Assembly (NCBI GenBank): GCA_030619885.1 | Contig: JAUXAN010000009.1 | Span: forward strand, 1-62,518 | Length of the DNA stretch: 62,518 bases | Direction: 5' to 3' | DNA from: a bacterium | GTDB taxonomy: Bacteria; Hydrothermota; DG-26; JAUXAN01 | In this document: positions 1 through 62,518 of the stretch, one piece after another | Layout of the letters: every line of letters begins with the position of its first letter | Numbering within the stretch: position 1 is the first letter of the stretch | The notes under the pieces: generated by a model | Told to the model about the DNA's origin: nothing | Database searches by the model: none | Seen by the model: the letters and a program-made list of their open reading frames with translations, nothing else | Position numbers and translations under genes: made by a program

Positions 1-133
1 ATAAGGCGTGGGGTCGGTCCCTACGGTCGCAGACCCGTGGGATCCGTATGGAAAAAATCTGACCATTAGCACCTCAATCTATTTACTCGGTACATAGCAT
101 CTCGTTTTACTCGGTACATTAGGTCGATTTTCC
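1..133. repeat. Intergenic repeats: palindrome cluster and degenerate 24-bp tandem repeat
   Basis: No gene is visible here. Bases 18-52 hold a compound palindrome of the CCATACGG/CCGTAGGG family. Bases 64-115 hold one clear (92-115) and one degenerate copy of a 24-bp unit containing TTACTCGGTACATAGCA. This unit is the reverse complement of the perfect tandem array at the right end of the window (62383-62518). Directly after it comes AGGTCGATTTTCCTTGACAA, which runs into the -35 box of the btuB promoter; the right-hand array has the same arrangement relative to the osmC promoter. Confidence 0.7.
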
Positions 134-161
134 TTGACAAGTTTTTTTTATTTATTAAATT
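134..161 (+). promoter_or_regulatory. Promoter of cobalamin riboswitch/btuB
   Basis: TTGACA at 134-139 is followed after 16 bases by TAAATT at 156-161. Transcription would start near 168, about 25 bases before the riboswitch. The 17 bases ending at the -35 (TCGATTTTCCTTGACAA) are identical to those at the promoter near 17507. Confidence 0.7.
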
Positions 162-192
162 TAATTAGTTCTTTGAAAATTCATAATTGTAT

Positions 193-396
193 TGGTTCCT
201 TCTAAGGATTAAAAGGGAAGTCCCGTAAGGGCGCTGCCCCGCAACTGTAAGCGGTTACGAAATTCTAAAAGAACAGAAGTTTTTGTTCTTAAAACCACTG
301 TCCTTCACCTATGCATAAGTGAGGGATGGGAAGGTAAGAAGAGTAGATTGACCCGCAAGCCAGGAGACCTGCCAATCCAAAAGAGAAACCTTCGAG
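193..396 (+). promoter_or_regulatory. Cobalamin (AdoCbl) riboswitch
   Basis: The conserved blocks of the cobalamin riboswitch appear in order: GGTTCC, AAAAGGGAA, the B12-box-like GCCCCGCAACTGTAAGCGG, CCACTG, GGGAAGG, and GACCCGCAAGCCAGGAGACC followed by TGCC. The family binds adenosylcobalamin and shuts off downstream transport or synthesis genes, which fits the BtuB-like receptor that follows. The hairpin between CCACTG and GGGAAGG contains CACCTATGCATAAGTG (306-321). The exact reverse complement of that 16-mer is the core of an inserted palindrome at 42729-42744, so this peripheral stem seems to have been colonised by a mobile palindrome without loss of the conserved core. Confidence 0.95.
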
Positions 397-412
397 GGAA
401 GGTAAAAAATTC

Positions 413-442
413 AATCCCAACCTTGGAAGGTTGGGATTTTTG
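413..442 (+). terminator. Riboswitch expression-platform terminator
   Basis: AATCCCAACCTT and AAGGTTGGGATT form a 12-bp stem with a two-base loop, followed by TTTTTGTT, 15 bases before the btuB start. This is a standard intrinsic terminator placed to be controlled by the riboswitch. An upstream stretch (AACCTTCGAGGGAAGGT, about 387-403) could pair with part of the stem as antiterminator; that pairing is inferred. Confidence 0.85.
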
Positions 443-457
443 TTGAAAGGAGGAGAA

Positions 458-2323
458 ATGAAAAGAGTAGTTATAGCCATTGGGCTAATCTTGTGTGGTG
501 CGGTCGCATACGGACAGGAGGACACACTCCAGACAGTAGATACAACAGAGGTATGCCCGGATACTTTTGTACCCATTAAACCCAAATATGTTTTAAAAGA
601 TGTTGTAGTCACTGCTACGAGAATACCTGCAAAGATATTCACAATCCCAGCGAGTATAACATCTATCACAAGAGAGGAGATTGAAGATTATGACGAGCTC
701 TCAAAATTGATGGAATTAACTCCAGATGCAGTGATAAATAAGACAGGGTTTCTGGGAAGTTTAAAGAGCCTTTCTTTAAGGGGTTCGACCTATCAGCAGA
801 CCCTTTTTCTTCTCAATGGGAGAGAATTGAATGACCCCCAGAATGGAGGACTCGATTTGAACTTAATACCACTGAATGCAATTGATAAGATTGAAATTGT
901 GAGGGGTGGAGCATCCTCTCTTTATGGTGCAAATGCCTTCGGAGGGGTCGTGAATGTCATCACAAAGTCATTCTATGAGAATAAACCTTATGCAAAAGTC
1001 AGTGTTAAAAATGGTTCCTATAATACAAATATCACCGAAGTGGAATTTGGAAGAGGTATAGGAGAGAATCTGGATTTCTACCTCACATGGAATATGAAAA
1101 AGACAGACGGTCACAGAGCCAACAGTAGCTCGGATTCAAAAAACCTATTTGGCAAAATTAGATACAGACTCGGGGGATTGTCGTTCAATGTGCAGGCAAA
1201 GAGATATGAGAATAAACTTGGACTGCCAGGGTCATTACAATGGTCAACCCCCTCTGCAAAGGAAAATGATTATAGACTTGATACAGATTTTGAAATAAAA
1301 ATGAAGGATTTAAAACTGAAAATCTTTCATTCGGAGATTAAAAATGAATATGAAGACCCTGATTGGAACATCAGATCTTCACACCATAATGTTTATTACG
1401 GCGGTGAATTTGTAAATTCCTCAACATATAACTCTCATACACTCATTTATGGAGTGTGTGCTAAAAAAAATTCCATAACCAGCACAGAAGTCAAAGACCG
1501 AAAATCTCACCTCTTTGGGGGTTTCGTGCAGGAACACTGGAGATTTATAGAAGGTGGAAATCTCTATCTCTGTTGTCGTTACGACACCCATTCAGTCTAT
1601 GGTGGACAGATTTCACCCTCAGCAGGATTGGGTTATATCCTTAAAAATTTTGTGAATGTCTATGCAAATATCAAAAAATCTTTCCGCGCACCAACTTTCA
1701 ACGACCTTTTTTTCAATGATCCATGGATGAAAGGCGATTCAACTCTTAAGCCAGAGGTGGCTGTCTCTTATGAGTTTGGTATGAAAAACAGAATAGGTGA
1801 AAAGTTTTCATTCGAGGCATCGTATTTTGAAAGAGAGGTAGAAGATATGATACTCTGGGGCGACCCAGATGGAGATTGGATATGGGGTCCGTATAACATA
1901 GATGCGAAGGTTTCGGGCATAGAAACATCGCTCTCTTTTTCTCCCATTCCTGGTATAACACTTCGGGGAGACTATTCGTATATTGATTCCTATGACAACG
2001 CATCGAAGAAAAAAACGATATATCAGCCCGTGCATACCGCTTCCACTTCTTTGAAAATTGCTAAAAAATTCAGAAACAAATTTGAAATTTCATTTAAAAC
2101 CGACAGTAAATATACTGGAGAGAAATTCACAAACGAAGATAATTCAGAGAAACTCCCTGACTATATTCTATTTGATGCCTCTTTGAAACTTCGTATTGTA
2201 GATATTTCTCTATTTTACAAAATAAAAAATCTTTCCAACAATATTTCGTATGAGTGTACAAAATATTATCCTATGCCTGGTCGAAACATCCTCTTCGGCA
2301 TATCATGGGAATTCTGGGATTAG
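458..2323 (+). CDS. btuB: TonB-dependent outer-membrane receptor, BtuB-like (cobalamin uptake)
   Basis: Outer-membrane ligand-gated channel of 621 residues. A signal peptide (MKRVVIAIGLILCGAVAYGQ) is followed by a TonB-box-like segment (DVVVTATRIP), a plug domain with LRGS, LLNGRELNDP and VEIVRGGASSLYG-type motifs, then a barrel ending in an aromatic terminal strand (ILFGISWEFWD). The start at 458 is chosen over the upstream in-frame codon at 431 because AAAGGAGGAG lies just before it and because 431 falls inside the terminator hairpin. The cobalamin riboswitch upstream indicates cobalamin or a corrinoid as substrate. No BtuCDF genes are in the window, so inner-membrane uptake must be encoded elsewhere. 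The family assignment is firm; the substrate follows from the riboswitch. Confidence 0.9.
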   Translation: MKRVVIAIGLILCGAVAYGQEDTLQTVDTTEVCPDTFVPIKPKYVLKDVVVTATRIPAKIFTIPASITSITREEIEDYDELSKLMELTPDAVINKTGFLGSLKSLSLRGSTYQQTLFLLNGRELNDPQNGGLDLNLIPLNAIDKIEIVRGGASSLYGANAFGGVVNVITKSFYENKPYAKVSVKNGSYNTNITEVEFGRGIGENLDFYLTWNMKKTDGHRANSSSDSKNLFGKIRYRLGGLSFNVQAKRYENKLGLPGSLQWSTPSAKENDYRLDTDFEIKMKDLKLKIFHSEIKNEYEDPDWNIRSSHHNVYYGGEFVNSSTYNSHTLIYGVCAKKNSITSTEVKDRKSHLFGGFVQEHWRFIEGGNLYLCCRYDTHSVYGGQISPSAGLGYILKNFVNVYANIKKSFRAPTFNDLFFNDPWMKGDSTLKPEVAVSYEFGMKNRIGEKFSFEASYFEREVEDMILWGDPDGDWIWGPYNIDAKVSGIETSLSFSPIPGITLRGDYSYIDSYDNASKKKTIYQPVHTASTSLKIAKKFRNKFEISFKTDSKYTGEKFTNEDNSEKLPDYILFDASLKLRIVDISLFYKIKNLSNNISYECTKYYPMPGRNILFGISWEFWD

Positions 2324-2329
2324 ATGGAT

Positions 2330-2349
2330 GAACGGTCTGAAGACCGTTC
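2330..2349. repeat. Palindrome GAACGGTC..GACCGTTC after btuB
   Basis: A perfect 8-bp stem with a TGAA loop, seven bases after the btuB stop and 20 bases before the convergent tRNA-Phe. There is no T-run on either side, so it resembles a REP-type palindrome more than an intrinsic terminator, though it could stop or stabilise transcripts from both sides. Confidence 0.6.
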
Positions 2350-2368
2350 ACTACCTTTTATTGTCTTA

Positions 2369-2441
2369 TGCCAGGGGGCGGAATCGAACCGTCGACACCG
2401 GGATTTTCAGTCCCGTGCTCTACCAACTGAGCTACCCTGGC
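2369..2441 (-). tRNA. tRNA-Phe (GAA)
   Basis: Read on the minus strand: acceptor GCCAGGG pairs with CCCTGGC, discriminator A, D-arm TAGCTCAGTTGGTAGAGCA, anticodon stem-loop GGGACTGAAAATCCC with anticodon GAA, and T-loop TTCGATT. The 3' CCA is not encoded. One mismatch is apparent in the T-stem. A promoter sits directly upstream at 2468-2495. Confidence 0.95.
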
Positions 2442-2467
2442 AAATCAAATCTACCGTTTCTCGAGTT

Positions 2468-2495
2468 AGTGTAAAAAACAAATTTTTTTTGTCAA
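2468..2495 (-). promoter_or_regulatory. Promoter of tRNA-Phe
   Basis: On the minus strand TTGACA (2490-2495), a 16-base spacer, then TACACT (2468-2473), about 27 bases before the tRNA 5' end. The -35 overlaps the stop region of the gene upstream (ending 2496). Confidence 0.7.
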
Positions 2496-3959
2496 TTAAA
2501 AAATGAGTTCTATACCCCCCTTTAAGATGAAACCAGAGTGGAAATATCCCTGAATGACTTGGTATCTGTTGTCAAGTATGTTCTCGAACATTAAATGGAT
2601 ACGGAAAAACTTTATATCCCTTTTTAGACCTGCTGAAATTATGAAATAATCATCCAATGGGTCGATCTCACCAATTCTGGAAAATCTTTTTCCTTCATAT
2701 TTAGAAGTGGTGTATAAAAGACATCCGGGTAGAAAGACCTTTGTTTGCAAGGCTATCTCATAATCAGGGAAATGAGGGAGGACTTTCTCATTTTCATCCT
2801 CTGTTATGTTCATACTCGCAGAGGCCTGACTCATAAAAAGGGTCCCGAATGCATTTTTTAAAGAGCATTTTATACTGTAATTATCGGCCGAAGGTATGTT
2901 CACGGGGTGAAGTAATGAATCTGCATCACTGAACTTCCAGGCTATGAAATTTTCTACCTTCTCTCTTTGAATCTCGATTTTTATACTATTTCCTGAAAGG
3001 AAATCAATTTCAACTCCCCCAGAAAGACCGAGTTCAATTTTCTGTATGGATAAAGAGTCGATCAAGCACATATCTTTTAGGCCAAGTTCAGAATAGACTG
3101 GATACTCGTATCCTGAATGGTAAGAACCCACTATCTCTATCCTCTTAGTAGGTTTGACTGAAATTTTAGCATAAGGAAATATCTCCATGCTATCCCCATC
3201 CACACTCAATCCTATCGATGGATAGAATCTCTCTTTAAATTGGATTTCATTTTTTATAGTGAAAGTCGAGTGGTTACTTCCGTTCTGATGAAGGAGATGG
3301 CAGTTCAAATTCAAGATATTCTCTTTTCCATAATGGAACGAAATATTTCCATCACCCACTGATGAATTAAATTTTTTCTCTTTTAGTTTCAGAAAACTTT
3401 GATGAAAGTCTAAATTTATTTTTAATCTTTTAAAATTTATATGCGGATTCAAGGAATATGTGATATAATCTTTTTCAAGTTCTCTCTCTTTCTGTAAGGC
3501 AAATCCCCTCACCATTAAGAGATGTTTCCCCACAAGAACATTGCATTGAGCAGTAGCCTCATCAAATTTGAAGGCGGTGAAATCCTTGCCACTCTCTTCC
3601 GAAAGGTGCAACGTGTAATCTAATATTTTAAATAGTCCATCGTGTTTCAATGAAAGTTTGTAAAAATCGTCCTTGCCATACCATCCAGAAAGTTCGGTAT
3701 TGAATTTCTTTGTGTATAATTTCTGTTCATCTACAACTTTTTCAATTTCAAATGGGTCTATGGGTGAAACCTCAGGGGCTATCTCATCCTTCTCTACACA
3801 GAAGGAGAGATTGAAAGATAAAATTAACCCCAAACTTCCACAAGGGACTAAAAGGAAATTGAGAAAATAAGAAAATGGAAATTGGAAAAATAAATAGGAT
3901 AATTTCTTAATTTCCAATTTTTCAATTTCTATTAAACAGGTGGTTGCTTTCCTCTTCAT
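2496..3959 (-). CDS. Plugless TonB-receptor-like outer-membrane barrel with repeat-derived N-terminus
   Basis: Predicted outer-membrane beta-barrel of up to 487 residues. The C-terminal part alternates polar and hydrophobic residues and ends in ENILDNRYQVIQGYFHSGFI followed by a strand ending ELIF, typical of the last strands of TonB-dependent receptors. No plug domain or TonB box is visible, so it is not a complete receptor. The first 40-odd residues, including a Phe/Leu-rich segment, are encoded by a dispersed intergenic repeat (3838-3945) that recurs at 27902-28018 and 43210-43297. A natural signal peptide seems to lie just after it (LLVPCGSLGLILSFNLSFC). The ATG overlaps the mtnA stop by four bases (ATGA), implying translational coupling. 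Function unknown; the barrel call is fairly sure, the true N-terminus is not. Confidence 0.65.
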   Translation of the reverse strand: MKRKATTCLIEIEKLEIKKLSYLFFQFPFSYFLNFLLVPCGSLGLILSFNLSFCVEKDEIAPEVSPIDPFEIEKVVDEQKLYTKKFNTELSGWYGKDDFYKLSLKHDGLFKILDYTLHLSEESGKDFTAFKFDEATAQCNVLVGKHLLMVRGFALQKERELEKDYITYSLNPHINFKRLKINLDFHQSFLKLKEKKFNSSVGDGNISFHYGKENILNLNCHLLHQNGSNHSTFTIKNEIQFKERFYPSIGLSVDGDSMEIFPYAKISVKPTKRIEIVGSYHSGYEYPVYSELGLKDMCLIDSLSIQKIELGLSGGVEIDFLSGNSIKIEIQREKVENFIAWKFSDADSLLHPVNIPSADNYSIKCSLKNAFGTLFMSQASASMNITEDENEKVLPHFPDYEIALQTKVFLPGCLLYTTSKYEGKRFSRIGEIDPLDDYFIISAGLKRDIKFFRIHLMFENILDNRYQVIQGYFHSGFILKGGIELIF

Positions 3960-5017
3960 CTGCGTCCTAAGATTGAACTTATCTTTTTCTTAAAAGGTGT
4001 TTTCAATATCCCTTTTTCGGTTACGATCGCTGAGATGTATCTTGCAGGAGTCACATCGAAGGCATAGTTTCTTACATTCACATCGTCAGGTGCAATTCTT
4101 GTAGTACCTATCTTTACAATCTCATCCCTGCTCCGCTGTTCAATTGGAATCTCTTCGCCCCTTTTTATTGATGGGTCAAAGGTTGAAGTCGGTGCAGCCA
4201 CATAGAAAGGGATACGGTGTTCTTTTGCCAGTATCGCTAAAGAGTATGTTCCAATCTTATTAGCAACATCACCATTTGTTGCTATTCTATCTGCTCCAAC
4301 AACCACGCAATCTATATCTTCTTTCTTCATTATGAAACCTGCCTCATTATCGGTTATCAATGTCACATCTACACCGTTCAGAAGTAACTCCCATGTCGTC
4401 AATCTTGCACCTTGAAGGAGTGGTCTCGTCTCCGTTGCAAACACTCTGATTTTTTTTCCTTTCTTCACAGAAGTGTATATCACACCGAGTGCAGTGCCCC
4501 AGTATGAAGTGGCGAGACTGCCAGCATTGCAGTGGGTCATAATATTCGCTTTTTGGGGGATCAATCTCGACCCATTTTCGCCAATCTTTTTACATATCTT
4601 TTCATCCTCTTTATGAATCTTCAATGCCTCTTCTATGAGCAATCTCTTGATGTGGTGCACCTCTTTATTCTTATTCGATTCGATGATTTCCCTCATCCTC
4701 TTTAGAGCCCAGAATAGGTTGAAAGCAGTGGGTCGTGTATTGGATAAGAGTGAAATCGCCTTCTCCATCTTCAAACGGAACCTTTTAAAACTTTTCTCTT
4801 TCGAGAGATTTGCCTCAAGTGCAACACCGAATGCAGCAGCAACCCCTATCGCTGGTGCCCCCCTGATGGTTAAATCAGAAATCGCGGATGCAAGTTCTTT
4901 GGTGGTTTTTATATTTACATAGACGAGTTTAGTGGGTAATAACTTCTGGTTGATAATTTTTATAGAATTACCTTTCCACTCTATCGATCTTATCACATCC
5001 ACTATAATACTTTTCAA
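3956..5017 (-). CDS. mtnA: S-methyl-5-thioribose-1-phosphate isomerase (MtnA, eIF2B-like)
   Basis: Converts methylthioribose-1-phosphate to methylthioribulose-1-phosphate in methionine salvage. Family motifs are present: TIRGAPAIGVAAAFG, THCNAGSLATSYWGTALG with the catalytic Cys near residue 161, ETRPLLQGARLTTWEL, and GADRIATNGDVANKIGTY with the catalytic Asp. Length (353) is usual. The start is uncertain: the ATG at 5017 lies upstream of a -10 box at 5004-5009 (TATTAT, with TTGACA at 5026-5031). A transcript from this promoter would begin near 4997, so GTG at 4996 (leaderless, giving VIRSIEWKGNSI..) may be the real start and matches the family N-terminus better. It follows a PfkB kinase, which in some lineages is also a salvage enzyme, but that link is inference. 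Confidence 0.93.
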   Translation of the reverse strand: MKSIIVDVIRSIEWKGNSIKIINQKLLPTKLVYVNIKTTKELASAISDLTIRGAPAIGVAAAFGVALEANLSKEKSFKRFRLKMEKAISLLSNTRPTAFNLFWALKRMREIIESNKNKEVHHIKRLLIEEALKIHKEDEKICKKIGENGSRLIPQKANIMTHCNAGSLATSYWGTALGVIYTSVKKGKKIRVFATETRPLLQGARLTTWELLLNGVDVTLITDNEAGFIMKKEDIDCVVVGADRIATNGDVANKIGTYSLAILAKEHRIPFYVAAPTSTFDPSIKRGEEIPIEQRSRDEIVKIGTTRIAPDDVNVRNYAFDVTPARYISAIVTEKGILKTPFKKKISSILGRR

Positions 5018-5031
5018 CCATTCTGTGTCAA
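5004..5031 (-). promoter_or_regulatory. Promoter within the 5' end of mtnA (leaderless type)
   Basis: TTGACA (5026-5031), 16-base spacer, TATTAT (5004-5009) on the minus strand. The -35 is the end of a dispersed sequence reading CCGTGGTTTCTGTTTTTTTC, similar to those at 17890, 43000 and 43315. The GTG at 4996 starts seven bases after the -10. Confidence 0.6.
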
Positions 5032-5125
5032 GAAAAAAACAGAAACCACGGATTACACAGATTTCACCGATGAAACCAAGGAGAAAGGAGAAGTTAGGAA
5101 AGGGGGAGTTATTTTTTTCTCTTCT

Positions 5126-6022
5126 CTATTTCTCCTTAAATTTATACTTGAGAGGATTAAGATTTAATCCTAATGTTTCACAGTTTTTTCCTGCAATTTT
5201 GTTTGCGAAAGCTACCGCCTCAACAGGATTTTTATATCTAAACGTCCCATAGATATAACCTGCTGTAAAACAATCGCCGCAGCCCGTGGTATCTACCGCA
5301 CGGCAAGGAACTGTCGGCACATACCTGTGGTAGTGAGAATAGTTTTTCACAAAATATATGAACGCTCCTTTTTCTCTGAGTGTGACGATTATTTGATGTG
5401 GACCAACCGATGCGATCGTTTTACCAACTTCAACAAGATCTTTTCTGCCGAAGATGAGTCTGCATTCCTCTCCATTCATCTGAACAATATCTGCAAATTT
5501 GAACCAGTCTCTCCAATCATCCCACCCTTCCCCGTAGCGTCTGCCATCTCCTCTTATCCCAAACACCTTCGAATGTACATCTATATAAATGGTTGAATCA
5601 GAATTTTCACGGGTTTTTCTTATGACTGCAAGAGGGATTGTAAAACCTGTTATGAAGTTAAAAAGAATCATATCGGAATGAATAACAGGTTTTATCTCTT
5701 TAAAGCAAAATGGTTCAATTCGCATTGTCAGTTTTTCACTCCTTTCCCCTTCTGGCGTGTATACCAACAGATTCTCATTCGTCCCAGTTTCATTCACTGT
5801 AATGAAAGAAGTATCAACATTTTTAAAAGGCTTCAATAGTTCCTTTACAGCAGATATATCTTCCTTCCCTATTTTTGTCACAGGATAGACAACAGAATTC
5901 TGGTCAAGAAGTCTTGCAAGGTAGAAAGTGTTATAAAGAATCCCACCGAAACTCTGGACTTCTTTTTTATTATGAGTGACTATTCTATCGTAATTTACCG
6001 CTCCTACGATTGCTACCTTCAT
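5126..6022 (-). CDS. PfkB/ribokinase-family sugar or nucleoside kinase
   Basis: A cytoplasmic ATP-dependent kinase of 298 residues. The signature DTTGCGDCFTAGYIYG near the C-terminus contains the anion-hole GxGD and catalytic Asp of the ribokinase family. The N-terminal half has the family's glycine motif (SFGGILYNTFYLARLL). The substrate cannot be assigned from motifs. The gene lies between the propeller protein and mtnA on the same strand; 108 bases separate it from mtnA and contain a dispersed repeat and the mtnA promoter. A role in methylthioribose or nucleoside salvage is possible but only suggested by position. Confidence 0.88.
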   Translation of the reverse strand: MKVAIVGAVNYDRIVTHNKKEVQSFGGILYNTFYLARLLDQNSVVYPVTKIGKEDISAVKELLKPFKNVDTSFITVNETGTNENLLVYTPEGERSEKLTMRIEPFCFKEIKPVIHSDMILFNFITGFTIPLAVIRKTRENSDSTIYIDVHSKVFGIRGDGRRYGEGWDDWRDWFKFADIVQMNGEECRLIFGRKDLVEVGKTIASVGPHQIIVTLREKGAFIYFVKNYSHYHRYVPTVPCRAVDTTGCGDCFTAGYIYGTFRYKNPVEAVAFANKIAGKNCETLGLNLNPLKYKFKEK

Positions 6023-6070
6023 AGATGTTGTATGTATTTTAAAAAACAGAAAGTAACAGGAAAGTATATG

Positions 6071-8170
6071 TCATCTTATGACTGCGAGCTTTCCTGTAGT
6101 AGTCCTTCCATCTTCGGTCTGGATTAAGTAGATATAGACCCCACTCGATACCTTATCACCATTTTGGTTTTTCCCATCCCATATGTTTGTTTTGATTTCC
6201 CGAATGAGTTCACCATTGAGTGTGAAAATCCTCACAGTCGCATTTTTTGGTAGCTTACGAAATGTTAACACATTGTATCTTGAAAGAAATGGGTTGGGAT
6301 ACACAAGGATATCTTCAAGTTCATCACCAGGAGGGATGTCAGGACAGACCAGTTTGCATACCCCACCATAATATGTTCCTATCCATACCTCCCCCTTTTC
6401 ATCATCTATATCAAGACTGATTAGAAAACAATCAGAGAGTCCGTCCCTTTCCGTGTACGAGTGCCAGAAACCATTCATACTGACGACATTTAATCCCCCT
6501 TCTGTAACAATCCATGCATTCCCCTCTCTATCGAAGTCTATATCTCTTACAACATTTGAGAGTAAGTCGCTATTGTGGGTCTTATATGATTTGTAATCTG
6601 TCCCATCATAGATATAGAGCCCATTATCGGTCCCAATCCAGACATCGTTATTATGGTCGATGCCGATCGTATAAGTCCTTGAGGCATCTAAATCCACCAA
6701 TCTATCCCACGCATCTTCAGGGTGGTCGTCAAATGACATTGAAAGGTCAACCGATGTCACATTTCCGTGTCCCTCACTTCCAAGCCACAGGATATAAGGC
6801 TCTGCCAGTGCCATCGTCCATATTGCATATGTATAATTACTTCTCGAAATAGAAGACCAGGAGGAATCATCCGAATGGAGAATGGATATGCAATCTGGAA
6901 CATAAATGGAGAAGAAACGATTATTACTATCGTCAACTAATGGAAATGATGTATTGTTCCCTTTCAGTTCACTATTATCTTTATTATAAATCACAAAACT
7001 ATCTTCTGCTGTATATTCTAATACTCCATATCCAAAACAGGTGAACCACCGGTTACCCTTCCTGTCAACCATCCCATCACGAATATTAAAGATGTATCCA
7101 AAGTCCTTCTGGTCATATATGATCCATTCGCCTTCATAAAGACGACTCAACGCATCCATCCGATTTTCCGGATTGAATGGACCAAAGTGAGTACACCAGA
7201 TACTCCCATCAGGGTCGACCATAATATCATCCACAAAATTGCTGTGTGGACCATCAGATATATAGTGTTTCCAGACGCTATCGAACTTCGCTATACCCTT
7301 ACCTTCGGTCCCTGCCCATAGAGTGCCTGAAGAGTCAAAAACGAGCGCATTTATCTTCTTATTCAAAAGTCCATCATTAATAACGGTCCAAATTTCTCCA
7401 CTCAGTTTCCCAACGCCGTTATCTGTTCCTGCATATACCGTATCATTAAAAGCTGCAATACAGTTCACAGAATTGGATGGCAATCCTGTATTTAAAATTT
7501 TCCATTCCCCGCCATCGAATCTTCCAACACCGTTTGTAGTGGCAACCCATACATAAGAAGTTGAAAAATCGATGTCTTCGATCGTATCGGATGGGAGTCC
7601 GTTACCTGTGGTATAACTTTGCCATTTTGTCGTATCGTCAATGTCATCCAGGAAGACCTTACTCACCCCTCTATTGGTTCCAAACCAGACCGTATCATTA
7701 TTTGCTTTGATCGTTCGAACGCAATCGTCAATTAAACCCGATGTAGCTGAAATAAAAATATGGTTGTTATACCAGAGTCTTTTATTCGTTCCGATAAAGA
7801 GGTCGTTTTTGTATACGAGTATAGAAAGCAGACTGTCCTCGCCCAATCCGAGTTGAGATACAAACTTTTTGCTGAAATTGCCATCTGGCGATAGAATCGT
7901 AAGACCAGCTCTCTCATGGAGGAAGTAGACATTTTTTGCGCTGTCCAATGCGACCGCTGTAAGGCAGTTATCGATAAGCCCATCTACATTGGTATATTTT
8001 GTGAAAGTGGTATCATTGGTATCAAACCTGACAGCCCCTCTTGTCGCAGCCAGATAGATATAATCTTCATCTACTACCATATCCTTTATATAGTTCGAAT
8101 TTAGATAGACGGTGCATTCAAATTGCAAACTTATGACCAATGGAATAAACAGGGTGAAATTAAAACACAT
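6071..8170 (-). CDS. Secreted two-component-regulator-type beta-propeller protein with type IX-like C-terminal domain
   Basis: A 699-residue exported protein. A short N-terminal hydrophobic segment precedes many repeats of the Reg_prop type (for example SNSVNCIAAFNDTVYAGTDN, DNDVWIGTDNGLYIYDG, RDIDFDREGNAWIVTEGG), which fold as beta-propeller blades. The last 80 residues form a FlgD/Por-type sorting domain: YPNPF, VRIFTLNGELIREI, WDGKNQNGDKVSSGVYIYLI, ending GKLAVIR. The giant protein at 28 kb also ends in AVIR, so both probably use the same outer-membrane secretion route. There is no kinase or HTH domain, so it is not itself a regulator. RBS AGAAGGTGATAAAGG precedes the ATG; the gene follows the WecA-like gene by six bases. 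Confidence 0.85.
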   Translation of the reverse strand: MCFNFTLFIPLVISLQFECTVYLNSNYIKDMVVDEDYIYLAATRGAVRFDTNDTTFTKYTNVDGLIDNCLTAVALDSAKNVYFLHERAGLTILSPDGNFSKKFVSQLGLGEDSLLSILVYKNDLFIGTNKRLWYNNHIFISATSGLIDDCVRTIKANNDTVWFGTNRGVSKVFLDDIDDTTKWQSYTTGNGLPSDTIEDIDFSTSYVWVATTNGVGRFDGGEWKILNTGLPSNSVNCIAAFNDTVYAGTDNGVGKLSGEIWTVINDGLLNKKINALVFDSSGTLWAGTEGKGIAKFDSVWKHYISDGPHSNFVDDIMVDPDGSIWCTHFGPFNPENRMDALSRLYEGEWIIYDQKDFGYIFNIRDGMVDRKGNRWFTCFGYGVLEYTAEDSFVIYNKDNSELKGNNTSFPLVDDSNNRFFSIYVPDCISILHSDDSSWSSISRSNYTYAIWTMALAEPYILWLGSEGHGNVTSVDLSMSFDDHPEDAWDRLVDLDASRTYTIGIDHNNDVWIGTDNGLYIYDGTDYKSYKTHNSDLLSNVVRDIDFDREGNAWIVTEGGLNVVSMNGFWHSYTERDGLSDCFLISLDIDDEKGEVWIGTYYGGVCKLVCPDIPPGDELEDILVYPNPFLSRYNVLTFRKLPKNATVRIFTLNGELIREIKTNIWDGKNQNGDKVSSGVYIYLIQTEDGRTTTGKLAVIR

Positions 8171-8176
8171 CCTTTA

Positions 8177-9202
8177 TCACCTTCTTTTGATTATAGCACC
8201 CAGGATAAAAAAACTCATTATCGAGAGGAGAACGAAGATTGTTATGACCCCTCTATCCGCTGTGGAGAGTGCTATAGCGACCATTCCGAGTAAGGCGGTT
8301 GCTATGTAGAGTATGAATACCGACTCCCTATGTGTAAAACCAATATCTAACAGTTTATGATGGAGGTGTTCTTTATCAGCCTCGAAGATACTTTTTCCTC
8401 TCCTCTTCCTTCGAAAAACCGTGAGAATCACATCTGTCAATGGAACACCGAGCGCCAGCAGAGGAACCAATGTAGTAATCACCGCCACACTCTTACCCGC
8501 TCCTTGAAGGGCAGTCCCTGCCAGTACAAAGCCTAAAAACATACTCCCCGTGTCTCCCATAAAAATCTTGGCAGGGAAAAAATTGTATCTCAAAAAACCT
8601 ATACAACCACCTAAAATCGAGAGGGCAAATAATGATGCAGCCACTTCCCCTGTATTTAAACTCGTAAAGAAGAATGTAAATGCGACTATACAGGAAATAC
8701 CAGCAGCAAGACCATCGAGACCGTCTATCAAATTAATTGCATTGACAAAGAGAACAACCCAGATTATAGTAATGGGGAAGGATAAGACTCCAAGATGAAT
8801 TAGCGAATTGAATGGATTCGCTAAAGTTGTGACTCTATAACCGAATACATACAAGATGATACCGCTTAAAATTTGTAAAAGTATTTTCAAAAAAATAGGA
8901 CAAGTTTTTATATCATCGTATATTCCCAACAGCGATACTACCGTTCCCCCGAGTATGAAGCCCAGCAACGATTTTATTGTGATGAGTTCAAATTTATCTA
9001 CAAGCCCGACGAGAAACATAGAAAATACAATCGATAGATAAATTCCAATACCTCCGATGGTAGGCACAGGATTTGGATGAACCTTTCTATTATTCGGTTT
9101 GTCAAACCATCTATGTCTGAAAGAGAACTTTATAATCGCAGGTGTCAAGATAAAAGATAGCAATAGTGAAGCCGTTGTGACAATGAAATATTTATAAATC
9201 AA
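8177..9202 (-). CDS. MraY/WecA-family polyprenyl-phosphate GlcNAc-1-phosphate transferase
   Basis: Integral membrane enzyme of 341 residues with about ten hydrophobic segments. It transfers a sugar-1-phosphate from a UDP-sugar to undecaprenyl phosphate, the first step of a surface polysaccharide. Motifs seen: NAINLIDGLDGLAAG (catalytic Asp pair region), FFPAKIFMGDTGSMFLGF, and HLHHKLLDIGFTHRE (His-rich loop typical of WecA/TagO rather than MraY). It overlaps the upstream amidohydrolase gene by four bases and lies in the same minus-strand run. WecA, TagO or RgpG type cannot be separated by sequence alone. Confidence 0.92.
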   Translation of the reverse strand: MIYKYFIVTTASLLLSFILTPAIIKFSFRHRWFDKPNNRKVHPNPVPTIGGIGIYLSIVFSMFLVGLVDKFELITIKSLLGFILGGTVVSLLGIYDDIKTCPIFLKILLQILSGIILYVFGYRVTTLANPFNSLIHLGVLSFPITIIWVVLFVNAINLIDGLDGLAAGISCIVAFTFFFTSLNTGEVAASLFALSILGGCIGFLRYNFFPAKIFMGDTGSMFLGFVLAGTALQGAGKSVAVITTLVPLLALGVPLTDVILTVFRRKRRGKSIFEADKEHLHHKLLDIGFTHRESVFILYIATALLGMVAIALSTADRGVITIFVLLSIMSFFILGAIIKRR

Positions 9203-10683
9203 ATCCTTATTCCTTCTTTGTAAACTTTTTCTATCTTTACATCCTTAATCTGTTCCTTTGGAATATCAAAAGGGTCTTCTGACAGGACTGCGAAATCTGC
9301 CTTATATCCAGTCCCAAGTTTTCCAACATTATCTTCCCGAAAACATGCATAGGCGCTGTAAGTTGTGAACATTCGCAACCCATCTCCTACATCCAACCTA
9401 CTTTCTTTATTATTATGATTGACCGCAGCGTGAATTCCCAGAAGTGGGTTCAATGGGGTTATTGGAGAATCTGAACCACCTGCAATCTTGAGTCCCTTAT
9501 TGATGATTTTCTTTAAAGGATTCAGTTTTTTAGCCCTTTTCACTCCCAATCTTCTCTCATAAAGTCCACCTTTCCCACCCCAGTAAAAATCAAATGCGGG
9601 TTGCATCGAAGGACATATACCAAGTCTTGCCATCCTTTCTATCTGATTGTCATTCAATAGTTCACAATGTTCAATACGATGGCGATGGTCTTCTCTCGGA
9701 TTCTTTTTTAAAACGGTCTCATAGACTGATAATAGCTGTTCTATTGCCCGATCGCCAATTGCATGCATCGCTACTTGAAGATTCTCTCCGTTCGCCTGCG
9801 CAATAAATCTATCCAGTTCCTTCCTTCTGAAGTAAAGCATACCCTTATTTCTTCTCTCATCTCTATATGGTGCGAATAACCCTGCTGTTCTTGAAGAAAT
9901 CGACCCATCTATCAGTAAACATCCGCCTATACCCTTTAAGTCGAATCTTTTTACCAATTTTATATTTCTCGATTGGTAATAGGGCACCACATCAACTTTC
10001 AAATCATCCATAATTTCCATCAGAATTTTTAATTCTTCATCCTCAGGCTCATCCCTTCCTATTAAAGTATGGAGAGTGGTAACACCGTTCTTTGCTGCCA
10101 GTTCTGCTCCAATTCTATATGCATCAATCTTCTTCTCTTTTGATAGAAGTTTGTGAAAAAAAAGTGATACATCTTCAAAATCGCTTCCTCTCAAAATATT
10201 TTCTTTCTTCCCTGTGAGTCCTTTCGCCTTAGTGTTAACAGTACAGGAGTGGCTATCTCGGGTCTTTACATAAATCGGAAACTCTTTGGAAACTCTGTCC
10301 AGTTCAAAGGGAGTGGGATATCTCTCTTCTTTTATATTTTCTATTTCGAGATTGTATGCACGGAGATAACCATCTTCTCTACCTTTTTTTCTATCTTCTG
10401 AAAGGATTGATAAAACATCCGAGATACTTTTTGCTTCAGATAGATCAGTATCGATCTCTGTTAATCCTGTTTGTAAAAGGTGAGTATGTGCATCTATGAA
10501 GCCAGGCACGACAACTCTGTTACCGAAATTGATGACTTCATCAGCCCGCCCTTTTATTGACTCAACATTTTTGCAGTATCCAATTTCTGCAACTGTGCCA
10601 TTCTTTACAAAGAAAAAATTAGCAGGACTGGATGGCTCGTCTTCGAGCCCATAGATTTTCTTTGATATGAAGAGTTTTACCAC
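9199..10683 (-). CDS. Amidohydrolase, YtcJ-like (amidohydrolase family 3)
   Basis: A 494-residue metal-dependent hydrolase. The N-terminal part carries VVPGFIDAHTHLLQTG (metal-binding HxH), and the core has AMHAIGDRAIEQLL, HRIEHCELL and IAGGSDSPITPLNPLLGIHAA (metal-ligand Asp region). The length and motif order match the YtcJ branch, whose physiological substrates are mostly unknown. It overlaps lptE upstream by seven bases and the WecA-like gene downstream by four, so it is embedded in an envelope-gene operon; a functional link is not established. Confidence 0.9.
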   Translation of the reverse strand: MVKLFISKKIYGLEDEPSSPANFFFVKNGTVAEIGYCKNVESIKGRADEVINFGNRVVVPGFIDAHTHLLQTGLTEIDTDLSEAKSISDVLSILSEDRKKGREDGYLRAYNLEIENIKEERYPTPFELDRVSKEFPIYVKTRDSHSCTVNTKAKGLTGKKENILRGSDFEDVSLFFHKLLSKEKKIDAYRIGAELAAKNGVTTLHTLIGRDEPEDEELKILMEIMDDLKVDVVPYYQSRNIKLVKRFDLKGIGGCLLIDGSISSRTAGLFAPYRDERRNKGMLYFRRKELDRFIAQANGENLQVAMHAIGDRAIEQLLSVYETVLKKNPREDHRHRIEHCELLNDNQIERMARLGICPSMQPAFDFYWGGKGGLYERRLGVKRAKKLNPLKKIINKGLKIAGGSDSPITPLNPLLGIHAAVNHNNKESRLDVGDGLRMFTTYSAYACFREDNVGKLGTGYKADFAVLSEDPFDIPKEQIKDVKIEKVYKEGIRI

Positions 10684-11156
10684 CCCTGTGCAATCGCTTT
10701 CAGTATAGTATCTTTCAATCTATTCGATGCTTCTTTGATTCCATCCTCTTCCGTTTCGTTTTCTACAATATATGTTCCCCATTCCTCCAGTCCCTTCTCT
10801 TCCCAGAGCACTTTATCTTTGATCTTGTCCTTGAATACGACATCTACCCCAACAGTTATCTTGTAGGCGGAGACCTTCTCATACTCATCATATAAATAAG
10901 GCTGTTTCTCATATTTTACAATCTTTCCAAGTATAACCGAGTCTGCCTTTTTCTCATCCCGAACCTTTAGACTGCCATCTGCGATAAATGCCTCTATTAG
11001 ATAGGTTGTGAGTACCTCCTCTATACCATACCTCAGCGTCTCATTTTCAAAGACAGGTATTGCTAAACTCTTTATATGAGGAGGGAGGGATGGATTGAAG
11101 GTATATGTGCAACCTATAATTGAAAAGACAAACAGGAAAGGGAAGAGCCTTTTCAT
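10677..11156 (-). CDS. lptE: LPS-assembly lipoprotein LptE
   Basis: A lipoprotein of 159 residues: the signal peptide ends in SIIGC with the lipidation Cys at position 16. The mature region begins TYTFNPSLPPHIKSLAIPVF, then NETLRYGIEEVLTTYLIEAF, a hallmark pattern of the LptE family, which plugs the LptD barrel for LPS export. This supports an LPS-bearing outer membrane. It starts six bases after the PASTA gene stop. LptD is not in the window. Confidence 0.85.
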   Translation of the reverse strand: MKRLFPFLFVFSIIGCTYTFNPSLPPHIKSLAIPVFENETLRYGIEEVLTTYLIEAFIADGSLKVRDEKKADSVILGKIVKYEKQPYLYDEYEKVSAYKITVGVDVVFKDKIKDKVLWEEKGLEEWGTYIVENETEEDGIKEASNRLKDTILKAIAQGW

Positions 11157-11162
11157 AATCTG

Positions 11163-11894
11163 TTAATATGCCTCTTTATTTATCGTAATACTTACTGATG
11201 AGCCTCTTTTCACCTTGGTGCCTGCCCTTGGATGTTGTCCTATTATTATATCGAAGGAGTATTCTTCGCTCGTCGTATAGTTTATTCTGCCAACCTTTAA
11301 TCCACAGGATTCAAGAAGAGTTTGCGCTCTGGTAAGGTTTTTACCATAAAGTCTTGGAACGGTTACCTCCTCTTTGCCTTCACTCACTATCAAATTTACA
11401 GAGGAGCTCCTGCCTATTTTCGTTCCTGATTCTGGTTCTGTAGATATTATGCATTCTTTTGGTATATTATCTGAAGGGGTTTTTCTAATATTGCCGAGTT
11501 TCAGACCGAGTCTTTCCAACATTGTAAATGCTTGAGAGAGAGGGATACCTGTGAGATCAGGAACCTCCATCTTTAGAGAACCCAGGCTGATAACAACCTT
11601 AACGAGGTCGCCCTTTTTAGCATTAAAACCATAGAAAGGGTCTTGAGAGATAATCTTGCCTTCAGGCACATTCAGGTCTTCTTTCTCTTCTGAAATGTGC
11701 ATAAGGAGTCCTTTCTTACCTAAAACGAGTGTTGCTTCATCCTTCGCCATTCCTACTATATTAGGCACCTCGACTATCTCCTTCTTCGATTCAAAATAGG
11801 GTATCACGAAGAAATAAAAAAATGTGCATATGAAGAGGGCAGTAAACACTGAAATTAAAAGTGAGATTACAACTACTTTCCATGTTTCGTACAT
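11163..11894 (-). CDS. Membrane-anchored PASTA-domain protein
   Basis: A 243-residue protein with one N-terminal transmembrane helix (about residues 8-31) followed by three PASTA domains: VEVPNIVGMAKDEATLVLGK, MEVPDLTGIPLSQAFTMLER and VTVPRLYGKNLTRAQTLLES mark their starts. PASTA domains bind peptidoglycan stem peptides. There is no kinase or PBP domain, so it is a stand-alone cell-wall sensor or anchor. RBS GTAAGGAGGT lies seven bases before the ATG. It is the likely first gene of the envelope run 11894-8177. Confidence 0.9.
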   Translation of the reverse strand: MYETWKVVVISLLISVFTALFICTFFYFFVIPYFESKKEIVEVPNIVGMAKDEATLVLGKKGLLMHISEEKEDLNVPEGKIISQDPFYGFNAKKGDLVKVVISLGSLKMEVPDLTGIPLSQAFTMLERLGLKLGNIRKTPSDNIPKECIISTEPESGTKIGRSSSVNLIVSEGKEEVTVPRLYGKNLTRAQTLLESCGLKVGRINYTTSEEYSFDIIIGQHPRAGTKVKRGSSVSITINKEAY

Positions 11895-11930
11895 TTTAAT
11901 ACCTCCTTACAATCGTGGATTGCCGCCATC

Positions 11931-12182
11931 TTATCTTTTCCGTCTCGTTGTTTTTGTAACCTTTTCCAGTTTTGCCATTTTTGATTCCAGTTGTTGAACC
12001 TTTATCTGGAGGGTTTCTTTTTCTCGACTGCGGCGTTTAGTTTCGATTCTTATTATCATCGCTATGCCTGTGCAGAAGAAAATTACATCGAGAACGAATC
12101 CAAGCCATCTTATCTCGATGCCGTGAGCGAAGAGCGAAAGAACCGCCGCAATCATAATCAAAAAAGCAAAAAAATACATCAT
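11931..12182 (-). CDS. Small two-helix membrane protein with C-terminal coiled coil
   Basis: Unrecognised. It has 83 residues from the ATG at 12182, chosen because AAAGGGGG lies nine bases upstream while no RBS precedes the in-frame ATG at 12230. Two hydrophobic helices (MMYFFAFLIMIAAVLSLF and WLGFVLDVIFFCTGIAMIIR) precede a basic, heptad-like tail (LQIKVQQLESKMAKLEKV) that could form a coiled coil in the cytoplasm. A promoter with TTGACA sits at 12236. Function unknown. Confidence 0.6.
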   Translation of the reverse strand: MMYFFAFLIMIAAVLSLFAHGIEIRWLGFVLDVIFFCTGIAMIIRIETKRRSREKETLQIKVQQLESKMAKLEKVTKTTRRKR

Positions 12183-12212
12183 ACACACACACCCCCTTTC
12201 AAAATTGCTCAT

Positions 12213-12241
12213 TATATAGGATATATTCACATTATTGTCAA
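12213..12241 (-). promoter_or_regulatory. Promoter of the small membrane-protein gene
   Basis: TTGACA (12236-12241), 17-base spacer, TATATA (12213-12218) overlapping TATAAT, on the minus strand. A 20-30 base leader with an RBS follows, so this is a leadered gene. Confidence 0.65.
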
Positions 12242-12287
12242 GGGAAAAATTAACTGGACTGGATATATTTCTGTAACCCTCCCATAT

Positions 12288-12305
12288 CCCTACTGATCCG
12301 TATGG
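12288..12305. repeat. 18-bp palindrome, family A
   Basis: CCCTACTGATCCGTATGG, an 18-bp copy of the CCATACGGATCCGTAGGG family with one central mismatch. It lies in the gap between the divergent genes at 12182 and 12377. Confidence 0.75.
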
Positions 12306-12329
12306 ACGACTGTGTTTTTTCTATTTGGC

Positions 12330-12357
12330 TTGACATTTTTTGTAAAAATAGGATAAT
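12330..12357 (+). promoter_or_regulatory. Promoter of the glycosyltransferase gene
   Basis: TTGACA (12330-12335), 16-base spacer, GATAAT (12352-12357). The expected transcript start near 12364 leaves just enough leader for AAAGGAGG before the ATG at 12377. Confidence 0.7.
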
Positions 12358-12376
12358 CCCCCTGAAAGGAGGAAAG

Positions 12377-13438
12377 ATGAAAATAGGTCTTATGGGAGCA
12401 TGGAATACAGATTCTGGTGCAGCTATACATTCAGAATTTGTAGGAAGGGGTTGGGTTGAGCTTGGTCATAGTCTGAAGGTGTTCACCTTCTTTAAAGAAA
12501 GTTTTCATGGAACAGCCATCGTTGGGGATGATGAGAACTATGTTACAAGGTGTTTTACTGTTTCCACAGCATTACCACCTCTTCTTGATCCTGTTCCTTT
12601 TCTTACTTCGGATTACGAAATATTTGTAGTGGAAGACCTTGGTATGTTCCCGAAAGACCTGCTTGGAAAGATATTCCGTTGGATAAAAAGAAAAGCGAAG
12701 ACAGTGAACATCATTCACGATGGGAAACTTGCACCCGACCCTGCATTTTACCAGTTTGAATGGGATAGTATAGTATGTTTCGACCATAGATATAAAAGCT
12801 TCTTGAAAACAGCATATCCAGAAGATAAAATCCATATAATTCCATACCCCTGTTATCCATGGAAAGTTGGGGATAAGAAAAAATCGAGAGAGAGACTTAA
12901 TCTACCACTCCACAAGAAGATAATTTTTCTATTTGGTCCGGCATCTGAGAAGGGGACTTCGAAATTTCCTGTTCTGAAATCCCTTTTTAAAGACTATCCA
13001 GTTCATATTCTTGTAGTAACGAAACACCCTGGTTCATTGAAAGAATGGCGGAAAATAAAAAACCAAAGCCCATTTATTGAAATAAGGGAAGAAGCCCCGG
13101 ACCTTGATGAACTTTATACCTATCTCCATGCTGCAGACCTGCTCTTATATAATAAACCATCACTCCCAACCGTCGCAGTAGCGAGTACAGCGTTTCAGGT
13201 GCTCGGGTCTGGCTGTCCGATGGTTGCACTTGAATCGAATTTTGTCGAGAAATTCGGTGGGGCAGTGATGAAATACGACAGCGATGTTAAACTAAAAGAA
13301 AACATCTCGAGTGTGTTTGAACAGGACGTGAAGTATAAAAAGACGATAAGAGAACAGGAAAAATTCGTCAAAAAAAATTCAGGACTGGAGGTAGCAAAGA
13401 AACATATAGAACTTTTCAAACAACTGAAAAAGGTTTAA
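12377..13438 (+). CDS. Glycosyltransferase family 4-like protein
   Basis: A 353-residue predicted GT-B glycosyltransferase. The N-terminal domain opens MKIGLMGAWNTDSGAAIHSE, a Rossmann start with the acceptor-side loop. The C-terminal domain has FLFGPASEKGTSKFPVLKSL and, near the end, the donor-site region LGSGCPMVALESNFVEKFGG. The start at 12377 is preceded by AAAGGAGGAAAG; the in-frame ATG at 12302 lies upstream of the promoter and inside a palindrome. The GH130 gene follows 32 bases later, suggesting joint action in making and trimming a mannose- or glucose-type oligosaccharide. Donor and acceptor are unknown. Confidence 0.78.
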   Translation: MKIGLMGAWNTDSGAAIHSEFVGRGWVELGHSLKVFTFFKESFHGTAIVGDDENYVTRCFTVSTALPPLLDPVPFLTSDYEIFVVEDLGMFPKDLLGKIFRWIKRKAKTVNIIHDGKLAPDPAFYQFEWDSIVCFDHRYKSFLKTAYPEDKIHIIPYPCYPWKVGDKKKSRERLNLPLHKKIIFLFGPASEKGTSKFPVLKSLFKDYPVHILVVTKHPGSLKEWRKIKNQSPFIEIREEAPDLDELYTYLHAADLLLYNKPSLPTVAVASTAFQVLGSGCPMVALESNFVEKFGGAVMKYDSDVKLKENISSVFEQDVKYKKTIREQEKFVKKNSGLEVAKKHIELFKQLKKV

Positions 13439-13470
13439 ATGGAATATCCGAGTTTAAAAGGAGGTAAAAA

Positions 13471-14379
13471 ATGTTGAAACGATTTGAAGGGAATCCAATC
13501 TTAAAACCCATCCCATCCCATCCGTGGGAGTCGAAGATGGTCTTTAACTGTGGTGCAATCTATCTCAACGATAGATTTCACATACTATACAGGGCAAGAG
13601 ATAAGAAGGATATATCAACATTTGGCTATGCATCGAGCAGAGATGGATTTCAGATTGATGAGAGATTTAAAAAACCTGTATTCTCTCCTGAGAGTGAGAT
13701 AGACTACTACGGCTGTGAGGACCCGAGGATAGTAAAAATAAAAGATATGCTCTATATCACTTATACGGCATACGGAAAAGTTTCGGGTATGAGTAAAAAA
13801 GCATCGATTCAGATTGGTATGACATCTATTTCTATTGATGATTTTGTAAATCATAGATGGAACTGGGGGGAAAGAATATATCCCCTACCGAGGGTTGACA
13901 ATAAAGACTGTGTGATATTTCCTGAAAAGATAGGTGGAAAGTATGTGATATATCATAGAATTCCGCCTCACATCTGGGTCTCATACTCTGACGATCTGGT
14001 TCACTGGTACAATCACGATATAGTGATGAGTCCGAAAGATGGATGGGAATATTTTAAACTTGGAGCAGGTGCAACACCTATAAAAACAAAAAAAGGGTGG
14101 CTGTTCATCTATCATGCGGTAGATAAGAAAATGTTCTACCGTCTCGGGTTCGCATTCATAGACCTCAATGACCCTAAGAAAGTAATATACAGACATCCAG
14201 AACCAATTCTTTCACCAGAGGAAAAATGTGAGAAAACAGGTGTTGTTGCAAATGTTGTCTTCACCTGTGGTACTGTTTTAAAGGATGGAAAGGTCTTCGT
14301 CTATTATGGCGGAGCAGACACAGTAATAGGTGTCGCAACCGCTGACCTTGACCAATTCTTTAAAGAGGCTGGATTTTGA
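13471..14379 (+). CDS. GH130-family glycoside phosphorylase
   Basis: A 302-residue five-bladed propeller enzyme of the family that phosphorolyses beta-1,2- or beta-1,4-mannosides. Family features: FEGNPILKP at the N-terminus, GYASSRDGF, the GCEDPRIVKI motif, DNKDCVIFPEKIGGKYVIYHR, and LGAGATPIKTKKGWLFIYH. The cytoplasmic location fits the lack of a signal peptide. RBS AAAAGGAGG precedes the ATG, and the glycosyltransferase lies immediately upstream. The stop codon is embedded in the 18-base repeat that borders the transposase, so the last residues may have been altered by insertion. Confidence 0.9.
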   Translation: MLKRFEGNPILKPIPSHPWESKMVFNCGAIYLNDRFHILYRARDKKDISTFGYASSRDGFQIDERFKKPVFSPESEIDYYGCEDPRIVKIKDMLYITYTAYGKVSGMSKKASIQIGMTSISIDDFVNHRWNWGERIYPLPRVDNKDCVIFPEKIGGKYVIYHRIPPHIWVSYSDDLVHWYNHDIVMSPKDGWEYFKLGAGATPIKTKKGWLFIYHAVDKKMFYRLGFAFIDLNDPKKVIYRHPEPILSPEEKCEKTGVVANVVFTCGTVLKDGKVFVYYGGADTVIGVATADLDQFFKEAGF

Positions 14380-14413
14380 AATCAATTGGGGTCAAGAAAT
14401 CAATTGGGGTCAA
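14378..14413. repeat. Tandem 18-bp repeat with TTGGGGTCAA ends, left border of RAYT
   Basis: Two identical adjacent copies of GAAATCAATTGGGGTCAA (14378-14395 and 14396-14413). The inverted counterpart TTGACCCCAA begins at 15431 and supplies the transposase stop codon, so the RAYT gene is bracketed by 10-bp inverted repeats. Similar TTGACCCC or TGACCCC motifs sit at 42620, 55749-55758 and 59710. Confidence 0.8.
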
Positions 14414-14436
14414 CGCTTCAAAAGTGTCAAAAGTTC

Positions 14437-14465
14437 TTGACATGTATGAAAAAATGTGGTAAAAT
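14437..14465 (+). promoter_or_regulatory. Leaderless promoter of the RAYT transposase
   Basis: TTGACA (14437-14442), 17-base spacer, TAAAAT (14460-14465), six bases before the ATG at 14472. Transcription should begin at or next to the A of the start codon. Confidence 0.8.
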
Positions 14466-14471
14466 CAAGGT

Positions 14472-15434
14472 ATGGCTCGTGGTTTAAGAATACAATTTTC
14501 GGGTGCGTTTTATCATATTATAACCCGTGGAAATGAAAAGAGACCAATTTTCATAGATGATTCTGATAGGAAAAAGTATCTGGAAATCATTGGGAATTAC
14601 AAAAGGGACTTTGGTTTTTACCTGTACTGTTATACATTGATGACAAACCATAATCACCTTTTGATAGAAACACCCATGGGGAATATTTCCAGAATTATGC
14701 TTTGCGTAAATACAAACTATGCAGTCTATTTCAATAGACGGCATAATCGGGTAGGGCATCTATTTCAAGGAAGGTACAAGAGCATCGTTGTAGATAAGGA
14801 GGCTTACCTGTTGCGGTTACTGAGGTATATCCATTTAAATCCAGTGAGAGCGAAAATGGTAAGGAGCCCCAAAGAATATAAATGGAGCAGCCACAGGGTA
14901 TATATTAGTGGTAGAGATACATCAGGATTGATAGACACAGAGCCAGTTTTAGGGCGTTTTGGGAATACTAAAGAGATGCAAATTACAGCTTACAGAGACT
15001 TCGTAGAATCTGAAATAGGAAGTGAACACCCTGGATTTGAGGTAAAAGAAGGGCAATTTTTAGGTGATGACGATTTTATAAATAATGTAAAGAAGAATAG
15101 AATCCGAGACATTACTGAGAATAAAGAGATTCTACAGAGGTTTATGACTTTTGACGAGATATTGAGTGGTGTGGCTCGATTTTACAAGACAGAGGAATCT
15201 GAGATAAGATACTCAAGGGGGCACAAAAGTGTGCTCCTTCGCTACATAACGATATGGTTTGCAAGGAAATGGACAAATATGACCCTAAAAGATATAGGGG
15301 AGTGTTTTGGAGGGATGCCACATTCCGGCGTCTTCTTTGGTATTAAGAGAGTAGAGAGGGAGATGTGTACTAATAAAGAGTTTGCAAAAAATATCCAACG
15401 ATTAGCCAAAGTTTTGACAAAATTGAAGGGTTGA
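14472..15434 (+). CDS. REP-associated tyrosine transposase (RAYT, Y1/TnpA-REP) with DnaA-like C-terminal domain
   Basis: A single-strand DNA transposase of the HUH/Y1 class, 320 residues. It begins MARGLRIQFSGAFYHIITRG; the HUH motif is in MTNHNHLLIETP (about residue 57), and the catalytic Tyr is in LRYIHLNPVRAKMV (about residue 116), followed by EYKWSSH, all typical of RAYTs. Residues about 215-310 resemble the DnaA domain IV helix-turn-helix (TLKDIGECFGGMPHSGVFFG), an arrangement found in some transposases of this group. It is intact and has a strong leaderless promoter. Known RAYTs bind and help spread palindromic REP sequences, which matters here because the window is full of palindromes. 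A broken relative lies at 55804-55912. Confidence 0.95.
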   Translation: MARGLRIQFSGAFYHIITRGNEKRPIFIDDSDRKKYLEIIGNYKRDFGFYLYCYTLMTNHNHLLIETPMGNISRIMLCVNTNYAVYFNRRHNRVGHLFQGRYKSIVVDKEAYLLRLLRYIHLNPVRAKMVRSPKEYKWSSHRVYISGRDTSGLIDTEPVLGRFGNTKEMQITAYRDFVESEIGSEHPGFEVKEGQFLGDDDFINNVKKNRIRDITENKEILQRFMTFDEILSGVARFYKTEESEIRYSRGHKSVLLRYITIWFARKWTNMTLKDIGECFGGMPHSGVFFGIKRVEREMCTNKEFAKNIQRLAKVLTKLKG

Positions 15435-15438
15435 CCCC

Positions 15439-15523
15439 AAGTACCACCAAGTACCAAGGGATTACAAGGGATTACCAAGTACCACCCAAGTACCACCAAG
15501 TACCAAGGGATTACAAGGGATTA
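15439..15523. repeat. 36-bp direct repeats built from AAGTACCACC / AAGGGATTAC
   Basis: Two identical 36-bp copies (15439-15474 and 15488-15523) separated by 13 bases of the same composition. Each consists of AAGTACCACC-type and AAGGGATTAC-type short repeats. They begin directly after the transposase stop and TTGACCCC motif, so they probably belong to the element. Confidence 0.85.
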
Positions 15524-15543
15524 GATAATTTCATAATAGGTTT

Positions 15544-16119
15544 TTATTTTGTGGTAAGGATCTTTATCAAAGCGAGATTCTGCTGTTGTTCGTCTTGAGT
15601 GATTTCTTGCTTGGCCTGACAGTTAAAAAAAGGCGTGTTCTCAAATGTAGCGATTCTTAATTTCGCCTTGCTCAATGTGGATATGATTGTGCTTCTATCG
15701 TCTCTCTTTCTATTGAAGTCAACCAATATATCACAGTTCTCTTTTTTCAATGCATCCTTCAATGCCGTGTATTGGCTGGTCAGGGGAGTCAACTTGCCTT
15801 CATAAAAGATTTTTTCTATACGGGTCCGTTTGAGTAGATAGAATTTATCTCTCCCTACAAGAGAGATCATCTTTTTGTTTTTTTTACGCTTCTTTAATAG
15901 TTTAACCGCAGGAAGTGCGAAAGGGAACGAATTGTTATCATAAGGTAGTATCAAAAGTACACTTCTTGCGGAACGGATCGTTTCAAAAACGGAGATAGGC
16001 CTGTTCCTTTTGAATATTCTTTTAGAAAATATCCATACTTTTCTAATAACCCATCCAAACATAATCTCAAATAATGCGTTAACCACGAACGAACGTTCGT
16101 GTTTATGCTTTATATTCAA
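15544..16119 (-). CDS. Hypothetical protein, weak resemblance to N-terminal half of GT9 heptosyltransferases
   Basis: Not firmly recognised. The longest frame has 191 residues, but its first 19 (MNIKHKHERSFVVNALFEI) are encoded by a dispersed repeat at 16066-16147, so the ATG at 16062 (172 residues, starting MFGWVIRKVW) may be the true start. The segment SARSVLLILPYDNNSFPFAL.. followed by NCDILVDFNRKRDDRS and AKLRIATFE recalls the first Rossmann domain of ADP-heptose transferases, but no second (donor) domain follows, so it is either a truncated paralogue or a distinct single-domain family. It is basic and has no signal peptide. Confidence 0.45.
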   Translation of the reverse strand: MNIKHKHERSFVVNALFEIMFGWVIRKVWIFSKRIFKRNRPISVFETIRSARSVLLILPYDNNSFPFALPAVKLLKKRKKNKKMISLVGRDKFYLLKRTRIEKIFYEGKLTPLTSQYTALKDALKKENCDILVDFNRKRDDRSTIISTLSKAKLRIATFENTPFFNCQAKQEITQDEQQQNLALIKILTTK

Positions 16120-16147
16120 AAATCTTTTATGCGTAATCTGGGATAAT
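16066..16147. repeat. Dispersed repeat, CTCAAATAATGCGTTAACCACG family
   Basis: It starts CTCAAATAATGCGTTAACC and ends TATGCGTAATCTGGGAT. A second copy at 27315-27406 has the same start and AATGCATAATCCGGGAT at the end. The two ends form an imperfect inverted repeat. This copy holds an extra palindrome CACGAACGAACGTTCGTG. It overlaps the 5' end of the gene at 15544-16119. Confidence 0.7.
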
Positions 16148-16157
16148 GGAAACAGAA

Positions 16158-16183
16158 GCAGGACATCCTTAAGGATGTCCTGC
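16158..16183. repeat. 26-bp palindrome, possible terminator
   Basis: A perfect 13-bp stem built on GGACATCCTTAAGGATGTCC extended by GCA/TGC on the two sides. It lies seven bases beyond the end of the membrane-protein gene at 16190. There is no T-run, so REP-type palindrome or transcript-end stabiliser are both possible. Confidence 0.7.
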
Positions 16184-16189
16184 CTTAGA

Positions 16190-16540
16190 TCATTCAGCTA
16201 TCTTCGCTTTGAAAACAAAAGTCGTTATCAATTCGATTAAGAACCCATAAACTATTCCAATTATAATTGTACCCCAGAATACAAACTGTACTTTTTCACA
16301 AGAGGCCATTGCACCGAATGCCATAGGAAGACTGAATATTGCACCCATCAGTATACCATGGAGCCACCATGCTATCTTCCATCTACTGATACCTATGGCA
16401 AAACCCATTACAGTTCGGCTCAAGATGATCGATACTGCTATGAACCACGGGAGTAGTTCATTTCCACACCTTGCCAGTAGCCAGCATACGACTCCGAAGA
16501 TTGCGCCGAGTATAGTAGTAATGATTGTGCGTTTTAACAT
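16190..16540 (-). CDS. Small membrane protein with four hydrophobic helices
   Basis: Unrecognised, 116 residues. The start is placed at the ATG at 16540, eight bases after GGAGG (16549-16553); the upstream in-frame GTG overlaps the RBS itself. Four helices can be seen (IITTILGAIFGVVCWLLA, LLPWFIAVSIILSRTVMGFA, AWWLHGILMGAIFSLPMAF and VFWGTIIIGIVYGFLIELI). It lies 28 bases downstream of the LEA-like lipoprotein gene and probably shares its transcript. Function unknown. Confidence 0.6.
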   Translation of the reverse strand: MLKRTIITTILGAIFGVVCWLLARCGNELLPWFIAVSIILSRTVMGFAIGISRWKIAWWLHGILMGAIFSLPMAFGAMASCEKVQFVFWGTIIIGIVYGFLIELITTFVFKAKIAE

Positions 16541-16568
16541 CTTTTTCACCTCCTTTCAAAATTAGTTT

Positions 16569-17396
16569 TTACTTATTTATTTTTATACTTCCTAACTTTT
16601 CAAAGTTCAATTCCACTGTCTTCCACCTGGTCTTGATCTTTGCTCTGCCTTTGAAACTACCGTTAACCTTTTCTTTCAAAAATATGTCTCTCACTCCACT
16701 CACGATTTCAAGAAAATTTACAGAAATCGGGATATCTAATATATTGCTCCCTTTCTTTGAAATGAAGATTTCTCTCTGTATCAATCCATTAGCAATGGAA
16801 TGTCCTTCTACTTTGAAACCGTAATCTATTTCAGTAAAACTAATTCCAAAACTGTTAGGGTTATTCAATTTCACTGAAAAGACAAACTCTACTCCGCTAA
16901 GGGTTAAATTTTTAACCTTTAGTGTCTCAAAATCAAAAGACGGGATTTTCAAAACTGGAAGCCATCCTTTTGTAGCCAATGGGATTTTCATTCCTTCAAA
17001 TGGGCTTGCAAGTCTTATATTGCCTTTGAATGTATAAGGTATACTGTCTCTTCCGCTCATAGATGTAACGAGTTTGAAAAGTTCCACATAGTTTATAGTC
17101 ACAGGAATTGAAAGCCCACTTTTACCGTTTGCAGTGATATGAATTTTTTCATCCTCTCTTCCTTTCAGGAACTCCCTTTTCGATATGATAAAACTATAAT
17201 CGTAACCATTTATACTCATTGAAACAGGGTTAGGATTAGACAAGGTAAAATTAAATTCCGCAGTTAAATCAGAAAAAGATATATCCTTTATATCTACGTT
17301 CTTAAAACTTACAGTAGGTTTCTTGACTACTTCTTTAAGGATGGAGCAAGAGAACAGGTAAAGCAGAACAAAAAATGCCAACTTTTTCTGAAACAT
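16569..17396 (-). CDS. Lipoprotein with two LEA type 2 (WHy) domains
   Basis: A lipoprotein of 275 residues; the signal ends YLFSC with the lipidation Cys at about residue 17. Two related immunoglobulin-like LEA_2 domains follow, with the family's 'N-P-N' turns: FTLSNPNPVSMSINGYDYSF in the first and VKLNNPNSFGISFTEIDYGF in the second. LEA_2 proteins are linked to desiccation or envelope stress, but bacterial roles are poorly known. The promoter has TATAAT five bases before the ATG, so the mRNA should be leaderless. Confidence 0.8.
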   Translation of the reverse strand: MFQKKLAFFVLLYLFSCSILKEVVKKPTVSFKNVDIKDISFSDLTAEFNFTLSNPNPVSMSINGYDYSFIISKREFLKGREDEKIHITANGKSGLSIPVTINYVELFKLVTSMSGRDSIPYTFKGNIRLASPFEGMKIPLATKGWLPVLKIPSFDFETLKVKNLTLSGVEFVFSVKLNNPNSFGISFTEIDYGFKVEGHSIANGLIQREIFISKKGSNILDIPISVNFLEIVSGVRDIFLKEKVNGSFKGRAKIKTRWKTVELNFEKLGSIKINK

Positions 17397-17401
17397 TTAA
17401 A

Positions 17402-17432
17402 ATTATAATGCAATCATAAAAAATCCTGTCAA
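17402..17432 (-). promoter_or_regulatory. Leaderless promoter of the LEA-like lipoprotein
   Basis: TTGACA (17427-17432) and a perfect TATAAT (17402-17407) with a 19-base spacer on the minus strand; the ATG follows after five bases. The spacing is longer than usual, so an overlapping ATTATA at 17 bases could serve instead. Confidence 0.6.
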
Positions 17433-17506
17433 GGGAAAAACACAGTGTTAAATCTTAACATTTGACATGGAACTTTTGTAATAAGGCCTGACACTATCGA
17501 TTTTCC

Positions 17507-17534
17507 TTGACAAACTTACGAAGCGTAGTATTTA
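17507..17534 (+). promoter_or_regulatory. Promoter of the 4-OT-family gene
   Basis: TTGACA (17507-17512) with TATTTA (17529-17534) after 16 bases. The 17 bases ending at the -35 are identical to those at the btuB promoter. A leader with AAAGGAGG precedes the ATG at 17583. Confidence 0.6.
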
Positions 17535-17582
17535 ATAAAGGTCTTATGGAATAGTAGAGAACAAAAATTAAAGGAGGTTTAT

Positions 17583-17777
17583 ATGCCAATTGTAAGAGTG
17601 GATTTGTGGAAGGGAAGGGATTACGAAAAGAAGAAAGAGTTAATTAAAAAATTGACGGATGCGGTCGTTGAATCCATCGGTTGCCCAGCAGATGCTGTCC
17701 ATATAGTGATAAATGATGTTGAAAAGAGTGACTGGGGCATAGGTGGATTGCCTGCTTCTGAAAAATATCCTGATTAA
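17583..17777 (+). CDS. 4-oxalocrotonate tautomerase family protein
   Basis: A 64-residue tautomerase of the 4-OT superfamily. After Met removal the N-terminal Pro (MPIVRVDLWKGR) acts as catalytic base; Arg11 or its neighbour and the C-terminal loop (DVEKSDWGIGGLPAS) complete the active site. Usual length for the hexameric class. RBS AAAGGAGG is seven bases before the ATG. No aromatic-degradation genes surround it, so the substrate is unknown. Confidence 0.92.
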   Translation: MPIVRVDLWKGRDYEKKKELIKKLTDAVVESIGCPADAVHIVINDVEKSDWGIGGLPASEKYPD

Positions 17778-17792
17778 ATTTAAGGAGAAAGT

Positions 17793-17810
17793 CCATACGG
17801 ATCCGTAGGG
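17793..17810. repeat. 18-bp palindrome, family A (CCATACGGATCCGTAGGG)
   Basis: The consensus copy, 16 bases after the tautomerase stop. The surrounding sequence to about 17907 is dispersed intergenic repeat (CTCTGTGTTCCCTGTGG and similar) that ends in the purL -35 box. Confidence 0.85.
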
Positions 17811-17907
17811 ATAAGAAAGGGAGAAATTCTCCTATGCTTTACTCTGTGCTCTCTGCGCCCTCTGCGGTTTTCTTTTTTTCTCTGTGTTCCCTGTGGTTAC
17901 TTTTTAC

Positions 17908-17936
17908 TTGACGAAGAAATTTAATTTTTGTATGGT
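17908..17936 (+). promoter_or_regulatory. Leaderless promoter of purL
   Basis: TTGACG (17908-17913), 17-base spacer, TATGGT (17931-17936); the ATG is at 17945. No RBS is visible between them. Confidence 0.65.
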
Positions 17937-17944
17937 ATCTTGTC

Positions 17945-20806
17945 ATGCTCTGGAAAATAGAGGTTGAACGGCAAGAAGAATTCTTCGACGCCCGAGGCGA
18001 GGGTATTAAAAAAGATATCATTGACCTCGGCATAAGTAGCGTCGATAGGGTTAGAGTCATAGATGTTTATCTCATTGAAGGTTCTCTTAATAAAAAAGCC
18101 GTAGACCAGGTCTGTAAATATCTTTTAAGTGATGATATTGTCCAGGTCTACTCTTTTAAAGAACCACTGGTGAAAGAGACTGCAGGTGTTCATCTGATTG
18201 AGGTCGCATATAATCCTGGTGTTATGGACCCGGTTGAGCAGAGTACGAAAAAGGCTGTTGCAGATATGGAAATAAGCGGCGTTGAGAGCGTCTGTACAGC
18301 CAGAAAGTATGTAATATATGGTAATGTATCTAAAGAAGAGATTCACAAAATTGCTGATAAACTTCTCTGCAATAAAACTGTTCAGCATATAGTAACTCGG
18401 AAAGAAAAAGTGACACTCCCCGCATCAGATTATAGATTTAAATTGGAATATGTGGATATTTTAGACGCTTCGGATGAAAAGTTGATGGAGATCAGTTTTT
18501 CTCGACAACTCTACTTGAACTTGAAAGAGATGCATACTATAAAAGAATATTTCAGAAAACTCGGCAGGAATCCGACAGATTGTGAACTCGAAACGATTGC
18601 ACAGACATGGTCTGAACATTGTGTCCATAAGACCTTTAAAGGAACGATAGACTATGATGGTGAGATAATCGATAATCTTTTGAAATCTACAATCATTAAA
18701 GTAACAGAGGAGTTGAATAAAGAATGGTGTGTATCAGTCTTTACCGATAATGCAGGGATAGTTAAATTCGACGATAAGCACAACCTCTGCTTCAAGGTCG
18801 AGACCCATAATCATCCTTCTGCTCTGGAGCCTTACGGCGGGGCAGGGACAGGTATCGGAGGGGTAATAAGAGACCCATTGGGAACAGGTCTTGGCGCAAA
18901 ACCTATCTGTAACACAGATATATTCTGTTTTGGACCCATAGACTATCCACACGATAAACTGCCGAAAGGTACACTTCATCCGAAGAGAATAATGAAAGGG
19001 GTAGTTGCCGGCGTTAGAGATTATGGTAACAGAATGGGTATCCCTACAGTCAATGGTGGCGTATTCTTTGATGAGGGTTACATTGGAAACCCCGTGGTAT
19101 ATTGTGGTAATCTTGGACTCATACCAGCTGATAAGTGCAAGAAAGAAGTAAGTGCAGGGGATAAGGTCGTTTTACTCGGTGGAAGAACAGGTAGGGACGG
19201 CATACACGGCGTGACATTTGCCTCCAGTGAGTTAACAGATGCATCTGAGGTAATCTCTTCCGGTGCTGTCCAGATAGGAAACCCGATAGCAGAGAAAAAG
19301 ATGGTGGATACTCTTATTCAGGCAAGGAACCGTGGACTTTATAAGTTCATAACCGACTGTGGAGGTGGAGGACTCTCATCAGCAGTGGGTGAAGCGGCAA
19401 AGGATACAGGGGTGGTGATAGATTTAGAAAAAGTTCCTTTAAAATATAGTGGACTCTCCTACATGGAAATATGGATTTCAGAATCCCAGGAGAGAATGAT
19501 AGTTGGCGTGCCAGAAGAGAACGTTGAACAATTGCTCAATGTATTTAAAAATGAAGATGTGGAAGCAACAGTCATCGGCGAATTCACTGCGGATAAACGG
19601 TTGAAATTGAGATATGATGGCAACATTGTATGTAATCTGGATATGGAATTTTTACATAATGGATTGCCGAAGAAGAATCTTGTAGCTCGGTGGATTTCTC
19701 CCAAGTTCGAAGAGCCGAATTTTAAAGACCCATCAGATCTAACCCCCTATCTCAAAAAACTCCTCTCATCTCCTAATATATGCAGCAAAGAATGGGTCAT
19801 ACGCCAGTATGACCATGAAGTTCAGGGAGGGAGTGTCATAAAACCACTCACAGGGGTTAATAATGATGGACCATCCGATGCAGCAGTAATGAGACCTGTG
19901 CTCGACTCCCATAAGGGCGTTGTAATATCAAACGGGATGAATCCCAACTACGGGGTAATAGACCCTTATTGGATGGCGGCATCCGCCATAGATGAAGCAC
20001 TCAGAAATGTGGTGGCAGTGGGTGGAACTCTTGAAAAAACAGCACTTTTGGATAATTTTTCATGGGGCAATCCTGATAAACCAGACCGCCTTGCTGGACT
20101 CGTTCGGGCATCAAAGGCATGTTACGATATTGCCAAGATCTATGGAACACCATTCATCTCAGGTAAGGATAGTTTGAACAACGAATATAAGGTAGGGGAT
20201 GAGTCCGTCTCCATACCACCTACCCTGCTCATCTCGGCACTGAGTGTTATGGACGATGTGAGGAATGCCGTTACTATGGATGGAAAGGAAGAGGGTGATT
20301 TGGTGTACGTAATAGGCAGGACGAAGAATGAACTCGGTGGCTCTCACTATTATACCATCAGAGGATGGGTTGGAAACAACCTCCCAAAAGTAGATGCAAA
20401 ATTAGGAAAGAAAACTATGCAAAGATTGAATCTTGCCATAAAGGAAGGGATAATCCGTGCATGCCATGACCTTTCAGAAGGTGGACTTGGAGTTGCACTC
20501 GCCGAGTCCTCATTTTCCGGAGATTTAGGGATTGAGGTGGATTTGAGAAACGTTCCTGTTGAAGTTGGGCTAAAGCGTAATGATACAATACTTTTTTCAG
20601 AGTCAAACTCAAGATTCATCGTGGAAGTGGCTCCAAGACACAAAAAACAATTTGAAAATATAATGAAAGGAATCCCATTCGGATTGATAGGTGAGATAAA
20701 GAGAGAAAAAGTTTTAAAAATTATAGGTCTAAAAGGGAAGACTGTTTTGAATACGCCCATTCAAAAATTAAAAGCGGCGTGGCAGAAAGGGCTTGAATTG
20801 AACTGA
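17945..20806 (+). CDS. purL: Phosphoribosylformylglycinamidine synthase PurL with two N-terminal PurS-like domains
   Basis: ATP-dependent FGAM synthase, fourth step of purine synthesis. Residues about 1-80 and 83-160 are two PurS-like domains (RVIDVYLIEG and ARKYVIYGNV mark equivalent strands). The synthetase core follows, with TWSEHCVHKTF at about 221, KVETHNHPSALEPYGGAGTG at about 284, and the second half starting near FISGKDSLNN. It ends KLKAAWQKGLELN, as in short PurL proteins. At 953 residues it is between short PurL (~750) and the single-chain enzyme (~1300); the glutaminase (PurQ) domain is absent and must be supplied elsewhere. Its stop overlaps the rseP start (TGATG). Confidence 0.95.
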   Translation: MLWKIEVERQEEFFDARGEGIKKDIIDLGISSVDRVRVIDVYLIEGSLNKKAVDQVCKYLLSDDIVQVYSFKEPLVKETAGVHLIEVAYNPGVMDPVEQSTKKAVADMEISGVESVCTARKYVIYGNVSKEEIHKIADKLLCNKTVQHIVTRKEKVTLPASDYRFKLEYVDILDASDEKLMEISFSRQLYLNLKEMHTIKEYFRKLGRNPTDCELETIAQTWSEHCVHKTFKGTIDYDGEIIDNLLKSTIIKVTEELNKEWCVSVFTDNAGIVKFDDKHNLCFKVETHNHPSALEPYGGAGTGIGGVIRDPLGTGLGAKPICNTDIFCFGPIDYPHDKLPKGTLHPKRIMKGVVAGVRDYGNRMGIPTVNGGVFFDEGYIGNPVVYCGNLGLIPADKCKKEVSAGDKVVLLGGRTGRDGIHGVTFASSELTDASEVISSGAVQIGNPIAEKKMVDTLIQARNRGLYKFITDCGGGGLSSAVGEAAKDTGVVIDLEKVPLKYSGLSYMEIWISESQERMIVGVPEENVEQLLNVFKNEDVEATVIGEFTADKRLKLRYDGNIVCNLDMEFLHNGLPKKNLVARWISPKFEEPNFKDPSDLTPYLKKLLSSPNICSKEWVIRQYDHEVQGGSVIKPLTGVNNDGPSDAAVMRPVLDSHKGVVISNGMNPNYGVIDPYWMAASAIDEALRNVVAVGGTLEKTALLDNFSWGNPDKPDRLAGLVRASKACYDIAKIYGTPFISGKDSLNNEYKVGDESVSIPPTLLISALSVMDDVRNAVTMDGKEEGDLVYVIGRTKNELGGSHYYTIRGWVGNNLPKVDAKLGKKTMQRLNLAIKEGIIRACHDLSEGGLGVALAESSFSGDLGIEVDLRNVPVEVGLKRNDTILFSESNSRFIVEVAPRHKKQFENIMKGIPFGLIGEIKREKVLKIIGLKGKTVLNTPIQKLKAAWQKGLELN

Positions 20807-22119
20807 TGATTATAACCTTAATTGCAACTATTATCGTATTAGGGGTTTTAATCCTGGCACATGAGTTTGGACATTATGCAGGTGCAAAGTTACTCGGTGT
20901 CAGGGTATTGAAGTTCTCTGTGGGTCTTGGTCCAAAGTTATTAGGTTTCAAGAAGAATGAGACAGAATATATGTTGTCAGCTGTTCCATTTGGAGGGTTT
21001 GTAAAATTGGCAGGGATGGAACCCGATGAGATAAAAGGCGAGGAAGGTGAATATGAAGGGAAACCGATGTTGAGTAAAATTCTAATCTGTCTGGCAGGAC
21101 CACTGGCAAATCTCATCTTAGGGTTTATCATATATCTGGTAATAACAGGTGGTATCGGCATAGAGGTTTTCCCAACGACCCGGATAGGTAGAGTAGAAGC
21201 AGACTCCCCTGCTTTTGCAGCAGGTCTCAAGGAGAAGGATAGAATACTAATGGTAGATGGAGAGAACGTATCCAACTGGAATGAAGTTATAGAAAAGATA
21301 TTAGGAAAGGCAGAGGATGGAGTCAATTTAAATCTAAAAAGGGATGGTAGTGAAGAAATAGAAATCTTTTTGAAACCTGTTTACGATGAAGAAAGAGGTA
21401 CTTATCTTTTAGGTATCTTCCCCTTAATTGAGCCGATAGTGGGTGGTGTTATAAAAGGAAGCCCTGCAGAGAGAACAGGACTCAAAAGAGGGGACAGAGT
21501 AACTGTCATTGAGAACAAAAAGGTTGAAAAGTGGGAGGATATGGCTGATATAATTCGAAAAAATCCTGCAGTTCCACTTCACATAGAATGGAAAAGGAAT
21601 GACGAAAAATTCTACGCTACCATTATCCCAATCGAAGAGTCTGCTTCCACAAAAGAAGGTAAAAAAGAGAAAATCGGTATCATAGGAATTCAAATGTATA
21701 TGGCACATAAAAGGTTCCCTCCAATAGAGGCGATTAAAGTGTCGTGTGGAAAGGTTCTATGGCTAAATAAGGTCATCTTTGTATTTTTAGGAAAGTTGAT
21801 TACAGGCAGGGCTTCCGCAAGGAATCTTGGTGGTCCTATTCTCATTGCAAAACTCGCTGGTGAGACGGCGAGGATGGGGCTTGGTCCCCTCTTGAATTTT
21901 ATTGCCTTCGTATCTATCAATCTATGGATAATAAATATCTTTCCAATACCTGTGCTTGATGGAGGGCATATTATGTATTCCATAGTTGAGGGGGTGCGAA
22001 GAAAACCACTGACTAAAAAAGAGAAACAGATAGCCCAACAGATCGGTTTTGTTTTAATTATGGCATTAGCCCTGTTTGTAGTGTTCAACGATATTATGAG
22101 GTTGATGGGACAGAAATGA
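20806..22119 (+). CDS. rseP: RIP metalloprotease RseP (site-2 protease)
   Basis: An intramembrane zinc protease of 437 residues. HEFGH near residue 20 gives the zinc ligands and catalytic Glu, and LDGGHIMY near residue 385 the third ligand region. Two PDZ domains lie between (ADSPAFAAGLKEKDRILMVD and KGSPAERTGLKRGDRVTVIE). The family cleaves anti-sigma factors after a first cut. It is translationally coupled to purL rather than next to dxr or bamA as is common. An RseC-type protein is encoded at 60976, but no sigma-E gene is in the window. Confidence 0.95.
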   Translation: MIITLIATIIVLGVLILAHEFGHYAGAKLLGVRVLKFSVGLGPKLLGFKKNETEYMLSAVPFGGFVKLAGMEPDEIKGEEGEYEGKPMLSKILICLAGPLANLILGFIIYLVITGGIGIEVFPTTRIGRVEADSPAFAAGLKEKDRILMVDGENVSNWNEVIEKILGKAEDGVNLNLKRDGSEEIEIFLKPVYDEERGTYLLGIFPLIEPIVGGVIKGSPAERTGLKRGDRVTVIENKKVEKWEDMADIIRKNPAVPLHIEWKRNDEKFYATIIPIEESASTKEGKKEKIGIIGIQMYMAHKRFPPIEAIKVSCGKVLWLNKVIFVFLGKLITGRASARNLGGPILIAKLAGETARMGLGPLLNFIAFVSINLWIINIFPIPVLDGGHIMYSIVEGVRRKPLTKKEKQIAQQIGFVLIMALALFVVFNDIMRLMGQK

Positions 22120-22145
22120 GAGGTTTCGTGTATTTCGTGTGTTTC

Positions 22146-22445
22146 GTGGGTTCTTTTTTCTTGAGCTCTTTTTCAGTAGGGTTCTCATACACACTTTTCG
22201 GCTCACTGTAAGGTGACGACTGTCTCTACCCCGATGTATTCTGTGAAAATTTATCTGTTAGTAAACTACATCTCGGTCTCGGTCTGGAATTTACGATTGT
22301 TACAGAAACGAGGTCGAAGATGGTTTTTGATGAATTCGATAATACCATAGGGGAAGCAACGGTGGCAGAAAACAATAATTCGCGTGTCAGAATTTGGAGT
22401 CAACCTTTCAGATTTTTCTGTCAAATTTCCTGTTCAGTGAGGTAA
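22146..22445 (+). pseudogene. Possible decayed ORF between rseP and a zinc-ribbon gene
   Basis: A single frame runs from GTG 22146 to a TAA at 22443 and is interrupted by only one stop (TAA at 22209). It starts with a hydrophobic stretch (FFLSSFSVGFSYTLFGSL) followed by 78 codons that include GLGLEFTIVTETRSKMVFDE. It might be the remains of a small exported protein, or chance. The first bases overlap the dispersed TTCGTGTGTTTCGTGGG repeat (22123-22160). No family recognised. Confidence 0.25.
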
Positions 22446-22448
22446 AAA

Positions 22449-22637
22449 ATGATTAAATGTAAAAAATGTGGGAATACAAAAGAATTTTACAGGAGTTGTT
22501 GGATATACTATGAACAAAATGAGAGAGGATTTTTGGAACAAGTTGATATGAAAGAAAGAAGAGATTTGTGGTGTGGAGAGTGTGATGGAAAGGTTAAATA
22601 CATTGGAATAGGAACAAGCAATTCTTCTGAAAATTAA
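22449..22637 (+). CDS. Small zinc-ribbon protein
   Basis: A 62-residue protein with two Cys pairs: KCKKCGN at the N-terminus and WCGECDGK at about 47-50. Spacing fits one zinc ribbon. No signal peptide. GTGAGG lies seven bases before the ATG. It is flanked by decayed sequence on both sides, so it could be a survivor of a damaged region. Function unknown; a nucleic-acid or protein-binding role is only a guess from the fold. Confidence 0.6.
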   Translation: MIKCKKCGNTKEFYRSCWIYYEQNERGFLEQVDMKERRDLWCGECDGKVKYIGIGTSNSSEN

Positions 22638-22681
22638 AGGTCACAGATTTGTGGTTCAGCAGACTGTCCGAAAACTCATAG

Positions 22682-23062
22682 TTCTCTATTCTGAAAAAAA
22701 TACCAGCCGACCCAGAGATGGAGACTATGGTAGAGAAATGGCGAAAACGGACTGAGGAGGGTTTTGATGAAGTAATTGGGGAGGCTGCATCAGATCTATC
22801 TCGTGCAGGTATGGGAGAATGCCCCATCGGAAATAGGATATTAGAAATTACAGTAGATGGTGAACCGATCGATATGAACAGAAAATATAGGATTGTGACG
22901 AACAACTTTCTTGCTGCTGGTGGTGGGGAGTATGGAATCTTCAAAGAGGTTGAGGAGATTGTGAAAACGGGTGTAGACATAAGGGATGTGATTGCAGGCT
23001 ATGTCCGTGAAGACTCTCCGGTAGATGCAAAAGTGGAAGGGAGAATAGTAGAAATAAAATAA
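22682..23062 (+). pseudogene. 5'-nucleotidase (UshA family) remnant with internal deletion
   Basis: The open frame from 22682 reads through ILKKIPADPEMETMVEKW and FDEVIGEAASDLSRAGMGE, matching the start of the C-terminal domain of 5'-nucleotidases, then CPIGN. It jumps at once to RILEITVDGEPIDMNRKYRI, VTNNFLAAGGGEYGIF and the family's end. Roughly 100 residues that normally separate PIGN from this last part (the nucleobase-binding and GxR region) are missing, as is the whole N-terminal metallophosphatase domain. The remaining frame is open, so a short protein from ATG 22718 is possible, but it cannot be an active nucleotidase. Confidence 0.8.
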
Positions 23063-23077
23063 ATGGTAAAAAAATAC

Positions 23078-23105
23078 TTGACAAAAATCTTTTGATACAT
23101 AGATT
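23078..23105 (+). promoter_or_regulatory. Leaderless promoter of the pilT pair
   Basis: TTGACA (23078-23083), 16-base spacer, TAGATT (23100-23105), six bases before the ATG at 23112. No RBS is visible. Confidence 0.75.
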
Positions 23106-23111
23106 AAGAGT

Positions 23112-24176
23112 ATGAAAGAAGCGAGCCTCGATACCCTTCTTCGTGAACTCGTCAGTAAGGAAGGGTCTGATTTGCATCTTAAAGTCGGAGAGCCACCTTC
23201 GTACAGAATCCATGGAAAACTAATGAGGTCAAAACTTGATCCGCTCACAGATAAAGTTATTGAACGACTCATCTTCGGTATCATGGACGAAGATCGGAAG
23301 CAAATATTTTTACAAAGGTTAGAATTGGATATGAGTTATTCCATCTCAGGACTCTCCCGTTTTAGAGTGAATGTTTTCAAACAGAAAGGACATATAGGTG
23401 CTGTCATGCGGGTCATTCCGTTCGATATAAAAAACATTGATGATCTCCAACTTCCAGAGATCTTGAGGAAGATAGTAATGTATCCGAGGGGTCTTGTGCT
23501 GGTGACAGGACCCACAGGGAGTGGAAAGTCAACAACACTTGCCGCTATGATAGAACATATAAATCACAATAAGAGATGCCATATCATAACAATTGAAGAC
23601 CCGATTGAATTTCTGCACAAAGACAGGGTTTCAACCATTGAACAGAGGGAAATAGGGTTAGATACCCACTCCTTTGCAGATGCCCTAAGACATGTGATGC
23701 GGCAGAACCCGGATATAATTATGGTGGGAGAGATGAGGGATTTAGAGACTATGGCACTTACCGTAACCGCGGCTGAGACCGGACATTTGGTATTCGCAAC
23801 CCTCCATACCACAGATGCTCCCCAGACAGTGGATAGAATTATCGATGTTTTTCCTCCAGAGAAGCAACAGCAGGTAAGGTTGCAACTCTCAACTGTGCTC
23901 GCTGCTGTTCTCTCACAAACCTTACTTCCAAGGGCTGCCGGAGACGGTAGGATTGCAGCCTTCGAAACAATGATATGTATCCCTGCGGTAAGGGCGATAA
24001 TTAGAGAAGGAAAAGCACACCAGTTATACTCTATTTTGCAGACGGGACAGAAATATGGGATGGTTCAGTTGGACCAACATCTGAAAGAACTCTATCAGAA
24101 AAGGATAGTCAAGTTTGAAGATGCCCTTGCAAAATCTAATAATCCTGAAGAATTCCAGAAATCTGTTGACAGGTAG
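23112..24176 (+). CDS. pilT: Type IV pilus retraction ATPase PilT
   Basis: A hexameric secretion-type ATPase of 354 residues that powers pilus retraction. Walker A GPTGSGKSTT near residue 133, Asp box ITIEDPIEFLH, Walker B DIIMVGEMRD, His box TLHTTDAPQTVDRIIDVFP, and the PilT-specific C-terminal AIRE-like region (PAVRAIIREGKAHQLYS). Length is usual. It begins with a leaderless promoter and is followed after six bases by a second pilT. No pilB, pilC or pilin genes are in the window. Confidence 0.95.
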   Translation: MKEASLDTLLRELVSKEGSDLHLKVGEPPSYRIHGKLMRSKLDPLTDKVIERLIFGIMDEDRKQIFLQRLELDMSYSISGLSRFRVNVFKQKGHIGAVMRVIPFDIKNIDDLQLPEILRKIVMYPRGLVLVTGPTGSGKSTTLAAMIEHINHNKRCHIITIEDPIEFLHKDRVSTIEQREIGLDTHSFADALRHVMRQNPDIIMVGEMRDLETMALTVTAAETGHLVFATLHTTDAPQTVDRIIDVFPPEKQQQVRLQLSTVLAAVLSQTLLPRAAGDGRIAAFETMICIPAVRAIIREGKAHQLYSILQTGQKYGMVQLDQHLKELYQKRIVKFEDALAKSNNPEEFQKSVDR

Positions 24177-24182
24177 ATAAAA

Positions 24183-25250
24183 ATGGATGTATTAAAACTC
24201 CTGCAAAGCGCTTACGAAAAGAATGCATCAGACCTGATACTCAAAACAGGGAGTCCACCCCTTCTGAGAATATATGGTGATCTCATACCTATCAATACGA
24301 CAGTTCTCAGTTCAAAGGATACGGAGAACGCATTCCTCTCGATTGCGACCGAATCTGAGAGAAGAAGATTTGAAAAGGATTTAGAACTGGATGTCGCCTT
24401 CAATGTCCCAAATCTCTGCAGGTTTAGAGTGAATGTGTTTATGCAGAGAAGTTCCATAGGGGTCGTTCTCAGATTGATTCCAAAGGAAGTCCCATCCATC
24501 GACCAACTTGGGCTCCCTTCTGTGTTGAAAGATATATCTATGAGGCCCAGGGGGCTCGTGATAATAACAGGACCTGCTGGATGTGGAAAGTCGACAACAC
24601 AGGCGTCTATGTTAGACTACAAGAATGAACACGAGGAATGCCATATAGTTACAGTAGAAGAACCTATCGAATTTATACATCAAGATAAACTCGCATTGGT
24701 GGAGCAGAGGGAAGTAGGGAAAGACACCCATTCTTTTTCAAATGCATTGAAATATGTTCTTCGTCAGGACCCCGATGTAATACTTGTTGGAGAGATGCGG
24801 GATTTAGAGACTATCTCACTTGCCATCAGTGCTGCAGAAACAGGCCATTTAGTCATAGGCACCTTACATACAACAAATGCGGTTCAGACGGTTGACAGGA
24901 TTATAGATGTTTTCCCTGGGCACCAGCAGAGACAGATAAGAATCCAGATGGCGGCAAATCTATTAGCAGTTGCATCTCAAATTTTAGTAAATAAAAAAGG
25001 AGGGAAAGGTCAGGTTGCCGCCTTTGAGATCATGATATGTACCCCTGCCATAAAAAACCTCATAAGAGAAGCCAAAACCCACCAACTAGCTTCCCATATA
25101 TTAACAGGCACATCCCATGGGATGAAGACTATGAATATGTCTTTAGCCGAGTTGGTGAAGAAAGACATAATAAGCTATGATGATGCTAAGGCAAGGACAG
25201 ATAACGAGGAAGAATTGCTTGAAATACTTGGCAAAAAAGGTAAGAAATGA
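24183..25250 (+). CDS. Second PilT/PilU-type ATPase
   Basis: A paralogue of 355 residues, colinear with the upstream PilT. Walker A is GPAGCGKSTTQASM (near residue 130), Walker B DVILVGEMRD, His box TLHTTNAVQTVDRIIDVFP, and AIKNLIREAKTHQLAS at the C-terminus. Tandem retraction ATPases in other bacteria are PilT and PilU; which this copy corresponds to cannot be settled from motifs since its Walker boxes look intact. The stop overlaps the PBP start by four bases (ATGA), so motor and cell-wall genes are coupled. Confidence 0.93.
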   Translation: MDVLKLLQSAYEKNASDLILKTGSPPLLRIYGDLIPINTTVLSSKDTENAFLSIATESERRRFEKDLELDVAFNVPNLCRFRVNVFMQRSSIGVVLRLIPKEVPSIDQLGLPSVLKDISMRPRGLVIITGPAGCGKSTTQASMLDYKNEHEECHIVTVEEPIEFIHQDKLALVEQREVGKDTHSFSNALKYVLRQDPDVILVGEMRDLETISLAISAAETGHLVIGTLHTTNAVQTVDRIIDVFPGHQQRQIRIQMAANLLAVASQILVNKKGGKGQVAAFEIMICTPAIKNLIREAKTHQLASHILTGTSHGMKTMNMSLAELVKKDIISYDDAKARTDNEEELLEILGKKGKK

Positions 25251-27313
25251 GATACCGGTACCATATCCTTCTGATCGGTATCTTTTTCACCACTGGTTTT
25301 TTTTATTCTTTCGTCAGATGGCTGAAGACCGACCTCCCTCCGATTGAAGCACTTGAAAGATACGAGCACTCAATAGTTTCAAAAGTTTACGATATAAATG
25401 ATAATGTCGTATATGAATTTTACGAAGAGAAGAGATTTCCTGTCCCTCTTAAGAAAGTTCCACCCTGTTTTGTAGATGCATTCATCTCAATGGAAGACAG
25501 GCGGTTCAGAAAACATTGGGGTGTTAATGTTTATGCTGTGGCCCGCGCTGCCTTTGTAAATCTTCGTGCAAAAAGAATCGTTTTAGGTGCAAGCACTATA
25601 ACCCAGCAACTGGCTCGAAATCTTTTTCTCACTCGTGAAAAATCTATAATCAGAAAACTGAAAGAGGCTATACTCGCCGTTGAAATTGAAAGGGTTTACT
25701 CCAAGGATGAAATTTTAGAGATGTATCTAAATCAGATATATTTTGGAAATGGTGTCTATGGAATTGAAGCGGCTTCTGGACTCTATTTCGGAAAAAAGAT
25801 ATCCGATTTGAAGTTAGAAGAAATTGCTACACTGGTCTCTATACCGAAATCTCCTTTAATCTATTCACCTTACAACAATCCAGATCTGGCGAAAAAAAGA
25901 AGGAACCTCGTATTGGATGTGATGGCTTCTTGTGGGGTGATATCAACCGATGAGGATGAATTTGCCAAAAGTGAACCTATGATCATCCAGCCAAAGGCCT
26001 TGAGACCAAACGAGGCGCCCTATTTTATAGAAGAAGTAAGGAAGGAACTCGAAACAAGATTTGGTAGCGAATTTCTTTACAGAGGAGGTATTAGTATCTA
26101 TGCAACTCTTGATTTAGACCTCCAGCGAATTGCCAACAGAGTTGTTGAAGAAGGCATTGAAAAATTGGAGGAGAGATTTAGACTCGATGTGAAGAAAGAA
26201 GATTTTGTGTTAGATACTTTAATGGAAGCAATCCCTTATCTTCAAGGCGCGCTTGTAGCACTCGATGTTTCGAGCGGTTATTTAAAAGCACTCGTGGGGG
26301 GCAGAGATTTTGTGCACTCACAATTTAACAGGGCAATTCAGGCACAGCGTCAGGCAGGATCATCGTTCAAACCATTTGTCTTCACTGCTGCGATAGACAA
26401 TGGTTTTACGCCTTCTTATCAAATTTTAGATGCTCCTATAGTTGTAGAAGTGAGCGATACGATCTGGCGACCAACAAATTATGATGAGAAGTTCAAGGGA
26501 CTTATGTCTCTACGAAGGGGGCTAGCACTTTCCAGAAATTTAGTTGCCATCAGATTGATAAGAAGCGTAGGAGTTCATACAGTGGCAGAATATGCGAAAA
26601 GGATGGGTATAGAAAGCCAGCTCTTGGATGTCTATTCTCTGGCATTGGGTAGCTGTGAGGTAAATCTTTTGGAACTTGTGAACGGTTACGAGACCATCGC
26701 AAATTATGGTGTGAAGGTAAGACCTACGATGATACTCAGGGTTGTAGACAAGGATGGTAAAATAATATACCAGAGCGAGACTATGAGAGAAAAGGTCCTT
26801 TCACCTCAGATCGCTTATATAATGACGAACATGATGGAGAGCGTTTTCAACTATGGAACAGCGTGGGCAGCAAGAGCCAATGGGTTTACTCGACCCGCAG
26901 CAGGGAAGACCGGGACCACGAATGATTTTACTGATGCATGGTTCATTGGCTATATCCCCAGTTTGATCTGTGGTGTGTGGGTGGGGTTCGATGAAAGGAA
27001 GGAGATAGCAGAACATGCAGTGGGCGCAAAAGTTGCCCTTCCAATATGGACAGAATTTATGAAAGAAACATTGGAAGACAAACCTGTAGAGCATTTTGTT
27101 GTTCCTCCGGGTATCGTTAAGAGGAAGATATGTAAGCAAACAGGACTACTGGCAACAGAATCTTGTCCCAAGGTTACAGAAGAAATATTCATCGCAGGCA
27201 CTCAACCCATCGATTCGTGTAGTTTTCACCGTCTTCGACTCGATGATATAAAGAAGGGCGATAGAATATTTGAAGAGATAGATAAAGAAATCCTCAAAAA
27301 GGAAGAAATATAG
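25247..27313 (+). CDS. Penicillin-binding protein 1A (glycosyltransferase/transpeptidase)
   Basis: Bifunctional peptidoglycan synthase of 688 residues. One N-terminal membrane anchor; the GT51 domain with SMEDRRFRKHWGV near residue 80, GASTITQQLARNLF and KILEMYLNQIYFGNG-like motifs; then the transpeptidase with GSSFKP (active Ser near 372), SRN near 429 and KTGTTNDFTDAWF near 554. Two Cys near the C-terminus (CKQTGLLATESC) are common in this class. It is part of the pilT operon by overlap. Confidence 0.96.
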   Translation: MRYRYHILLIGIFFTTGFFYSFVRWLKTDLPPIEALERYEHSIVSKVYDINDNVVYEFYEEKRFPVPLKKVPPCFVDAFISMEDRRFRKHWGVNVYAVARAAFVNLRAKRIVLGASTITQQLARNLFLTREKSIIRKLKEAILAVEIERVYSKDEILEMYLNQIYFGNGVYGIEAASGLYFGKKISDLKLEEIATLVSIPKSPLIYSPYNNPDLAKKRRNLVLDVMASCGVISTDEDEFAKSEPMIIQPKALRPNEAPYFIEEVRKELETRFGSEFLYRGGISIYATLDLDLQRIANRVVEEGIEKLEERFRLDVKKEDFVLDTLMEAIPYLQGALVALDVSSGYLKALVGGRDFVHSQFNRAIQAQRQAGSSFKPFVFTAAIDNGFTPSYQILDAPIVVEVSDTIWRPTNYDEKFKGLMSLRRGLALSRNLVAIRLIRSVGVHTVAEYAKRMGIESQLLDVYSLALGSCEVNLLELVNGYETIANYGVKVRPTMILRVVDKDGKIIYQSETMREKVLSPQIAYIMTNMMESVFNYGTAWAARANGFTRPAAGKTGTTNDFTDAWFIGYIPSLICGVWVGFDERKEIAEHAVGAKVALPIWTEFMKETLEDKPVEHFVVPPGIVKRKICKQTGLLATESCPKVTEEIFIAGTQPIDSCSFHRLRLDDIKKGDRIFEEIDKEILKKEEI

Positions 27314-27314
27314 A

Positions 27315-27406
27315 CTCAAATAATGCGTTAACCACGCATGACGCCATTCATATTTGAATCTGTGATTTTCAGCTATTTTCGGTGTTTAATGCATAATCCG
27401 GGATGA
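27315..27406. repeat. Dispersed repeat, CTCAAATAATGCGTTAACCACG family (copy 2)
   Basis: It fills the gap between the PBP stop and the next gene. The start matches 16066 and the end (AATGCATAATCCGGGATGA) matches 16128-16145; the middle has diverged. The end supplies the GGGATGAA upstream of the GTG start at 27408. Confidence 0.7.
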
Positions 27407-27407
27407 A

Positions 27408-27884
27408 GTGAAAAAGATTGTTGTTATACTTCTGTTAATAGTATTATTATCAACTATTGCTCATGCACAGCACCCTGTCATACGACCCGTCCCTAACGGA
27501 TCCGTAGGGATAGGGGTGAGGAGTGCGAATGAAAAATCCCCTATCTTCGCTTTTCTCTGTTCACTGCTCCTTCCAGGTGGTGGTCAGTTCTATACGGAAA
27601 ACAACCTTAAAGGAGTTTTATTCTTTGCAGCACAGACCTGTATGCTTTCTGTGATCTTATATGAACACCAGAAGGCAGAAAATAGTTGGCTTCGCTACAA
27701 AAGAACAGGGGATCCTGCTTACTATGAGGATTATTCGCACTATAAAGAGAAGAGGGATGACCATTTATGGTGGGGTGGTCTTATATGGGGACTCTCCTGT
27801 GCAGATGCATACATAGATGCCCATTTCTACAGGTTCAATGCAGAGATGAGTTTGAAAATCGTTATTTTGGAGATGCGTTTTTAA
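27408..27884 (+). CDS. DUF5683-like small membrane protein with palindrome-encoded insertion
   Basis: A 158-residue protein with a signal peptide (GTG start; MKKIVVILLLIVLLSTIAHA). The segment SPIFAFLCSLLLPGGGQFYT followed by NNLKGVLFFAAQT is typical of DUF5683-type envelope proteins of FCB-group bacteria; function unknown. Directly after the signal cleavage site, residues HPVIRPVPNGSVGIG are encoded by family-A palindromic sequence (27479-27509), so the mature N-terminus has been lengthened in frame by a repeat. Start context is weak. Confidence 0.75.
   Translation: MKKIVVILLLIVLLSTIAHAQHPVIRPVPNGSVGIGVRSANEKSPIFAFLCSLLLPGGGQFYTENNLKGVLFFAAQTCMLSVILYEHQKAENSWLRYKRTGDPAYYEDYSHYKEKRDDHLWWGGLIWGLSCADAYIDAHFYRFNAEMSLKIVILEMRF
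27479..27509. repeat. Family-A palindromes inside a coding region
   Basis: CATACGACCCGT (27479-27490) followed by CCCTAACGGATCCGTAGGG (27491-27509). The same CATACGACCCGTAGGG block occurs in the intergenic copy at 45356-45380. The reading frame stays open through it. Confidence 0.75.
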
Positions 27885-27901
27885 AGAAAAATCAACCCAC
27901 A

Positions 27902-28018
27902 AGATTACACAAGGGACTAAAGAAATCGAGAAAATAAGAAAATGGCCATACGGCCCGTATGGGAAATTGTAAAGGTAGATGGGATAATTTCTTAATTTCC
28001 AATTTTCCAATTTCTATT
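27902..28018. repeat. Dispersed repeat (ACAAGGGACTAAAG..AATTTCTATTAAAC) with an inserted 18-bp palindrome
   Basis: It corresponds to 3838-3945 and, in reverse, to 43210-43297. Both ends form a long imperfect inverted repeat (GAGAAAATAAGAAAATGG and TAATTTCTTAATTTCC). Relative to the other two copies, this one has CCATACGGCCCGTATGGG (27946-27963) inserted between AAAATGG and AAATTG. Confidence 0.8.
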
Positions 28019-28038
28019 AAACATAAGGTGTTTTTTTC

Positions 28039-28066
28039 TTGACAAAGCATTTCATTATTTTAGAAT
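28039..28066 (+). promoter_or_regulatory. Promoter of the giant surface-protein gene
   Basis: TTGACA (28039-28044), 16-base spacer, TAGAAT (28061-28066), then a short leader with AAGGAGG. Confidence 0.75.
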
Positions 28067-28093
28067 AAGTAAATTTCTAAGGAGGTGCATATT

Positions 28094-31000
28094 ATGAACA
28101 TGAAACAGAGTATTTTGATATTTTTGATATTGAGTTTACCAATTTGTGGCAATGCGCTGACCGTTACTATTGATTCTATAGTTCCAAACCCTTTTTCTCC
28201 AAATGGAGACGGGATGCTCGATTCCGCTAAGATTTACTGTACTGTTTCTGATACCCATACTTTACGGTTATATGCATTCTTCGGTGACCCTTTTGATGCA
28301 GAATGGGTCGTAGGCCCATTTTCTGCGGGTAGCTACACTTATTCCTGGGGGGGGGCTGGTTATCCTTCTGGAACTTATAGAACTTATATTTTTGCAAGGG
28401 ATACATCGGGAGTGGACCACCTCAGCGCCGATAGTTATATCACCATAGAGTTGCAGAAACCTTTCATATCGAATGTATCCGCTTCGCCAAATCCGTTCTC
28501 TCCTGATGGGGATGGGAGGAATGATGTGACACATATAAAGTATACCCTGTCAGAACCCTGTAGTATGGTTACTATTGTGTTTGAAGGCACGCCACCAGAT
28601 ACACATATAAGTTATAATTTGGGTAGTGGTGTACAAGACCTTACCTGGTATGGTGCAGGTTATCCTGATGGCACTTACAGGTTTACAATCGACGCAATGG
28701 ATCCTGCGGGTAATTCTGCAGACCAGGTTGATGGAGAGGTTACCATAGATACAAAACCTGCAAATATTTATAATGTCTCCGTATCACCCAATCCATTTAC
28801 TCCAAATAACGATGGGATAAAGGACTACTGCTATATAGATTTTTACTGTGACTCTACCCATCCTGCTGAATGGGATTCTGTATTTGCACCGGATAGTATC
28901 CTTGGCTATATCATCGTGCAGGATGATACATCAGGTCTTTATTCACTTGTCCACACATTCCCGCCATTCCCGGTCTATCTATATCTGGTCGCTGAACAGA
29001 AATACGACTATAATATTACAGTGACACTGACCTATTTTTCTAACATATATGTTACTACAGATATACTTGCTGAATCAGATACAACCGATACCTATCGAGT
29101 TGGAACCCTCACCAACAAGTTTGAAAATATTACGGTCAAAAAAGTAGAAGGCGGTCTGCCAGGTGATTCCATCAGGGTCTACTGCTTCACAGGGAATGCA
29201 AGGGTGACGATTTATAATGAAGACGGTAGTCCCCAGGGGACAAATTGGAATTTCTGGGAAGAATTCAGAGGTGATGGTTGTTACCATGCTATATGGGGAC
29301 CAGATGGCATTGCAGATGGCAATTATATCTACCGTATAGTCGTAGAGGATGAAGCGGCAAGTTTGATAGAAGAGTCGGGCATAATTGAAGCAAATTCAAC
29401 GCCAATCTATATATCCGATGTGAGCGCTAACCCGACTACCATCTCTCCAGCCGATACAAATGGTCTTTATGATGTGAGCAAAATCTTATATAAAATTTCA
29501 GAGCCTGGTATCGTTACAATAAAGGTATACAACTCCCCTACTGTATTCGACTCGACAACCCTCGTGCGTACCCTTTTAGATGGGATTGAACAGACTGAAG
29601 GTGCACATTCTGTTTACTTTGATGGAAAAGATTACAGCAATGATTTTCTTGCCCAGAATAGTTGCAGCACCTATACTTATGTGATTACAGTTATAGACCT
29701 CATAACTCCTGATGAGGTGGTTCGGGCTGAAGGCGATATTACGGTTGATAACCTACCACCAGCTCGACCAAGTTTTCAGTCAATTACTACCCCTACGAAT
29801 CAATCTACAATTACGGTAGATGGTGGGGCTGAAAAAGGCGTGTTTGTTGAACTGTTCGTAAATGGGAGTTCAATTGGGGTCACAACTGCGCACGGGGTTT
29901 TCGGTTTTTTCAGCTTTGATGTTGCTCTGACAGAGGGGCCAAATTGGATATATGGGTCTGCTATAGATTCTGTCTACAATGTGAGTGCACCATCGGATAC
30001 GAAAGATGTATTTTTAGATGCTACAGACCCTGTGGTTAGTTTGGTCTTTCCTTCAGATGGTTCTTTCAGAAACGACTCTATTCTTGGCAGTGTGTATGCG
30101 GTAATTTCTGATGGTGCATTGGGTTGTGGTATAGATTTGAACGGATCCTACATAAAGGTGTTGGATGTTCCTGGTAATGTAGTTCGCCAGGCCCCGGATA
30201 CTCTGGTGTTTGTATTCACAGATACCCTGAAAGACACCGTAGGAAACATATACGACGGCACCTATACGATACAGGTTATACCAGTAGATTCTGTTGGGAA
30301 CGATACGACCTATACTTTTTCCTTCTTATACGACACGAAAGAACCCACATCCTCTCCAACCCCCCCTGACTCGGCTTTTGTGAATGAGTTGAATTCTGTA
30401 TCAGCGGTGATTTCAGATGATGGTTCAGGTGTAGATATAGATAACTCTTTCATCTACTTAATGGATTCAGATACCAATTTTGTGCCAGGTAGTGTTTCCG
30501 ACGATGGGGTATCAGAAGTCTTCTACACCCCGGATCCACTACTCGATACCCTTGGCTTTGAAGATGGCAGATATTATATAAAAGTAGAGGCGCGTGACAA
30601 TGCCAATAATACAGATTCGATGTTCACCACCCTGATTTATGATACGAAAGCACCAAGAATCGCATGGTCTTATCCAAAAGAAGATACCGCTGTTGGGTCG
30701 CCTATTTATAAGGTGAAGGTTGTGGTTACCGATAGCTCTGATGTTTTTCCTGGTATTGCAGTTTCAGGTAAGGATTTTTCAAAATCTTCTATAAAGCTTC
30801 TTCGTGAAGATTATAGTTGGGTATCTACTGGAATAAAGACTACCAGCGGTGATACTCTGATATGGGAGTTGAACGATCCATTGGATGTAGATGGCAAATA
30901 TTATATATACACCAAACTTTATGATAATGCATCCAACTTCTCTGAAAATTATATTGGGTTCTACTATGATGTACAGAATCCAGTGATTACAAATGTCATA

Positions 31001-34000
31001 CCTTCTGATGGTGCGAATGTGAGAACTCAAATATCAGAGGTGAAAGCAACACTCTATGATGCTGGCAGCGGTATAGATGCTGGTTCTTCTACGATAATGT
31101 TGTTGAGTGCAGATTCGGATACCGTGCCGGGAAACCAATCTACAAAGAGTGATACGATAATATTGACATTACTGAATCCACTCACCACATATGGGACAGA
31201 TGATGGTAGGTATTATGTGGCGGTGAAGGCTTATGATATGGCAGGATGGAGTGAGGATGATACGACGACCTTCATATACGATACCAGACCGCCAGTAGTA
31301 GATTCTACCATTCCTAAAGATGCTGTATGGGTGAATGCATCATCCTTTAACGATACGGTATATGCGGCGGTGAGAGATACGATATCTGGTATTGCGGTTT
31401 CAGGGATAGATACCCTCGCATCAACGATAGAGTTGTTGAAAGGCGATGAAGGGGACCCGGGAACCCCATCTAATTCAGGAGATAGTCTGCTTATATGGGC
31501 ACTCAGTGCGGGATTGGCGACAGACGGGACTGACGATGGAGAATATACTATAAAGGTGAATTTGAAGGATAATGCAGGCAATTCATCTACCATAACCAAC
31601 AAGTTTAACTACGATACACAAACGCCAACTATATCCAACTTTTCTATATCACCACCATCAGGACAGACAGAGGTTACGGAAAATGATAATATAACTATCA
31701 GCGGAATGGTCTCCGAATATGCGACTGTAGTTGCCGAAAGCCTCATCCAGTATAAAGATATTGCGGCGACAGATGATACAGTTACTTCATCGGTTACAGG
31801 AATAAACATTGGAGTGGATGGAACAATCTCAGGCACGGTGAATATAGGGGCACTTACAGATAGTACAAAATCTATAAGATTATTATTGGTGGTGAGCGAC
31901 AGGGCAGGGAATACCACTTCTATTATATATTCCGACTCTTTGATTGCGGACAGGACGGCTCCTGTTATATCATCGTTTGTGCCATTCGATAATGCTATGG
32001 TTAATACCCAGATCACATCTATCTCTGTAACTCTTACGGATGATGGCACAGGGGTAGACGCAGATTCTTCTACAATAAGGTTAGAGGGTCCGAGTGTGAG
32101 GGTTGCTGGCAGCCAGTCGAATGTTGGAAACACATTTACCTGGACATTGACAGTCCCTCTGTTTACCGACGGTTCTGATGATGGTCAATATAGTATAATA
32201 GTGAGGGCATTCGATAAGGCGGGTAATGTAGCCGTTGATACATCCTCTTTCATCTACGATACAAGACCTCCGTGGGTTGTCTTGACGGACCCGCTAAACA
32301 ACGCGACCGTTACAGATACCATAGACACGGTCTATGCGATTGTATCTGACAGCGTATTTGGAGTATCGGCATGGTCAGGGATAAACTTCTTCCTCTCGGA
32401 GACGAACCTGCTCAGAGAAAATGATACGAAAGTTCCCGGAAGTGGGACAACGAATGGCGATACGCTCTTCTGGGTGTTAAACACCTCCCTCGATGTCGAC
32501 GGGAATTATAAACTTCGGACGATACTTTGGGATAATGCAACAAACTGTGATACACTCATCTCATCGTTCGTTTACGACCTCAGTGACCCTGTGGTTAAAA
32601 GTATGCTGCCGCAGGGTAATGTGAATGTACTCGATACCGTTGTAGCCGTCGTTGCAGATCTGGGCAGCGGCATAGATTTCGATTCGACCACGATAGTTCT
32701 TGAAGGACCTTTTGGAATAGTATCGGATTCGATGTGGAACGATGGTGATTCGACCATCTATTTCTCTCCCGACCCTAAACTGGACAAGAATGGTGCACAC
32801 GATGGCAAATATTGGGTATATGTAACCGTGAGTGATGGGGTAGGGCATACGGTTTCAGATACTTCAAGTCTAATCTATGATACCTGGCTGCCGAGTATAG
32901 ACACTACCTACCCTTACCAGAATGAATTAGTGGGAACACCATTGAATTCTGTCTATGCTGTTCTTTCAGATACGAATCCTGTGACAGATAGTGTGTCTGG
33001 TGTTGACTTTATCTTTTCTATGGTGGAACTCTACGGGCCCGATGGTAATAGGGTGCCAGGAAGTAAATCTGTAAGCGGTGATACGATAAAGTGGACGATG
33101 AGTTCACCACCGGAGGTAGATGGTGACTATCAGATAAAGGTGAAGAAGTATGATAGGGCAAAGAATGCTGACACCACTTATGTGCCTTTCAGTTATGATA
33201 TACACAATCCATATATCGTGTGGCCATTGGGATTCAGTAATACTTTCGTATCGATCCGTCTGCGAGATGTGACTGGAGGAGGCGGAATAAGTGCAGCAGA
33301 TATTGAAGTTATAAATCCTTATGATGAATATCTGACGATGTGGGACGAACCTCTAACATTCCAGGGAGATACCGCTACAATCAAATCTTACTTTTTGGTT
33401 CCTCTCAAAACCAATGGTGCAGATGATGGAAGATATACTGTTTTAATCTATGGGTGGGACCATGCAGGGCATACACTTGTTCCACAACCTGATACCTGTT
33501 ATGTTAGCTACGATAATATTGCACCCTTCATAATTTCGAGCGACCCTGATTCTGGGGCGGTTGGTTACCATATTGGAGATTCTGTCGGCTGTTATATTTC
33601 GGACAAGTTTGCAGGTGTTCAATTCACCTCTGGTATCTGGTTCGATTCTTGCGATATATGTCTTAAATATTCTAATGGGACAGGCGTTCCTGGATGGGAT
33701 ACCTATATTGATAATGGAGATGGGACTGGATACCTCTGGTGGCACATTGACTCTGAAACAAATCTTCCTGAAGATAATTATACTATGGAAGTGGCTGTTA
33801 TAGACCACAGCAGGAACAGAAAATTGTATGTCATCCCATTTGAGGGTACGAGTGCAGTTCCTGAGGTTATAGCCACAGTCCCTCCTGACGGCGGTGCGAC
33901 CGATAGCCTTACATCGATAGAAGTTCTAATAAAAGATTATACAGGAACAGGCACAGATACTATCGCTACTTCTGTCAGACTTGTCGGTCCTGATGGTCCT

Positions 34001-37000
34001 GTGCCATCAAGTTTCAGTGAATTGAAGAGTGGGACAGTCGATACTCTTGTTTACAGCGTGGATACTACTCTTGCAACCGATGGTTCAGATGATGGTTCAT
34101 TCACGATTACCGCTATCCCCTATGCTGTCAATGGGAAATATGGTGAAATCTATCAATCAACTTTCATCTACGATACCCAGGAACCTGTGGTGAAATCCAT
34201 TACCCCTCAAAATGGAAGTTTTGTAAATAGTTTGACATTGGTATCCTCTGTAATATATGACCAGTTCTCAGGTATAGATTTCACTGCATCAACCGTCTCT
34301 TTAAGAGGACCCATAGGAACGGTTCCGGGTGATTTAGCGAATGATGGGGATTCGGTAATATCGTTCACACCTTCCCCACCCCTTGAGACCAATGGCGGTG
34401 ATGATGGGAAATACACGATAACTGTGACTGCATACGATATGGCAACACACTCAAGTACTGACTCTGCAACTATAATCTACGATACCTGGCTTCCATGGGT
34501 GAGTGAAGCATACCCTGCTCAAGATGATATAGTAGGAACTCCGCTCAGTTTTGTCTATGCGGTTATCACAGATTCGAATCCGAACACGCCCGATATTTCA
34601 GGTATAGACACACTAAAATCATGGATAAAACTCTACAACTGGAATAATGAGGTAAAGCCGGGTAGTATGGTGATAAGTGGTGATACAATTAGATGGGAAT
34701 TTCCACCGCTGACAAACGATGGTGCTTATACGACCAAGATAAAGATATTCGACCTGGCAGGAAATTCCAATACCATAGATGTGCCATTCTACTATGACCT
34801 CACAGCGCCTTATGTAGACTACACCACCCCGGCAAACCATTCTAATATTACTACAGAAGTGAGTGAAGTGACGGCTATCATTCGTGACCCGGGTGGTGCA
34901 GGGATAAACTTTGACTCTACTGTAACTTACATCGAATTGATAAAATCCCCCTCGCATTTTATTCTGGGGTTACTATCGGATGATGGAGATTCTACCTTAA
35001 CCTTCACACTTTTAAAACCGCTTCTTGATAACGGTGCAGATGATGGATTCTATAAAATTTTAGTATACGGAGAGGATAATACAGGTAGACCTCTTCTCCC
35101 GACAAATCCGGATACCAACTACTTCATCTATGATAATATAGAATCGTCCATCACCGAGAGTGAACCCGATTCAGGTGAGATGATAGATACCTTAGTATGG
35201 GTAGATGTGAGCGACATTTTCCCTGGCGTCGATTCAATTTCAGGAATTGATTTTAATGCCTCTACAATATCGTTAATTGGACCCAGCGGTAAGGGTGTTC
35301 CTGGGTATCAGGTGAATCTGCCTGGTGCGGGTGACCGGACAGGAACTTTGCAGTATAAGATCAATTCGGGTGCAGAAATACTGACAGGATGGTATCAAAC
35401 TGTTGTCCATCTGCTCGATAAGGCGGGTAATATAACAGATTCTACAATATCGTTTTATGGAATCAGCAGGATTCCTGATGTAGTTTCTACCGTACCTGAA
35501 GAAGGCGACTTTGTGAACTATCTTGATGAGGTGAAAGCACTCATAGACCGAAAAGGCTTGGCAATTGATACCTCTCTATCCGTCATTCAAATTTCCGGAG
35601 CCGATACTGTCATAAGCGAAACGAAAAGTCTACTTGGAGACACACTTAAATTGAATTTCGACTCATTGCCGCAGGATGGGAGTATGGATGATGAGTGGGT
35701 GATAACGGTAACACCTGTCGCTGGCGGGAAGACAGGGGCAACTGAAGATGTGCACTTCGTGTACGATACGCGTCCACCTTATATCACTGCATTCGTCCCT
35801 CCACCAAATGATACTATCGGTCATAATTGGCCACAAATAATTGTTACTGTGGAAGATTCTTCGTTATCAGGTGTAGATTTCGACGCATCCACTGTAAACC
35901 TGTTTGGCACGCTATGGAATCCAGTTGCAGGAACGCAGTCAACTGACTATGTAAACAAAATATACTTCACACTCTCTTCACCCCTTTCAGATACAGGATG
36001 GTATCATATCGTTGCGGATATATACGACCGTGCAGGCAACACTCGTATAGATACATCCGACTTTTACTTCACGACCGCAATCCTACCCGAAATTGTTCGT
36101 ACGATTCCTTTAGAGGATACTGTCCAGTATCAATTGACTGAGGTAGCCTGTCTGTTGATAAGTAATAGTGGGCAACCTATAAACAAGCTCACATCAACGA
36201 TATATTTAGTTGATACATCATCCGATACCATTCCAGGCAGTAGAGTGTGGAGTGGTGATACGATTAGATGGGTTCTATCAACGCCCCTTGCAGATGATGG
36301 CTCTGATAATGGGCTGTATACCGTGTTGGTTCATGCGGTTGATGAAAAACCCTGTATTACCGACGGTTCATTCGGTTTCTTATATCTATATGATGCGGTG
36401 CCACCTGGCATGCCTTATCTTGTAACATTAGTTCCTGATACAACATCAGAGGGTATAATAGATACACTAAAAGGTTGTGCAGAACCTCTGTCACAGGTGA
36501 AGTTGCTTAATGTCTTTAATGATTCTATTATCCACTCAGATAGTGTGATTGCAGCGGGTGATAGCAGCTTCACTTTCTTAGATATACCGCTGCTTACAGG
36601 TATAAATACACTCAAACTTACAGCAACAGATGTCTTTAGTAATGCATCAGATACACTCATAAAGATCATATATCAGTTTCCTCAGCCTTTAATTATCAGC
36701 ACCTTCCCTGCTGAAGATACGACCATAACAGAGCAACTCACCAGGATATACGCCATAGTTGAGGATACCATATCGGGCATAGATGAAGATTCTTCTACTA
36801 TAGTATTATTAAATAGCGTAAACGATACAATCCCGGGGAGCAAATCGTGGTCTACTTTTGTTGATACGGTCTCAGGTGATACGATGCCAATGATAATATA
36901 TACCCTCACGCAATCTCTTGCGAACGATGGAACAGCAGATGGTAACTACAATGTGAGTATGAAGATTGTGAATCAGGCAAAAGTTCCGAGATATCGTGAT

Positions 37001-37594
37001 TATAGTTTCACCTATATATGTGACGAGGTACCCCCGTTTCTTTGGGTTGGTGGAATACCTTCATCCACTATACATGATTCAGTTGAAGTTACTGTTGTGA
37101 CTGATAGCAGTAGTTTTGTCAGACTAAGTAATCTAAATGTTCCGACATACAGCGATACCACTACTGCGGTGAAGGATACCTTGATATTTGAGAATGTACC
37201 GCTTGTTATGGGGACAAATATCATAGTGGCAACATCCGCTGACGCATCGCAGAATGTTTCTTCAGACACGGTGAGTATCACACGCGCATACCCGACATTT
37301 GCAATTCAAATTCCTATGCCGTTCAATGACGATAGCCCGAACTTTATCGTGTATCTGCCAAAACCTGGTGAGGTATCGATAAAACTCTTTAACCTTGCAG
37401 GTGAATTCGTTGCAAAATTACCAAGAGGCACGCCACATACAGGTATTGCAGGAAGGAATATAATTCCATGGATAGATTTCAAAAACGAATCTGATAAGGA
37501 AGTAAATAATGGACTCTATATCTACATCATTGAAGTAAAATATGAAGGAGGAACAACTGAAAAGAAGAAAGCACTCTGTGCAGTGATAAGATAA
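28094..37594 (+). CDS. Giant Ig-repeat surface protein with type IX-like C-terminal sorting domain
   Basis: A 3166-residue exported protein. Start at ATG 28094, eight bases after GGAGG; the upstream GTG overlaps the RBS. After the signal peptide come FlgD/CHU_C-like segments with PNPFSPNGDG near residue 31, PNPFSPDGDG near 131 and PNPFTPNNDG near 232. Roughly twenty Ig-like repeats of 90-110 residues follow; recurring blocks are FIYDTRPP or FYYDLTAP at the boundary, GSGID..S..I.L in the middle and DDGKYTI.V.A.D.AGN before the next boundary. The last 90 residues form a sorting domain (VSIKLFNLAGEFV, NGLYIYIIEV) ending ALCAVIR. Likely an adhesin or fibre. A run of nine G at 28347-28355 near codon 85 could cause frame slippage. 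A PorV-like gene follows after 17 bases. Confidence 0.9.
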   Translation: MNMKQSILIFLILSLPICGNALTVTIDSIVPNPFSPNGDGMLDSAKIYCTVSDTHTLRLYAFFGDPFDAEWVVGPFSAGSYTYSWGGAGYPSGTYRTYIFARDTSGVDHLSADSYITIELQKPFISNVSASPNPFSPDGDGRNDVTHIKYTLSEPCSMVTIVFEGTPPDTHISYNLGSGVQDLTWYGAGYPDGTYRFTIDAMDPAGNSADQVDGEVTIDTKPANIYNVSVSPNPFTPNNDGIKDYCYIDFYCDSTHPAEWDSVFAPDSILGYIIVQDDTSGLYSLVHTFPPFPVYLYLVAEQKYDYNITVTLTYFSNIYVTTDILAESDTTDTYRVGTLTNKFENITVKKVEGGLPGDSIRVYCFTGNARVTIYNEDGSPQGTNWNFWEEFRGDGCYHAIWGPDGIADGNYIYRIVVEDEAASLIEESGIIEANSTPIYISDVSANPTTISPADTNGLYDVSKILYKISEPGIVTIKVYNSPTVFDSTTLVRTLLDGIEQTEGAHSVYFDGKDYSNDFLAQNSCSTYTYVITVIDLITPDEVVRAEGDITVDNLPPARPSFQSITTPTNQSTITVDGGAEKGVFVELFVNGSSIGVTTAHGVFGFFSFDVALTEGPNWIYGSAIDSVYNVSAPSDTKDVFLDATDPVVSLVFPSDGSFRNDSILGSVYAVISDGALGCGIDLNGSYIKVLDVPGNVVRQAPDTLVFVFTDTLKDTVGNIYDGTYTIQVIPVDSVGNDTTYTFSFLYDTKEPTSSPTPPDSAFVNELNSVSAVISDDGSGVDIDNSFIYLMDSDTNFVPGSVSDDGVSEVFYTPDPLLDTLGFEDGRYYIKVEARDNANNTDSMFTTLIYDTKAPRIAWSYPKEDTAVGSPIYKVKVVVTDSSDVFPGIAVSGKDFSKSSIKLLREDYSWVSTGIKTTSGDTLIWELNDPLDVDGKYYIYTKLYDNASNFSENYIGFYYDVQNPVITNVIPSDGANVRTQISEVKATLYDAGSGIDAGSSTIMLLSADSDTVPGNQSTKSDTIILTLLNPLTTYGTDDGRYYVAVKAYDMAGWSEDDTTTFIYDTRPPVVDSTIPKDAVWVNASSFNDTVYAAVRDTISGIAVSGIDTLASTIELLKGDEGDPGTPSNSGDSLLIWALSAGLATDGTDDGEYTIKVNLKDNAGNSSTITNKFNYDTQTPTISNFSISPPSGQTEVTENDNITISGMVSEYATVVAESLIQYKDIAATDDTVTSSVTGINIGVDGTISGTVNIGALTDSTKSIRLLLVVSDRAGNTTSIIYSDSLIADRTAPVISSFVPFDNAMVNTQITSISVTLTDDGTGVDADSSTIRLEGPSVRVAGSQSNVGNTFTWTLTVPLFTDGSDDGQYSIIVRAFDKAGNVAVDTSSFIYDTRPPWVVLTDPLNNATVTDTIDTVYAIVSDSVFGVSAWSGINFFLSETNLLRENDTKVPGSGTTNGDTLFWVLNTSLDVDGNYKLRTILWDNATNCDTLISSFVYDLSDPVVKSMLPQGNVNVLDTVVAVVADLGSGIDFDSTTIVLEGPFGIVSDSMWNDGDSTIYFSPDPKLDKNGAHDGKYWVYVTVSDGVGHTVSDTSSLIYDTWLPSIDTTYPYQNELVGTPLNSVYAVLSDTNPVTDSVSGVDFIFSMVELYGPDGNRVPGSKSVSGDTIKWTMSSPPEVDGDYQIKVKKYDRAKNADTTYVPFSYDIHNPYIVWPLGFSNTFVSIRLRDVTGGGGISAADIEVINPYDEYLTMWDEPLTFQGDTATIKSYFLVPLKTNGADDGRYTVLIYGWDHAGHTLVPQPDTCYVSYDNIAPFIISSDPDSGAVGYHIGDSVGCYISDKFAGVQFTSGIWFDSCDICLKYSNGTGVPGWDTYIDNGDGTGYLWWHIDSETNLPEDNYTMEVAVIDHSRNRKLYVIPFEGTSAVPEVIATVPPDGGATDSLTSIEVLIKDYTGTGTDTIATSVRLVGPDGPVPSSFSELKSGTVDTLVYSVDTTLATDGSDDGSFTITAIPYAVNGKYGEIYQSTFIYDTQEPVVKSITPQNGSFVNSLTLVSSVIYDQFSGIDFTASTVSLRGPIGTVPGDLANDGDSVISFTPSPPLETNGGDDGKYTITVTAYDMATHSSTDSATIIYDTWLPWVSEAYPAQDDIVGTPLSFVYAVITDSNPNTPDISGIDTLKSWIKLYNWNNEVKPGSMVISGDTIRWEFPPLTNDGAYTTKIKIFDLAGNSNTIDVPFYYDLTAPYVDYTTPANHSNITTEVSEVTAIIRDPGGAGINFDSTVTYIELIKSPSHFILGLLSDDGDSTLTFTLLKPLLDNGADDGFYKILVYGEDNTGRPLLPTNPDTNYFIYDNIESSITESEPDSGEMIDTLVWVDVSDIFPGVDSISGIDFNASTISLIGPSGKGVPGYQVNLPGAGDRTGTLQYKINSGAEILTGWYQTVVHLLDKAGNITDSTISFYGISRIPDVVSTVPEEGDFVNYLDEVKALIDRKGLAIDTSLSVIQISGADTVISETKSLLGDTLKLNFDSLPQDGSMDDEWVITVTPVAGGKTGATEDVHFVYDTRPPYITAFVPPPNDTIGHNWPQIIVTVEDSSLSGVDFDASTVNLFGTLWNPVAGTQSTDYVNKIYFTLSSPLSDTGWYHIVADIYDRAGNTRIDTSDFYFTTAILPEIVRTIPLEDTVQYQLTEVACLLISNSGQPINKLTSTIYLVDTSSDTIPGSRVWSGDTIRWVLSTPLADDGSDNGLYTVLVHAVDEKPCITDGSFGFLYLYDAVPPGMPYLVTLVPDTTSEGIIDTLKGCAEPLSQVKLLNVFNDSIIHSDSVIAAGDSSFTFLDIPLLTGINTLKLTATDVFSNASDTLIKIIYQFPQPLIISTFPAEDTTITEQLTRIYAIVEDTISGIDEDSSTIVLLNSVNDTIPGSKSWSTFVDTVSGDTMPMIIYTLTQSLANDGTADGNYNVSMKIVNQAKVPRYRDYSFTYICDEVPPFLWVGGIPSSTIHDSVEVTVVTDSSSFVRLSNLNVPTYSDTTTAVKDTLIFENVPLVMGTNIIVATSADASQNVSSDTVSITRAYPTFAIQIPMPFNDDSPNFIVYLPKPGEVSIKLFNLAGEFVAKLPRGTPHTGIAGRNIIPWIDFKNESDKEVNNGLYIYIIEVKYEGGTTEKKKALCAVIR

Positions 37595-37611
37595 AGTTTA
37601 AGGAGGTTGAA

Positions 37612-38550
37612 ATGACTAGAAAAACTCTGTATCTATTTTTAGTCTTTCTGTTGTATGTTTCAAACCTCACTTCGCAGGATGCAGCGAAGGGAGGTGCATT
37701 TTCATACGAGGGTGCTGACCCGAAGTCGATGGCGATGGGTGGTGCTTATGTGGCAATCACAGATGATGCAACATCCCTTATGTGTAACCCTGCAGGATTA
37801 GGCTTTCTAAAAGGAAGGAATGTGATTGGTGTCTATTCGCGTCTATTCGGTCTTCCCCTCAATACAGGGTTCTTCGCATACGGACAGGAAGATGTGGGAT
37901 ACGGTGCAATGGGATTCTCATGGCAATATCTTACCGCAACTGTAGGTTTCGACGCACAGGATTGGATGGTAGGTGTGGATAAGACTTCCACAAACTACGG
38001 TGAACATCAGATAAACTTCGTGTGGGCAAAACCTTTTATACCATACCTTTCGGTTGGAGGAGCGATAAAAGTTCTGTTGGTAAGCTCGGGCTTTGAAAAT
38101 GGGAGTGCAACAGGATATGGATTGGATCTGGGTGTTTCATACAGACCGACAAGTGCACTGATGTTAGGTCTGGTAATAAGGAATCCTTACACACCGATTA
38201 ACTGGGGAACAGGAAGAAAAGAGAGAATACCTTTTGAAAGTGAACTCGGTGTTGCATATTCCCCTCCCCTTGCGAAAAAGGTACTTATCGCACTCGATAT
38301 TGTAAACGGTGAAGACTTACCCTTAGAGAGAATTCGCTTCGGTGTAGAAGGGTGGATAGTGGAAAATATATTTGCTATGAGAGCAGGGTATGACCACACT
38401 ATGGGTTCAATTGGAAGAAATGTTTACAGTGTAGGGATAGGTTTGCAAGTTCCAATTCAGAAAATGACTTATGGACTCGATTATGCATATACAACGGACC
38501 CTGAAGAACTTGGTAACACTCATAGGATTGGGGTGAGTGGAAAGTTTTAG
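37612..38550 (+). CDS. PorV/PorQ-like (UPF0164) outer-membrane protein
   Basis: A 312-residue outer-membrane barrel with a signal peptide (MTRKTLYLFLVFLLYVSNLT). The N-terminal mature motif DPKSMAMGGAYVAITDDATS then NPAGLGFL is diagnostic of the PorV/UPF0164 (FadL-like) family. In type IX secretion PorV collects substrates carrying C-terminal sorting domains at the outer membrane, which fits its place 17 bases after the giant Ig protein. RBS AAGGAGG is present. Other type IX components (SprA, PorU, GldKLMN) are not in the window, so the secretion route is inferred. Confidence 0.85.
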   Translation: MTRKTLYLFLVFLLYVSNLTSQDAAKGGAFSYEGADPKSMAMGGAYVAITDDATSLMCNPAGLGFLKGRNVIGVYSRLFGLPLNTGFFAYGQEDVGYGAMGFSWQYLTATVGFDAQDWMVGVDKTSTNYGEHQINFVWAKPFIPYLSVGGAIKVLLVSSGFENGSATGYGLDLGVSYRPTSALMLGLVIRNPYTPINWGTGRKERIPFESELGVAYSPPLAKKVLIALDIVNGEDLPLERIRFGVEGWIVENIFAMRAGYDHTMGSIGRNVYSVGIGLQVPIQKMTYGLDYAYTTDPEELGNTHRIGVSGKF

Positions 38551-38557
38551 AAAAAAT

Positions 38558-38675
<118 letters not shown>

Positions 38676-38694
38676 TTTTAAAAACAAAGAAAAT

Positions 38695-38818
38695 TTCGTT
38701 AAGCGTTTAAGGGTAACGAAGCCCGTATCGTTTAGCGTCAATCGGTTACGTCAAAAAGACGATTCACATAGCCCTCAAACGAAACGGGCATCGTAACCGA
38801 TTAACGCAACCGAGTAAA
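38695..38818 (-). repeat. Dispersed structured element (ATCGGTTACGATGCCCG family), copy 1
   Basis: Read on the minus strand it starts ACTCGGTTGCGTTAATCGG, TTACGATGCCCGTTTCG, and ends ACGATACGGGCTTCGTTACC. Two other copies, both in the opposite orientation, are at 42700-42911 and 60867-60965. The GATGCCCG and CGGGCTTCG blocks can pair. It occupies most of the gap between the 5S gene and the EF-G-like gene. Confidence 0.8.
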
Positions 38819-38833
38819 AGGGGGTGTTTTATC

Positions 38834-40852
38834 TTGAAGAAATGCAGTGGTATTAGAAATTTTGCATTGGTTTCACACGGCGGTGCAGGTAAAACTTCTC
38901 TGGCAGAGGCTATGCTCTTCAATTCTAAAACAGTTGACAGACTTGGCAGAGTCGATGAGGGTAATACTGCACTCGACTACACCGAAGATGAGAAGGCAAG
39001 AAAAATTTCTATAAATCTTGCCGTAGCATCTTTTGAATGGAATGGTGTTCTGTGTAATCTTGTTGATACACCAGGATATGCGGATTTCATAGGTGATGTA
39101 GTTTCAGCAATTAGAGCAGTGGATTGCGCAGTGGTTTTACTCGATGCAAGTGCTGGAGTGGAAGTTGGTACAGAAAGGGTATGGGAGTTGAGCAGTAAAC
39201 AATCTTTGCCAAAACTAATATTTGTAAATAAACTAAAAAAGGAGAATGGAGACTACTTCAAATGTTATGAACAAGCAAAAAAATCTTTTGGCAACAAAGT
39301 TATTCCTCTTCAAATTCCTTTAGGTTCTGAAACAGGGTTTAAATCTATCGTTGACCTCATCAGAGCGAAGGCTTATGAATATAATGATGGAAGAAAGGAA
39401 ACAGAGATTCCAGAAGATTTTAAACCAAAGGTGGAAGAGTTTAGAAAGGTCCTCATTGAATCAGTAGCAGAGAAAGATGACCAGTTACTGGAGAAATATT
39501 TAAATGGAGAAATTCTTTCAGAAGAGGAGATTATAAGTGGTATTAAACTTGGGTTGGTAAAAAATGAACTGACACCGCTTCTATGTGGAGACGCTTATTA
39601 CAATATTGGGATAGACCTTCTTTTAGAGGCAATCTTAACTTATCTGCCGCCTCCTGAGGATGTGCACAAAATGGAAGGAGAAATTTTTTCATCTTTTGTC
39701 TTTAAAACAATTTCAGAACCACATGTAGGTGAACTTGCATATATTCGGATATTCTCAGGCACACTGGAACCAGGGGTAGAGGTTCTTAACTCGAAAAAAG
39801 GAGTTATAGAAAAAATAAACCAGATATACATTCTGAAAGGAAAAGAGAGGGTTGAGGTTAAAAATTTGCCCACAGGAAGTATTGGCGTACTTGTAAAGTT
39901 GAAGGATACAAAAACAGGTGATACTCTGAGTGATAAGAATTATAAAACTGTTTTTCCTGCGATAGATTTTCCACCTCCATCTACCTCAATTGCAATCATA
40001 CCAAAGAGTAAGGGTGATGAGGAGAAAGTTTCGGTAGGACTTTCAAAACTTTCAGAAGAAGATCCTACATTCAAATCAGAATACGACCCGGAACTCAAAC
40101 AGACTCTCGTATTAGGACTCGGTGAACTCCACCTCGAAATTATCCTTGCAAAACTTAAAAGCAAGTTCGGGGTGAGTGTCGATACTGCAAAGCCTAAGAT
40201 ACCTTACAGGGAAACGGTAAGAAAATCGGTAAAGGTTCAAGGTAAATACAAACGACAGTCAGGTGGGCGTGGTCAATACGGAGATACATGGATAAAACTT
40301 GAACCACTTCCCAGAGGAGCAGGATTTGAATTTGTTAAGAAGATAGTCGGTGGAGCCATCCCTTCAAAATTCATACCTGCAGTAGAGAAGGGTATAAGAG
40401 AAGCTGCGAATGAGGGCGTGCTGGCAGGCTATCCCGTAGTTAATGTTCGCACCACACTCTATGATGGAACTTTTCACCCCGTTGACTCTTCTGACATTGC
40501 CTTCAAAATAGCAGGTTCTATGGCATTTAGAAAAGGGCAGGAACAGTCCGGGTCAATACTCCTTGAACCTGTGATGGAAGTAGAGGTAATCGTTCCTGAT
40601 GAGTATATGGGGCAGACAATAGGCGATTTGAATTCAAGGAGAGGAAGAATCCAGTCAATGGATCAGGCAGGAAAACTCAGAAAGATACGAGCGTATGTGC
40701 CTCAATCTGAGATGTATAAATATTCTACACAACTGAGGTCGATGACACAGGACAGGGGAAGTTTCTCCCAAAAGTTTGCATATTACGAAGAAGTTCCAAA
40801 AGAGATTACAGAGAGAGTCGTCGCAGAATCGAAGAAAGAGAAAGAATCCTAA
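38834..40852 (+). CDS. Elongation factor G-like GTPase paralogue
   Basis: A 672-residue protein with the full EF-G domain series: G domain, domain II, and domains III-V (ETVRKSVKVQGKYKRQSGGR, GDLNSRRGRIQSMDQAG). The G domain is unusual. The P-loop is SHGGAGKTSL instead of AHIDAGKTT, G3 is DTPGYADF, and the G4 motif reads NKLKKENGD, with Lys where NKxD has Asp. This matches the EF-G-like branch rather than the translocase, and the lost Asp may affect nucleotide specificity. Start is TTG 38834, ten or so bases after AAAGGGGGTG. Role unknown; ribosome-associated function is likely. Confidence 0.9.
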   Translation: MKKCSGIRNFALVSHGGAGKTSLAEAMLFNSKTVDRLGRVDEGNTALDYTEDEKARKISINLAVASFEWNGVLCNLVDTPGYADFIGDVVSAIRAVDCAVVLLDASAGVEVGTERVWELSSKQSLPKLIFVNKLKKENGDYFKCYEQAKKSFGNKVIPLQIPLGSETGFKSIVDLIRAKAYEYNDGRKETEIPEDFKPKVEEFRKVLIESVAEKDDQLLEKYLNGEILSEEEIISGIKLGLVKNELTPLLCGDAYYNIGIDLLLEAILTYLPPPEDVHKMEGEIFSSFVFKTISEPHVGELAYIRIFSGTLEPGVEVLNSKKGVIEKINQIYILKGKERVEVKNLPTGSIGVLVKLKDTKTGDTLSDKNYKTVFPAIDFPPPSTSIAIIPKSKGDEEKVSVGLSKLSEEDPTFKSEYDPELKQTLVLGLGELHLEIILAKLKSKFGVSVDTAKPKIPYRETVRKSVKVQGKYKRQSGGRGQYGDTWIKLEPLPRGAGFEFVKKIVGGAIPSKFIPAVEKGIREAANEGVLAGYPVVNVRTTLYDGTFHPVDSSDIAFKIAGSMAFRKGQEQSGSILLEPVMEVEVIVPDEYMGQTIGDLNSRRGRIQSMDQAGKLRKIRAYVPQSEMYKYSTQLRSMTQDRGSFSQKFAYYEEVPKEITERVVAESKKEKES

Positions 40853-40875
40853 TATTATTCGGGGACGCAGATGAA

Positions 40876-40904
40876 CCCCGTTAGATGTTTACTATCTAAC
40901 GGGG
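40876..40904. repeat. 29-bp palindrome CCCCGTTAGAT..ATCTAACGGGG with TGAA duplication
   Basis: Stem CCCCGTTAGAT/ATCTAACGGGG with a seven-base loop. It is flanked by TGAA on both sides (40872-40875, 40905-40908). It interrupts a dispersed repeat that would otherwise read GACGCAGATGAACGCAGATT. Confidence 0.85.
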
Positions 40905-41012
40905 TGAACGCAGATTGACAGGATTTTAACTATAAAGATATAATCAATTTCCCTTTCTCCTGTGCTTTAATCTGCGGATATCTGCGTCCTATTAAAATAT
41001 TTTTGATCTGAA

Positions 41013-42623
41013 TTGCGACCAAGAAGTTATATAGCAGCACTTGTTGTATTGGACGGATGTAATATTGAATGGCTAAAGAAAGCCAATACCACGAATATTG
41101 ACAAAATCATTGAAACAGGCGTAGGAACCAGGCATGCCTATTCTTGGGCAACCACAAGGGTTGCCCCTACTAAATTTAAATCGGTCTGCCCCTCAGCAAC
41201 CTTTACAGGGCACTGCTCCATTCTTACCGGAGAATATCCCTGTGTGCATGGGATCGTTGGGAACTCTTTTTATGATAGAAGAAGTGAGAATTTGATAGAC
41301 TTCGATTCTTACGATGTTAATGAATTCATAGAAACAGAAACTCTCTATGAAAAGGTGAAAGGAACTACAGCAGCTGTTGGAGAACCGATAACCCGTGGGG
41401 CTGATATCGTTGTCAAAAAAACTGAGGTCCAGCACAGACCTGTATGGAAACAGGATGAATATGCCACAAAGATGGCATTGAAGATTATTGCAGAACACTC
41501 TCCAGTATTCATCGTTGTAAACTTTCCCGGGGTCGATTCAATAGGCGAAACATACGGTATCCACAGCAATGAAGCGATAAGGGTGATAGAAAATAGCGAT
41601 GTTTTGCTCGGAAAAATTGAAACTTTTCTGAATAAAAATTATAATGACCATCTTTTTGTAATAGTTGCTGACCACGGTATGACATATGCGGGTGAAAATA
41701 TAAACTTGGCTAAAATGATGAAAGAGTTGAAAACAATAATATGCCCGTCCCATAGATTTGCTCATATTTACTTGGAGAAAGTAAGGAACAGGCATGCCTG
41801 TTCCCTACTGCTGAGATCCGATAATCGAATAGAGAAAGTTTTGAATCCGAGAGAATGTAAGAATATGAAGTTAGCACATCACAGAACAGGCGACATAGTC
41901 GTTGTTGCTAAAGAAGGCTATGAACTGGGCAGTAAAATTTTGAAGGGAAGTCATGGAGGAGTGAGCCCCAATGAGATGGATGTGCCATTCATAGTTAATA
42001 AACCCGAGTATTATGACATAACCAAAGATTCGAACATTACCGATGTTTTTAAGGTGGTGATGCGATATATAGTGGAGAAGGAGGCAGAAGCCCTTGTTAA
42101 AAGTAGATTGAAGGATGCAGATCCTGCACACAACTACAGCCACACCGAGAGGGTCTTACGAAAGGCTACCAAATTAGCAATCTCTCACAATACAGATATA
42201 GAGATAGTGCGTCTTGCCTGTATCTTCCATGATGCTGAAAGGGGAAGTGGAGTAAAGGATCATCCTGAGAAGGGTGCTAAACTGGCTGAAGATTTTCTTA
42301 CCTCGAAAGGCTATTACAAAGACAAAGTTAAGAAAATAAAATCGGCTATACTCCGACACCATACGAAAAATCCTGACAGAATAAATGCCATTGAAGAAAA
42401 GATACTGTGGGATGCTGATAAGTTGGATGCTCTGGGTATTATAGGTTTTGTAAGGTGTGTGCAGGAAGCAGGATACAATCAAGATTCTATAAGTAGTGCT
42501 GTAGAGCATTTCAAAAAAGATACAGAAGAATTCAGAGATACAATGCACTTTAAAGAGACTCGAAAGTTATCTCAAAAGATGAGCAGAATAGCAGAGCAAT
42601 TTATAGATGAAATGGAAGATTGA
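41013..42623 (+). CDS. Alkaline-phosphatase-superfamily phosphodiesterase fused to HD hydrolase
   Basis: A 536-residue two-domain enzyme. Residues about 1-350 are a nucleotide pyrophosphatase/phosphodiesterase-type domain: LDGCNIEWLKKANTTNIDKI (metal Asp), SVCPSATFTGHCSILTG (nucleophile Ser/Thr), VVNFPGVDSIGETYG, VIVADHGM and GSHGG (metal ligands). Residues about 365-536 are an HD domain: DPAHNYSHTERVLRKA, ACIFHDAERG (HD), AILRHHTK, LWDADKLDALG. Such a fusion suggests stepwise phosphate-ester hydrolysis, substrate unknown. Two stretches, GTRHAYSWATTRVAPT and VRNRHACSLLL, are encoded by palindromes (41121-41170, 41781-41808) and look like in-frame insertions. The TTG start lacks a good RBS. 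The stop codon lies in TTGACCCC. Confidence 0.85.
   Translation: MRPRSYIAALVVLDGCNIEWLKKANTTNIDKIIETGVGTRHAYSWATTRVAPTKFKSVCPSATFTGHCSILTGEYPCVHGIVGNSFYDRRSENLIDFDSYDVNEFIETETLYEKVKGTTAAVGEPITRGADIVVKKTEVQHRPVWKQDEYATKMALKIIAEHSPVFIVVNFPGVDSIGETYGIHSNEAIRVIENSDVLLGKIETFLNKNYNDHLFVIVADHGMTYAGENINLAKMMKELKTIICPSHRFAHIYLEKVRNRHACSLLLRSDNRIEKVLNPRECKNMKLAHHRTGDIVVVAKEGYELGSKILKGSHGGVSPNEMDVPFIVNKPEYYDITKDSNITDVFKVVMRYIVEKEAEALVKSRLKDADPAHNYSHTERVLRKATKLAISHNTDIEIVRLACIFHDAERGSGVKDHPEKGAKLAEDFLTSKGYYKDKVKKIKSAILRHHTKNPDRINAIEEKILWDADKLDALGIIGFVRCVQEAGYNQDSISSAVEHFKKDTEEFRDTMHFKETRKLSQKMSRIAEQFIDEMED
41121..41170. repeat. Two adjoining palindromes inside the phosphodiesterase gene
   Basis: GTAGGAACCAGGCATGCC with an imperfect mate, then GGGCAACC-ACAAG-GGTTGCCC (41146-41166) with trailing CTAC. 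The pair is about 48-50 bases and stays in frame; it falls between two blocks that are normally about adjacent in this family. Confidence 0.75.
41781..41808. repeat. Palindrome GGAACAGGCATGCCTGTTCC inside the phosphodiesterase gene
   Basis: A perfect 20-bp palindrome at 41785-41804 with GTAA and CTAC on its sides, related to the first element at 41121. It encodes VRNRHACSLL. Confidence 0.8.
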
Positions 42624-42649
42624 CCCCACCCTTTTCATACATTCACCGC

Positions 42650-42665
42650 CCATATGGGTCGTATG
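42650..42665. repeat. Family-A palindrome variant
   Basis: CCATATGGGTCGTATG, a degenerate copy of the 18-bp family, in the gap after the phosphodiesterase-HD gene. Confidence 0.5.
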
Positions 42666-42699
42666 ACAGAGACGCCAAGTACGCAAAGATTATAATTCA

Positions 42700-42911
42700 T
42701 TTACAGTCGCTCGTTTAAGTTAACCCAGCACTTATGCATAGGTGCTGGGTTAATCGGTTACGATGCCCGCCCCGTTAGAAAACAAGCACTTCTAACGGGG
42801 CCCGTTTCGTCCTTCGGTGATGGAATCCGTCTTTTTAGATCGTTCTTCACATCCGTAACTGTTAACCGCTCCACGATACGAGCCTCGTCATCGTCAAACG
42901 ATTAACGAAAC
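42700..42911 (+). repeat. Dispersed structured element, copy 2, carrying two nested palindromes
   Basis: It starts TTTACAGTCGCTCGTTTAAG and ends CAAACGATTAACGAAAC. Compared with copies at 38695 and 60867 it holds two insertions. One is a 26-bp palindrome (42724-42749, core CACTTATGCATAGGTG) between TTAA duplicates; the other is a 31-bp palindrome (42770-42800, CCCCGTTAGA..TCTAACGGGG) between CCCG duplicates. With flanking dispersed repeats it fills the 450-base gap up to the tRNA-Ser gene; no gene is seen there. Confidence 0.85.
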
Positions 42912-43022
42912 CTTCTTTGCTCATTCGTATATTTTCGTGTCTCTGTAGTTTCTTTTGCCTTGGCGGATAAGAATTTAATAGGAGAGTCGTGTAATTCATG
43001 TGGTTCGTGGGTTGGTTTTTTC

Positions 43023-43051
43023 TTGACATTTGGAGTGAAAAATAATATGTT
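43023..43051 (+). promoter_or_regulatory. Promoter of tRNA-Ser
   Basis: TTGACA (43023-43028), 17-base spacer, TATGTT (43046-43051), 23 bases before the tRNA. The -35 ends a dispersed repeat reading TTCGTGGGTTGGTTTTTTC. Confidence 0.65.
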
Positions 43052-43074
43052 TCATAATGTCAATCTGTCAGATT

Positions 43075-43163
43075 GGAGAGGTGGCCGAGCGGCTGAAGGC
43101 AGGCGATTGCTAATCGTCTGTGGAGGTAAAACTCTACCGTGGGTTCGAATCCCACCCTCTCCG
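43075..43163 (+). tRNA. tRNA-Ser (GCU)
   Basis: 89 bases. Acceptor GGAGAGG pairs with CCTCTCC, discriminator G. The D-arm is TGGCCGAGCGGCTGAAGGC, the anticodon loop has GATTGCTAATC with anticodon GCT, a long variable arm follows (GTCTGTGGAGGTAAAACTCT region), and the T-loop is TTCGAAT. The 3' CCA is not encoded. Confidence 0.96.
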
Positions 43164-43173
43164 TAAAAATTCC

Positions 43174-43210
43174 ATTTTGTGGTCTATAATAAAAATATAG
43201 ACCACAAAAT
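43174..43210 (+). terminator. Long AT-rich hairpin after tRNA-Ser
   Basis: ATTTTGTGGTCTATA and TATAGACCACAAAAT form a perfect 15-bp stem with a seven-base loop, eleven bases after the tRNA. It may act as a transcription terminator or processing signal, though no T-run follows. Confidence 0.6.
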
Positions 43211-43297
43211 TAACCCCAGAAAATAGAAATTGGAAATTAAGAAATTTATCCATTCAGTTTCGCAATTTCCATTTTCTTATTTTCTCTCTAGTATCTT
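43210..43297 (-). repeat. Dispersed repeat (copy 3 of the 3838/27902 family, reversed)
   Basis: On the minus strand it reads GAGAAAATAAGAAAATGG, AAATTGCGAAACTG, then AAATTTCTTAATTTCC and AATTTCTATT, colinear with the copies at 3838 and 27902 and without the palindrome found in the latter. Confidence 0.75.
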
Positions 43298-43332
43298 GCG
43301 AAAACCTGTGTTCTCTGTGGTTTCTTTTTTTC

Positions 43333-43360
43333 TTGACGAACTTTAAATTTATTGTAGAAT
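43333..43360 (+). promoter_or_regulatory. Promoter of mscS-family gene
   Basis: TTGACG (43333-43338), 16-base spacer, TAGAAT (43355-43360); a leader with ATAGGAGGATG follows. The -35 ends the dispersed sequence TTCTCTGTGGTTTCTTTTTT. Confidence 0.7.
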
Positions 43361-43391
43361 CAATATCTAATTCTTAATATAGGAGGATGAT

Positions 43392-44417
43392 ATGTCTGCT
43401 TTGAAAGGTTGGCTCGTTCCGTTGGTCTTAATATTTGTCTGGATGGGAGTTGTCTTGATTGTAATCCCAAGGATAATAAAATTTGTGAAAAGGAAAACGA
43501 AGTTGACTAAAAGTAGATTGGATGATTTGCTGGTGAATGCACTTGACAAACCACTTATCTTCTTTTTGATAGGTCTGGGACTGAAAATTTTTATAGATTT
43601 AGCCCCTTTAAGTGCTAATTTGATAAAATATGCAACTGTGGTGGTAATCATCATCTTCGTCTATAGTGGCATCCTTTTTGTCGATAAATTGATGATCGGA
43701 CTGCTCCGGGATTCCAGCAAAAAGGTCGCCTTCATCGAATCTTCTGCAGGCATTGTTAAAAGCCTATTCAGGGTTGTGGTGTATGGGATTGCACTTTTGA
43801 TTGTTATGGATAGTCTCGGCATATCCATTACGCCACTAATAGCCTCATTGGGTGTCGCAAGTCTGGCTGTCGCTCTGGCTCTCCAGGAAACACTGTCAAA
43901 TTTCTTCTCAGGGCTCTATCTGTTTATTGACAAACCTATAAGGGTAGGGGATTATATCAAACTCGAATCGGGTGAGAGGGGATATGTGGATAAGATAGGA
44001 TGGCGAAGTACACATATTCGACTGTTTTCCAATAATATAGTTGTTATTCCAAATTCAAAACTGGCGAGTAGTGAAATCACCAATTTTCATTTTCCTGAGC
44101 CGAATCTATCAATACCAGTAGATGTGGGTGTGAGTTATGATAGTGACCTGGAGAAAGTTGAAAAAGTGACCATTGATGTGGGGAAAAAGGTACTGAAAGA
44201 AATGGCTGGTGGTGTTACCGAATTTGACCCATTTATCAGATACCATACCTTTGGAGATTTTAGCATAAATTTTACTGTCTACCTTAGAGTCAAAGAGTAT
44301 GTTGACAAATATTTAGTGACCCATGAGTTCATAAAGAGATTGCATAAAAAATATAGAGAAGAAAACATCAATATTCCTTTCCCTATAACAACAGTCTTCA
44401 TAGAAAGAAATAGATGA
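43392..44417 (+). CDS. MscS-family mechanosensitive ion channel
   Basis: An inner-membrane channel of 341 residues that opens under membrane tension. Four hydrophobic segments; the pore helix (ITPLIASLGVASLAVALALQ) then ETLSNFFSGLYLFIDKPIRV GDYI, the conserved beta-domain start; and IPNSKLASSEITNFHFPEP in the cytoplasmic domain. Length slightly above E. coli MscS. RBS AGGAGG precedes the ATG by six bases. It overlaps the HAD gene by four bases. Confidence 0.95.
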   Translation: MSALKGWLVPLVLIFVWMGVVLIVIPRIIKFVKRKTKLTKSRLDDLLVNALDKPLIFFLIGLGLKIFIDLAPLSANLIKYATVVVIIIFVYSGILFVDKLMIGLLRDSSKKVAFIESSAGIVKSLFRVVVYGIALLIVMDSLGISITPLIASLGVASLAVALALQETLSNFFSGLYLFIDKPIRVGDYIKLESGERGYVDKIGWRSTHIRLFSNNIVVIPNSKLASSEITNFHFPEPNLSIPVDVGVSYDSDLEKVEKVTIDVGKKVLKEMAGGVTEFDPFIRYHTFGDFSINFTVYLRVKEYVDKYLVTHEFIKRLHKKYREENINIPFPITTVFIERNR

Positions 44418-45190
44418 AATTTAAAGGATACTTTCTTGACCTCGTAGGGACTATCGTAAAAGGCAAATCCTTTGAACCGTATGAGGGCGTCCAGTCAGTT
44501 TTTAATGAGATTGCAAGGAACCACAAAACACTGATAATTACAAATAATACAACCCACCATCCAGAGACGATTGAAAAGACATTGAGAGAAAAAGATTTTA
44601 ATACTGATGGGGTCACAATCCTTACCCCGCTCACAGTCCTCAAGAAATTCCTGAACGAATTTTCTAAAAAAGAATGTTTCGTTGTTGGAAACGAAGTGTT
44701 GGTCGAGACGGTAGAGTCTTTGGGGTTTGAGATTACAAAAAAAGAAGATGCGCCTCTTGTTGTTGTTGGACTCGATACACAGTTCAATTATGAAAAGATA
44801 CGAAAGGCGTCTTCTGCAATCTTGAATGGTGCAGAACTATGGGGATTGCATAGGAATCGGCTCTATTTAAAAGCAGGGGGTGAGCTATATCCGAGTGTAG
44901 GGGCGACCATCGCTTTTTTAGAGTATGCTACGGGAAAGACTGCACGAATTTTTGGAAAACCTGAACTCGATTTCTATCGCACAGGACTTTCCATAGTTGG
45001 ACTTGCTCCAGAAGAAGTCGTTGTTATAGGAGATGACCCATTTTCCGAAGTAGAACCACCAAAAAGACTTGGAATGCATGCGATATTCCTGTTGTGTGGA
45101 AAATATAAAGATAGATCTATACTTGAGAATATACCAGAGGAATTTCAACCCGATACTGTGTTGAATAAATTTGTTCAACTTGATCTGTAA
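44414..45190 (+). CDS. HAD-superfamily (subclass IIA, NagD/LHPP-like) hydrolase
   Basis: A 258-residue protein with the HAD-IIA layout. Motif I is FLDLVGTIV: the nucleophile Asp is present but the second Asp of DxDGT is Val. Motif II is LIITNNTTHHP, the C2 cap follows, and motifs III/IV are FGKPELDFY and VVVIGDDPFSEVEPPKRLGM. LHPP and HDHD2-type members have Ser at the second position, so this branch tolerates change there, but Val is unusual and may reduce phosphatase activity. Substrate unknown. Coupled to mscS by a four-base overlap. Confidence 0.85.
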   Translation: MKFKGYFLDLVGTIVKGKSFEPYEGVQSVFNEIARNHKTLIITNNTTHHPETIEKTLREKDFNTDGVTILTPLTVLKKFLNEFSKKECFVVGNEVLVETVESLGFEITKKEDAPLVVVGLDTQFNYEKIRKASSAILNGAELWGLHRNRLYLKAGGELYPSVGATIAFLEYATGKTARIFGKPELDFYRTGLSIVGLAPEEVVVIGDDPFSEVEPPKRLGMHAIFLLCGKYKDRSILENIPEEFQPDTVLNKFVQLDL

Positions 45191-45355
45191 ATTTAGACAC
45201 TGATTTACACAGATACGCACAGATTAAAATGAAGGCAATATATTAGTAACTTTAAAAAATAGAACTACGAGATTTCATCACAGAGGCACGTGGGTCACAG
45301 ATAATTATGAGAAAGTCTATCAGTTTGAATAAAAATCCTGTTAATCCTGTCCATT

Positions 45356-45380
45356 CCATACGGTCATACGACCCGTAGGG
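45356..45380. repeat. Family-A palindrome, extended copy
   Basis: CCATACGGTCATACGACC followed by CGTAGGG: the 18-bp family with seven extra central bases shared with the coding copy at 27479. It lies in the gap 45191-45445, which otherwise contains only dispersed repeat sequence (GATTTACACAGATACGCACA and AATCCTGTTAATCCTGTCC) and no gene. Confidence 0.75.
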
Positions 45381-45445
45381 GATGCTGTGCAACGGATCTT
45401 GAGATCAAATAATTTTTAGAAAGGCTTGTATATTACTTACAGATG

Positions 45446-45473
45446 TTGACATTTGAGATTAGAATTGTATTAT
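45446..45473 (+). promoter_or_regulatory. Leaderless-type promoter of radA
   Basis: TTGACA (45446-45451), 16-base spacer, TATTAT (45468-45473). The ATG at 45484 is ten bases away and the in-frame TTG at 45478 four bases away; no RBS. Confidence 0.75.
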
Positions 45474-45483
45474 CAATTTGAAG

Positions 45484-46833
45484 ATGAAAAAGTCAAAGTT
45501 CATCTGTCAGCAGTGTGGTTATGAATCGTCTGGTTGGCTTGGCAAATGCCCTGCCTGTAACTCGTGGAATAGTTTCGTCGAGGAGACTATAAAACCCAAG
45601 GAAAGAAGATGGGCAAAGCATAAAGCAACCCGAAAGCCTGTCTCTATAACGAGTGTTTCTTATGAGAAGGAAGCAAAGGCCAAGTCGGGCATAATAGAAT
45701 TTGACCGTGTTCTCGGCGGTGGGGTGGTTAAGGGTTCATTGGTGTTGATAGGCGGAGAACCTGGGATTGGGAAATCAACTTTGATTTTGCAGACTGCAGA
45801 CAAACTTACTGCAAAGGGGCTGAAAACCCTTTATGTAACAGGGGAAGAATCGGTTGAACAGACGAAATTGAGGGCAAAAAGAATCAAGGCAGAATCACCA
45901 GACCTCTTCATCCTTGCAGAATCGAATTTAGAGAGTATAAAAGAGAGTATAGATACGGTAAAACCTGAGGTGCTCGTGATAGATTCTATCCAGACTACCT
46001 ACCATCCAGAACTTTCGAGCCCCCCGGGCAGCGTCGGACAGGTTAGAGAATCCGGTAGTTTCCTCCTGAATATTGCCAAATCAGAGAATATTGCTACCTT
46101 CTTAGTTGGTCATGTAACAAAAGAAGGAACGGTTGCAGGTCCGAAGACATTAGAACATATGGTTGATACCGTCCTCTACCTCGAAGGGGACAGGCATCAT
46201 CATTACAGAATACTGAGAGCAGTGAAAAACAGATTCGGTTCGACAAATGAGATAGGCATTTTTGAAATGAAGGAGTGCGGACTGGTCGAGGTTGCAAACC
46301 CATCGGCGATATTCTTGCAGGAGCGTCTGCAGGATGCACCAGGTTCAGTAGTCGTTGCTATAGTTGAAGGAACAAGACCACTGCTGGCTGAAATTCAAGC
46401 GCTGGTTTCTCCATCTGTGTATGGGGTTCCACAGCGTGTAGCAACAGGAGTCGACTATAAAAGGCTGTCTCTCCTTCTGGCCGTTATAGAAAAGAGGATT
46501 GGATTACGCCTCACCGGTCAGGATGTATTTGTGAATGTAGCAGGTGGTATTAAAATAGATGAACCAGCGATAGACCTTGGTGAAGTAACTGCAATCGTTT
46601 CGAATTTTAAAAATAGAGCTGTAAACCCATCTTCGGTAGTGATAGGAGAAGTGGGACTCTCAGGCGAGGTGAGGGCAGTCTCACAGATAGAGAAGAGAAT
46701 AAAAGAAGCAGAGAAGTTAGGTTTTAAAAGATGTGTCATCTCGCATAATAATTTGAAAGGATTGTCCAAAAACTTCAAGATAAAAATTGATGGGGTAGCG
46801 GACATAAAAGAAGCATTGAATATACTACTATGA
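45484..46833 (+). CDS. radA: DNA repair protein RadA (Sms)
   Basis: A RecA-like branch-migration ATPase of about 449 residues. The N-terminal zinc finger is CQQCGYESSGWLGKCPACNSW; Walker A is GGEPGIGKSTLI; the RadA-specific KNRFG motif is in AVKNRFGSTNEIGIF; the C-terminal Lon-like domain includes DVFVNVAGGIKIDEPAIDLG. ATG 45484 is preferred over the in-frame TTG at 45478 because the family starts with a basic residue run just before the zinc finger; either fits a leaderless mRNA. It overlaps the next gene by four bases. Confidence 0.95.
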   Translation: MKKSKFICQQCGYESSGWLGKCPACNSWNSFVEETIKPKERRWAKHKATRKPVSITSVSYEKEAKAKSGIIEFDRVLGGGVVKGSLVLIGGEPGIGKSTLILQTADKLTAKGLKTLYVTGEESVEQTKLRAKRIKAESPDLFILAESNLESIKESIDTVKPEVLVIDSIQTTYHPELSSPPGSVGQVRESGSFLLNIAKSENIATFLVGHVTKEGTVAGPKTLEHMVDTVLYLEGDRHHHYRILRAVKNRFGSTNEIGIFEMKECGLVEVANPSAIFLQERLQDAPGSVVVAIVEGTRPLLAEIQALVSPSVYGVPQRVATGVDYKRLSLLLAVIEKRIGLRLTGQDVFVNVAGGIKIDEPAIDLGEVTAIVSNFKNRAVNPSSVVIGEVGLSGEVRAVSQIEKRIKEAEKLGFKRCVISHNNLKGLSKNFKIKIDGVADIKEALNILL

Positions 46834-48317
46834 ACCGATTTTTAATTGTTTTCGCCATTCTTTTAGGCTGCAGTAGTGGAATTAAAACAGATTTTGAACT
46901 ACTCGGCTCCTCATCCCCCCAAAAACCTGACTGGATTACCCACCCCATACCCGAAGATAAACAGAACTATTACTTCATAGGAAAAAAGATTAAATCCAAA
47001 AATCTACAAAACGGCGAAGCAGATGCCATAACCGATGGTATCCAGCAAATTATGAATTCTCTTGGAATAAAGATGGGTCCAGAGTATAACAGAATGAGAA
47101 CCGAAACTACTGCAAAACTCTTCAGTCAGTTCACAAAAAGGGGGAGTGGAGAAACTGAGGGAATAAGACTCAAAGCATCCTACTATGAAAAGTGGCATAG
47201 AATGAAAGGGGAAGTATACGATGTCTATGTCCTTTTTGAATATTCAAAGTCGAAATATAAAAGTATGGTCGAGAAGATAACAAAGAAAAATAAAAAAAAC
47301 GCAGAAAATGGTTATAACCTTTATCTTAAAGGCAGAGAAAACGAGCAATATGGTAAAATAGAACAAGGACTCGATTATTATAAACAGTCTCTAAAATGTT
47401 TAGAGAATTTGACAGATGTAGTTAAAATACCCAACCCAAATATAAATAACACGAGCATCTTAAAACGCATCCTCAAATCTAAAATCGACTTGCTCGATAA
47501 AAAAGGACTTGCTCTCTCCGATGTTGCGAAGAATTTAGTCGAAAATTTAGCGAAGCGGGTTCCTGGAAATACAAAAGTCTTCTTATCTGATTTCACTTTT
47601 GGAAATTCAGAAATCGGCGGTCACTTCACCCGTCATTTCTATAACCAATTGAAAGCAGTCCTTTGTGAAAGTAAAAAATTCAATATTGCAGAGAAGGTTC
47701 CTGTGTATGAAAAAACAGGATACATCATTGATGGGAAATACTGGGATTTGAAGGATTTTTTAGAGATAACTGCATCTTTGAAACTGAAAGAAGATTTCAA
47801 TACCACAGTTATAACAGAATCGAAAGTATCTGTAAGTAAAACATCATTGAAAGATGCCTTATTTCTTCCATCACATTACGATGAGCAACTCCGCAATAAG
47901 ATTAAACTGATAACGAACAACCGCTCATACGGGCCATATGGCACATCCAAATTAAAAGTGGAACTGTGGACAGATAGAGGTCCGTCAGGTGTGTACCTGA
48001 AAGGTGATACGCTAAAAATCTACATAAAGACGAATAGAGACTGTTGTATCACTCTTCTGAATTTCACCGCTGATGGAGGTGTGGTCTTACTACTTTCAGA
48101 AGAAGTTGAAGCTAATCAGGTTCATATCATTCCCATCGTTGCTTCTTCTTGTGGTACAGATATATTGAAACTCTTTGCATCCAGATCGAGGTTGAATGTA
48201 GACGATGCATTAAAATTGAAATTTCCTGAAGAGATAATCTCTGCATTTAGAAACTTCAGTGCGAGTCTTCAAGTATACACCGAGACATCCGCAACAATAA
48301 CGACTATCCTTCCATAA
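46830..48317 (+). CDS. Lipoprotein with C-terminal DUF4384 domain
   Basis: A 495-residue lipoprotein (MNRFLIVFAILLGCSS, lipidation Cys at 14). The N-terminal region PQKPDWITHPIPEDKQNYYF resembles LPP20-type lipoproteins. A lysine-rich helical part with a TPR-like segment (YNLYLKGRENEQYGKIEQGL) follows, and the last 160 residues match DUF4384, in which GVYLKGDTLKIYIKTNRDCC and ITLLNFTADGGVVLL are typical. Residues RSYGPYG just before it are encoded by CATACGGGCCATATGG (47936-47951), a family-A-like palindrome. Probably exposed on the periplasmic or outer surface; function unknown. Confidence 0.75.
   Translation: MNRFLIVFAILLGCSSGIKTDFELLGSSSPQKPDWITHPIPEDKQNYYFIGKKIKSKNLQNGEADAITDGIQQIMNSLGIKMGPEYNRMRTETTAKLFSQFTKRGSGETEGIRLKASYYEKWHRMKGEVYDVYVLFEYSKSKYKSMVEKITKKNKKNAENGYNLYLKGRENEQYGKIEQGLDYYKQSLKCLENLTDVVKIPNPNINNTSILKRILKSKIDLLDKKGLALSDVAKNLVENLAKRVPGNTKVFLSDFTFGNSEIGGHFTRHFYNQLKAVLCESKKFNIAEKVPVYEKTGYIIDGKYWDLKDFLEITASLKLKEDFNTTVITESKVSVSKTSLKDALFLPSHYDEQLRNKIKLITNNRSYGPYGTSKLKVELWTDRGPSGVYLKGDTLKIYIKTNRDCCITLLNFTADGGVVLLLSEEVEANQVHIIPIVASSCGTDILKLFASRSRLNVDDALKLKFPEEIISAFRNFSASLQVYTETSATITTILP
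47936..47951. repeat. Family-A-like palindrome in the DUF4384 lipoprotein gene
   Basis: CATACGGGCCATATGG, a 16-base near-palindrome matching the centre of the family; it lies in a linker between domains. Confidence 0.5.
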
Positions 48318-48319
48318 TT

Positions 48320-49165
48320 ATGCAAAACCTTGCCAGAGAGATTAAGAAACTGGAATCAGATAGAAAATCTGGCGCCTTCATCCTGACAGATAAAGTACTG
48401 GATATATATAGTGATTTCTTCAAAAATTTCGATGGTTCTGATTGCAGGGAGATGTGTCGAAGTTTAGAAGAATTATCAGTAAAAGTCATCCATTCTCAAG
48501 CAGCAATGGCTCCCATTTTAAATATATCCAACATTATCTTGGACAAAACAACATCCTTTTCAAAGAGTTCCCTATCTCAATTGAAAAAGAGAATGCTGAA
48601 CTATATATCCTTGATGAAGAAAGAACGAAAGATGACTTTGAACAAAATCGGAATTTACGGCAAAAAGATTTTGAAACATAGAACGGTTTTAATGACACAC
48701 AGCAATTCGAGTGCAGTTTGGCAAATCATAAAATCTGCACACTCCAAAATAGATAGAATCTATGTCACCCGTTCCGAACCATTGGGAGAGGGTGTTAAAT
48801 TTGGTAAGAAAATAGAGCAATCAGGAATCTCGGTCGGAGTCATTTACGATTCTTCCGCCGCTTCTTATCTGCCTCTGTGTGATGTAGTAATTGTAGGTGG
48901 GGATGCCCTTACTGAAGAATATTTCGTAAACAAAGTGGGCACGTTGAATCTGGCTTTAGGATCGAACTATTTCAAAATACCATTCTATGTAGCGTCAGAC
49001 TCTTTAAAAATAATATCTAAAGATGTGTACAAATTTCCCCAACAGAACAAACCGCCACTCTTTGAAAAAATACCCATCGATTTGGTCTCCGGTATAATTA
49101 CAGAAGAAGGAATCATAAAATATCCTCTCAAACCTTCAATGAATGGAAACGAGAAGTTGGAATGA
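48320..49165 (+). CDS. eIF2B-alpha/MtnA-superfamily protein, possible sugar-phosphate isomerase
   Basis: A 281-residue member of the eIF2B-related family. Conserved blocks: VLMTHSNSSAVWQIIKSA, IYVTRSEPLGEGVKFGKKI, DVVIVGGDALTEEYFVNKVG and FKIPFYVASDSLKI. The position that holds the catalytic Cys in MtnA is Ser here (THSNS), so it is not a classical MtnA; ribose-1,5-bisphosphate isomerase-like or regulatory roles are alternatives. It starts two bases after the DUF4384 gene and is the second eIF2B-family gene in the window. Confidence 0.8.
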   Translation: MQNLAREIKKLESDRKSGAFILTDKVLDIYSDFFKNFDGSDCREMCRSLEELSVKVIHSQAAMAPILNISNIILDKTTSFSKSSLSQLKKRMLNYISLMKKERKMTLNKIGIYGKKILKHRTVLMTHSNSSAVWQIIKSAHSKIDRIYVTRSEPLGEGVKFGKKIEQSGISVGVIYDSSAASYLPLCDVVIVGGDALTEEYFVNKVGTLNLALGSNYFKIPFYVASDSLKIISKDVYKFPQQNKPPLFEKIPIDLVSGIITEEGIIKYPLKPSMNGNEKLE

Positions 49166-49177
49166 AAATGCTTGCAC

Positions 49178-49205
49178 TTGACAGATAGGCAAAACATAGT
49201 ATTAT
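49178..49205 (+). promoter_or_regulatory. Leaderless promoter upstream of xseA
   Basis: TTGACA (49178-49183), 16-base spacer, TATTAT (49200-49205), six bases before an ATG at 49212 that opens a 26-codon ORF. Confidence 0.7.
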
Positions 49206-49211
49206 TAGAAT

Positions 49212-49292
49212 ATGAAGTTGGAGATAGAAACAATTAAATTTATTGAGATATTAAGAAAGGAATGGAGATTGGAAAATTTTATGTTAATATGA
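49212..49292 (+). CDS. Predicted leaderless 26-residue leader ORF coupled to xseA
   Basis: It begins MKLEIETIKFIEILRKEW and ends LENFMLI. The ATG falls at the expected transcript start, and the TGA overlaps an in-frame xseA ATG at 49289 as ATGA, so translation of the small ORF could deliver ribosomes to xseA. No protein family recognised; it may be a leader peptide only. XseB, the usual partner, is about 60-80 residues and is not matched here. Confidence 0.45.
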   Translation: MKLEIETIKFIEILRKEWRLENFMLI

Positions 49293-50485
49293 GCAGAAAG
49301 ATTTATACCGTCAGTGAATTGACTAAAGAGATTAGATCTCTTCTGGAAGATTCATTCCCATTTGTGTGGGTGGAGGGTGAAATTTCTGACCTTAGAATGC
49401 CGGGGTCCGGTCATATTTACTTTTCTCTTAAAGACGAATATACCCAGTTGAAATGTATTATGTTTCGTTCTAATGCGTTGAATCTGATTAATCCTCCCAA
49501 GGATGGAATGAAGGTGAGAGTATGTGGTAAAGTGAGTGTATATGAAAAGGGCGGAATCTACCAGTTATATGTTGAGGAACTCTATCCTGTTGGTATTGGT
49601 GAGCTTACTGTCGCTTTTGAACGGTTGAAAAAGAAATTGAGTAATGAGGGGCTGTTCGATGAGACAAAGAAAAAAAAATTGCCAGAATTTCCACAAACAA
49701 TCGGTATAGTAACCTCCCCTACTGGTGCTGCAGTGAAGGATATAATAAATATTACCCATCGAAGATTTCCATCGTCAAAACTCGTTCTCAATCCTGTCAA
49801 AGTGCAAGGAGAGGGGGCATCAGTGGAGATAGCGAGGGCGATAGACGAGTTCAATCAATATGGGAAAGTTGATGTGCTCATTGTGGGAAGGGGTGGAGGT
49901 TCTCTCGAAGACCTCTGGGCTTTTAATGAAGAAGTTGTCGCACGTGCGATATACAGGTCTAAAATTCCTGTAATTTCTGCGGTTGGTCATGAGATAGACT
50001 ACACGATTTCAGACTTTGTTTCAGATAAAAGGGCACCCACACCATCTGCGGCGGCAGAAATCGCGGTGCCAGACAAGATAGAGTTATTACGAAAAACAGA
50101 GAATTTTTTAGACAGAATGAGTGATGTTATTTACAAAAAAATAGAGAATCTAAAAGAGAAACTGGATACCATAGAAAAAAGTTATGGATTTAAAAGATCG
50201 GAGGACGTGCTTCGACAGAGATTTCAGAATGTTGATGAGATTGAAAAAATGTTCGAGATGAATTTTTTTCATAAATTCGAAACGATTAAGAACAGACTCT
50301 CTTTTTTGGAACTACAACTGAACTTGTTGAATCCAGATAATGTTCTTGAAAGGGGTTACAGCATATCATTGAAACTTCCTGAGAAAAAGGTTATAAAAGA
50401 TTCGAAGCAACTGAAAGTTTCTGATAAGATAGAGATCAAATTTCACAAAGGAAAGGCAGAAGGAAAGATAGAAAAAGTGGACTAA
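49289..50485 (+). CDS. xseA: Exodeoxyribonuclease VII large subunit XseA
   Basis: Large subunit of the single-strand exonuclease, 398 residues from ATG 49289 (MSRKIYTVSELTKEIRSLLE), the usual family start. An earlier in-frame ATG at 49262 adds nine residues and has AAAGGA with no spacing, so it is less likely. OB-fold: FVWVEGEISDLRMPGSGHIY; catalytic domain: TSPTGAAVKDIINI, IVGRGGGSLEDLWAFN, SAVGHEIDYTISDFVSD. The C-terminal helical region ends with a short conserved tail. No xseB lies next to it; the gene converges with tamB, overlapping by four bases. Confidence 0.95.
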   Translation: MSRKIYTVSELTKEIRSLLEDSFPFVWVEGEISDLRMPGSGHIYFSLKDEYTQLKCIMFRSNALNLINPPKDGMKVRVCGKVSVYEKGGIYQLYVEELYPVGIGELTVAFERLKKKLSNEGLFDETKKKKLPEFPQTIGIVTSPTGAAVKDIINITHRRFPSSKLVLNPVKVQGEGASVEIARAIDEFNQYGKVDVLIVGRGGGSLEDLWAFNEEVVARAIYRSKIPVISAVGHEIDYTISDFVSDKRAPTPSAAAEIAVPDKIELLRKTENFLDRMSDVIYKKIENLKEKLDTIEKSYGFKRSEDVLRQRFQNVDEIEKMFEMNFFHKFETIKNRLSFLELQLNLLNPDNVLERGYSISLKLPEKKVIKDSKQLKVSDKIEIKFHKGKAEGKIEKVD

Positions 50486-53400
50486 AATCTTATTTTAAAT
50501 CTCAATTTCAAATTATATCTACTATTTTCGTCCCTTTTTACAAATACTGAGCCCTTCTTCAATACGAACCATTCTGCTTTGAACTCGTATTTAGTGCTGA
50601 AAAGGTCTTTTGTTCCGCTTACATACAGGTCCTTGGAAACATATTTTCCTGCGGTAAGTTTCGCCTCTTTTTCACCTCCCAAAATGTCCGTCTTCAGTCT
50701 TAACGCATCCAATCCTACTGTGCGTCCGACTGACCTTGTAATCTGTCCCATAGCAAAGTCTTCAGCCTTTCCTAGCATCGCCTCCCTTAAAAATTCTGAC
50801 CTCTCTGCTGAAACTATCTCATCCCATCCAATACCTGCCGTAAGAATAGCAGCAAGGTCTTTTAAATCTAAGGAAGGGTCATCAGAATAGAGGCCTGGTT
50901 TCGGAGACATTAAAGTTCCTTTCACCTCAAGCCAGATTGTCACAGTCTTCTCTATTGGTTGCTCTTCACCGCCTTCTGCACCCCCTATGTAACTGACTTT
51001 AGTTTCTGCAAGTATATCCAGTTCAGGATCAGGAATGGGCGAGTTCCTGAAGCTAAGTTCGCCCTTTACGATATCAAACCAGGAACCAAGATAGGATACG
51101 CTTCCCTTCATAACTCCCATATCTCCTGTAAAGAAGGTTCCACCCTCTTTTATCTTTATACCCATCTCTCCTCCAACCAACATATCAACATCTCCAATAT
51201 TTACAACTGGAAGTTTAACACGGATTGTATTGTCGGATTTTACCGAGATATTACAACTGATTTTAGATGGAGATGCCCCTTCAGTTGAAGAACCACCAGA
51301 TTGAGAGACGGGTATTGAGGTGACCTCACATCTTACTATGTCAACATCAACATCGATACGAAGGTTCTCGGGTTTTCCACCAATTTTCACTTTTGAGTTA
51401 ATCAAAGCATCAACACCCTCCACTCGGGCTGGAAGCTTTTCTATCGTCACATCTATATCCAAGTTCTGAATCTCAGCCTCCTTCAGAACCACCTCTCCTG
51501 TGAGTTTTACATACCCCTCTTCTGTCTTTGCAGAGAAAGATTGTATATAGATCCCATTTTCGTCAAAGGTTACATAAGTCTCCAAATTGGAAATGGTGGT
51601 TCCAATGGGACGGGCAAAGAACTCTCCAAAATGAACGGTGAGTTCACCATTTACTGTTGGTTTTTTAACCCATCCGGTAGCTCTGAAATTGGCATCAATC
51701 CTGCCCTTTTTAAAATCAGCATAAGGCTTTATAGTATAAAAAAGCCATATACCTACATTGTTAAAGATGGCATCAATTTCCATATCCCTTTCGGGAAATC
51801 TATCTTCAGACTCAATACCGAGGTCAATGGGAATATAACCCGTTATTGTCGATACAGAACCCTCTTGTTCAATCTGAATTTTTGATATGTCTAAGACTCT
51901 GTCCTTGTATGCAAAAGCAAGTTCTACAGATTCGAGGTCTGTATACTCGAAACAGAAGCCTTCGATTTTTATACCCAAATTAAACTCTGGTTGGTAGAGA
52001 CTTCCACTAACAGCAAGGTCAAGATTGAAATTACCTTTCACAAGTTTTTTTAATTCTGCAAAGAGCACCGCCCTTCTTAAGTCGATATTCTGTATATCGA
52101 GACTGAATGAGAGCGATTTATCTTTCCTTGAAAAACTGCCCCATGTCGAAATAGTGCCTTTTTTGAAGCCAAGTTTAGATTTTTCGAGTGAAATCTTTTC
52201 AGGTGTTATTGTGATACATATATCGCCGTCGTTTTCAAGTTTCTGCTTGTGTGAGTCGAGCAGAATAGAGGTTATTTTGAGATCTGTCTTTTTCTGGTTT
52301 ACTGATGCATACCCTTCCATATCGAAACTCTGCCTTGGGGTAGAAGCATTCACAGTGTAAAAAAATTTCTTCTTCTTACTTTCTATTTTTAGTTCAAAAG
52401 AATCGACCTTCTTTTTTGCAATTTTGATGTCCACCAATTTCAATTTGAAATCTATACTTGGAAGTCCCTTCAGCGTTTGATAAGAAATGTTACCCGATAG
52501 ATTTTTGAAGTGCGCCTGTTTCACCCCGCCGTCTCTTACCCGGAAAGTTCCGATAACGAATGGATTTTTAGGGGTGCCCTGAACTAAGAGGTTTAAATAA
52601 AGTTTGCCACCGAGGTCTTTTACTCCTGAGAGAGAGGCAAAATCTGAAATTTCTATTTCATTCGTCTCGATTCCTATGTTGATTGCCTCTCTGTAGATTT
52701 CACCATCTGCTAAAATAGTCGCTCTTCTACTTCTCAAAGAGAATTTTTCAAGATGCGTGACCTCTGGAGTGAACGAAATTGAACTGTGTAGTTCATCAAC
52801 AGGCACTCCACTTATTGAACTTTCTTTAATGTCTAACTTTAATTTTCCCCTAAAATCTTTTTGTGAACCGAATCTTCCTGCCAGAGTAATCTCGCCACCT
52901 ATGTCCGATTCGAATCTTTCCCCGAGTCCAATCTTGCTCAAATTTAACTTGCTCAACAGAACTCTGGCGCTCACTACTGCTGGCTTTTTCTGCAGGTCTA
53001 CCATTCCAGAACTACGAATTGAACCCCCTCCAAGAGCCCAGCGGACGAGTTCGTAGTTTATACGACTTTCCAAAGCCAAGAATACGAGTTTTAACCCCCC
53101 AAGTTCGTATTTCTCAAATCCACCCTTTTTAATAACGATCTCTCCTTTACCATTGATCTTGTCCAAACTGCCCCTTGCCTCTGCTTCAATTGATAAGAAA
53201 CCACGGACATCTTTATTTAAGAAATATTTGATTTCACTCAAGTCTATTCTGTTCGAAGTATTCAATTCAATATTCTTCTTGCTGAATTTCCCGGAGAATT
53301 TAATCTTCGAACGCTCGCTCAAAAGTAAGAAGTTCTTGACATCTATCTGTTCTTCATCCACACTTGTATGCGCTGATATTCTTTTAACTTTAAAATCGCC

Positions 53401-53985
53401 GATATTCATCCATCCGTTCAAAAGCCTGAAATCAATCTTGTTATCAAATATCTTGATAGAGGTTCTGAAATTCATATCAGAAATCTCTTCGATGTAGGGA
53501 ATCCCCTTTGAAGTAATCCTACCGTCTTCGATAGAGAGTTTTTTTATAGATAGAGAAAGTTTTTTCCTTCCTGGCTCTTGGGGTGTAGGTGGGGTTTCTT
53601 TGATAGGGATTAGTTTCTGAAAGTTGAATTTTCCATCTGCGTATTTTTCAATCTCTATAATTGGTGAATCGATATAAATTGATTTTATTTTGAGCTTGCC
53701 TCTTATAAGGTTAAGGAGATTGTATTGCACTTTGATTTTCTCAACAGTGAGGAGTGGTTGTGGCTCATCGGATGGGGTTATCCTCACATCATTGATTAAA
53801 ATGCCCGCTATAAAATTTCCACCTATACTCTCGATCTCTATATCGCCATTTATGTTCTTTTCCATCAAATCTATCGCAAACTGTTTTGCCTTTGTCTGAA
53901 TCCATCCTGTTTTGAGGAGTATACAGAATGAGCCTATAAGAAAGATAAAGACTGCCAGCAGAATAATGAGTATCTTATTTTTCAT
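50482..53985 (-). CDS. tamB: TamB/AsmA-like inner-membrane to outer-membrane translocation protein
   Basis: A 1167-residue protein with one N-terminal transmembrane segment (IILLAVFIFLIGSFCILL) and a long run of short beta-strands forming the lipid-conducting groove of TamB/AsmA-like proteins. The conserved C-terminal DUF490 domain includes the strand GGTFFTGDMGVMKGSVSYLG, DLKDLAAILTAGIGWDE, and ends RYNLKLRFKIRF. These proteins carry phospholipids to the outer membrane. Its start overlaps the upstream lipoprotein-like gene by four bases. No TamA gene is in the window. Confidence 0.92.
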   Translation of the reverse strand: MKNKILIILLAVFIFLIGSFCILLKTGWIQTKAKQFAIDLMEKNINGDIEIESIGGNFIAGILINDVRITPSDEPQPLLTVEKIKVQYNLLNLIRGKLKIKSIYIDSPIIEIEKYADGKFNFQKLIPIKETPPTPQEPGRKKLSLSIKKLSIEDGRITSKGIPYIEEISDMNFRTSIKIFDNKIDFRLLNGWMNIGDFKVKRISAHTSVDEEQIDVKNFLLLSERSKIKFSGKFSKKNIELNTSNRIDLSEIKYFLNKDVRGFLSIEAEARGSLDKINGKGEIVIKKGGFEKYELGGLKLVFLALESRINYELVRWALGGGSIRSSGMVDLQKKPAVVSARVLLSKLNLSKIGLGERFESDIGGEITLAGRFGSQKDFRGKLKLDIKESSISGVPVDELHSSISFTPEVTHLEKFSLRSRRATILADGEIYREAINIGIETNEIEISDFASLSGVKDLGGKLYLNLLVQGTPKNPFVIGTFRVRDGGVKQAHFKNLSGNISYQTLKGLPSIDFKLKLVDIKIAKKKVDSFELKIESKKKKFFYTVNASTPRQSFDMEGYASVNQKKTDLKITSILLDSHKQKLENDGDICITITPEKISLEKSKLGFKKGTISTWGSFSRKDKSLSFSLDIQNIDLRRAVLFAELKKLVKGNFNLDLAVSGSLYQPEFNLGIKIEGFCFEYTDLESVELAFAYKDRVLDISKIQIEQEGSVSTITGYIPIDLGIESEDRFPERDMEIDAIFNNVGIWLFYTIKPYADFKKGRIDANFRATGWVKKPTVNGELTVHFGEFFARPIGTTISNLETYVTFDENGIYIQSFSAKTEEGYVKLTGEVVLKEAEIQNLDIDVTIEKLPARVEGVDALINSKVKIGGKPENLRIDVDVDIVRCEVTSIPVSQSGGSSTEGASPSKISCNISVKSDNTIRVKLPVVNIGDVDMLVGGEMGIKIKEGGTFFTGDMGVMKGSVSYLGSWFDIVKGELSFRNSPIPDPELDILAETKVSYIGGAEGGEEQPIEKTVTIWLEVKGTLMSPKPGLYSDDPSLDLKDLAAILTAGIGWDEIVSAERSEFLREAMLGKAEDFAMGQITRSVGRTVGLDALRLKTDILGGEKEAKLTAGKYVSKDLYVSGTKDLFSTKYEFKAEWFVLKKGSVFVKRDENSRYNLKLRFKIRF

Positions 53986-54809
53986 CTCCTTAAATTCTGT
54001 AGAGGCAGTTCAAGTATCACCTCTACACTTCCATCCTCAAGGGGTATACTCTCTTTAACCCTTGCACCCCTCACTATCCCTTGAGTAGTATCAGATAACA
54101 CTATCATTAAGTTCCTAAGAGCCACTACCTTTGCAGCCCTTTTGGCGAGTGCTCTTTTCTGTGCCTCGAGTGCTCTTGGGGGAGCATAACCTTTCCCCCT
54201 TGCTAAAATTCTGTCGCCTTCTATCCATACATCTCTGCTCTGTTCAATCTTTTCAAGGATTAAATCAAACCCAGAAATTTCAATACAGGAGTAGTCCAGA
54301 ATGACTCTATTGATGTAGAAAACCTCGGTTGTAAAGAAAGGGATTCCTCCATCTGCATAAAGTAGCAGTTTGATTTTATCACCACCACCTGTGAAATCGA
54401 AAACTCCACTTGAAGATCTTGCAGGCAAAATATCAGGTCTTGACGAAGACCAATTGTTAGCAGTTGAAGTCGATTCCCATATAATCCAGTGTGGATCGAG
54501 TTTCGATTTTCTAATCGACTCATCATCCCGTTTTGTTCCGTAATTGTAAATGTAAATATCCATTGGTTTGGAATTTGGATTTTCAAATAGAACACTTGCA
54601 TTGAAACTCACTACAGTTTTGAGGATGGTAAACTCGTAAATCGCATATCCCCCTTTGAAACTTCCAATTTTTGCGCTATTTGGGTATCGGCTGTGGTCGG
54701 CTTTAACTCCATAAGAATTATCTGTAAATTTGTCCCCATTCAATCTGATAATGGCAGAAAAACCGTTTGTAAAAATAAGAACAAAAAGAAAAAAATAGAC
54801 TTTTCTCAT
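53982..54809 (-). CDS. Secreted protein with LPP20-like C-terminal segment
   Basis: A 275-residue exported protein (MRKVYFFLFVLIFTNGFSA). The N-terminal half is beta-rich with no clear family. The C-terminal region WIEGDRILARGKGYAPPRAL followed by EAQKRALAKRAAKVVALRNL is the helix pattern found in LPP20/flagellar-assembly-related lipoproteins, but no lipidation Cys is present. RBS AAAGGAGGAAAG precedes the ATG. It is the first gene of the tamB transcript and may work at the outer membrane; that is inference. Confidence 0.65.
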   Translation of the reverse strand: MRKVYFFLFVLIFTNGFSAIIRLNGDKFTDNSYGVKADHSRYPNSAKIGSFKGGYAIYEFTILKTVVSFNASVLFENPNSKPMDIYIYNYGTKRDDESIRKSKLDPHWIIWESTSTANNWSSSRPDILPARSSSGVFDFTGGGDKIKLLLYADGGIPFFTTEVFYINRVILDYSCIEISGFDLILEKIEQSRDVWIEGDRILARGKGYAPPRALEAQKRALAKRAAKVVALRNLMIVLSDTTQGIVRGARVKESIPLEDGSVEVILELPLQNLRR

Positions 54810-54828
54810 CTTTCCTCCTTTTGATATA

Positions 54829-54856
54829 ATTTTAATAATTTAAAAAAATATGTCAA
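54829..54856 (-). promoter_or_regulatory. Promoter of the LPP20-like/tamB operon
   Basis: TTGACA (54851-54856), 16-base spacer, TAAAAT (54829-54834) on the minus strand, followed by a leader with AAAGGAGG. Confidence 0.7.
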
Positions 54857-54925
54857 TAGTTTAAATCAAAAGCTACGAAAACCCACAGAGAGATTCAATT
54901 TTATTCTTCACAATCTCTGTGATCT

Positions 54926-55735
54926 CTAATATTCTCTGTGTTTTTCCATATTCCTAAGTATCCGTAGGGGTGGAGGGTTTTTTCTTTTTTTCTCTGCGGT
55001 TACTTTTTTCTTGATGATTTCTTCTGCAAGTTCCAGTTCCTCTGCTGTATTTATTCCCCTCACTATGTTCGGGTCCTTCGAACAGTAGGCACAAATTTTT
55101 AACCCCTTTTTGTAAACAATCTTTATAATATCTGTCAGCAGGTATTCACCTTTCACATTATAGTTGTCTATGAGAGGAAGAAGCGGCAGGATACTTCTTG
55201 CTTTGAAACAGTAGATAGCACTATTTACCTCTTTTATTTCCCTTTCTTCGCGAGTCGCATTCTTGAACTCGACAATCCTTTCAACTTTTCCATCCTTGTC
55301 TCTTATGATACGACCATAACTACCAGGCTCATCCAGATACCCTGTCAATATGGTTGCATCTGCATCCACAGATAGATGGTAGTCGATGAGTTCTCTCAAA
55401 ATCTTAGAAGTGATGAAGGGTGCATCACCAACCAATACTAATAGGTGCCCATCATAATCTGTTAGCAATGGGACAACCTGCAGAAGGGCATGTCCTGTTC
55501 CAAGTTGTTCCTTCTGTTCTATATATTCAAAATTCTCTCCAAGGGTCTTTCTCACAGCTTCCCCTTGATGCCCAATCATTACAATCTGCCTATCTATCCC
55601 TGCATCCTTTACTGAATCAACCACCCTGCTTATAATTGGTTCATTGTTTAATCTATGGAGCACTTTTATTAAGTTGTCTTCCATTCTCGTTGACTTCCCT
55701 GCTGCGAGGGTTACACCTATTATCTCATTGCTCAT
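54926..55735 (-). CDS. GlmU-like nucleotidyltransferase lacking the acetyltransferase domain
   Basis: A 269-residue sugar-1-phosphate nucleotidyltransferase. The N-terminal loop LAAGKSTRMEDNLIKVLH binds nucleotide; EQKEQLGTGHALLQV and LVLVGDAPFI match the uridyltransferase domain of GlmU, as do GYLDEPGSYGRIIRD, KEVNSAIYCF and GEYLLTDIIKI. GlmU normally continues into a left-handed beta-helix, absent here. The last ~28 residues (from KKKVTAEKKRKNPPPL) are encoded by dispersed intergenic repeat (54926-55015), including a half palindrome TATCCGTAGGGG. Either the protein was cut by repeat insertion or it is a natural single-domain enzyme with a repeat-made tail. The start lies 12 bases from the RAYT-remnant end motif. 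Confidence 0.85.
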   Translation of the reverse strand: MSNEIIGVTLAAGKSTRMEDNLIKVLHRLNNEPIISRVVDSVKDAGIDRQIVMIGHQGEAVRKTLGENFEYIEQKEQLGTGHALLQVVPLLTDYDGHLLVLVGDAPFITSKILRELIDYHLSVDADATILTGYLDEPGSYGRIIRDKDGKVERIVEFKNATREEREIKEVNSAIYCFKARSILPLLPLIDNYNVKGEYLLTDIIKIVYKKGLKICAYCSKDPNIVRGINTAEELELAEEIIKKKVTAEKKRKNPPPLRILRNMEKHREY

Positions 55736-55748
55736 TTTATGAATCCAA

Positions 55749-55758
55749 TGGGGTCAAA
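55749..55758 (-). repeat. TTGACCCCAT end motif beside the RAYT remnant
   Basis: On the minus strand GGTTTGACCCCATTGG lies between the decayed RAYT and the GlmU-like start. It matches the inverted border motifs of the intact RAYT at 14388 and 15431. Confidence 0.65.
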
Positions 55759-55803
55759 CCTTTTATTTAAAATTCTCTCTTTCAGCCCGGCTATCTCTTT
55801 TTT

Positions 55804-55912
55804 TCAAAGTTCCAAAAGGTAATTGTCTTTATCCACTACGATAGATTTATACCTTCCTTGAAAAAAATTCCCCCCCACGCTCCCAATATTCTACCCTTAA
55901 TTGCCTTGCCAT
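55804..55912 (-). pseudogene. Decayed, internally deleted RAYT transposase
   Basis: The minus strand starts ATG with MARQLRVEY, matching the RAYT N-terminus (MARGLRIQF in the intact copy). It then jumps, through a G7 and T7 run and a frameshift, to QGRYKSIVVDKDNYLLEL, which aligns with QGRYKSIVVDKEAYLLRL in the intact copy. The HUH motif and catalytic Tyr are lost, so about 80 codons are missing. The remaining gap sequence 55736-56005 contains no other gene. Confidence 0.85.
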
Positions 55913-55919
55913 GGCTTAA

Positions 55920-55948
55920 ATATTAACGACCTTCTGATAGCTTGTCAA
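55920..55948 (-). promoter_or_regulatory. Leaderless promoter of the RAYT remnant
   Basis: TTGACA (55943-55948), 17-base spacer, TAATAT (55920-55925), seven bases before the remnant ATG. It may now feed transcription into the GlmU-like gene. Confidence 0.65.
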
Positions 55949-56005
55949 GAAAAAAATAAAGGTTTGAAGGCAACTATGATATCTCTATTTTTTAATTATA
56001 GACCC

Positions 56006-57190
56006 CTATCTGTTATAGAGAGGAGATTTCAGATAGATAGTTTCTAACTCTGTGTAGAAGATCTTGAGAAACGCCACAACAGGGACTGCAAGGATTAGAC
56101 CAACTATTCCAAAGAAGAAGGCGCCCATAAAGACCGCCAGAAGCACTGTTAAAGGATGTAATTCTATAGTAGCACTTAACACTCTCGGTGTAACGATGGT
56201 TTCGATTATCGTAACGATTATGAATGTTAATATGACCCACACTGCTCCCAGAAGGGGATTTGCCGATAAAAGTCCGACTATTATAGCGGGTAATATGCTT
56301 ATTATAAATCCTATTCTTGGGATGATATTGAGAACACCTGAAATGACACCTAAGATTATGAAGTAATCTATTCCAAAAAACCAGAGCAGAAATCCTGTAG
56401 ATACCCCTACGATGAGACATATTAGTAACTGCCCTCTTATATACCCACTCAATACTACACCGCTCTCATGGATCAATTTTCTAAGAGTTTTTTTATATCT
56501 TTTGGGCGTTAAAGAATCTATCTTGGTGATTATTTTGTCCCTATCCCTCATAAGGTAGAAAGATACTATTGGAACTACAAATAGATAAATGACAAAAGTA
56601 ACTACAGCTGTTATACCTTTGACCAGATTTATTGCCCCGGATATTATGTTTTTGATTATGGGGAGGCTTTTCTTCATTGCCTCATCTATTAACCCCTTCT
56701 CTTCTACAATAATTCCTCGAGCACTCAGATTTTTTAACAGCGTCGAGAAATAGTCCCCTATCTTTTTATAATAATCAGGGACCTTGCTGAAGAGGTCTTG
56801 AAGTTGATCTACTAATTTTGGAATGAAAAATAGAAATATCAAAATTATGAGGAGAACAATCGGTATGGCAATTGCAACTATTCCAATCGTCCTCCTCACA
56901 TTTATTCTTTCTAATCGGTCGACCAGAGGGTTGAATATATATGCAACGATGCCGCCCAGTATAAAAGGTGTGAGAACCCCTTTTGCCCGCCACAGAAACC
57001 ACAGAAAGAATACTACAGCTACGACTACAAACATACTCCTTGACCATCCGTACTTTCTGTAGTTGTAAAGCAGGTATAAGAGTATCAATGTAAGCAGGAA
57101 TGGAGATATGAAGTTGCGAAGTAGCAAAAGGAAAGCAAAAAAGAGGATGCCGATGAATATCGGCACAAAAGATTCTTTATTCTTTTCCAT
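56006..57190 (-). CDS. AI-2E family transporter (PerM/YdiK-like)
   Basis: An inner-membrane protein of 394 residues with about eight hydrophobic helices. The family pattern is clear: GVLTPFILGGIVAYIFNPLV near the N-terminus, the central amphipathic region (DQLQDLFSKVPDYYKKIGDY), and GVSTGFLLWFFGIDYFIILG then GVLNIIPRIGFIISILPAI and PRVLSATIELHPLTVLLAVF at the C-terminus. Substrates of this family vary (autoinducer export, Na+/H+ exchange) and cannot be assigned. Its start overlaps the CsgG-like gene by 14 bases. Confidence 0.92.
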   Translation of the reverse strand: MEKNKESFVPIFIGILFFAFLLLLRNFISPFLLTLILLYLLYNYRKYGWSRSMFVVVAVVFFLWFLWRAKGVLTPFILGGIVAYIFNPLVDRLERINVRRTIGIVAIAIPIVLLIILIFLFFIPKLVDQLQDLFSKVPDYYKKIGDYFSTLLKNLSARGIIVEEKGLIDEAMKKSLPIIKNIISGAINLVKGITAVVTFVIYLFVVPIVSFYLMRDRDKIITKIDSLTPKRYKKTLRKLIHESGVVLSGYIRGQLLICLIVGVSTGFLLWFFGIDYFIILGVISGVLNIIPRIGFIISILPAIIVGLLSANPLLGAVWVILTFIIVTIIETIVTPRVLSATIELHPLTVLLAVFMGAFFFGIVGLILAVPVVAFLKIFYTELETIYLKSPLYNR

Positions 57191-58472
57191 CTATTGGAAC
57201 TACAACATCTTTTATCTCAATATAGGAATAATCTGTCTTTTCAGTCACTTTTCCCATGGCTATTTTCTTGAACAATTTTACTACGATAATTTGGGCCTTT
57301 GGAATACGGTCAACACCAATTAGCTCACCTGTCTCAGGGTGTCGAATCTGTTTCGTTTCACATATATTAAACTTATCACCCAGCTCTACCAAGTCTTCGC
57401 CTGCATTGAAATAGACATTCTCCCCATAGACTTCAAGAACTATAAAATCTCTTTTTTTCTCCAACTTCTCTTTTTCATAATGTATAGTTTCCCCACGATA
57501 GGCGAGCCTTGAAGTTGACAAATTCTGGATGTAGGTCTTGTTGTTGGGTTCTATTTTTAAGGCGGCGCCGTATTCAACCTCGGCTTCTTCATACCTCCCT
57601 TCCCTTTCATAAGCAACGCCTAAATTGTTGTGGGCGGCGGACTCTTCCGATTTCTTCCAGCACTCTATTGCAGCCTCCCACATCCCATTCTTGGCGTAAT
57701 CTATGCCTCGGTTCGTAATATCATCCTTGCCCTTTATCAGTTCTTTCTTTCGAGTAACATAATAGGGAGAGACAGCATGAAGGAATTTTTGAGTAACGCT
57801 TCTCAAGAGGTTCTCCAATATTTCATTATTTGTCGGCATCTGTGAAAATATCGATTGAGTGAATGTTTCCTCGTATGTTTTCGAGAATCTCTTCGCTGCA
57901 ATTACCTCTCCTGTTTCTACATTGACCATCCTGTAATCTACTGATACATTTGCCCTCTTATTTTTTCTCTCTTCCGGAACCAATCTCTTCTCTTTAATCT
58001 CTACTTTTCTTGGTTTTGCCTTCTTTTCCCAGAAATACTTTATCATCTTGGTTTCATATTTGCCAGTTCCGACCCATCGCTCTACCATCTCCGTGTATTC
58101 ATTGGTTGATAGATTATAGGTTGTGACATTGCCCATTATAATCGCATCCACTCCGAGTATCTTCCCCACTTCTTTTACAGTCTTCTCTTCAATTAAACCA
58201 GTTAGGTTCAGTTTATGTTCTATCAATATCTTTGACAGTTCACTTCGTTCGATTATCTGATAATATCTTTGGTCCAGCAGATTTGAGATGAGCAAATTAG
58301 CAGCCGACCTTCCGACACCTGGATAGGTTCTATCTTCAAAATCCAATACAGCGATCCGTTTAACATTGGTAATATTCAAATCTGGATTCTCCAGTCTTTT
58401 GACATTCACATAAATTTTGGCACATCCAGAGATTAAAAATAGGACTGTAAAAAGTAAGATAAACTTCCTCAT
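57177..58472 (-). CDS. CsgG-like lipoprotein with TPR repeats
   Basis: A 431-residue lipoprotein (MRKFILLFTVLFLISGCA, lipidation Cys at 17). Residues about 35-240 match the CsgG/curli-secretion-type periplasmic fold: VKRIAVLDFEDRTYPGVGRS, QRYYQIIERSELSKILIEH, GKILGVDAIIMGNV and YRMVNVETGEVIAAKRFS. Two TPR units follow (GIDYAKNGMWEAAIECW and AAHNNLGVAYEREGRYEEAE). The rest is beta-rich. Similar proteins act as envelope components of unknown role; there is no curli operon nearby. Confidence 0.85.
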   Translation of the reverse strand: MRKFILLFTVLFLISGCAKIYVNVKRLENPDLNITNVKRIAVLDFEDRTYPGVGRSAANLLISNLLDQRYYQIIERSELSKILIEHKLNLTGLIEEKTVKEVGKILGVDAIIMGNVTTYNLSTNEYTEMVERWVGTGKYETKMIKYFWEKKAKPRKVEIKEKRLVPEERKNKRANVSVDYRMVNVETGEVIAAKRFSKTYEETFTQSIFSQMPTNNEILENLLRSVTQKFLHAVSPYYVTRKKELIKGKDDITNRGIDYAKNGMWEAAIECWKKSEESAAHNNLGVAYEREGRYEEAEVEYGAALKIEPNNKTYIQNLSTSRLAYRGETIHYEKEKLEKKRDFIVLEVYGENVYFNAGEDLVELGDKFNICETKQIRHPETGELIGVDRIPKAQIIVVKLFKKIAMGKVTEKTDYSYIEIKDVVVPIDGKE

Positions 58473-58481
58473 AATAAATTC

Positions 58482-58509
58482 AAAATATAAAAATATCCTA
58501 TCTTGTCAA
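58482..58509 (-). promoter_or_regulatory. Near-leaderless promoter of the CsgG-like gene
   Basis: TTGACA (58504-58509), 16-base spacer, TATTTT (58482-58487), nine bases before the ATG at 58472. Its -35 lies 14 bases from the -35 of the divergent thiL promoter. Confidence 0.65.
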
Positions 58510-58523
58510 CTATTTTTTGCCTC

Positions 58524-58551
58524 TTGACAAGGCCTTTATTTATTCTATAAT
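58524..58551 (+). promoter_or_regulatory. Leaderless promoter upstream of thiL
   Basis: TTGACA (58524-58529), 16-base spacer, perfect TATAAT (58546-58551), six bases before an ATG at 58558 that opens a 30-codon ORF. Confidence 0.8.
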
Positions 58552-58557
58552 TGAATA

Positions 58558-58650
58558 ATGGAAACTCCAACGCTTACCTCACCTATTACAATAGATGCTA
58601 TCACAAGTTCGAAGAAGAGATTCTTTCATTGTAGAAGAAGGGAGATTTAA
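58558..58650 (+). CDS. Predicted leaderless 30-residue ORF upstream of thiL
   Basis: It begins METPTLTSPITIDAITSSKK, has a basic end (RRRE) and stops at TAA 58648-58650, about 50 bases before the likely thiL start. The near-perfect promoter places its ATG at the transcript start. No family recognised; it could be a leader peptide or a small protein. The 5' region is otherwise free of riboswitch-like motifs that I can recognise (no THI box). Confidence 0.4.
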   Translation: METPTLTSPITIDAITSSKKRFFHCRRREI

Positions 58651-58701
58651 ATAAAATTATGGACGGTGAAAAAGTTTAGTGGTAAACAAGCAGGGCTTTG
58701 T

Positions 58702-59712
58702 ATGAAAGTGAAAGATATCGGTGAACTCAGACTCATAAAGGATGTCATTTTCCCCGAACTTGATCGAATCCACTCAAATAGAAATGTGATTATAGATAGA
58801 GGCGACGATGCTGCCTGTGTTAGATTAAAAAAGCTTGCGATTTTAACTACTGATACCTTTATCGAAAAGGTTCACTTCGATCCGACATATTTTACTTTTT
58901 CTGAGATAGGATACAGGACATTAGTGGCTGCTCTAAGTGACATCGCAGCGATGGGTGGGTCTCCAAAATTTGCACTCGTTTCTATCCAAATTCCACCGAA
59001 TCTCGATGCGAATTCTGTGAAAGAACTATATTCAGGAATGATTCGTATATCAAAGAAATTCAAACTGAAGATTATAGGAGGTGATACGGTTTCTTCAAAA
59101 ACACTTGGAATAACTGTAACAATAATAGGTGAGGGGGATAGAATTGTTAAAAGAAGCGGTGCAAGACTAAACGATTCCATCTTTGTAACAGGGGAGTTAG
59201 GTTCATCATCCTTCGGTCTCTATCTGCTGAACAAATCTAAATTCAGTTCAAAGGATCCATATCTAATAAAAAGGCACAAGATGCCCATTCCAAGGATTGT
59301 GGAGGGAAAAATTCTTGCTAAATCTATAAATTCTATGATAGACCTCTCGGACGGACTGTCAACAGACCTACATCATATCATTGAGGAGAGCAAAGTTGGT
59401 GCAGTCATCTACAAGGAGAAGATACCGCTTCACAGAAGTCTTAAAAAAATTGCAAGAAGAGGCAATAGAGATCCTTATGATTTTGCACTCTATGGTGGCG
59501 AAGATTACGAACTGCTTTTCACTGCACCCAGGAAAGAAGGGAGTATGATTTCGAAGGAGGTCAGAACTAAAACAGGAATCAAGGTGACTGAAATAGGAAC
59601 TATCTTTAAAAAAGAAGAAGGTGTATGGTTGGAAGCAAATGGAAAGAGAATCCCACTCAATCCATTGGGATACGACCACTTTCAACACAAACTTTCAACT
59701 TTTCAAGCCTGA
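58702..59712 (+). CDS. thiL: Thiamine-monophosphate kinase ThiL
   Basis: Phosphorylates thiamine phosphate to the diphosphate using ATP. Motifs: DRGDDAACVRL near the start, LTTDTFIEKVHFDPTYFTFS, ALSDIAAMGGSPKFALVSI, KIIGGDTVSS, MIDLSDGLSTDLHHI and ALYGGEDYELLFT. ATG 58702 (MKVKDIGELRLIKDVI) matches the normal family start; an in-frame GTG at 58666 adds 12 residues without support. No strong RBS is visible before either. The stop lies in CCTGACCCCATG, leaving four bases before the AmrS start. Confidence 0.95.
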   Translation: MKVKDIGELRLIKDVIFPELDRIHSNRNVIIDRGDDAACVRLKKLAILTTDTFIEKVHFDPTYFTFSEIGYRTLVAALSDIAAMGGSPKFALVSIQIPPNLDANSVKELYSGMIRISKKFKLKIIGGDTVSSKTLGITVTIIGEGDRIVKRSGARLNDSIFVTGELGSSSFGLYLLNKSKFSSKDPYLIKRHKMPIPRIVEGKILAKSINSMIDLSDGLSTDLHHIIEESKVGAVIYKEKIPLHRSLKKIARRGNRDPYDFALYGGEDYELLFTAPRKEGSMISKEVRTKTGIKVTEIGTIFKKEEGVWLEANGKRIPLNPLGYDHFQHKLSTFQA

Positions 59713-59716
59713 CCCC

Positions 59717-60856
59717 ATGAAAATAAGGATTCTTATAGAATTCTTCGCTTTGATAACCGTCATACTATTGATACTTGCCTTTATGTATGAACAGTTACCC
59801 AGATCAGTTTCTCGTTCACATCAGCACAATTTTAAAAAAAACATAGTAAAAGAAGCGATGTGGTATGAGAAATTACCCGATAAGAAAGTAAGATGTAAAC
59901 TATGTTTTAGAAGATGTGAGATTTCAGAAGGAAAGAGAGGGGTCTGCGGGGTGAGAGAAAACCGTGGAGGAAAACTGCATACACTCGTCTACGAACACCC
60001 ATGTGCTGTCCATATTGACCCTATCGAAAAGGAGCCTGTATACCATTTTTATCCTGGTACTGACATACTATGTATAGCTACTGCGGGATGCTCATTCAGG
60101 TGCAAGTTCTGTCAAAACTGGCATATATCCCAGGCACTTCCTGAAGATGTGAGTAAATATTCTTTAACGCCAGAAGAGGTAGTAGAACTGGCAAAGAGAG
60201 AAAAATGCGTGGGTATCTCCCATACCTACACAGAACCGACGGTTTTCTATGAGTATATGTTAGATATCGCAAAACTTGCAAAAGAAGAAGGGATAAAGAA
60301 CATAATGCATACTTGTGGCGCAATGAACCCGGAGCCATTGAGAGAACTTTTGAAATATATGGATGCCGTCACAGTCGATTTGAAGGGTTTTACAAAAAAA
60401 TTCTACCGCACTGCCATACCGAATGGTTCTTTGAATAATGTGCTTGAAGTGTTAAAAACAGTCCAGGAGGAAGGGGTATGGCTGGAGATAGTAAATCTCA
60501 TCATTCCTACATTCAACGATAATCCAGATGATATTAGAAAGATGTGCGAATGGATCTATGAAAATCTTGGTGATGATGTCCCACTCCACTTCTCAAGATT
60601 TTTCCCTGCCCATCGTATGAAAAATCTTCCCCCTACACCTTTTGAAACTATGGAACTCGCTCATAAGATAGCAAGGGAGTCAGGGTTGAAATATGTGACC
60701 GTAGGGAATGTCCCAGGCCACAAGTTTAACTCCACCTTCTGTTCAAAATGTGGAAAAGTGGTGATAAAGCGTATCCATTTTGCAGTATTGGAGCATAACA
60801 TTGAAGATGGAAGATGCAAATTCTGCGGTGAAAAAATTAACGGTATCTGGGAATGA
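59717..60856 (+). CDS. amrS: AmmeMemoRadiSam-system radical SAM enzyme AmrS, membrane-anchored form
   Basis: A 380-residue radical SAM enzyme. The 4Fe-4S binding motif is CSFRCKFCQNW near residue 130. Ahead of it is the family's Cys-rich region CKLCFRRCEISEGKRGVCGV, and after it SHTYTEPTVFYEY and the C-terminal CSKCGK / CKFCGE zinc-like pair. ATG 59717 gives an extra N-terminal hydrophobic segment (IEFFALITVILLILAFMY), a membrane anchor that compact members lack. The partners Memo and AMMECR1 are not in the window. Reaction unknown. Confidence 0.9.
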   Translation: MKIRILIEFFALITVILLILAFMYEQLPRSVSRSHQHNFKKNIVKEAMWYEKLPDKKVRCKLCFRRCEISEGKRGVCGVRENRGGKLHTLVYEHPCAVHIDPIEKEPVYHFYPGTDILCIATAGCSFRCKFCQNWHISQALPEDVSKYSLTPEEVVELAKREKCVGISHTYTEPTVFYEYMLDIAKLAKEEGIKNIMHTCGAMNPEPLRELLKYMDAVTVDLKGFTKKFYRTAIPNGSLNNVLEVLKTVQEEGVWLEIVNLIIPTFNDNPDDIRKMCEWIYENLGDDVPLHFSRFFPAHRMKNLPPTPFETMELAHKIARESGLKYVTVGNVPGHKFNSTFCSKCGKVVIKRIHFAVLEHNIEDGRCKFCGEKINGIWE

Positions 60857-60866
60857 GATTTATACC

Positions 60867-60965
60867 TTTACAGTCACTCGGTTAAGTTGATCGGTTACGA
60901 TGCCCGTTAAACGTAACCTTTAAATTACAATACGGGCTTCGTCACCATTAGACACTTAACAAAAT
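60867..60965 (+). repeat. Dispersed structured element, copy 3
   Basis: It reads TTACAGTCACTCGGTTAAGT, TGATCGGTTACGATGCCCG and ends ATACGGGCTTCGTCACC plus TTAAC. This is the shortest of three copies and has neither of the palindromes present in the copy at 42700, so it provides empty-site comparison for the TTAA insertion. It lies between convergent amrS and rseC. Confidence 0.8.
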
Positions 60966-60975
60966 TTTGCATTTC

Positions 60976-61386
60976 TCATGGTGCTATGTATTTTCTCTTT
61001 ACCACAGGTTTAAGTTTTCTTTTTTTTGAAAGAGCCTTATCGACTTTTTTTAAAAATATAAAATAGATTACAAAAAAGATAAACCCGCATAATATCCCGA
61101 TATTTTCGGAAATTAAAGAGAACAGAAGATAGGCTATAATAAATATTATGACAGGAAAAACGAAAATTATAAAACTCGTAGCAATGACACTTTTGGGACT
61201 CATCTCAATCTCCACAATATCTCCAACTTTAGCATGAATATCATTTACTGCCTCTGTATACATTTTCTTATTTGGGCCAAAATAGCACATACTTTTAGAT
61301 GTACAATGTTCACATACAGCTTTGGGTTCGATTTCAACTTTTACAAATTCTCCTCGAACCTCTACTACTTTTCCTACCTCTCGCAT
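60976..61386 (-). CDS. rseC: RseC/MucC-family membrane protein
   Basis: A 136-residue inner-membrane protein. The N-terminal cytoplasmic part has the family's Cys cluster (AVCEHCTSKSMCYFG), then VGDIVEIEM and two transmembrane helices (FIIFVFPVIIFIIAYLLFSL and ILCGFIFFVIYFIFL). RseC acts with the Rnf/Rsx electron-transport complex and SoxR reduction in other bacteria. AAAGGTG precedes the ATG. The 5' end overlaps the IscU gene by 53 bases in another frame. Confidence 0.88.
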   Translation of the reverse strand: MREVGKVVEVRGEFVKVEIEPKAVCEHCTSKSMCYFGPNKKMYTEAVNDIHAKVGDIVEIEMSPKSVIATSFIIFVFPVIIFIIAYLLFSLISENIGILCGFIFFVIYFIFLKKVDKALSKKRKLKPVVKRKYIAP

Positions 61387-61765
61387 TTTTCACCTTTTTT
61401 CTCTTTTTCTTTAGATAATCTTTGATAGCCCTGTGGAGTCCATCGGTAGCTAAATTTGAGCAGTGCATCTTTATTGGTGGCAATCCATCCAGTTGATTGG
61501 CAATATCGTCACGGGTCAATTTCTTCGCCTCCTCTAAATTCATCCCTTTTGTAAGTTCTGTAATCATACTCGAAGTCGCAATGGCAGCAGCGCAACCGAA
61601 GGTTTTGAACTTTATATCTTTGATCTTGTCGTCTTTGACTTTTATATATATCCACATTAGATCGCCACAGACAGGGTTACCGACTTTACCTATACCATCG
61701 GCGTTTTTCATCTCGCCAACATTTCTTGGATTCATAAAATGTTCCATCACCTTATCACTATACAT
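61334..61765 (-). CDS. iscU: Fe-S cluster scaffold, IscU/NifU N-terminal type
   Basis: A 143-residue scaffold protein on which NifS/IscS-delivered sulfur is assembled into clusters. The three ligand Cys are in VGNPVCGDLMW, FKTFGCAAAIATSS and KMHCSNLATDGLHRAI. The normal family end is near AIKDYLKKK; here about 20 more basic residues (ending RRICKS) continue into the rseC reading region. The cysteine desulfurase is not adjacent. The extension suggests a recent loss of the original stop or a frameshift near the junction. Confidence 0.92.
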   Translation of the reverse strand: MYSDKVMEHFMNPRNVGEMKNADGIGKVGNPVCGDLMWIYIKVKDDKIKDIKFKTFGCAAAIATSSMITELTKGMNLEEAKKLTRDDIANQLDGLPPIKMHCSNLATDGLHRAIKDYLKKKRKKVKNARGRKSSRGSRRICKS

Positions 61766-61817
61766 ACTACCTCTATGTATACTTCAGTTACTTCCCTACG
61801 GACTATTTACATTTTTT

Positions 61818-62258
61818 TCAGTCTGCATTTTGCATTGAACCATTGGATTTAATGATAGAATATGTGTAATCAAGTTCTGCTGTCTTTCCTAACATCGCCC
61901 CTGCGGAACAGTATCTTTGCTGGGAGAGTTCGATAGCCTTCTTCAGTTTATCCTCTGGAATCTCATTGCCTTTGATGATATAATTTAGTCTTATCTTCTT
62001 GAACACCTTTGGATGTACAGTGTCTCTTTCGCTCTTTATCTCGATTTCAAAATGAGTGAATTTGACTCTCATCTTATTTAAAAGGGAGACAACGTCCATC
62101 CCTGTGCATCCACCAAGTCCTATCAGAAGAAGTTCCATAGGTCTTACTCCGCTATCCTCACCACCCACTTCCGGGTGTGCATCCATCACCAGAGTATGTT
62201 TTGATGGTCCATTTCCTACAAATTGCATCTTCTCAACCCACTTGACTTTTGCATTCAT
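61818..62258 (-). CDS. OsmC/YhfA-family protein
   Basis: A 146-residue OsmC-fold protein, likely a thiol peroxidase or redox protein of the cytoplasm. The first conserved Cys is in RPMELLLIGLGGCTGMDVVS and the second in SQQRYCSAGAMLGKT, the two positions of the catalytic pair. GGAGGA lies four bases before the second of two adjacent ATG codons (62258), which is preferred over the first (62261) whose spacing is too short. Confidence 0.93.
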   Translation of the reverse strand: MNAKVKWVEKMQFVGNGPSKHTLVMDAHPEVGGEDSGVRPMELLLIGLGGCTGMDVVSLLNKMRVKFTHFEIEIKSERDTVHPKVFKKIRLNYIIKGNEIPEDKLKKAIELSQQRYCSAGAMLGKTAELDYTYSIIKSNGSMQNAD

Positions 62259-62317
62259 CATTCCTCCTGCAGAGGAACTATCCTTATACCCTTCGATTAA
62301 CTCTATCTATAACATTA

Positions 62318-62346
62318 TATATAAAAGCAAATCCACAGATTGTCAA
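62318..62346 (-). promoter_or_regulatory. Promoter of the osmC-family gene
   Basis: TTGACA (62341-62346), 17-base spacer, TATATA (62318-62323) on the minus strand. The upstream AGGTCGATTTTTC matches the sequence before the btuB -35 at the other window end. Confidence 0.7.
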
Positions 62347-62359
62347 GAAAAATCGACCT

Positions 62360-62377
62360 ATCTCTGGATCCGTATGG
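62360..62377. repeat. 18-bp family-A insertion between tandem array and osmC promoter
   Basis: On the minus strand CCATACGGATCCAGAGAT lies between GCATT and AGGTCGATTT; at the left end of the window the corresponding bases are joined directly (ACATTAGGTCGATTT, 116-130). Confidence 0.8.
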
Positions 62378-62382
62378 AATGC

Positions 62383-62518
62383 ACCGAGTAAGACGAGGTG
62401 CTATGTACCGAGTAAGACGAGGTGCTATGTACCGAGTAAGACGAGGTGCTATGTACCGAGTAAGACGAGGTGCTATGTACCGAGTAAGACGAGGTGCTAT
62501 GTACCGAGTAAGACGAGG
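62383..62518. repeat. Perfect 24-bp tandem array running off the window
   Basis: Five full copies (62383, 62407, 62431, 62455, 62479) and a 16-base partial copy of a unit starting ACCGAGTAAGACGAGG and ending TGCTATGT. All copies are identical. There are no spacers, so this is a tandem repeat, not a CRISPR array. It lies upstream of the osmC promoter. Confidence 0.97.

Follow-up and report, generated by a model that had tools for sequence, protein, structure and literature searches.

MITEs are short, non-autonomous inverted repeats that have a longer coding relative. Rickettsia palindromic elements (RPEs) are, in the passages of PMC2229807 on which we draw, repeats of 105–146 bp found in Rickettsia, where both the tmRNA and the RNase P RNA (M1 RNA) contain copies and where an insertion in guanylate kinase was tolerated. 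GIY-YIG insertion sequences are known from the rRNA of CPR bacteria, and according to the relevant part of PMC11270868 most of these rRNA inserts are located at the top or at the base of a stem-loop.

The palindrome described here, a repeat of the WOR-3 phylum with a copy in a cobalamin riboswitch, has traits in common with each of these systems. Like the RPEs it is dispersed, and it occurs between genes, in frame in conserved protein genes (Cmk, SmpB and PCMT, with mixed results for MurD) and inside structured RNA genes (the RNase P RNA and the cobalamin riboswitch). It differs from the RPEs, as defined in those passages of PMC2229807, in its size (the miniatures are ~26 bp), in its host phylum, in the riboswitch as a target, and in that the same kind of arms brackets a nuclease ORF. 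In our analysis, the WOR-3 palindrome behaves like the RPEs, with a candidate mobility gene added. Like the CPR rRNA inserts, as that part of PMC11270868 presents them, it involves small GIY-YIG ORFs in structured RNAs, outside group I and group II introns. However, the CPR inserts are in 16S and 23S rRNA, whereas the WOR-3 host RNA is RNase P RNA, with terminal arms identified and with ORF-less miniatures genome-wide; the searched text of PMC11270868 contains neither 'inverted repeat' nor 'palindrom'. Short palindromes, tens of copies per genome and a candidate mobility gene also recall the REPs and RAYTs as portrayed in part of PMC2817692, but here the bracketed gene is GIY-YIG instead of Y1, copies are found inside genes and RNAs, and the flanks of Y1 genes are different.

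The resemblance to MITEs lies in the short non-autonomous inverted repeats with a longer coding relative; in contrast to MITEs, neither a DDE transposase nor a duplicated target was found. That the palindrome belongs to a hairpin-borne nuclease element is a candidate explanation that can be tested. In the full-text literature, a body from which subscription papers are mostly absent, neither this WOR-3 family nor a riboswitch with a mobile palindrome nor a GIY-YIG gene in RNase P RNA was found to be described.

The cobalamin riboswitch and its lengthened stem

The window, i.e., the whole stretch of 62,518 nucleotides that was analysed, is contig C83 of a genome of 2.46 Mb in 86 contigs. Its cobalamin riboswitch (Table 1) was the single match to RF00174 in a profile search of all contigs of this genome. 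Its identity is apparent from the full-length model match above gathering and from the TonB-dependent receptor encoded downstream, where the ORF at 431–2323 matches the Pfam families TonB_dep_Rec_b-barrel (9.8e-36) and Plug (4.8e-21). The ATG at 458 is the start that we chose for this gene.

According to the first-pass annotation, a 16-nt sequence in the riboswitch is the exact reverse complement of a palindrome core at 42729–42744 and lies in a variable stem between CCACTG and GGGAAGG, while the conserved riboswitch blocks are intact. The identity of the two cores was confirmed by reading both sites. The location also proved correct in the Rfam alignment, which showed a hairpin between the two motifs that is 14 bases longer than the consensus, with the model otherwise matched in full. 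RNA folding predicts an unbroken peripheral stem that includes the palindrome, at −15.6 kcal/mol (z −2.65), with one C-A mismatch in the core of the transcribed strand. By the nomenclature for E. coli btuB (J10/11, P11, J11/10), with helix names from the pertinent part of PMC5359240, this stem would correspond to P11. The riboswitch copy has only the 16-nt core in common with the rest of the family; its outer stem is TCCTT/AGGGA where CCCCG/CGGGG is usual, which counts against its being a miniature of this family.

Table 1. Features of the riboswitch locus and related hairpins in the window.
Feature	Position	Strand	Basis or remark
Cobalamin riboswitch aptamer RF00174	176–390	+	cmscan 100.7 bits (gathering 31.5), model 1–189
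Peripheral stem between CCACTG (295–300) and GGGAAGG (328–334)	295–334	+	Rfam alignment and folding
Palindrome core CACCTATGCATAAGTG	306–321	+	Fills stem tip; outer pairs 301–305 with 322–326
GC-rich hairpin followed by Ts, probable terminator of expression platform	413–438	+	Read from sequence
TonB-dependent receptor (BtuB-like), regulated gene	458–2323	+	Pfam matches on ORF 431–2323
Intergenic miniature hairpin of the same family, TTAACCCAGCACTTATGCATAGGTGCTGGGTTAA	42720–42753	.	Folds at −23.9 kcal/mol, z −7.6
Hairpin without ORF, CCCCGTTAGA arms (second family)	40876–40904	.	Near-identical arms bracket GIY-YIG ORFs in other genomes
Second ORF-less hairpin of the CCCCGTTAGA family, adjoining the 42720 palindrome	42770–42800	.	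CCCCGTTAGA arms

Dispersal of the palindrome

A single 16-mer pair in the window alone is unremarkable. By our own arithmetic, about one shared 16-mer is expected over both strands of 62 kb; with up to 3 mismatches the window held 3 core matches compared to 0.68 expected, and at least 3 were reached in 4 of 100 shuffles. The status of the palindrome as a repeat was settled by the genome scan. There, the core CACYTATGCATARGTG was found at 42 places with up to 2 mismatches, 25 of them exact, against only 3 places for the control pattern read backwards. One of the 42 (L054, 201–216, one mismatch) was rejected as an insertion and is a coincidence, since it belongs to a native 23S rRNA helix that aligns with the consensus without extra length.

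Most cores sit in longer hairpins, such as CCCCG-core-CGGGG or CCCAG-core-CTGGG. Among 64 distinct sequence windows of the repeat, core pair 4/13 was T-A in 34, C-G in 24 and something else in 6, and the five flanking pairs remained paired in 55 to 63. The letters vary while the pairing persists, and hence the arms covary. TTAA flanks, which had been ascribed to the palindrome at 42720–42753, are indeed present there, and there only. TTAA as a general target site was discarded, with TTAA on both sides in just 1 of the 64 distinct windows. A terminator function was discarded as well: of 70 core sites, convergent ORFs flank only 2, compared to 36 between tandem and 8 between divergent ORFs as delimited by a crude ORF caller (the remaining sites are 16 within ORFs and 8 at edges). 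Inspection of the copies revealed no regular T tract behind the hairpins, and a search with 14 loci gave no match to a known Rfam family above gathering.

The CCCCGTTAGA hairpins of the window belong to a second family, which behaves like the first. Arms near-identical to theirs (CCCCGTTAGAGAT, ATCCCGTTAGAGATTTA) bracket GIY-YIG ORFs at four loci in other WOR-3 genomes (L262, L279, L282, L283). Yet another intergenic dispersed repeat (around CGGTTACGATGCCCG) is present in three copies (38775–38815, 42746–42779 and 60876–60908), one of which abuts the 42720 palindrome. A 24-bp tandem repeat (TACCGAGTAAGACGAGGTGCTATG) occupies the right contig end (62379–62518) and has an inverted counterpart near the left end (83–119); the assembly probably broke at this repeat.

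Within the phylum, exact cores are present in 14 of the 147 genomes, at 90 sites altogether, and are absent from the two other genomes of the same class (G001, G002). The sequence CCCGCACYTATGCATARGTGCGGG was found in 52 stretches of the genome_contigs collection, whose titles name WOR-3, Stahlbacteria or TA06 in 40 cases, Zixiibacteriota in 4, only 'bacterium' in 5, and Portnoybacteria, Roizmanbacteria and Bacteroidetes in one case each; none names Rickettsia. The palindrome family is largely confined to WOR-3/Stahlbacteria. Viral carriage was sought with CCSCACYTATGCATARGTGSGG, which had 0 matches in the viral_contigs collection.

Several copies lie in protein-coding genes. Among the 53 core sites of these 52 stretches, 11 are inside ORFs of at least 80 residues. 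Two of these were left out of the protein insertions: the long ORF through the palindrome of L200 proved to be a TonB receptor's riboswitch leader, while the ORF of L193 had no support from the family search. The nine others match Pfam (glycyl-tRNA synthetase beta, macro domain, B12-binding/radical SAM, DUF374, MurD, cytidylate kinase, PCMT, SmpB and Mfd). The DUF374 and radical SAM ORFs have the palindrome beyond the domains that were matched, and the contig ends within the macro-domain ORF. In translation, the palindrome mostly gives ALMHKC or HLCISA, most often framed by P and G. The best case is the cytidylate kinase (Cmk) of G031, a genome that we took as WOR-3 RS_16_8 because of identical DNA (G093 was likewise taken as TA06 DG_78). 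Its 6-residue insert is absent from 13 of 13 other WOR-3 genomes searched and from both solved structures shown. SmpB has 5 extra residues compared to solved structures, and so has PCMT compared to one solved structure, a second alignment ending at the insert. In Mfd the palindrome falls in a gapped region of the structure alignment, and MurD has 4 extra residues relative to 3lk7 and 0 relative to 4buc.

RNase P RNA is a larger target than the riboswitch. Exact copies of the palindrome lie inside RF00010 in RS_16_8 (L215) and in G020 (L077), the latter copy being the sole exact core of its genome. Riboswitch and rnpB together contain 5 of the 90 exact core sites, compared to 0.026 expected by chance if the two targets are taken to be 215 and 390 nt long (P 9e-11). 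Elements were found in the rnpB of 12 of 73 genomes, a non-random choice (best-scoring, longest and a spread) from the 121 genomes with a match, in which the motif anchor could not be placed at 2 of 74 loci. In these twelve, miniatures occur in G000, G020, G031 and G093; ORF-less relatives of ~70–290 nt with the same or similar arms in G106, G107, G109, G110 and G119; and GIY-YIG ORFs inside or at rnpB in G000, G031, G093, G095 (a fragment), G097 (twice) and G101. In TA06 DG_78, for instance, the RNase P RNA reaches 670 nt because its P12 stem, CCCCGCACCTAT...ATAGGTGCGGGG, encloses the ORF. In RS_16_8, a single rnpB RNA contains both a full element, with arm CCCAGCACATAGTTTGC, and one that lacks the ORF, with arm CCCAGCACATAGTTTATGTGCTGGG; the two have the arm CCCAGCACATAGTTT in common. 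The helix names P3, P9, P12 and P15–P17 follow type A nomenclature as we mapped it onto the Rfam alignment. Three further RNase P RNAs (L326, L327, L328), 743–791 nt in length, have two or three separate hairpin inserts per molecule.

A candidate nuclease gene between hairpin arms

The ORF in rnpB of G093 encodes a GIY-YIG protein (PF01541, 1.6e-11), and PF01541 was found in all seven ORFs tested (E 1.6e-11 to 3.4e-18). Relatives of the G093 ORF are present in 45 of the 147 genomes of the phylum. Among 50 GIY-YIG loci, which include one duplicate as L254 and L295 are one place, 23 have an inverted repeat across the ORF with a score of 12 or higher, compared to 1.7% of mismatched flank pairs, and 13 have CCC.CAC in both arms, compared to 109 of 2450 mismatched pairs. 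Since loci of one and the same arm type are among the mismatched pairs, this control is conservative. GIY-YIG loci and miniature hairpins have terminal arms in common: the arms CCCCGCACCTAT of G093 and CCCAGCACTTAT of G119 match miniature arms over 12 nt. GIY-YIG matches occur in 10 of the 14 core-bearing genomes compared to 35 of the 133 others, phylogeny being ignored.

From these arms we infer that the GIY-YIG candidate nuclease moves the palindromes. The absence of GIY-YIG from some of the core-bearing genomes counts against this explanation. In the window's own genome, none of the three GIY-YIG loci has CYTAT arms; the locus at rnpB (C36) has arms CCCCGCACATAAGTTGCC, and those on C49 and C57 are without convincing inverted repeat. 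Hence, the mover of the local miniatures is unseen. At six loci (L263, L265, L267, L271, L273, L275), a small GIY-YIG ORF lies beside a tRNA gene and is followed by a further copy of the 3' part of the tRNA, as if the GIY-YIG element at these tRNA loci enters tRNA genes and restores them.

An alternative explanation might be that the palindromes are REP-type elements spread by a RAYT, a Y1 (IS200-like) transposase, and that the link with GIY-YIG is incidental. This would agree with the presence of Y1_Tnp in all 14 core-bearing genomes compared to 73 of the 133 others (Fisher P 8e-4, phylogeny again ignored) and with the 14 Y1 matches in the genome of the window, one of them inside the window. 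Yet, according to PMC2817692 every RAYT has a cognate REP on either side, the two being inverted relative to each other, and none of the 14 Y1 genes in this genome lies between two inverted copies of the palindrome. Thirteen of these loci are without a core within 2 mismatches, and the other (C48) has a core on one side and an inverted flank of its own, GGGGACAGGCACAAAC. The Y1 gene of the window is flanked by TTGGGGTCAA and TTGACCCCAAG, not by the palindrome. We consider it unlikely that a RAYT spreads the palindromes. The Y1 transposase of the window (14472–15434) has a C-terminal DnaA-type helix-turn-helix (Pfam), and with flanking copies of TTGGGGTCAA and TTGACCCCAAG plus a tandem repeat, its gene is RAYT-like with its own cognate repeat.

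Arrival of the core in riboswitches

Our profile search found RF00174 in 116 of the 147 genomes. The comparison of riboswitches comprised 121 rows, consisting of the profile matches and G093, whose riboswitch scores only 24 bits. The exact core is present in the same stem in 3 of the 121 riboswitches, from three families: G000 (f1), G031 (f14) and G093 (f10). Two more, G007 (f8) and G100 (f10), are within 3 edits of the core, a distance reached by random hairpins in 0.5% of trials. Further rows at 4 edits (G099, G101, G103, G017, G072, G115, G055) were regarded as background, since 3.6% of random hairpins come this close. In a few rows an earlier CCACTG was picked as anchor, so that those stem segments read too long. 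A scan of the genome_contigs collection for a riboswitch with the core gave no match, with two of the three known cases unfit for the pattern or perhaps outside the collection; since core-bearing riboswitches are known elsewhere, the empty scan is no evidence of absence. The cobalamin riboswitch of TA06 DG_78 (L072, ~1560–1760, minus strand) has an extra AT-rich insert of ~140 nt near P4, without recognised arms.

A shorter hairpin in relatives had been proposed as confirmation of an insertion. In line with this expectation, the stems of the two same-class riboswitches (G001 and G002) are only 14 and 18 nt long, compared to 27 nt in the window. At the riboswitch, neither a duplicated target site nor an empty allele is known, the nearest genomes belonging only to the same class, and this weighs against our explanation. 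A long P11 that lacks the core is common in the phylum and occurs in several other families. Length alone therefore proves nothing, and native stem growth must be excluded case by case.

Common descent is another possibility: the WOR-3 ancestor would already have had the hairpin in its riboswitch, most lineages would have lost it, and the dispersed repeats may have been seeded from it. The first-pass annotation had named an ancestral hairpin conserved in distant relatives as evidence against insertion. Part of this was borne out, weakly: the same core is present in two distant families, and with the near cores included the same stem carries it in f1, f8, f10 and f14. In addition, the riboswitch hairpin of G020, from the family of G031, has the same CCCG/CGGG ends. 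Conservation did not stand, as 116 of the 121 riboswitches, including both same-class genomes, have nothing within 3 edits of the core, which makes independent arrival likelier than common descent. Moreover, the riboswitches of G031 and G093 carry the core variant that is common in their own genome or family, and an origin in the riboswitch leaves unexplained why the same kind of arms surrounds nuclease ORFs in rnpB. Common descent thus seems quite improbable, and the core is likelier, although not proven, to have reached the riboswitches independently. Convergence, in which a DNA-binding protein or a preference of RNA structure for CACYTATGCATARGTG led to independent acquisition by mutation, would suit the near-perfect dyad with its strict core and the many intergenic copies, some just upstream of TTGACA-like sequences, but it is very unlikely given that the copies in frame with MurD, Cmk, SmpB, PCMT and Mfd and the 6 added Cmk codons point to insertion instead of drift, and that the outer pairs change without loss of pairing.

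That the riboswitch hairpin is a copy of a dispersed element is well supported. Its reading as an insertion is supported because insertion is shown elsewhere, by the extra codons of cytidylate kinase and the copies in RNase P RNA. The earlier suggestion that a repeat had entered a variable stem where the RNA tolerates a longer hairpin fits these results as well, i.e., a dispersed palindrome, short stems in the same class and insertion at other sites. From the sequence, the riboswitch most likely tolerates the longer hairpin. We consider it probable that positions 306–321 are a miniature, ORF-less copy of a WOR-3 mobile hairpin element that in its full form has a GIY-YIG ORF in the loop.

The full element would be an inverted repeat with arms CCCNGCAC... 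and a small GIY-YIG nuclease ORF in the loop, and a miniature would be the two arms almost joined. One such miniature would have entered the P11 stem of the cobalamin riboswitch of btuB at its tip, or taken the place of that tip. Copies would persist where a longer hairpin does little harm, namely between genes, in frame in proteins and in tolerant peripheral RNA stems, such as P11 of the riboswitch and P3, P9, P12 and the P15–P17 region of RNase P RNA. Most likely, the GIY-YIG protein would cut hairpins or target sites, and full and miniature copies would spread by cutting and repair. The short derivatives would travel in trans or through template switching, being copied from one stem to another where both already have CCC/GGG ends. 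The riboswitch with the lengthened stem would still work.

On balance, we lean slightly towards the broader view that these elements form a class of WOR-3 mobile elements living in RNA hairpins. The GIY-YIG gene would be located in an inverted-repeat loop at the apex of a peripheral stem, so that the host stem is merely lengthened, and the same enzyme would spread ORF-less miniatures into riboswitches, ribozymes, proteins and intergenic DNA, with several arm families (CCCNGCAC, CCCCGTTAGA, CCCTGTGTAATA) coexisting.

Our results would mean that a mobile element has settled in a riboswitch, as seen in several families, and they may connect palindromes seemingly without a mover with a small nuclease gene that is enclosed by arms of this kind. 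The spread of protein-coding palindromes such as the RPEs would thereby become testable. Furthermore, the copies may serve as natural insertion experiments, indicating which stems of RNase P RNA and of the cobalamin riboswitch tolerate extension.

Follow-up and report, generated by a model that had tools for sequence, protein, structure and literature searches.

Within the window (the whole stretch of DNA analysed, 62,518 nucleotides long), an open reading frame (ORF) with a TTG start codon encodes a 536-residue phosphodiesterase-HD fusion protein (Table 1), whose Pfam matches are Phosphodiest (PF01663) at residues 9-312 (2.9e-31) and HD (PF01966) at residues 375-473 (1.2e-11). Alignment showed that D14, T63, D175, D220, H221 and H314 are conserved. 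Residue 179 is Glu, while nearly all homologues carry a His at this position, which is probably a metal ligand of a D-x-x-x-H motif. No orthologue of the fusion gene came up in searches of 147 genomes of the phylum, of genome contigs (whole-protein scan) or of viral sequences, and plasmids gave distant matches only; a 50-residue query retrieved 14 loci, all of them distant and without the HD part. The AlphaFold model of the protein has a mean pLDDT of 55.8. Palindromes of other families flank the gene on both sides (40875-40905, 42720-42753 and 42769-42801); those that bracket it read CCCCGTTAGA...TCTAACGGGG and TTAACCCAGCAC...GTGCTGGGTTAA.

Table 1. The phosphodiesterase-HD gene and the putative repetitive extragenic palindromic sequences (REPs) inside it.
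Feature	Coordinates	Strand	Basis
Type I phosphodiesterase/nucleotide pyrophosphatase (alkaline phosphatase superfamily)-HD fusion gene	41013..42623	+	ORF and Pfam
50-nt head-to-head composite of two GTAG REPs, residues 37-53	41121..41170	.	GTAG...CTAC ends
Left-hand unit of the composite, a GGAACAGGCATGCCTGTTCC palindrome copy that has diverged	41121..41143	.	
Right-hand unit of the composite, one GTAGGGGCAACCCTTGTGGTTGCCC REP with GTAG tag, 8-bp stem and loop	41146..41170	-	
28-nt REP palindrome, residues 257-266	41781..41808	.	27 of 28 nt identical to the genome consensus

The composite in the first part of the gene reads GTAGGAACCAGGCATGCCTATTC-TT-GGGCAACCACAAGGGTTGCCCCTAC and encodes V-GTRHAYSWATTRVAP-T. 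The third palindrome, extended to positions 41780-41809, has 15-bp arms with one mismatch and encodes VRNRHACSLL. The first-pass annotation placed these residues exactly on palindromes, which is correct within a margin of 1-2 nt; with lengths of 50 and 28 nt, neither unit is a multiple of three. In 300 synonymous-codon shuffles of the gene, with protein sequence and codon usage left unchanged, the longest palindrome arm reached 11 bp, so the 15-bp arms are not a product of coding constraint. The layout of palindrome, TT and palindrome is also found at G000:C46 (L098:1339), with several base differences; since it recurs there between different flanks, the 50-nt composite is probably one unit rather than the result of two independent events.

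REPs are non-autonomous mobile repeats whose movement is attributed to REP-associated tyrosine transposases (RAYTs). The third palindrome is a copy of GTAGGGAACAGGCATGCCTGTTCCCTAC, which is dispersed over the 2.46-Mb genome (G000). Based on the stretches around the matches, we localized the GTAGGGAACAGGCATGCCTGTTCCCTAC palindrome at 41 distinct sites, 16 of them identical over all 28 nt, whereas the reversed-pattern control had no matches in the same genome. A looser GTAG palindrome pattern gave 28 matches against 1 in its control. The GTAGGGGCAACCCTTGTGGTTGCCC unit, a GTAG REP of textbook form, has 8 copies in the genome within 3 mismatches, and a sister palindrome family, GTAGGGAACCCGTACGGGTTCCCTAC, is also present. 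In the consensus of both GTAGGGAACAGGCATGCCTGTTCCCTAC and GTAGGGGCAACCCTTGTGGTTGCCC, the GTAG tag is terminal on a palindrome of 20-40 nt; single units and head-to-head dimers occur, and the 28-mer carries GTAG on the outside at both ends. The 28-mer core was found in only 3 of the 147 genomes, a patchy distribution of the kind that a mobile repeat would show. Many intergenic copies (e.g., L003, L025, L095, L102, L100 and L027) lie directly after the host repeat CCGCAGATT(TA), which suggests that this sequence is a preferred or shared target repeat of the intergenic copies; one pattern search for an empty copy of a host repeat gave no match. When the junctions were inspected by eye for target-site duplications, two-base matches were observed at about 4 of 20 sites; this is close to chance, and thus we do not claim a target-site duplication.

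About 11 of the 41 sites, in 10 genes, are copies read in frame with sequence supporting coding, two of them in the phosphodiesterase-HD gene itself. The others include an HdrA/GltD-like oxidoreductase (in the linker between the Fer4_20 and FAD domains), a UvrD/PcrA helicase, a glycerate kinase, an FHA-GAF-cyclase (in a linker), an L,D-transpeptidase, a DUF3160 protein, the C-terminal end of a sigma-70-family factor and two genes in which the copy lies just after an apparent signal peptide. The remaining 30 or so sites are not confidently coding, and six of these sites fall in ORFs that are doubtful or have a doubtful start codon. Since ORFs cover approximately 90 percent of the window (greedy count), genes are avoided by the repeat, yet they are not free of it. 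Two reading frames of the 28-mer are open (VGNRHACSL and REQACLFP) and the third runs into a TAG stop; none of the 11 in-frame copies uses the latter. Two sister-family copies are in frame, in a heptosyltransferase-like gene and in a 640-aa ORF. Of ten copies examined in two further genomes, one is in frame in a gene with a T9SS tail and one overlaps a doubtful 92-aa ORF. Additionally, a second repeat, TTTGTCATTCTGAGCGTAGCGAAGAATCT (peptide CHSERSEES), or variants of it lie in frame near the C-terminus of T9SS-tail genes in genome G026 (L191:13997-14431, L190:8727-9080 and L195:14328-14741); a second type of repeat has thus apparently made its way into genes of this phylum.

The genome has 14 Y1_Tnp matches. 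The 157-aa transposase of G000:C37 scores 87.9 bits, against a cut-off of 80, with the model NF047646 (REP-associated tyrosine transposase). Inverted GTAG palindromes at 739(+) and 1278(-) flank its ORF (L045:766-1239); one of them directly adjoins the ORF end, and the other is about 14 nt away from the ORF start. This REPtron layout, a RAYT between REPs, is known for RAYTs (PMC2817692, PMC3733652). The 28-mer is absent from all 13 Y1_Tnp loci examined, and the palindromes of the C37 REPtron belong to another family; its link to the 28-mer is therefore only inferred. In the window, position 2354 (-) carries a copy of GTAGTGAACGGTCTTCAGACCGTTCAT, the REP flanking the C37 transposase, and positions 14472-15434 encode a Y1 transposase domain fused to a DnaA C-terminal helix-turn-helix domain, with no family-A palindromes adjoining. 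The C37 palindrome at L045:739-765 overlaps the 3′ end of a gene (L045:441-782) that resembles a ribosome hibernation factor, and the palindrome appears to supply some of its C-terminal residues.

The palindromic residues had been proposed to be additions to the protein, a proposal that stands for the composite and falls for the third palindrome. Between the conserved Gly36 and Pro60, the fusion protein has 23 residues; this interval measures 10-11 residues in 16 homologues, which come from several phyla, and 6 in a further seven (locus L085, a spurious frame, was excluded). Relative to the 16 distant homologues, the composite at 41121 thus adds some 12-13 residues; over most of this insert the AlphaFold confidence is below 50. 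Between Tyr253 and Gly293, the fusion protein has 39 residues and its homologues 45-62; since these are as long or longer, the third palindrome adds nothing, and the comparison indicates that the palindrome at 41781 stands in place of homologous residues. Residues 258-268 are modelled as a helix with a pLDDT of about 62-75, a placement that is only suggestive because the model as a whole is weak.

Small net changes in length were also observed in other genes. The copy in UvrD corresponds to two more residues than in an orthologue with 56 percent identity, and PcrA lacks 14 residues there. The HdrA/GltD-like copy corresponds to three to four additional residues relative to the nearest homologues, the glycerate kinase copy to 0, 0, 5, 5 and 12 relative to five homologues, and the heptosyltransferase-like copy aligns without a gap. 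The L,D-transpeptidase homologues found in the PDB and in plasmids do not cover the insert. In G026, the T9SS sorting domain with the REP is three residues shorter than the closest paralogue found and equal in length to several others; where this paralogue reads GTT CCT CCT AAT ACA CTA TTA ACT AAC CTC CAA TTA ACT, the REP copy reads GTA GGG AAC AGG CAT GCC TGT TCC TTG CGC.

The palindromes are very probably GTAG-type REPs that were mobilised, we infer, by a RAYT, and whose genic copies are survivors with a compensating change in the target. The RAYT would cut and join single-stranded DNA at the GTAG-tagged hairpin. A clean entry of 28 or 50 nt would shift the frame; because these are not in-frame lengths, the genic copies would be the fraction of events with a compensating loss or gain of target sequence. 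Among these compensated events, those fitting the fold would persist, occupying linkers, turns or segments of variable length and often replacing native residues. Such frame-filtered survival would account for copies being in frame with no need for a special coding property, and the small net length changes are most simply put down to target loss. The earlier view of insertions that kept the frame is borne out, the inserted units being repeats. For a single palindrome, a clean in-frame entry would be possible if the unit truly inserted were 24 nt, placed beside a pre-existing GTAG. Two such events probably took place in the phosphodiesterase-HD gene, the more diverged composite probably being older than the near-perfect single unit; judging from the conserved positions, most catalytic residues are retained despite both. 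The predicted peptides encoded by the repeats are probably without a selected function.

Imprecise replacement could instead be the normal mode of REP integration, a comparable length of target being displaced, for example when single-stranded REP DNA is joined at microhomologies. We regard this as possible, although on the whole unlikely. It would fit the shorter T9SS domain of G026 and the little or no net change in the glycerate kinase, UvrD, HdrA/GltD-like and heptosyltransferase genes. Nevertheless, genes show only events that are in frame and compatible with the fold, i.e., survivors; the homologues share about 45-65 percent identity and the sites fall in variable loops; and the absence of 14 residues from PcrA at the UvrD site and the addition made by the composite at 41121 do not conform to it. 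With similar reserve, we consider that REPs may colonise coding sequences by displacing an equal stretch of codons and leaving protein length unchanged, and it is likewise doubtful that the decapeptide VGNRHACSLL or REQACLFP would take over a native turn, strand or helix segment in this way.

A system like the Rickettsia palindromic elements (RPEs) proper, that is, a protein-targeting element selected for genes and adding exposed peptide loops, would account for in-frame copies in many unrelated genes; we consider it very unlikely, since most copies lie outside genes, which are avoided given the ORF coverage, little or no net length is gained from the third palindrome and several other copies, and the sequence is GTAG-tagged, whereas RPE-4 and RPE-6 are CGTC repeats (PMC3733652). 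Slightly less probable still is that selection maintains the palindromes for a regulatory or structural role (gyrase sites or RNA hairpins) and that they are not mobile debris: such roles have been proposed or shown for REPs in Escherichia coli (PMC3733652), and the copies are palindromic in mRNA from either strand, but the host genes are scattered and unrelated and the distribution is restricted to 3 of 147 genomes. Chance or codon-driven palindromes, or a decaying pseudogene, can practically be dismissed, as the shuffles never reached the observed arms, the 536-codon frame is open with conserved catalytic residues, and the 41 dispersed copies refute such an origin.

The preferred reading, GTAG-type REPs with compensated genic survivors, has close precedents. 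Di Nocera et al. (2013) reported REPs of the GTAG and CGTC types within genes of several phyla; more than half of the intragenic REPs were dimers or groups encoding 20-30 residues, many were in repair genes such as uvrA, and some genes were hit twice (PMC3733652). In that study, head-to-head dimers predominated among GTAG REPs, and CGTC-related intragenic repeats of Rickettsia conorii were equated with RPE-4 and RPE-6 (PMC3733652). The repeats reported here share with the GTAG REPs of that study the tag, the palindromic stem and the head-to-head dimers, as well as a mainly extragenic location with an in-frame minority that includes DNA-repair genes and two sites in one gene. They differ in their occurrence in an uncultivated phylum and in that several genic copies have little or no net added length. 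Against the REP assignment itself, a textbook REP has a loop and one tag, whereas the 28-mer has no loop, is almost perfectly palindromic and carries a tag at each end; the same features set it apart from the GTAG REPs of PMC3733652, with which it was compared by description. As in REPIN/RAYT systems (PMC2817692, PMC3116915), palindromes occur in inverted pairs and a RAYT flanked by REPs is present in the same genome; unlike in those systems, no RAYT was found adjoining the 28-mer family, and its roughly 41 copies are fewer than in many classic systems.

The likeness to the RPEs drawn by the first-pass annotation is apt, in that RPE-1, RPE-4 and RPE-6 are also palindromic repeats in frame in many unrelated genes, as are the 11 sites in 10 unrelated genes here; on the description given in PMC3733652, RPE-1 is longer and, unlike the RPEs, the repeats reported here lie mostly outside genes. 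Rickettsia is not the only precedent: GTAG REPs inside genes have already been described in other phyla (PMC3733652). In the present genome, the copies often seem to replace native residues instead of extending them. Our analysis adds an uncultivated phylum to those with gene-colonising REPs, here with about one quarter of the copies in genes, a high share, and raises a testable question: how can elements of 28 or 50 nt, neither divisible by three, enter genes and leave the frame intact? Loss of target sequence during integration is the apparent answer.

Follow-up and report, generated by a model that had tools for sequence, protein, structure and literature searches.

How do palindromes too short (about 30 nt) to contain a gene come to lie between exact 4-bp direct repeats? 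The question is raised by three hairpins in the window, by which we mean the whole 62,518-nucleotide stretch of contig JAUXAN010000009.1. Two of them lie in one copy of a dispersed repeat (42700-42911, limits taken from an earlier note on this DNA), which forms an inverted-repeat pair with 38775-38808. The 26-bp CAGCAC hairpin, CCCAGCACTTATGCATAGGTGCTGGG (42724-42749, with one mismatched pair), is framed by TTAA at 42720-42723 and 42750-42753, and the 31-bp CCCCGTTAG hairpin, CCCCGTTAGAAAACAAGCACTTCTAACGGGG (42770-42800, + strand), by CCCG at 42766-42769 and 42801-42804, its target on the + strand being CCCG (YYYR). The third, the 29-bp hairpin CCCCGTTAGATGTTTACTATCTAACGGGG (40876-40904, - strand), lies between TGAA at 40872-40875 and TGAA at 40905-40908, its target on the - strand being TTCA (YYYR). 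This sequence is the commonest 29-mer that we found and occurs also in other families of the phylum and in other phyla. Re-reading the sequence at 42724, 42770 and 40876 bore out the three palindromes and their flanks as the earlier note had described them; its term "nested" does not fit the first two, which are separate insertions 20 bp apart. The same note had pointed to uninterrupted copies of the host repeats, and exact empty sites (GTTAATCGG, GATGCCCGTTTCG and GCAGATGAACGCAG) do occur elsewhere in the genome. The copy that it placed at 60867 (here the part at 60876-60908, which lacks both hairpins) is only near-empty, with TTGA in place of TTAA. For the CAGCAC hairpin the empty site GTTAATCGG is found in contigs L027, L028 and L031; for the CCCCGTTAG hairpin the partial copy at 38775-38815 (- strand) reads GATGCCCGTTTCG on the reverse strand, and GACGCAGATGAACGCAG is the empty site of the hairpin at 40876. 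Elsewhere in the window, a 3169-codon open frame with internal repeats (28085-37594, + strand) probably encodes a giant surface protein, and at both contig ends (83-120 and 62355-62518) the sequence runs into a 24-bp tandem repeat, ACCGAGTAAGACGAGGTGCTATGT, in inverted copies, within which the assembly probably broke.

The 29- and 31-bp hairpins belong to a family, F1, of the form CCCCGTTAGA-loop-TCTAACGGGG (mostly 29-33 bp), and the 26-bp hairpin to a second, F2 (CCCAGCACCTWTGCAWAGGTGCTGGG, 26 bp); a third, F3, has the form CCCCGCACC-N7-GGTGCGGGG. In the 2.46-Mb draft genome, F1 has 35 exact-arm copies, where a reversed-pattern control gave none, and F2 has five copies. Related families of 23-26 bp, CCCAGCAC.. 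and CCCCGCAC.., behave like F1. The hairpins have a stem of 10-13 bp with conserved CCC-ended feet and a free loop, and total usually 24-36 nt, sometimes 44-137 nt; elements of 44-137 bp have F1-type ends and the same kind of 4-bp repeat. Double hairpins of 44 to 70 bp (CCCCGTTAGATAGCATACCATTAGATAGTAAACATCTAACGGGG; L029:9967-10010, L203:3247 and L308:201-244) recur in several genomes and look like one F1 hairpin within the loop of another. Also present is a REP-like palindrome, GTAGGGAACAGGCATGCCTGTTCCCTAC (L037:14636-14663, L040:18623-18650 and others), with a classical GTAG foot and no 4-bp repeat. An integron attC-like arrangement, GTTRRRY...RYYYAAC, was considered and set aside: the F2 and F3 families do not have the motif, and its order in the hairpins is, we take it, inverted relative to attC.

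We asked how far the flanking repeats exceed chance. Among 154 distinct F1 copies drawn from this genome, its relatives and GTDB contigs, 64 had an exact 4-bp direct flank repeat, where random pairing of flank 4-mers predicts about 12; matches over other lengths were rare (three of 3 bp, two of 5 bp and none of 6, 7 or 8 bp), and apparent 6-bp repeats in one count proved to be a boundary shift. In 567 kb of the genome, palindromes with arms of at least 10 and CCC..GGG ends had the repeat in 23 of 45 cases; none of the 38 other palindromes did (p=3e-8), even with five boundary positions allowed to them. The five F2 copies all had it (TTCA twice, TTTA twice and TTAA once). Thus the 4-bp matches that the earlier note had seen in three places hold beyond chance. 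Copies of the host repeat without the hairpin, and with a single 4-mer, were found elsewhere in the genome for some 20 insertions of the families F1, F2 and F3, and the empty-site offset was -4 in every close match. The same is seen between genomes: the insertion in a gene at L030:10001-10029 is missing from the orthologous contig of a relative, L058, which lacks the 29+4 nt and aligns without a gap across the junction, and in RsmA 33 nt present in one Patescibacterium are absent from another. L058, a 6.4-kb contig, is binned as Aenigmatarchaeota; its DNA is about 90% identical to this genome, which makes misbinning probable.

These results bear directly on the reading that the hairpins are immobile terminators or REP-like structures whose flanking repeats are due to chance or slippage. 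True GTTAGC-arm terminator hairpins were indeed caught by our broad scan (Pontibacter, Prevotella and others), and such ordinary terminators, in cultured genomes, make up a minority of its matches. Because the orthologous site is empty, an immobile structure is refuted for these hairpins; the excess of 4-bp repeats, the empty sites in the host repeats, the lack of a T-run 3' of the window copies and the in-frame insertions in mutM, infB and rsmA argue the same way, and we regard this reading as scarcely credible. Insertion of tiny hairpins with a 4-bp duplication, as the earlier note had proposed, is strongly supported.

Long open frames (at least 150 codons) hold 32 of 108 distinct hairpins. 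The length plus four was divisible by three in 29 of these 32 copies, compared with 33 of the 76 elsewhere (p=4e-6). The inserted peptide is 11-12 codons long, of the form xPVR..SNGx or xPL(D/E)..LTGx, and the host genes include those for MutM, IF-2, RsmA and GAPDH. In a Paceibacterota GAPDH frame (L098:2964-3887), the hairpin peptide replaces about 35 residues of the NAD-binding domain.

The sites of insertion follow a rule. Flank 4-mers were YNNR on both sides, with R at -1 in 98% and Y at -4 in 95%, and the outer bases were complementary within the 4-mer (TNNA on 187 and CNNG on 67 sides, compared with TNNG on 15 and CNNA on 18); the commonest targets were TTTA/TAAA and TTCA/TGAA. The target is partly symmetric, (R)YNNR(Y). 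Insertion is polar: in 22 comparable events with a 4-bp repeat, the loop strand was concordant with the YYYR-oriented target in 21 and discordant in one (p=1e-5). Copies fetched afterwards agree in polarity, and one insertion in a virus contig has the opposite orientation. The one complete genome searched for a strand bias relative to replication held five hairpin copies. A single folded strand, whether DNA or RNA, has an inherent direction. In contrast, a dimeric double-strand transposase would be expected to insert an element in either orientation when its ends, as here, are identical over 10-11 bp. The 21:1 polarity therefore speaks for a folded single strand and against a double-strand DDE reaction of the symmetric kind.

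The earlier note had suggested a DDE-type transposase acting in trans, with a gene whose terminal repeats share the arms. On this account, the hairpins would be MITEs reduced to a minimum, derived from a DDE-type insertion sequence not seen here, the CCC-ended 10-bp stems serving as terminal inverted repeats, the cuts being staggered by 4 bp and the autonomous element rare or lost. The fixed length of the duplication and the partly symmetric target would fit, and the 44-137-bp elements, with the same ends and duplications, resemble ordinary internal deletion derivatives. Apart from the polarity, two ends bound by transposase would have little space in 24-36 bp, and no DDE gene with terminal repeats sharing the arms was found among 100 of 110 arm positions in this genome or in 1.4 Mb of related loci. 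Searches for an autonomous element at arm positions, at lone arms and between inverted CCC..GGG ends that had a 4-bp repeat and lay up to 4-6 kb apart did not find one, and gave just the 44-137-bp elements, mutated hairpins and chance pairs. Two candidates were discarded: L064 sits within an unrelated gene, and L126 consists of a pair of small insertions within and next to genes. In genomes that carry F1, the DDE_Tnp_1 loci end in other sequences, not in the hairpin arms. We surveyed five enzyme families (Y1_Tnp, DDE_Tnp_1, rve, RVT_1 and Cas1) in the 13 carriers, and of the two DDE families covered, DDE_Tnp_1 occurred in 8 (absent from 5) and rve in 4 (absent from 9); Cas1 occurred in 3. A DDE transposase is thus unsupported by the tests, and we consider a minimal MITE of this kind rather unlikely.

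The stem itself is maintained. At position 11, a pair inside the conserved arm, the bases were complementary in 100 of 108 distinct hairpins (shuffle mean 41, maximum 56), and pairing was kept through AT, TA and GC alternatives; variant arms with paired changes also occur, e.g. CCCTGTTAGATGTTTACTATCTAACAGGG in L112. That the stem is kept while its sequence changes indicates either that the folded strand matters or that palindromes are corrected during spread. Polarity and a compensated stem would also fit an RNA template, i.e. a small structured RNA copied into nicked targets by target-primed reverse transcription. RVT_1 was present in 0 of the 13 carrier genomes, which disfavors such retro-insertion, and we hold it to be very improbable.

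Of the five families, Y1_Tnp was the sole one in all 13 carriers. It was also present in 17 of 19 non-carriers, with a mean gene number of 6.9 in carriers and 3.3 in the 19 non-carriers (p=0.004). This genome has 14 Y1 matches in total, and the window encodes an IS200-like Y1 transposase of the RAYT type with a fused DnaA C-terminal helix-turn-helix domain (14472-15434, + strand; PF01797 + PF08299). The F1 hairpins were not found as cognates of the inspected Y1/RAYT loci, which had other hairpins and REPs, among them palindromes ATCCCACCCC..GGGGTGGGAT close to Y1 genes; F1 arms occurred in 3 of about 40 Y1 loci and never on both flanks. To our knowledge, Y1 transposition of the IS200/IS605 and RAYT kinds makes no target duplication, and the earlier note was right that RAYT enzymes are not known to make such repeats. 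Here, in contrast to IS200/IS605, occupied sites have the target 4-mer twice and empty sites once. TnpA-REP and IS200/IS605 enzymes work on hairpins of single-stranded DNA, the choice of site being guided by a tetranucleotide 5' of the palindrome (PMC8266576); this mode of action fits the polarity and the tetranucleotide, and does not fit the duplication.

We infer a single-stranded intermediate and propose that the palindromes are ultra-short non-autonomous mobile elements, moved in trans as a folded single strand, for which an HUH (Y1) transposase of the IS200/IS605-RAYT kind is only a candidate. In this scheme, the moving species would be a folded single DNA strand, and a trans-acting nuclease-ligase would recognize the stem and the tetranucleotide. 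Insertion would take place beside a TNNA or CNNG tetranucleotide, of which TTTA and TTCA are the most frequent (YYYR on the acting strand), leaving a copy of the 4-mer on each side of the hairpin, and a Y1-type enzyme, if responsible, would have to work so as to duplicate, or require, a matching 4-mer. We favor this scheme tentatively, at somewhat less than an even chance.

In roughly one copy out of two, the YNNR flanks differ between the two sides, mostly in the inverted order YYYR-hairpin-YRRR. Many of those in the phylum are descent copies of longer dispersed composite repeats, and others are single genic copies that are still in frame. Such flanks are predicted neither by simple duplication nor by a simple Y1 scheme; a flank brought from the donor site would, hypothetically, explain them. 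Two other sources were rejected. Palindrome correction would enrich perfectly inverted flanks, and these were not enriched (7 observed, 11 expected), and recombination between copies generally cannot account for the in-frame genic copies, though the GAPDH copy in L098 did lose residues. The second 4-mer may be made from the target or may be carried by the element itself; a test of the latter gave a weak correlation, confounded by copies by descent.

One orthologous site, with 45-bp flanks 98-100% identical between the two genomes, is occupied by a 29-bp F1 hairpin in a relative and by a 25-bp F3 (CCCCGCACC) hairpin here, framed in each case by TTTA on both sides. Likewise, the composite repeat CCACGAATCACATTCA-hairpin-CAGGTTAATCGAATG has either an F1 or a CCCCGCAC hairpin at the same position. 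Either the same sites were hit repeatedly or one hairpin replaced another. Both cases would suit a process that needs no dedicated transposase: a host nuclease or topoisomerase would make staggered breaks or nicks at which hairpin oligonucleotides are caught, or one hairpin would be traded for another at an existing hairpin site. The GC clusters of yeast mitochondria show similar behavior, and no transposase is known for them either (PMC4478555). The recurrence of identical 10-bp arms in many phyla implies a conserved sequence-specific recognizer, and we judge capture or exchange improbable. Our order of preference, given without confidence, runs from a Y1-like single-strand mechanism through a cryptic DDE element to capture or exchange.

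The class is widely distributed. A scan of one genome per bacterial or archaeal species, requiring exact arms and run on draft genomes, gave at least 116 stretches with an F1-class hairpin, mostly from uncultured lineages; Patescibacteria, Omnitrophota, Nitrospirota, WOR-3, Elusimicrobia, Phycisphaerae and others are among the matches listed. Of 100 genomes of the phylum that were searched, 13 have F1 hairpins, the present genome among them, with up to 34 copies, and identical 29-mers recur across its different families. Of 20 contigs from virus collections, four had the 4-bp repeat, and three of these four look like one insertion. Rfam held nothing relevant to the hairpins, and in the open-licence literature we found no description of the arm sequence as an element or of the hairpin class.

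Four known systems invite comparison. The hairpins resemble REP/RAYT and IS200/IS605 systems in being 20-40-nt, strand-polar hairpins in many dispersed copies with a tetranucleotide beside the stem and Y1 in all carriers. They differ from REPs in having YNNR flanks and no GTAG (or CGTC) foot tag, in their exact 4-bp direct repeats and empty sites, in lying away from the flanks of the inspected Y1 genes, and in recurring with the same sequence across phyla. With prokaryotic MITEs they share terminal inverted repeats, a target duplication of fixed length, the lack of autonomy and both intergenic and intragenic residence; unlike MITEs, they are 24-36 bp long and essentially all stem, insert with polarity and have no parent insertion sequence that we could find. 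By features, the GC clusters of yeast mitochondria (GC42) are similar: tiny hairpins with a conserved stem, a variable loop, short direct repeats, horizontal spread and no known enzyme (PMC4478555). GC42 elements are about 42 nt long, have AG/ACT repeats and reside in mitochondria, whereas the present hairpins have 4-bp TNNA/CNNG repeats and reside in bacterial chromosomes. Finally, Rickettsia palindromic elements (RPEs) also lie in frame within protein-coding genes, as do 29 of the 32 genic copies here. RPEs are about 150 bp long (PMC10969869), CGTC-tagged and known from Rickettsia (PMC3733652), as opposed to 29-32 bp here (24-36 bp across the class), YNNR flanks and many phyla.

No known enzyme accounts for the movement of these hairpins. 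They may represent an undescribed class of mobile DNA, a folded single strand of about 30 nt that is inserted in trans with a 4-nt TNNA/CNNG duplication, spreads between phyla, adds peptides of 11-12 residues to proteins and, once a site is occupied, can give way there to a different hairpin; we put this just short of an even chance. The hairpins would rank among the smallest mobile DNA units in bacteria, being almost pure stem, and they occur across many uncultured phyla, also within conserved genes, which they leave unbroken. An as yet unknown enzyme activity is suggested by them, and their signature (arms, 4-bp repeat, target rule and polarity) opens the long-standing problem of the spread of tiny palindromes such as REPs and GC clusters to direct tests.
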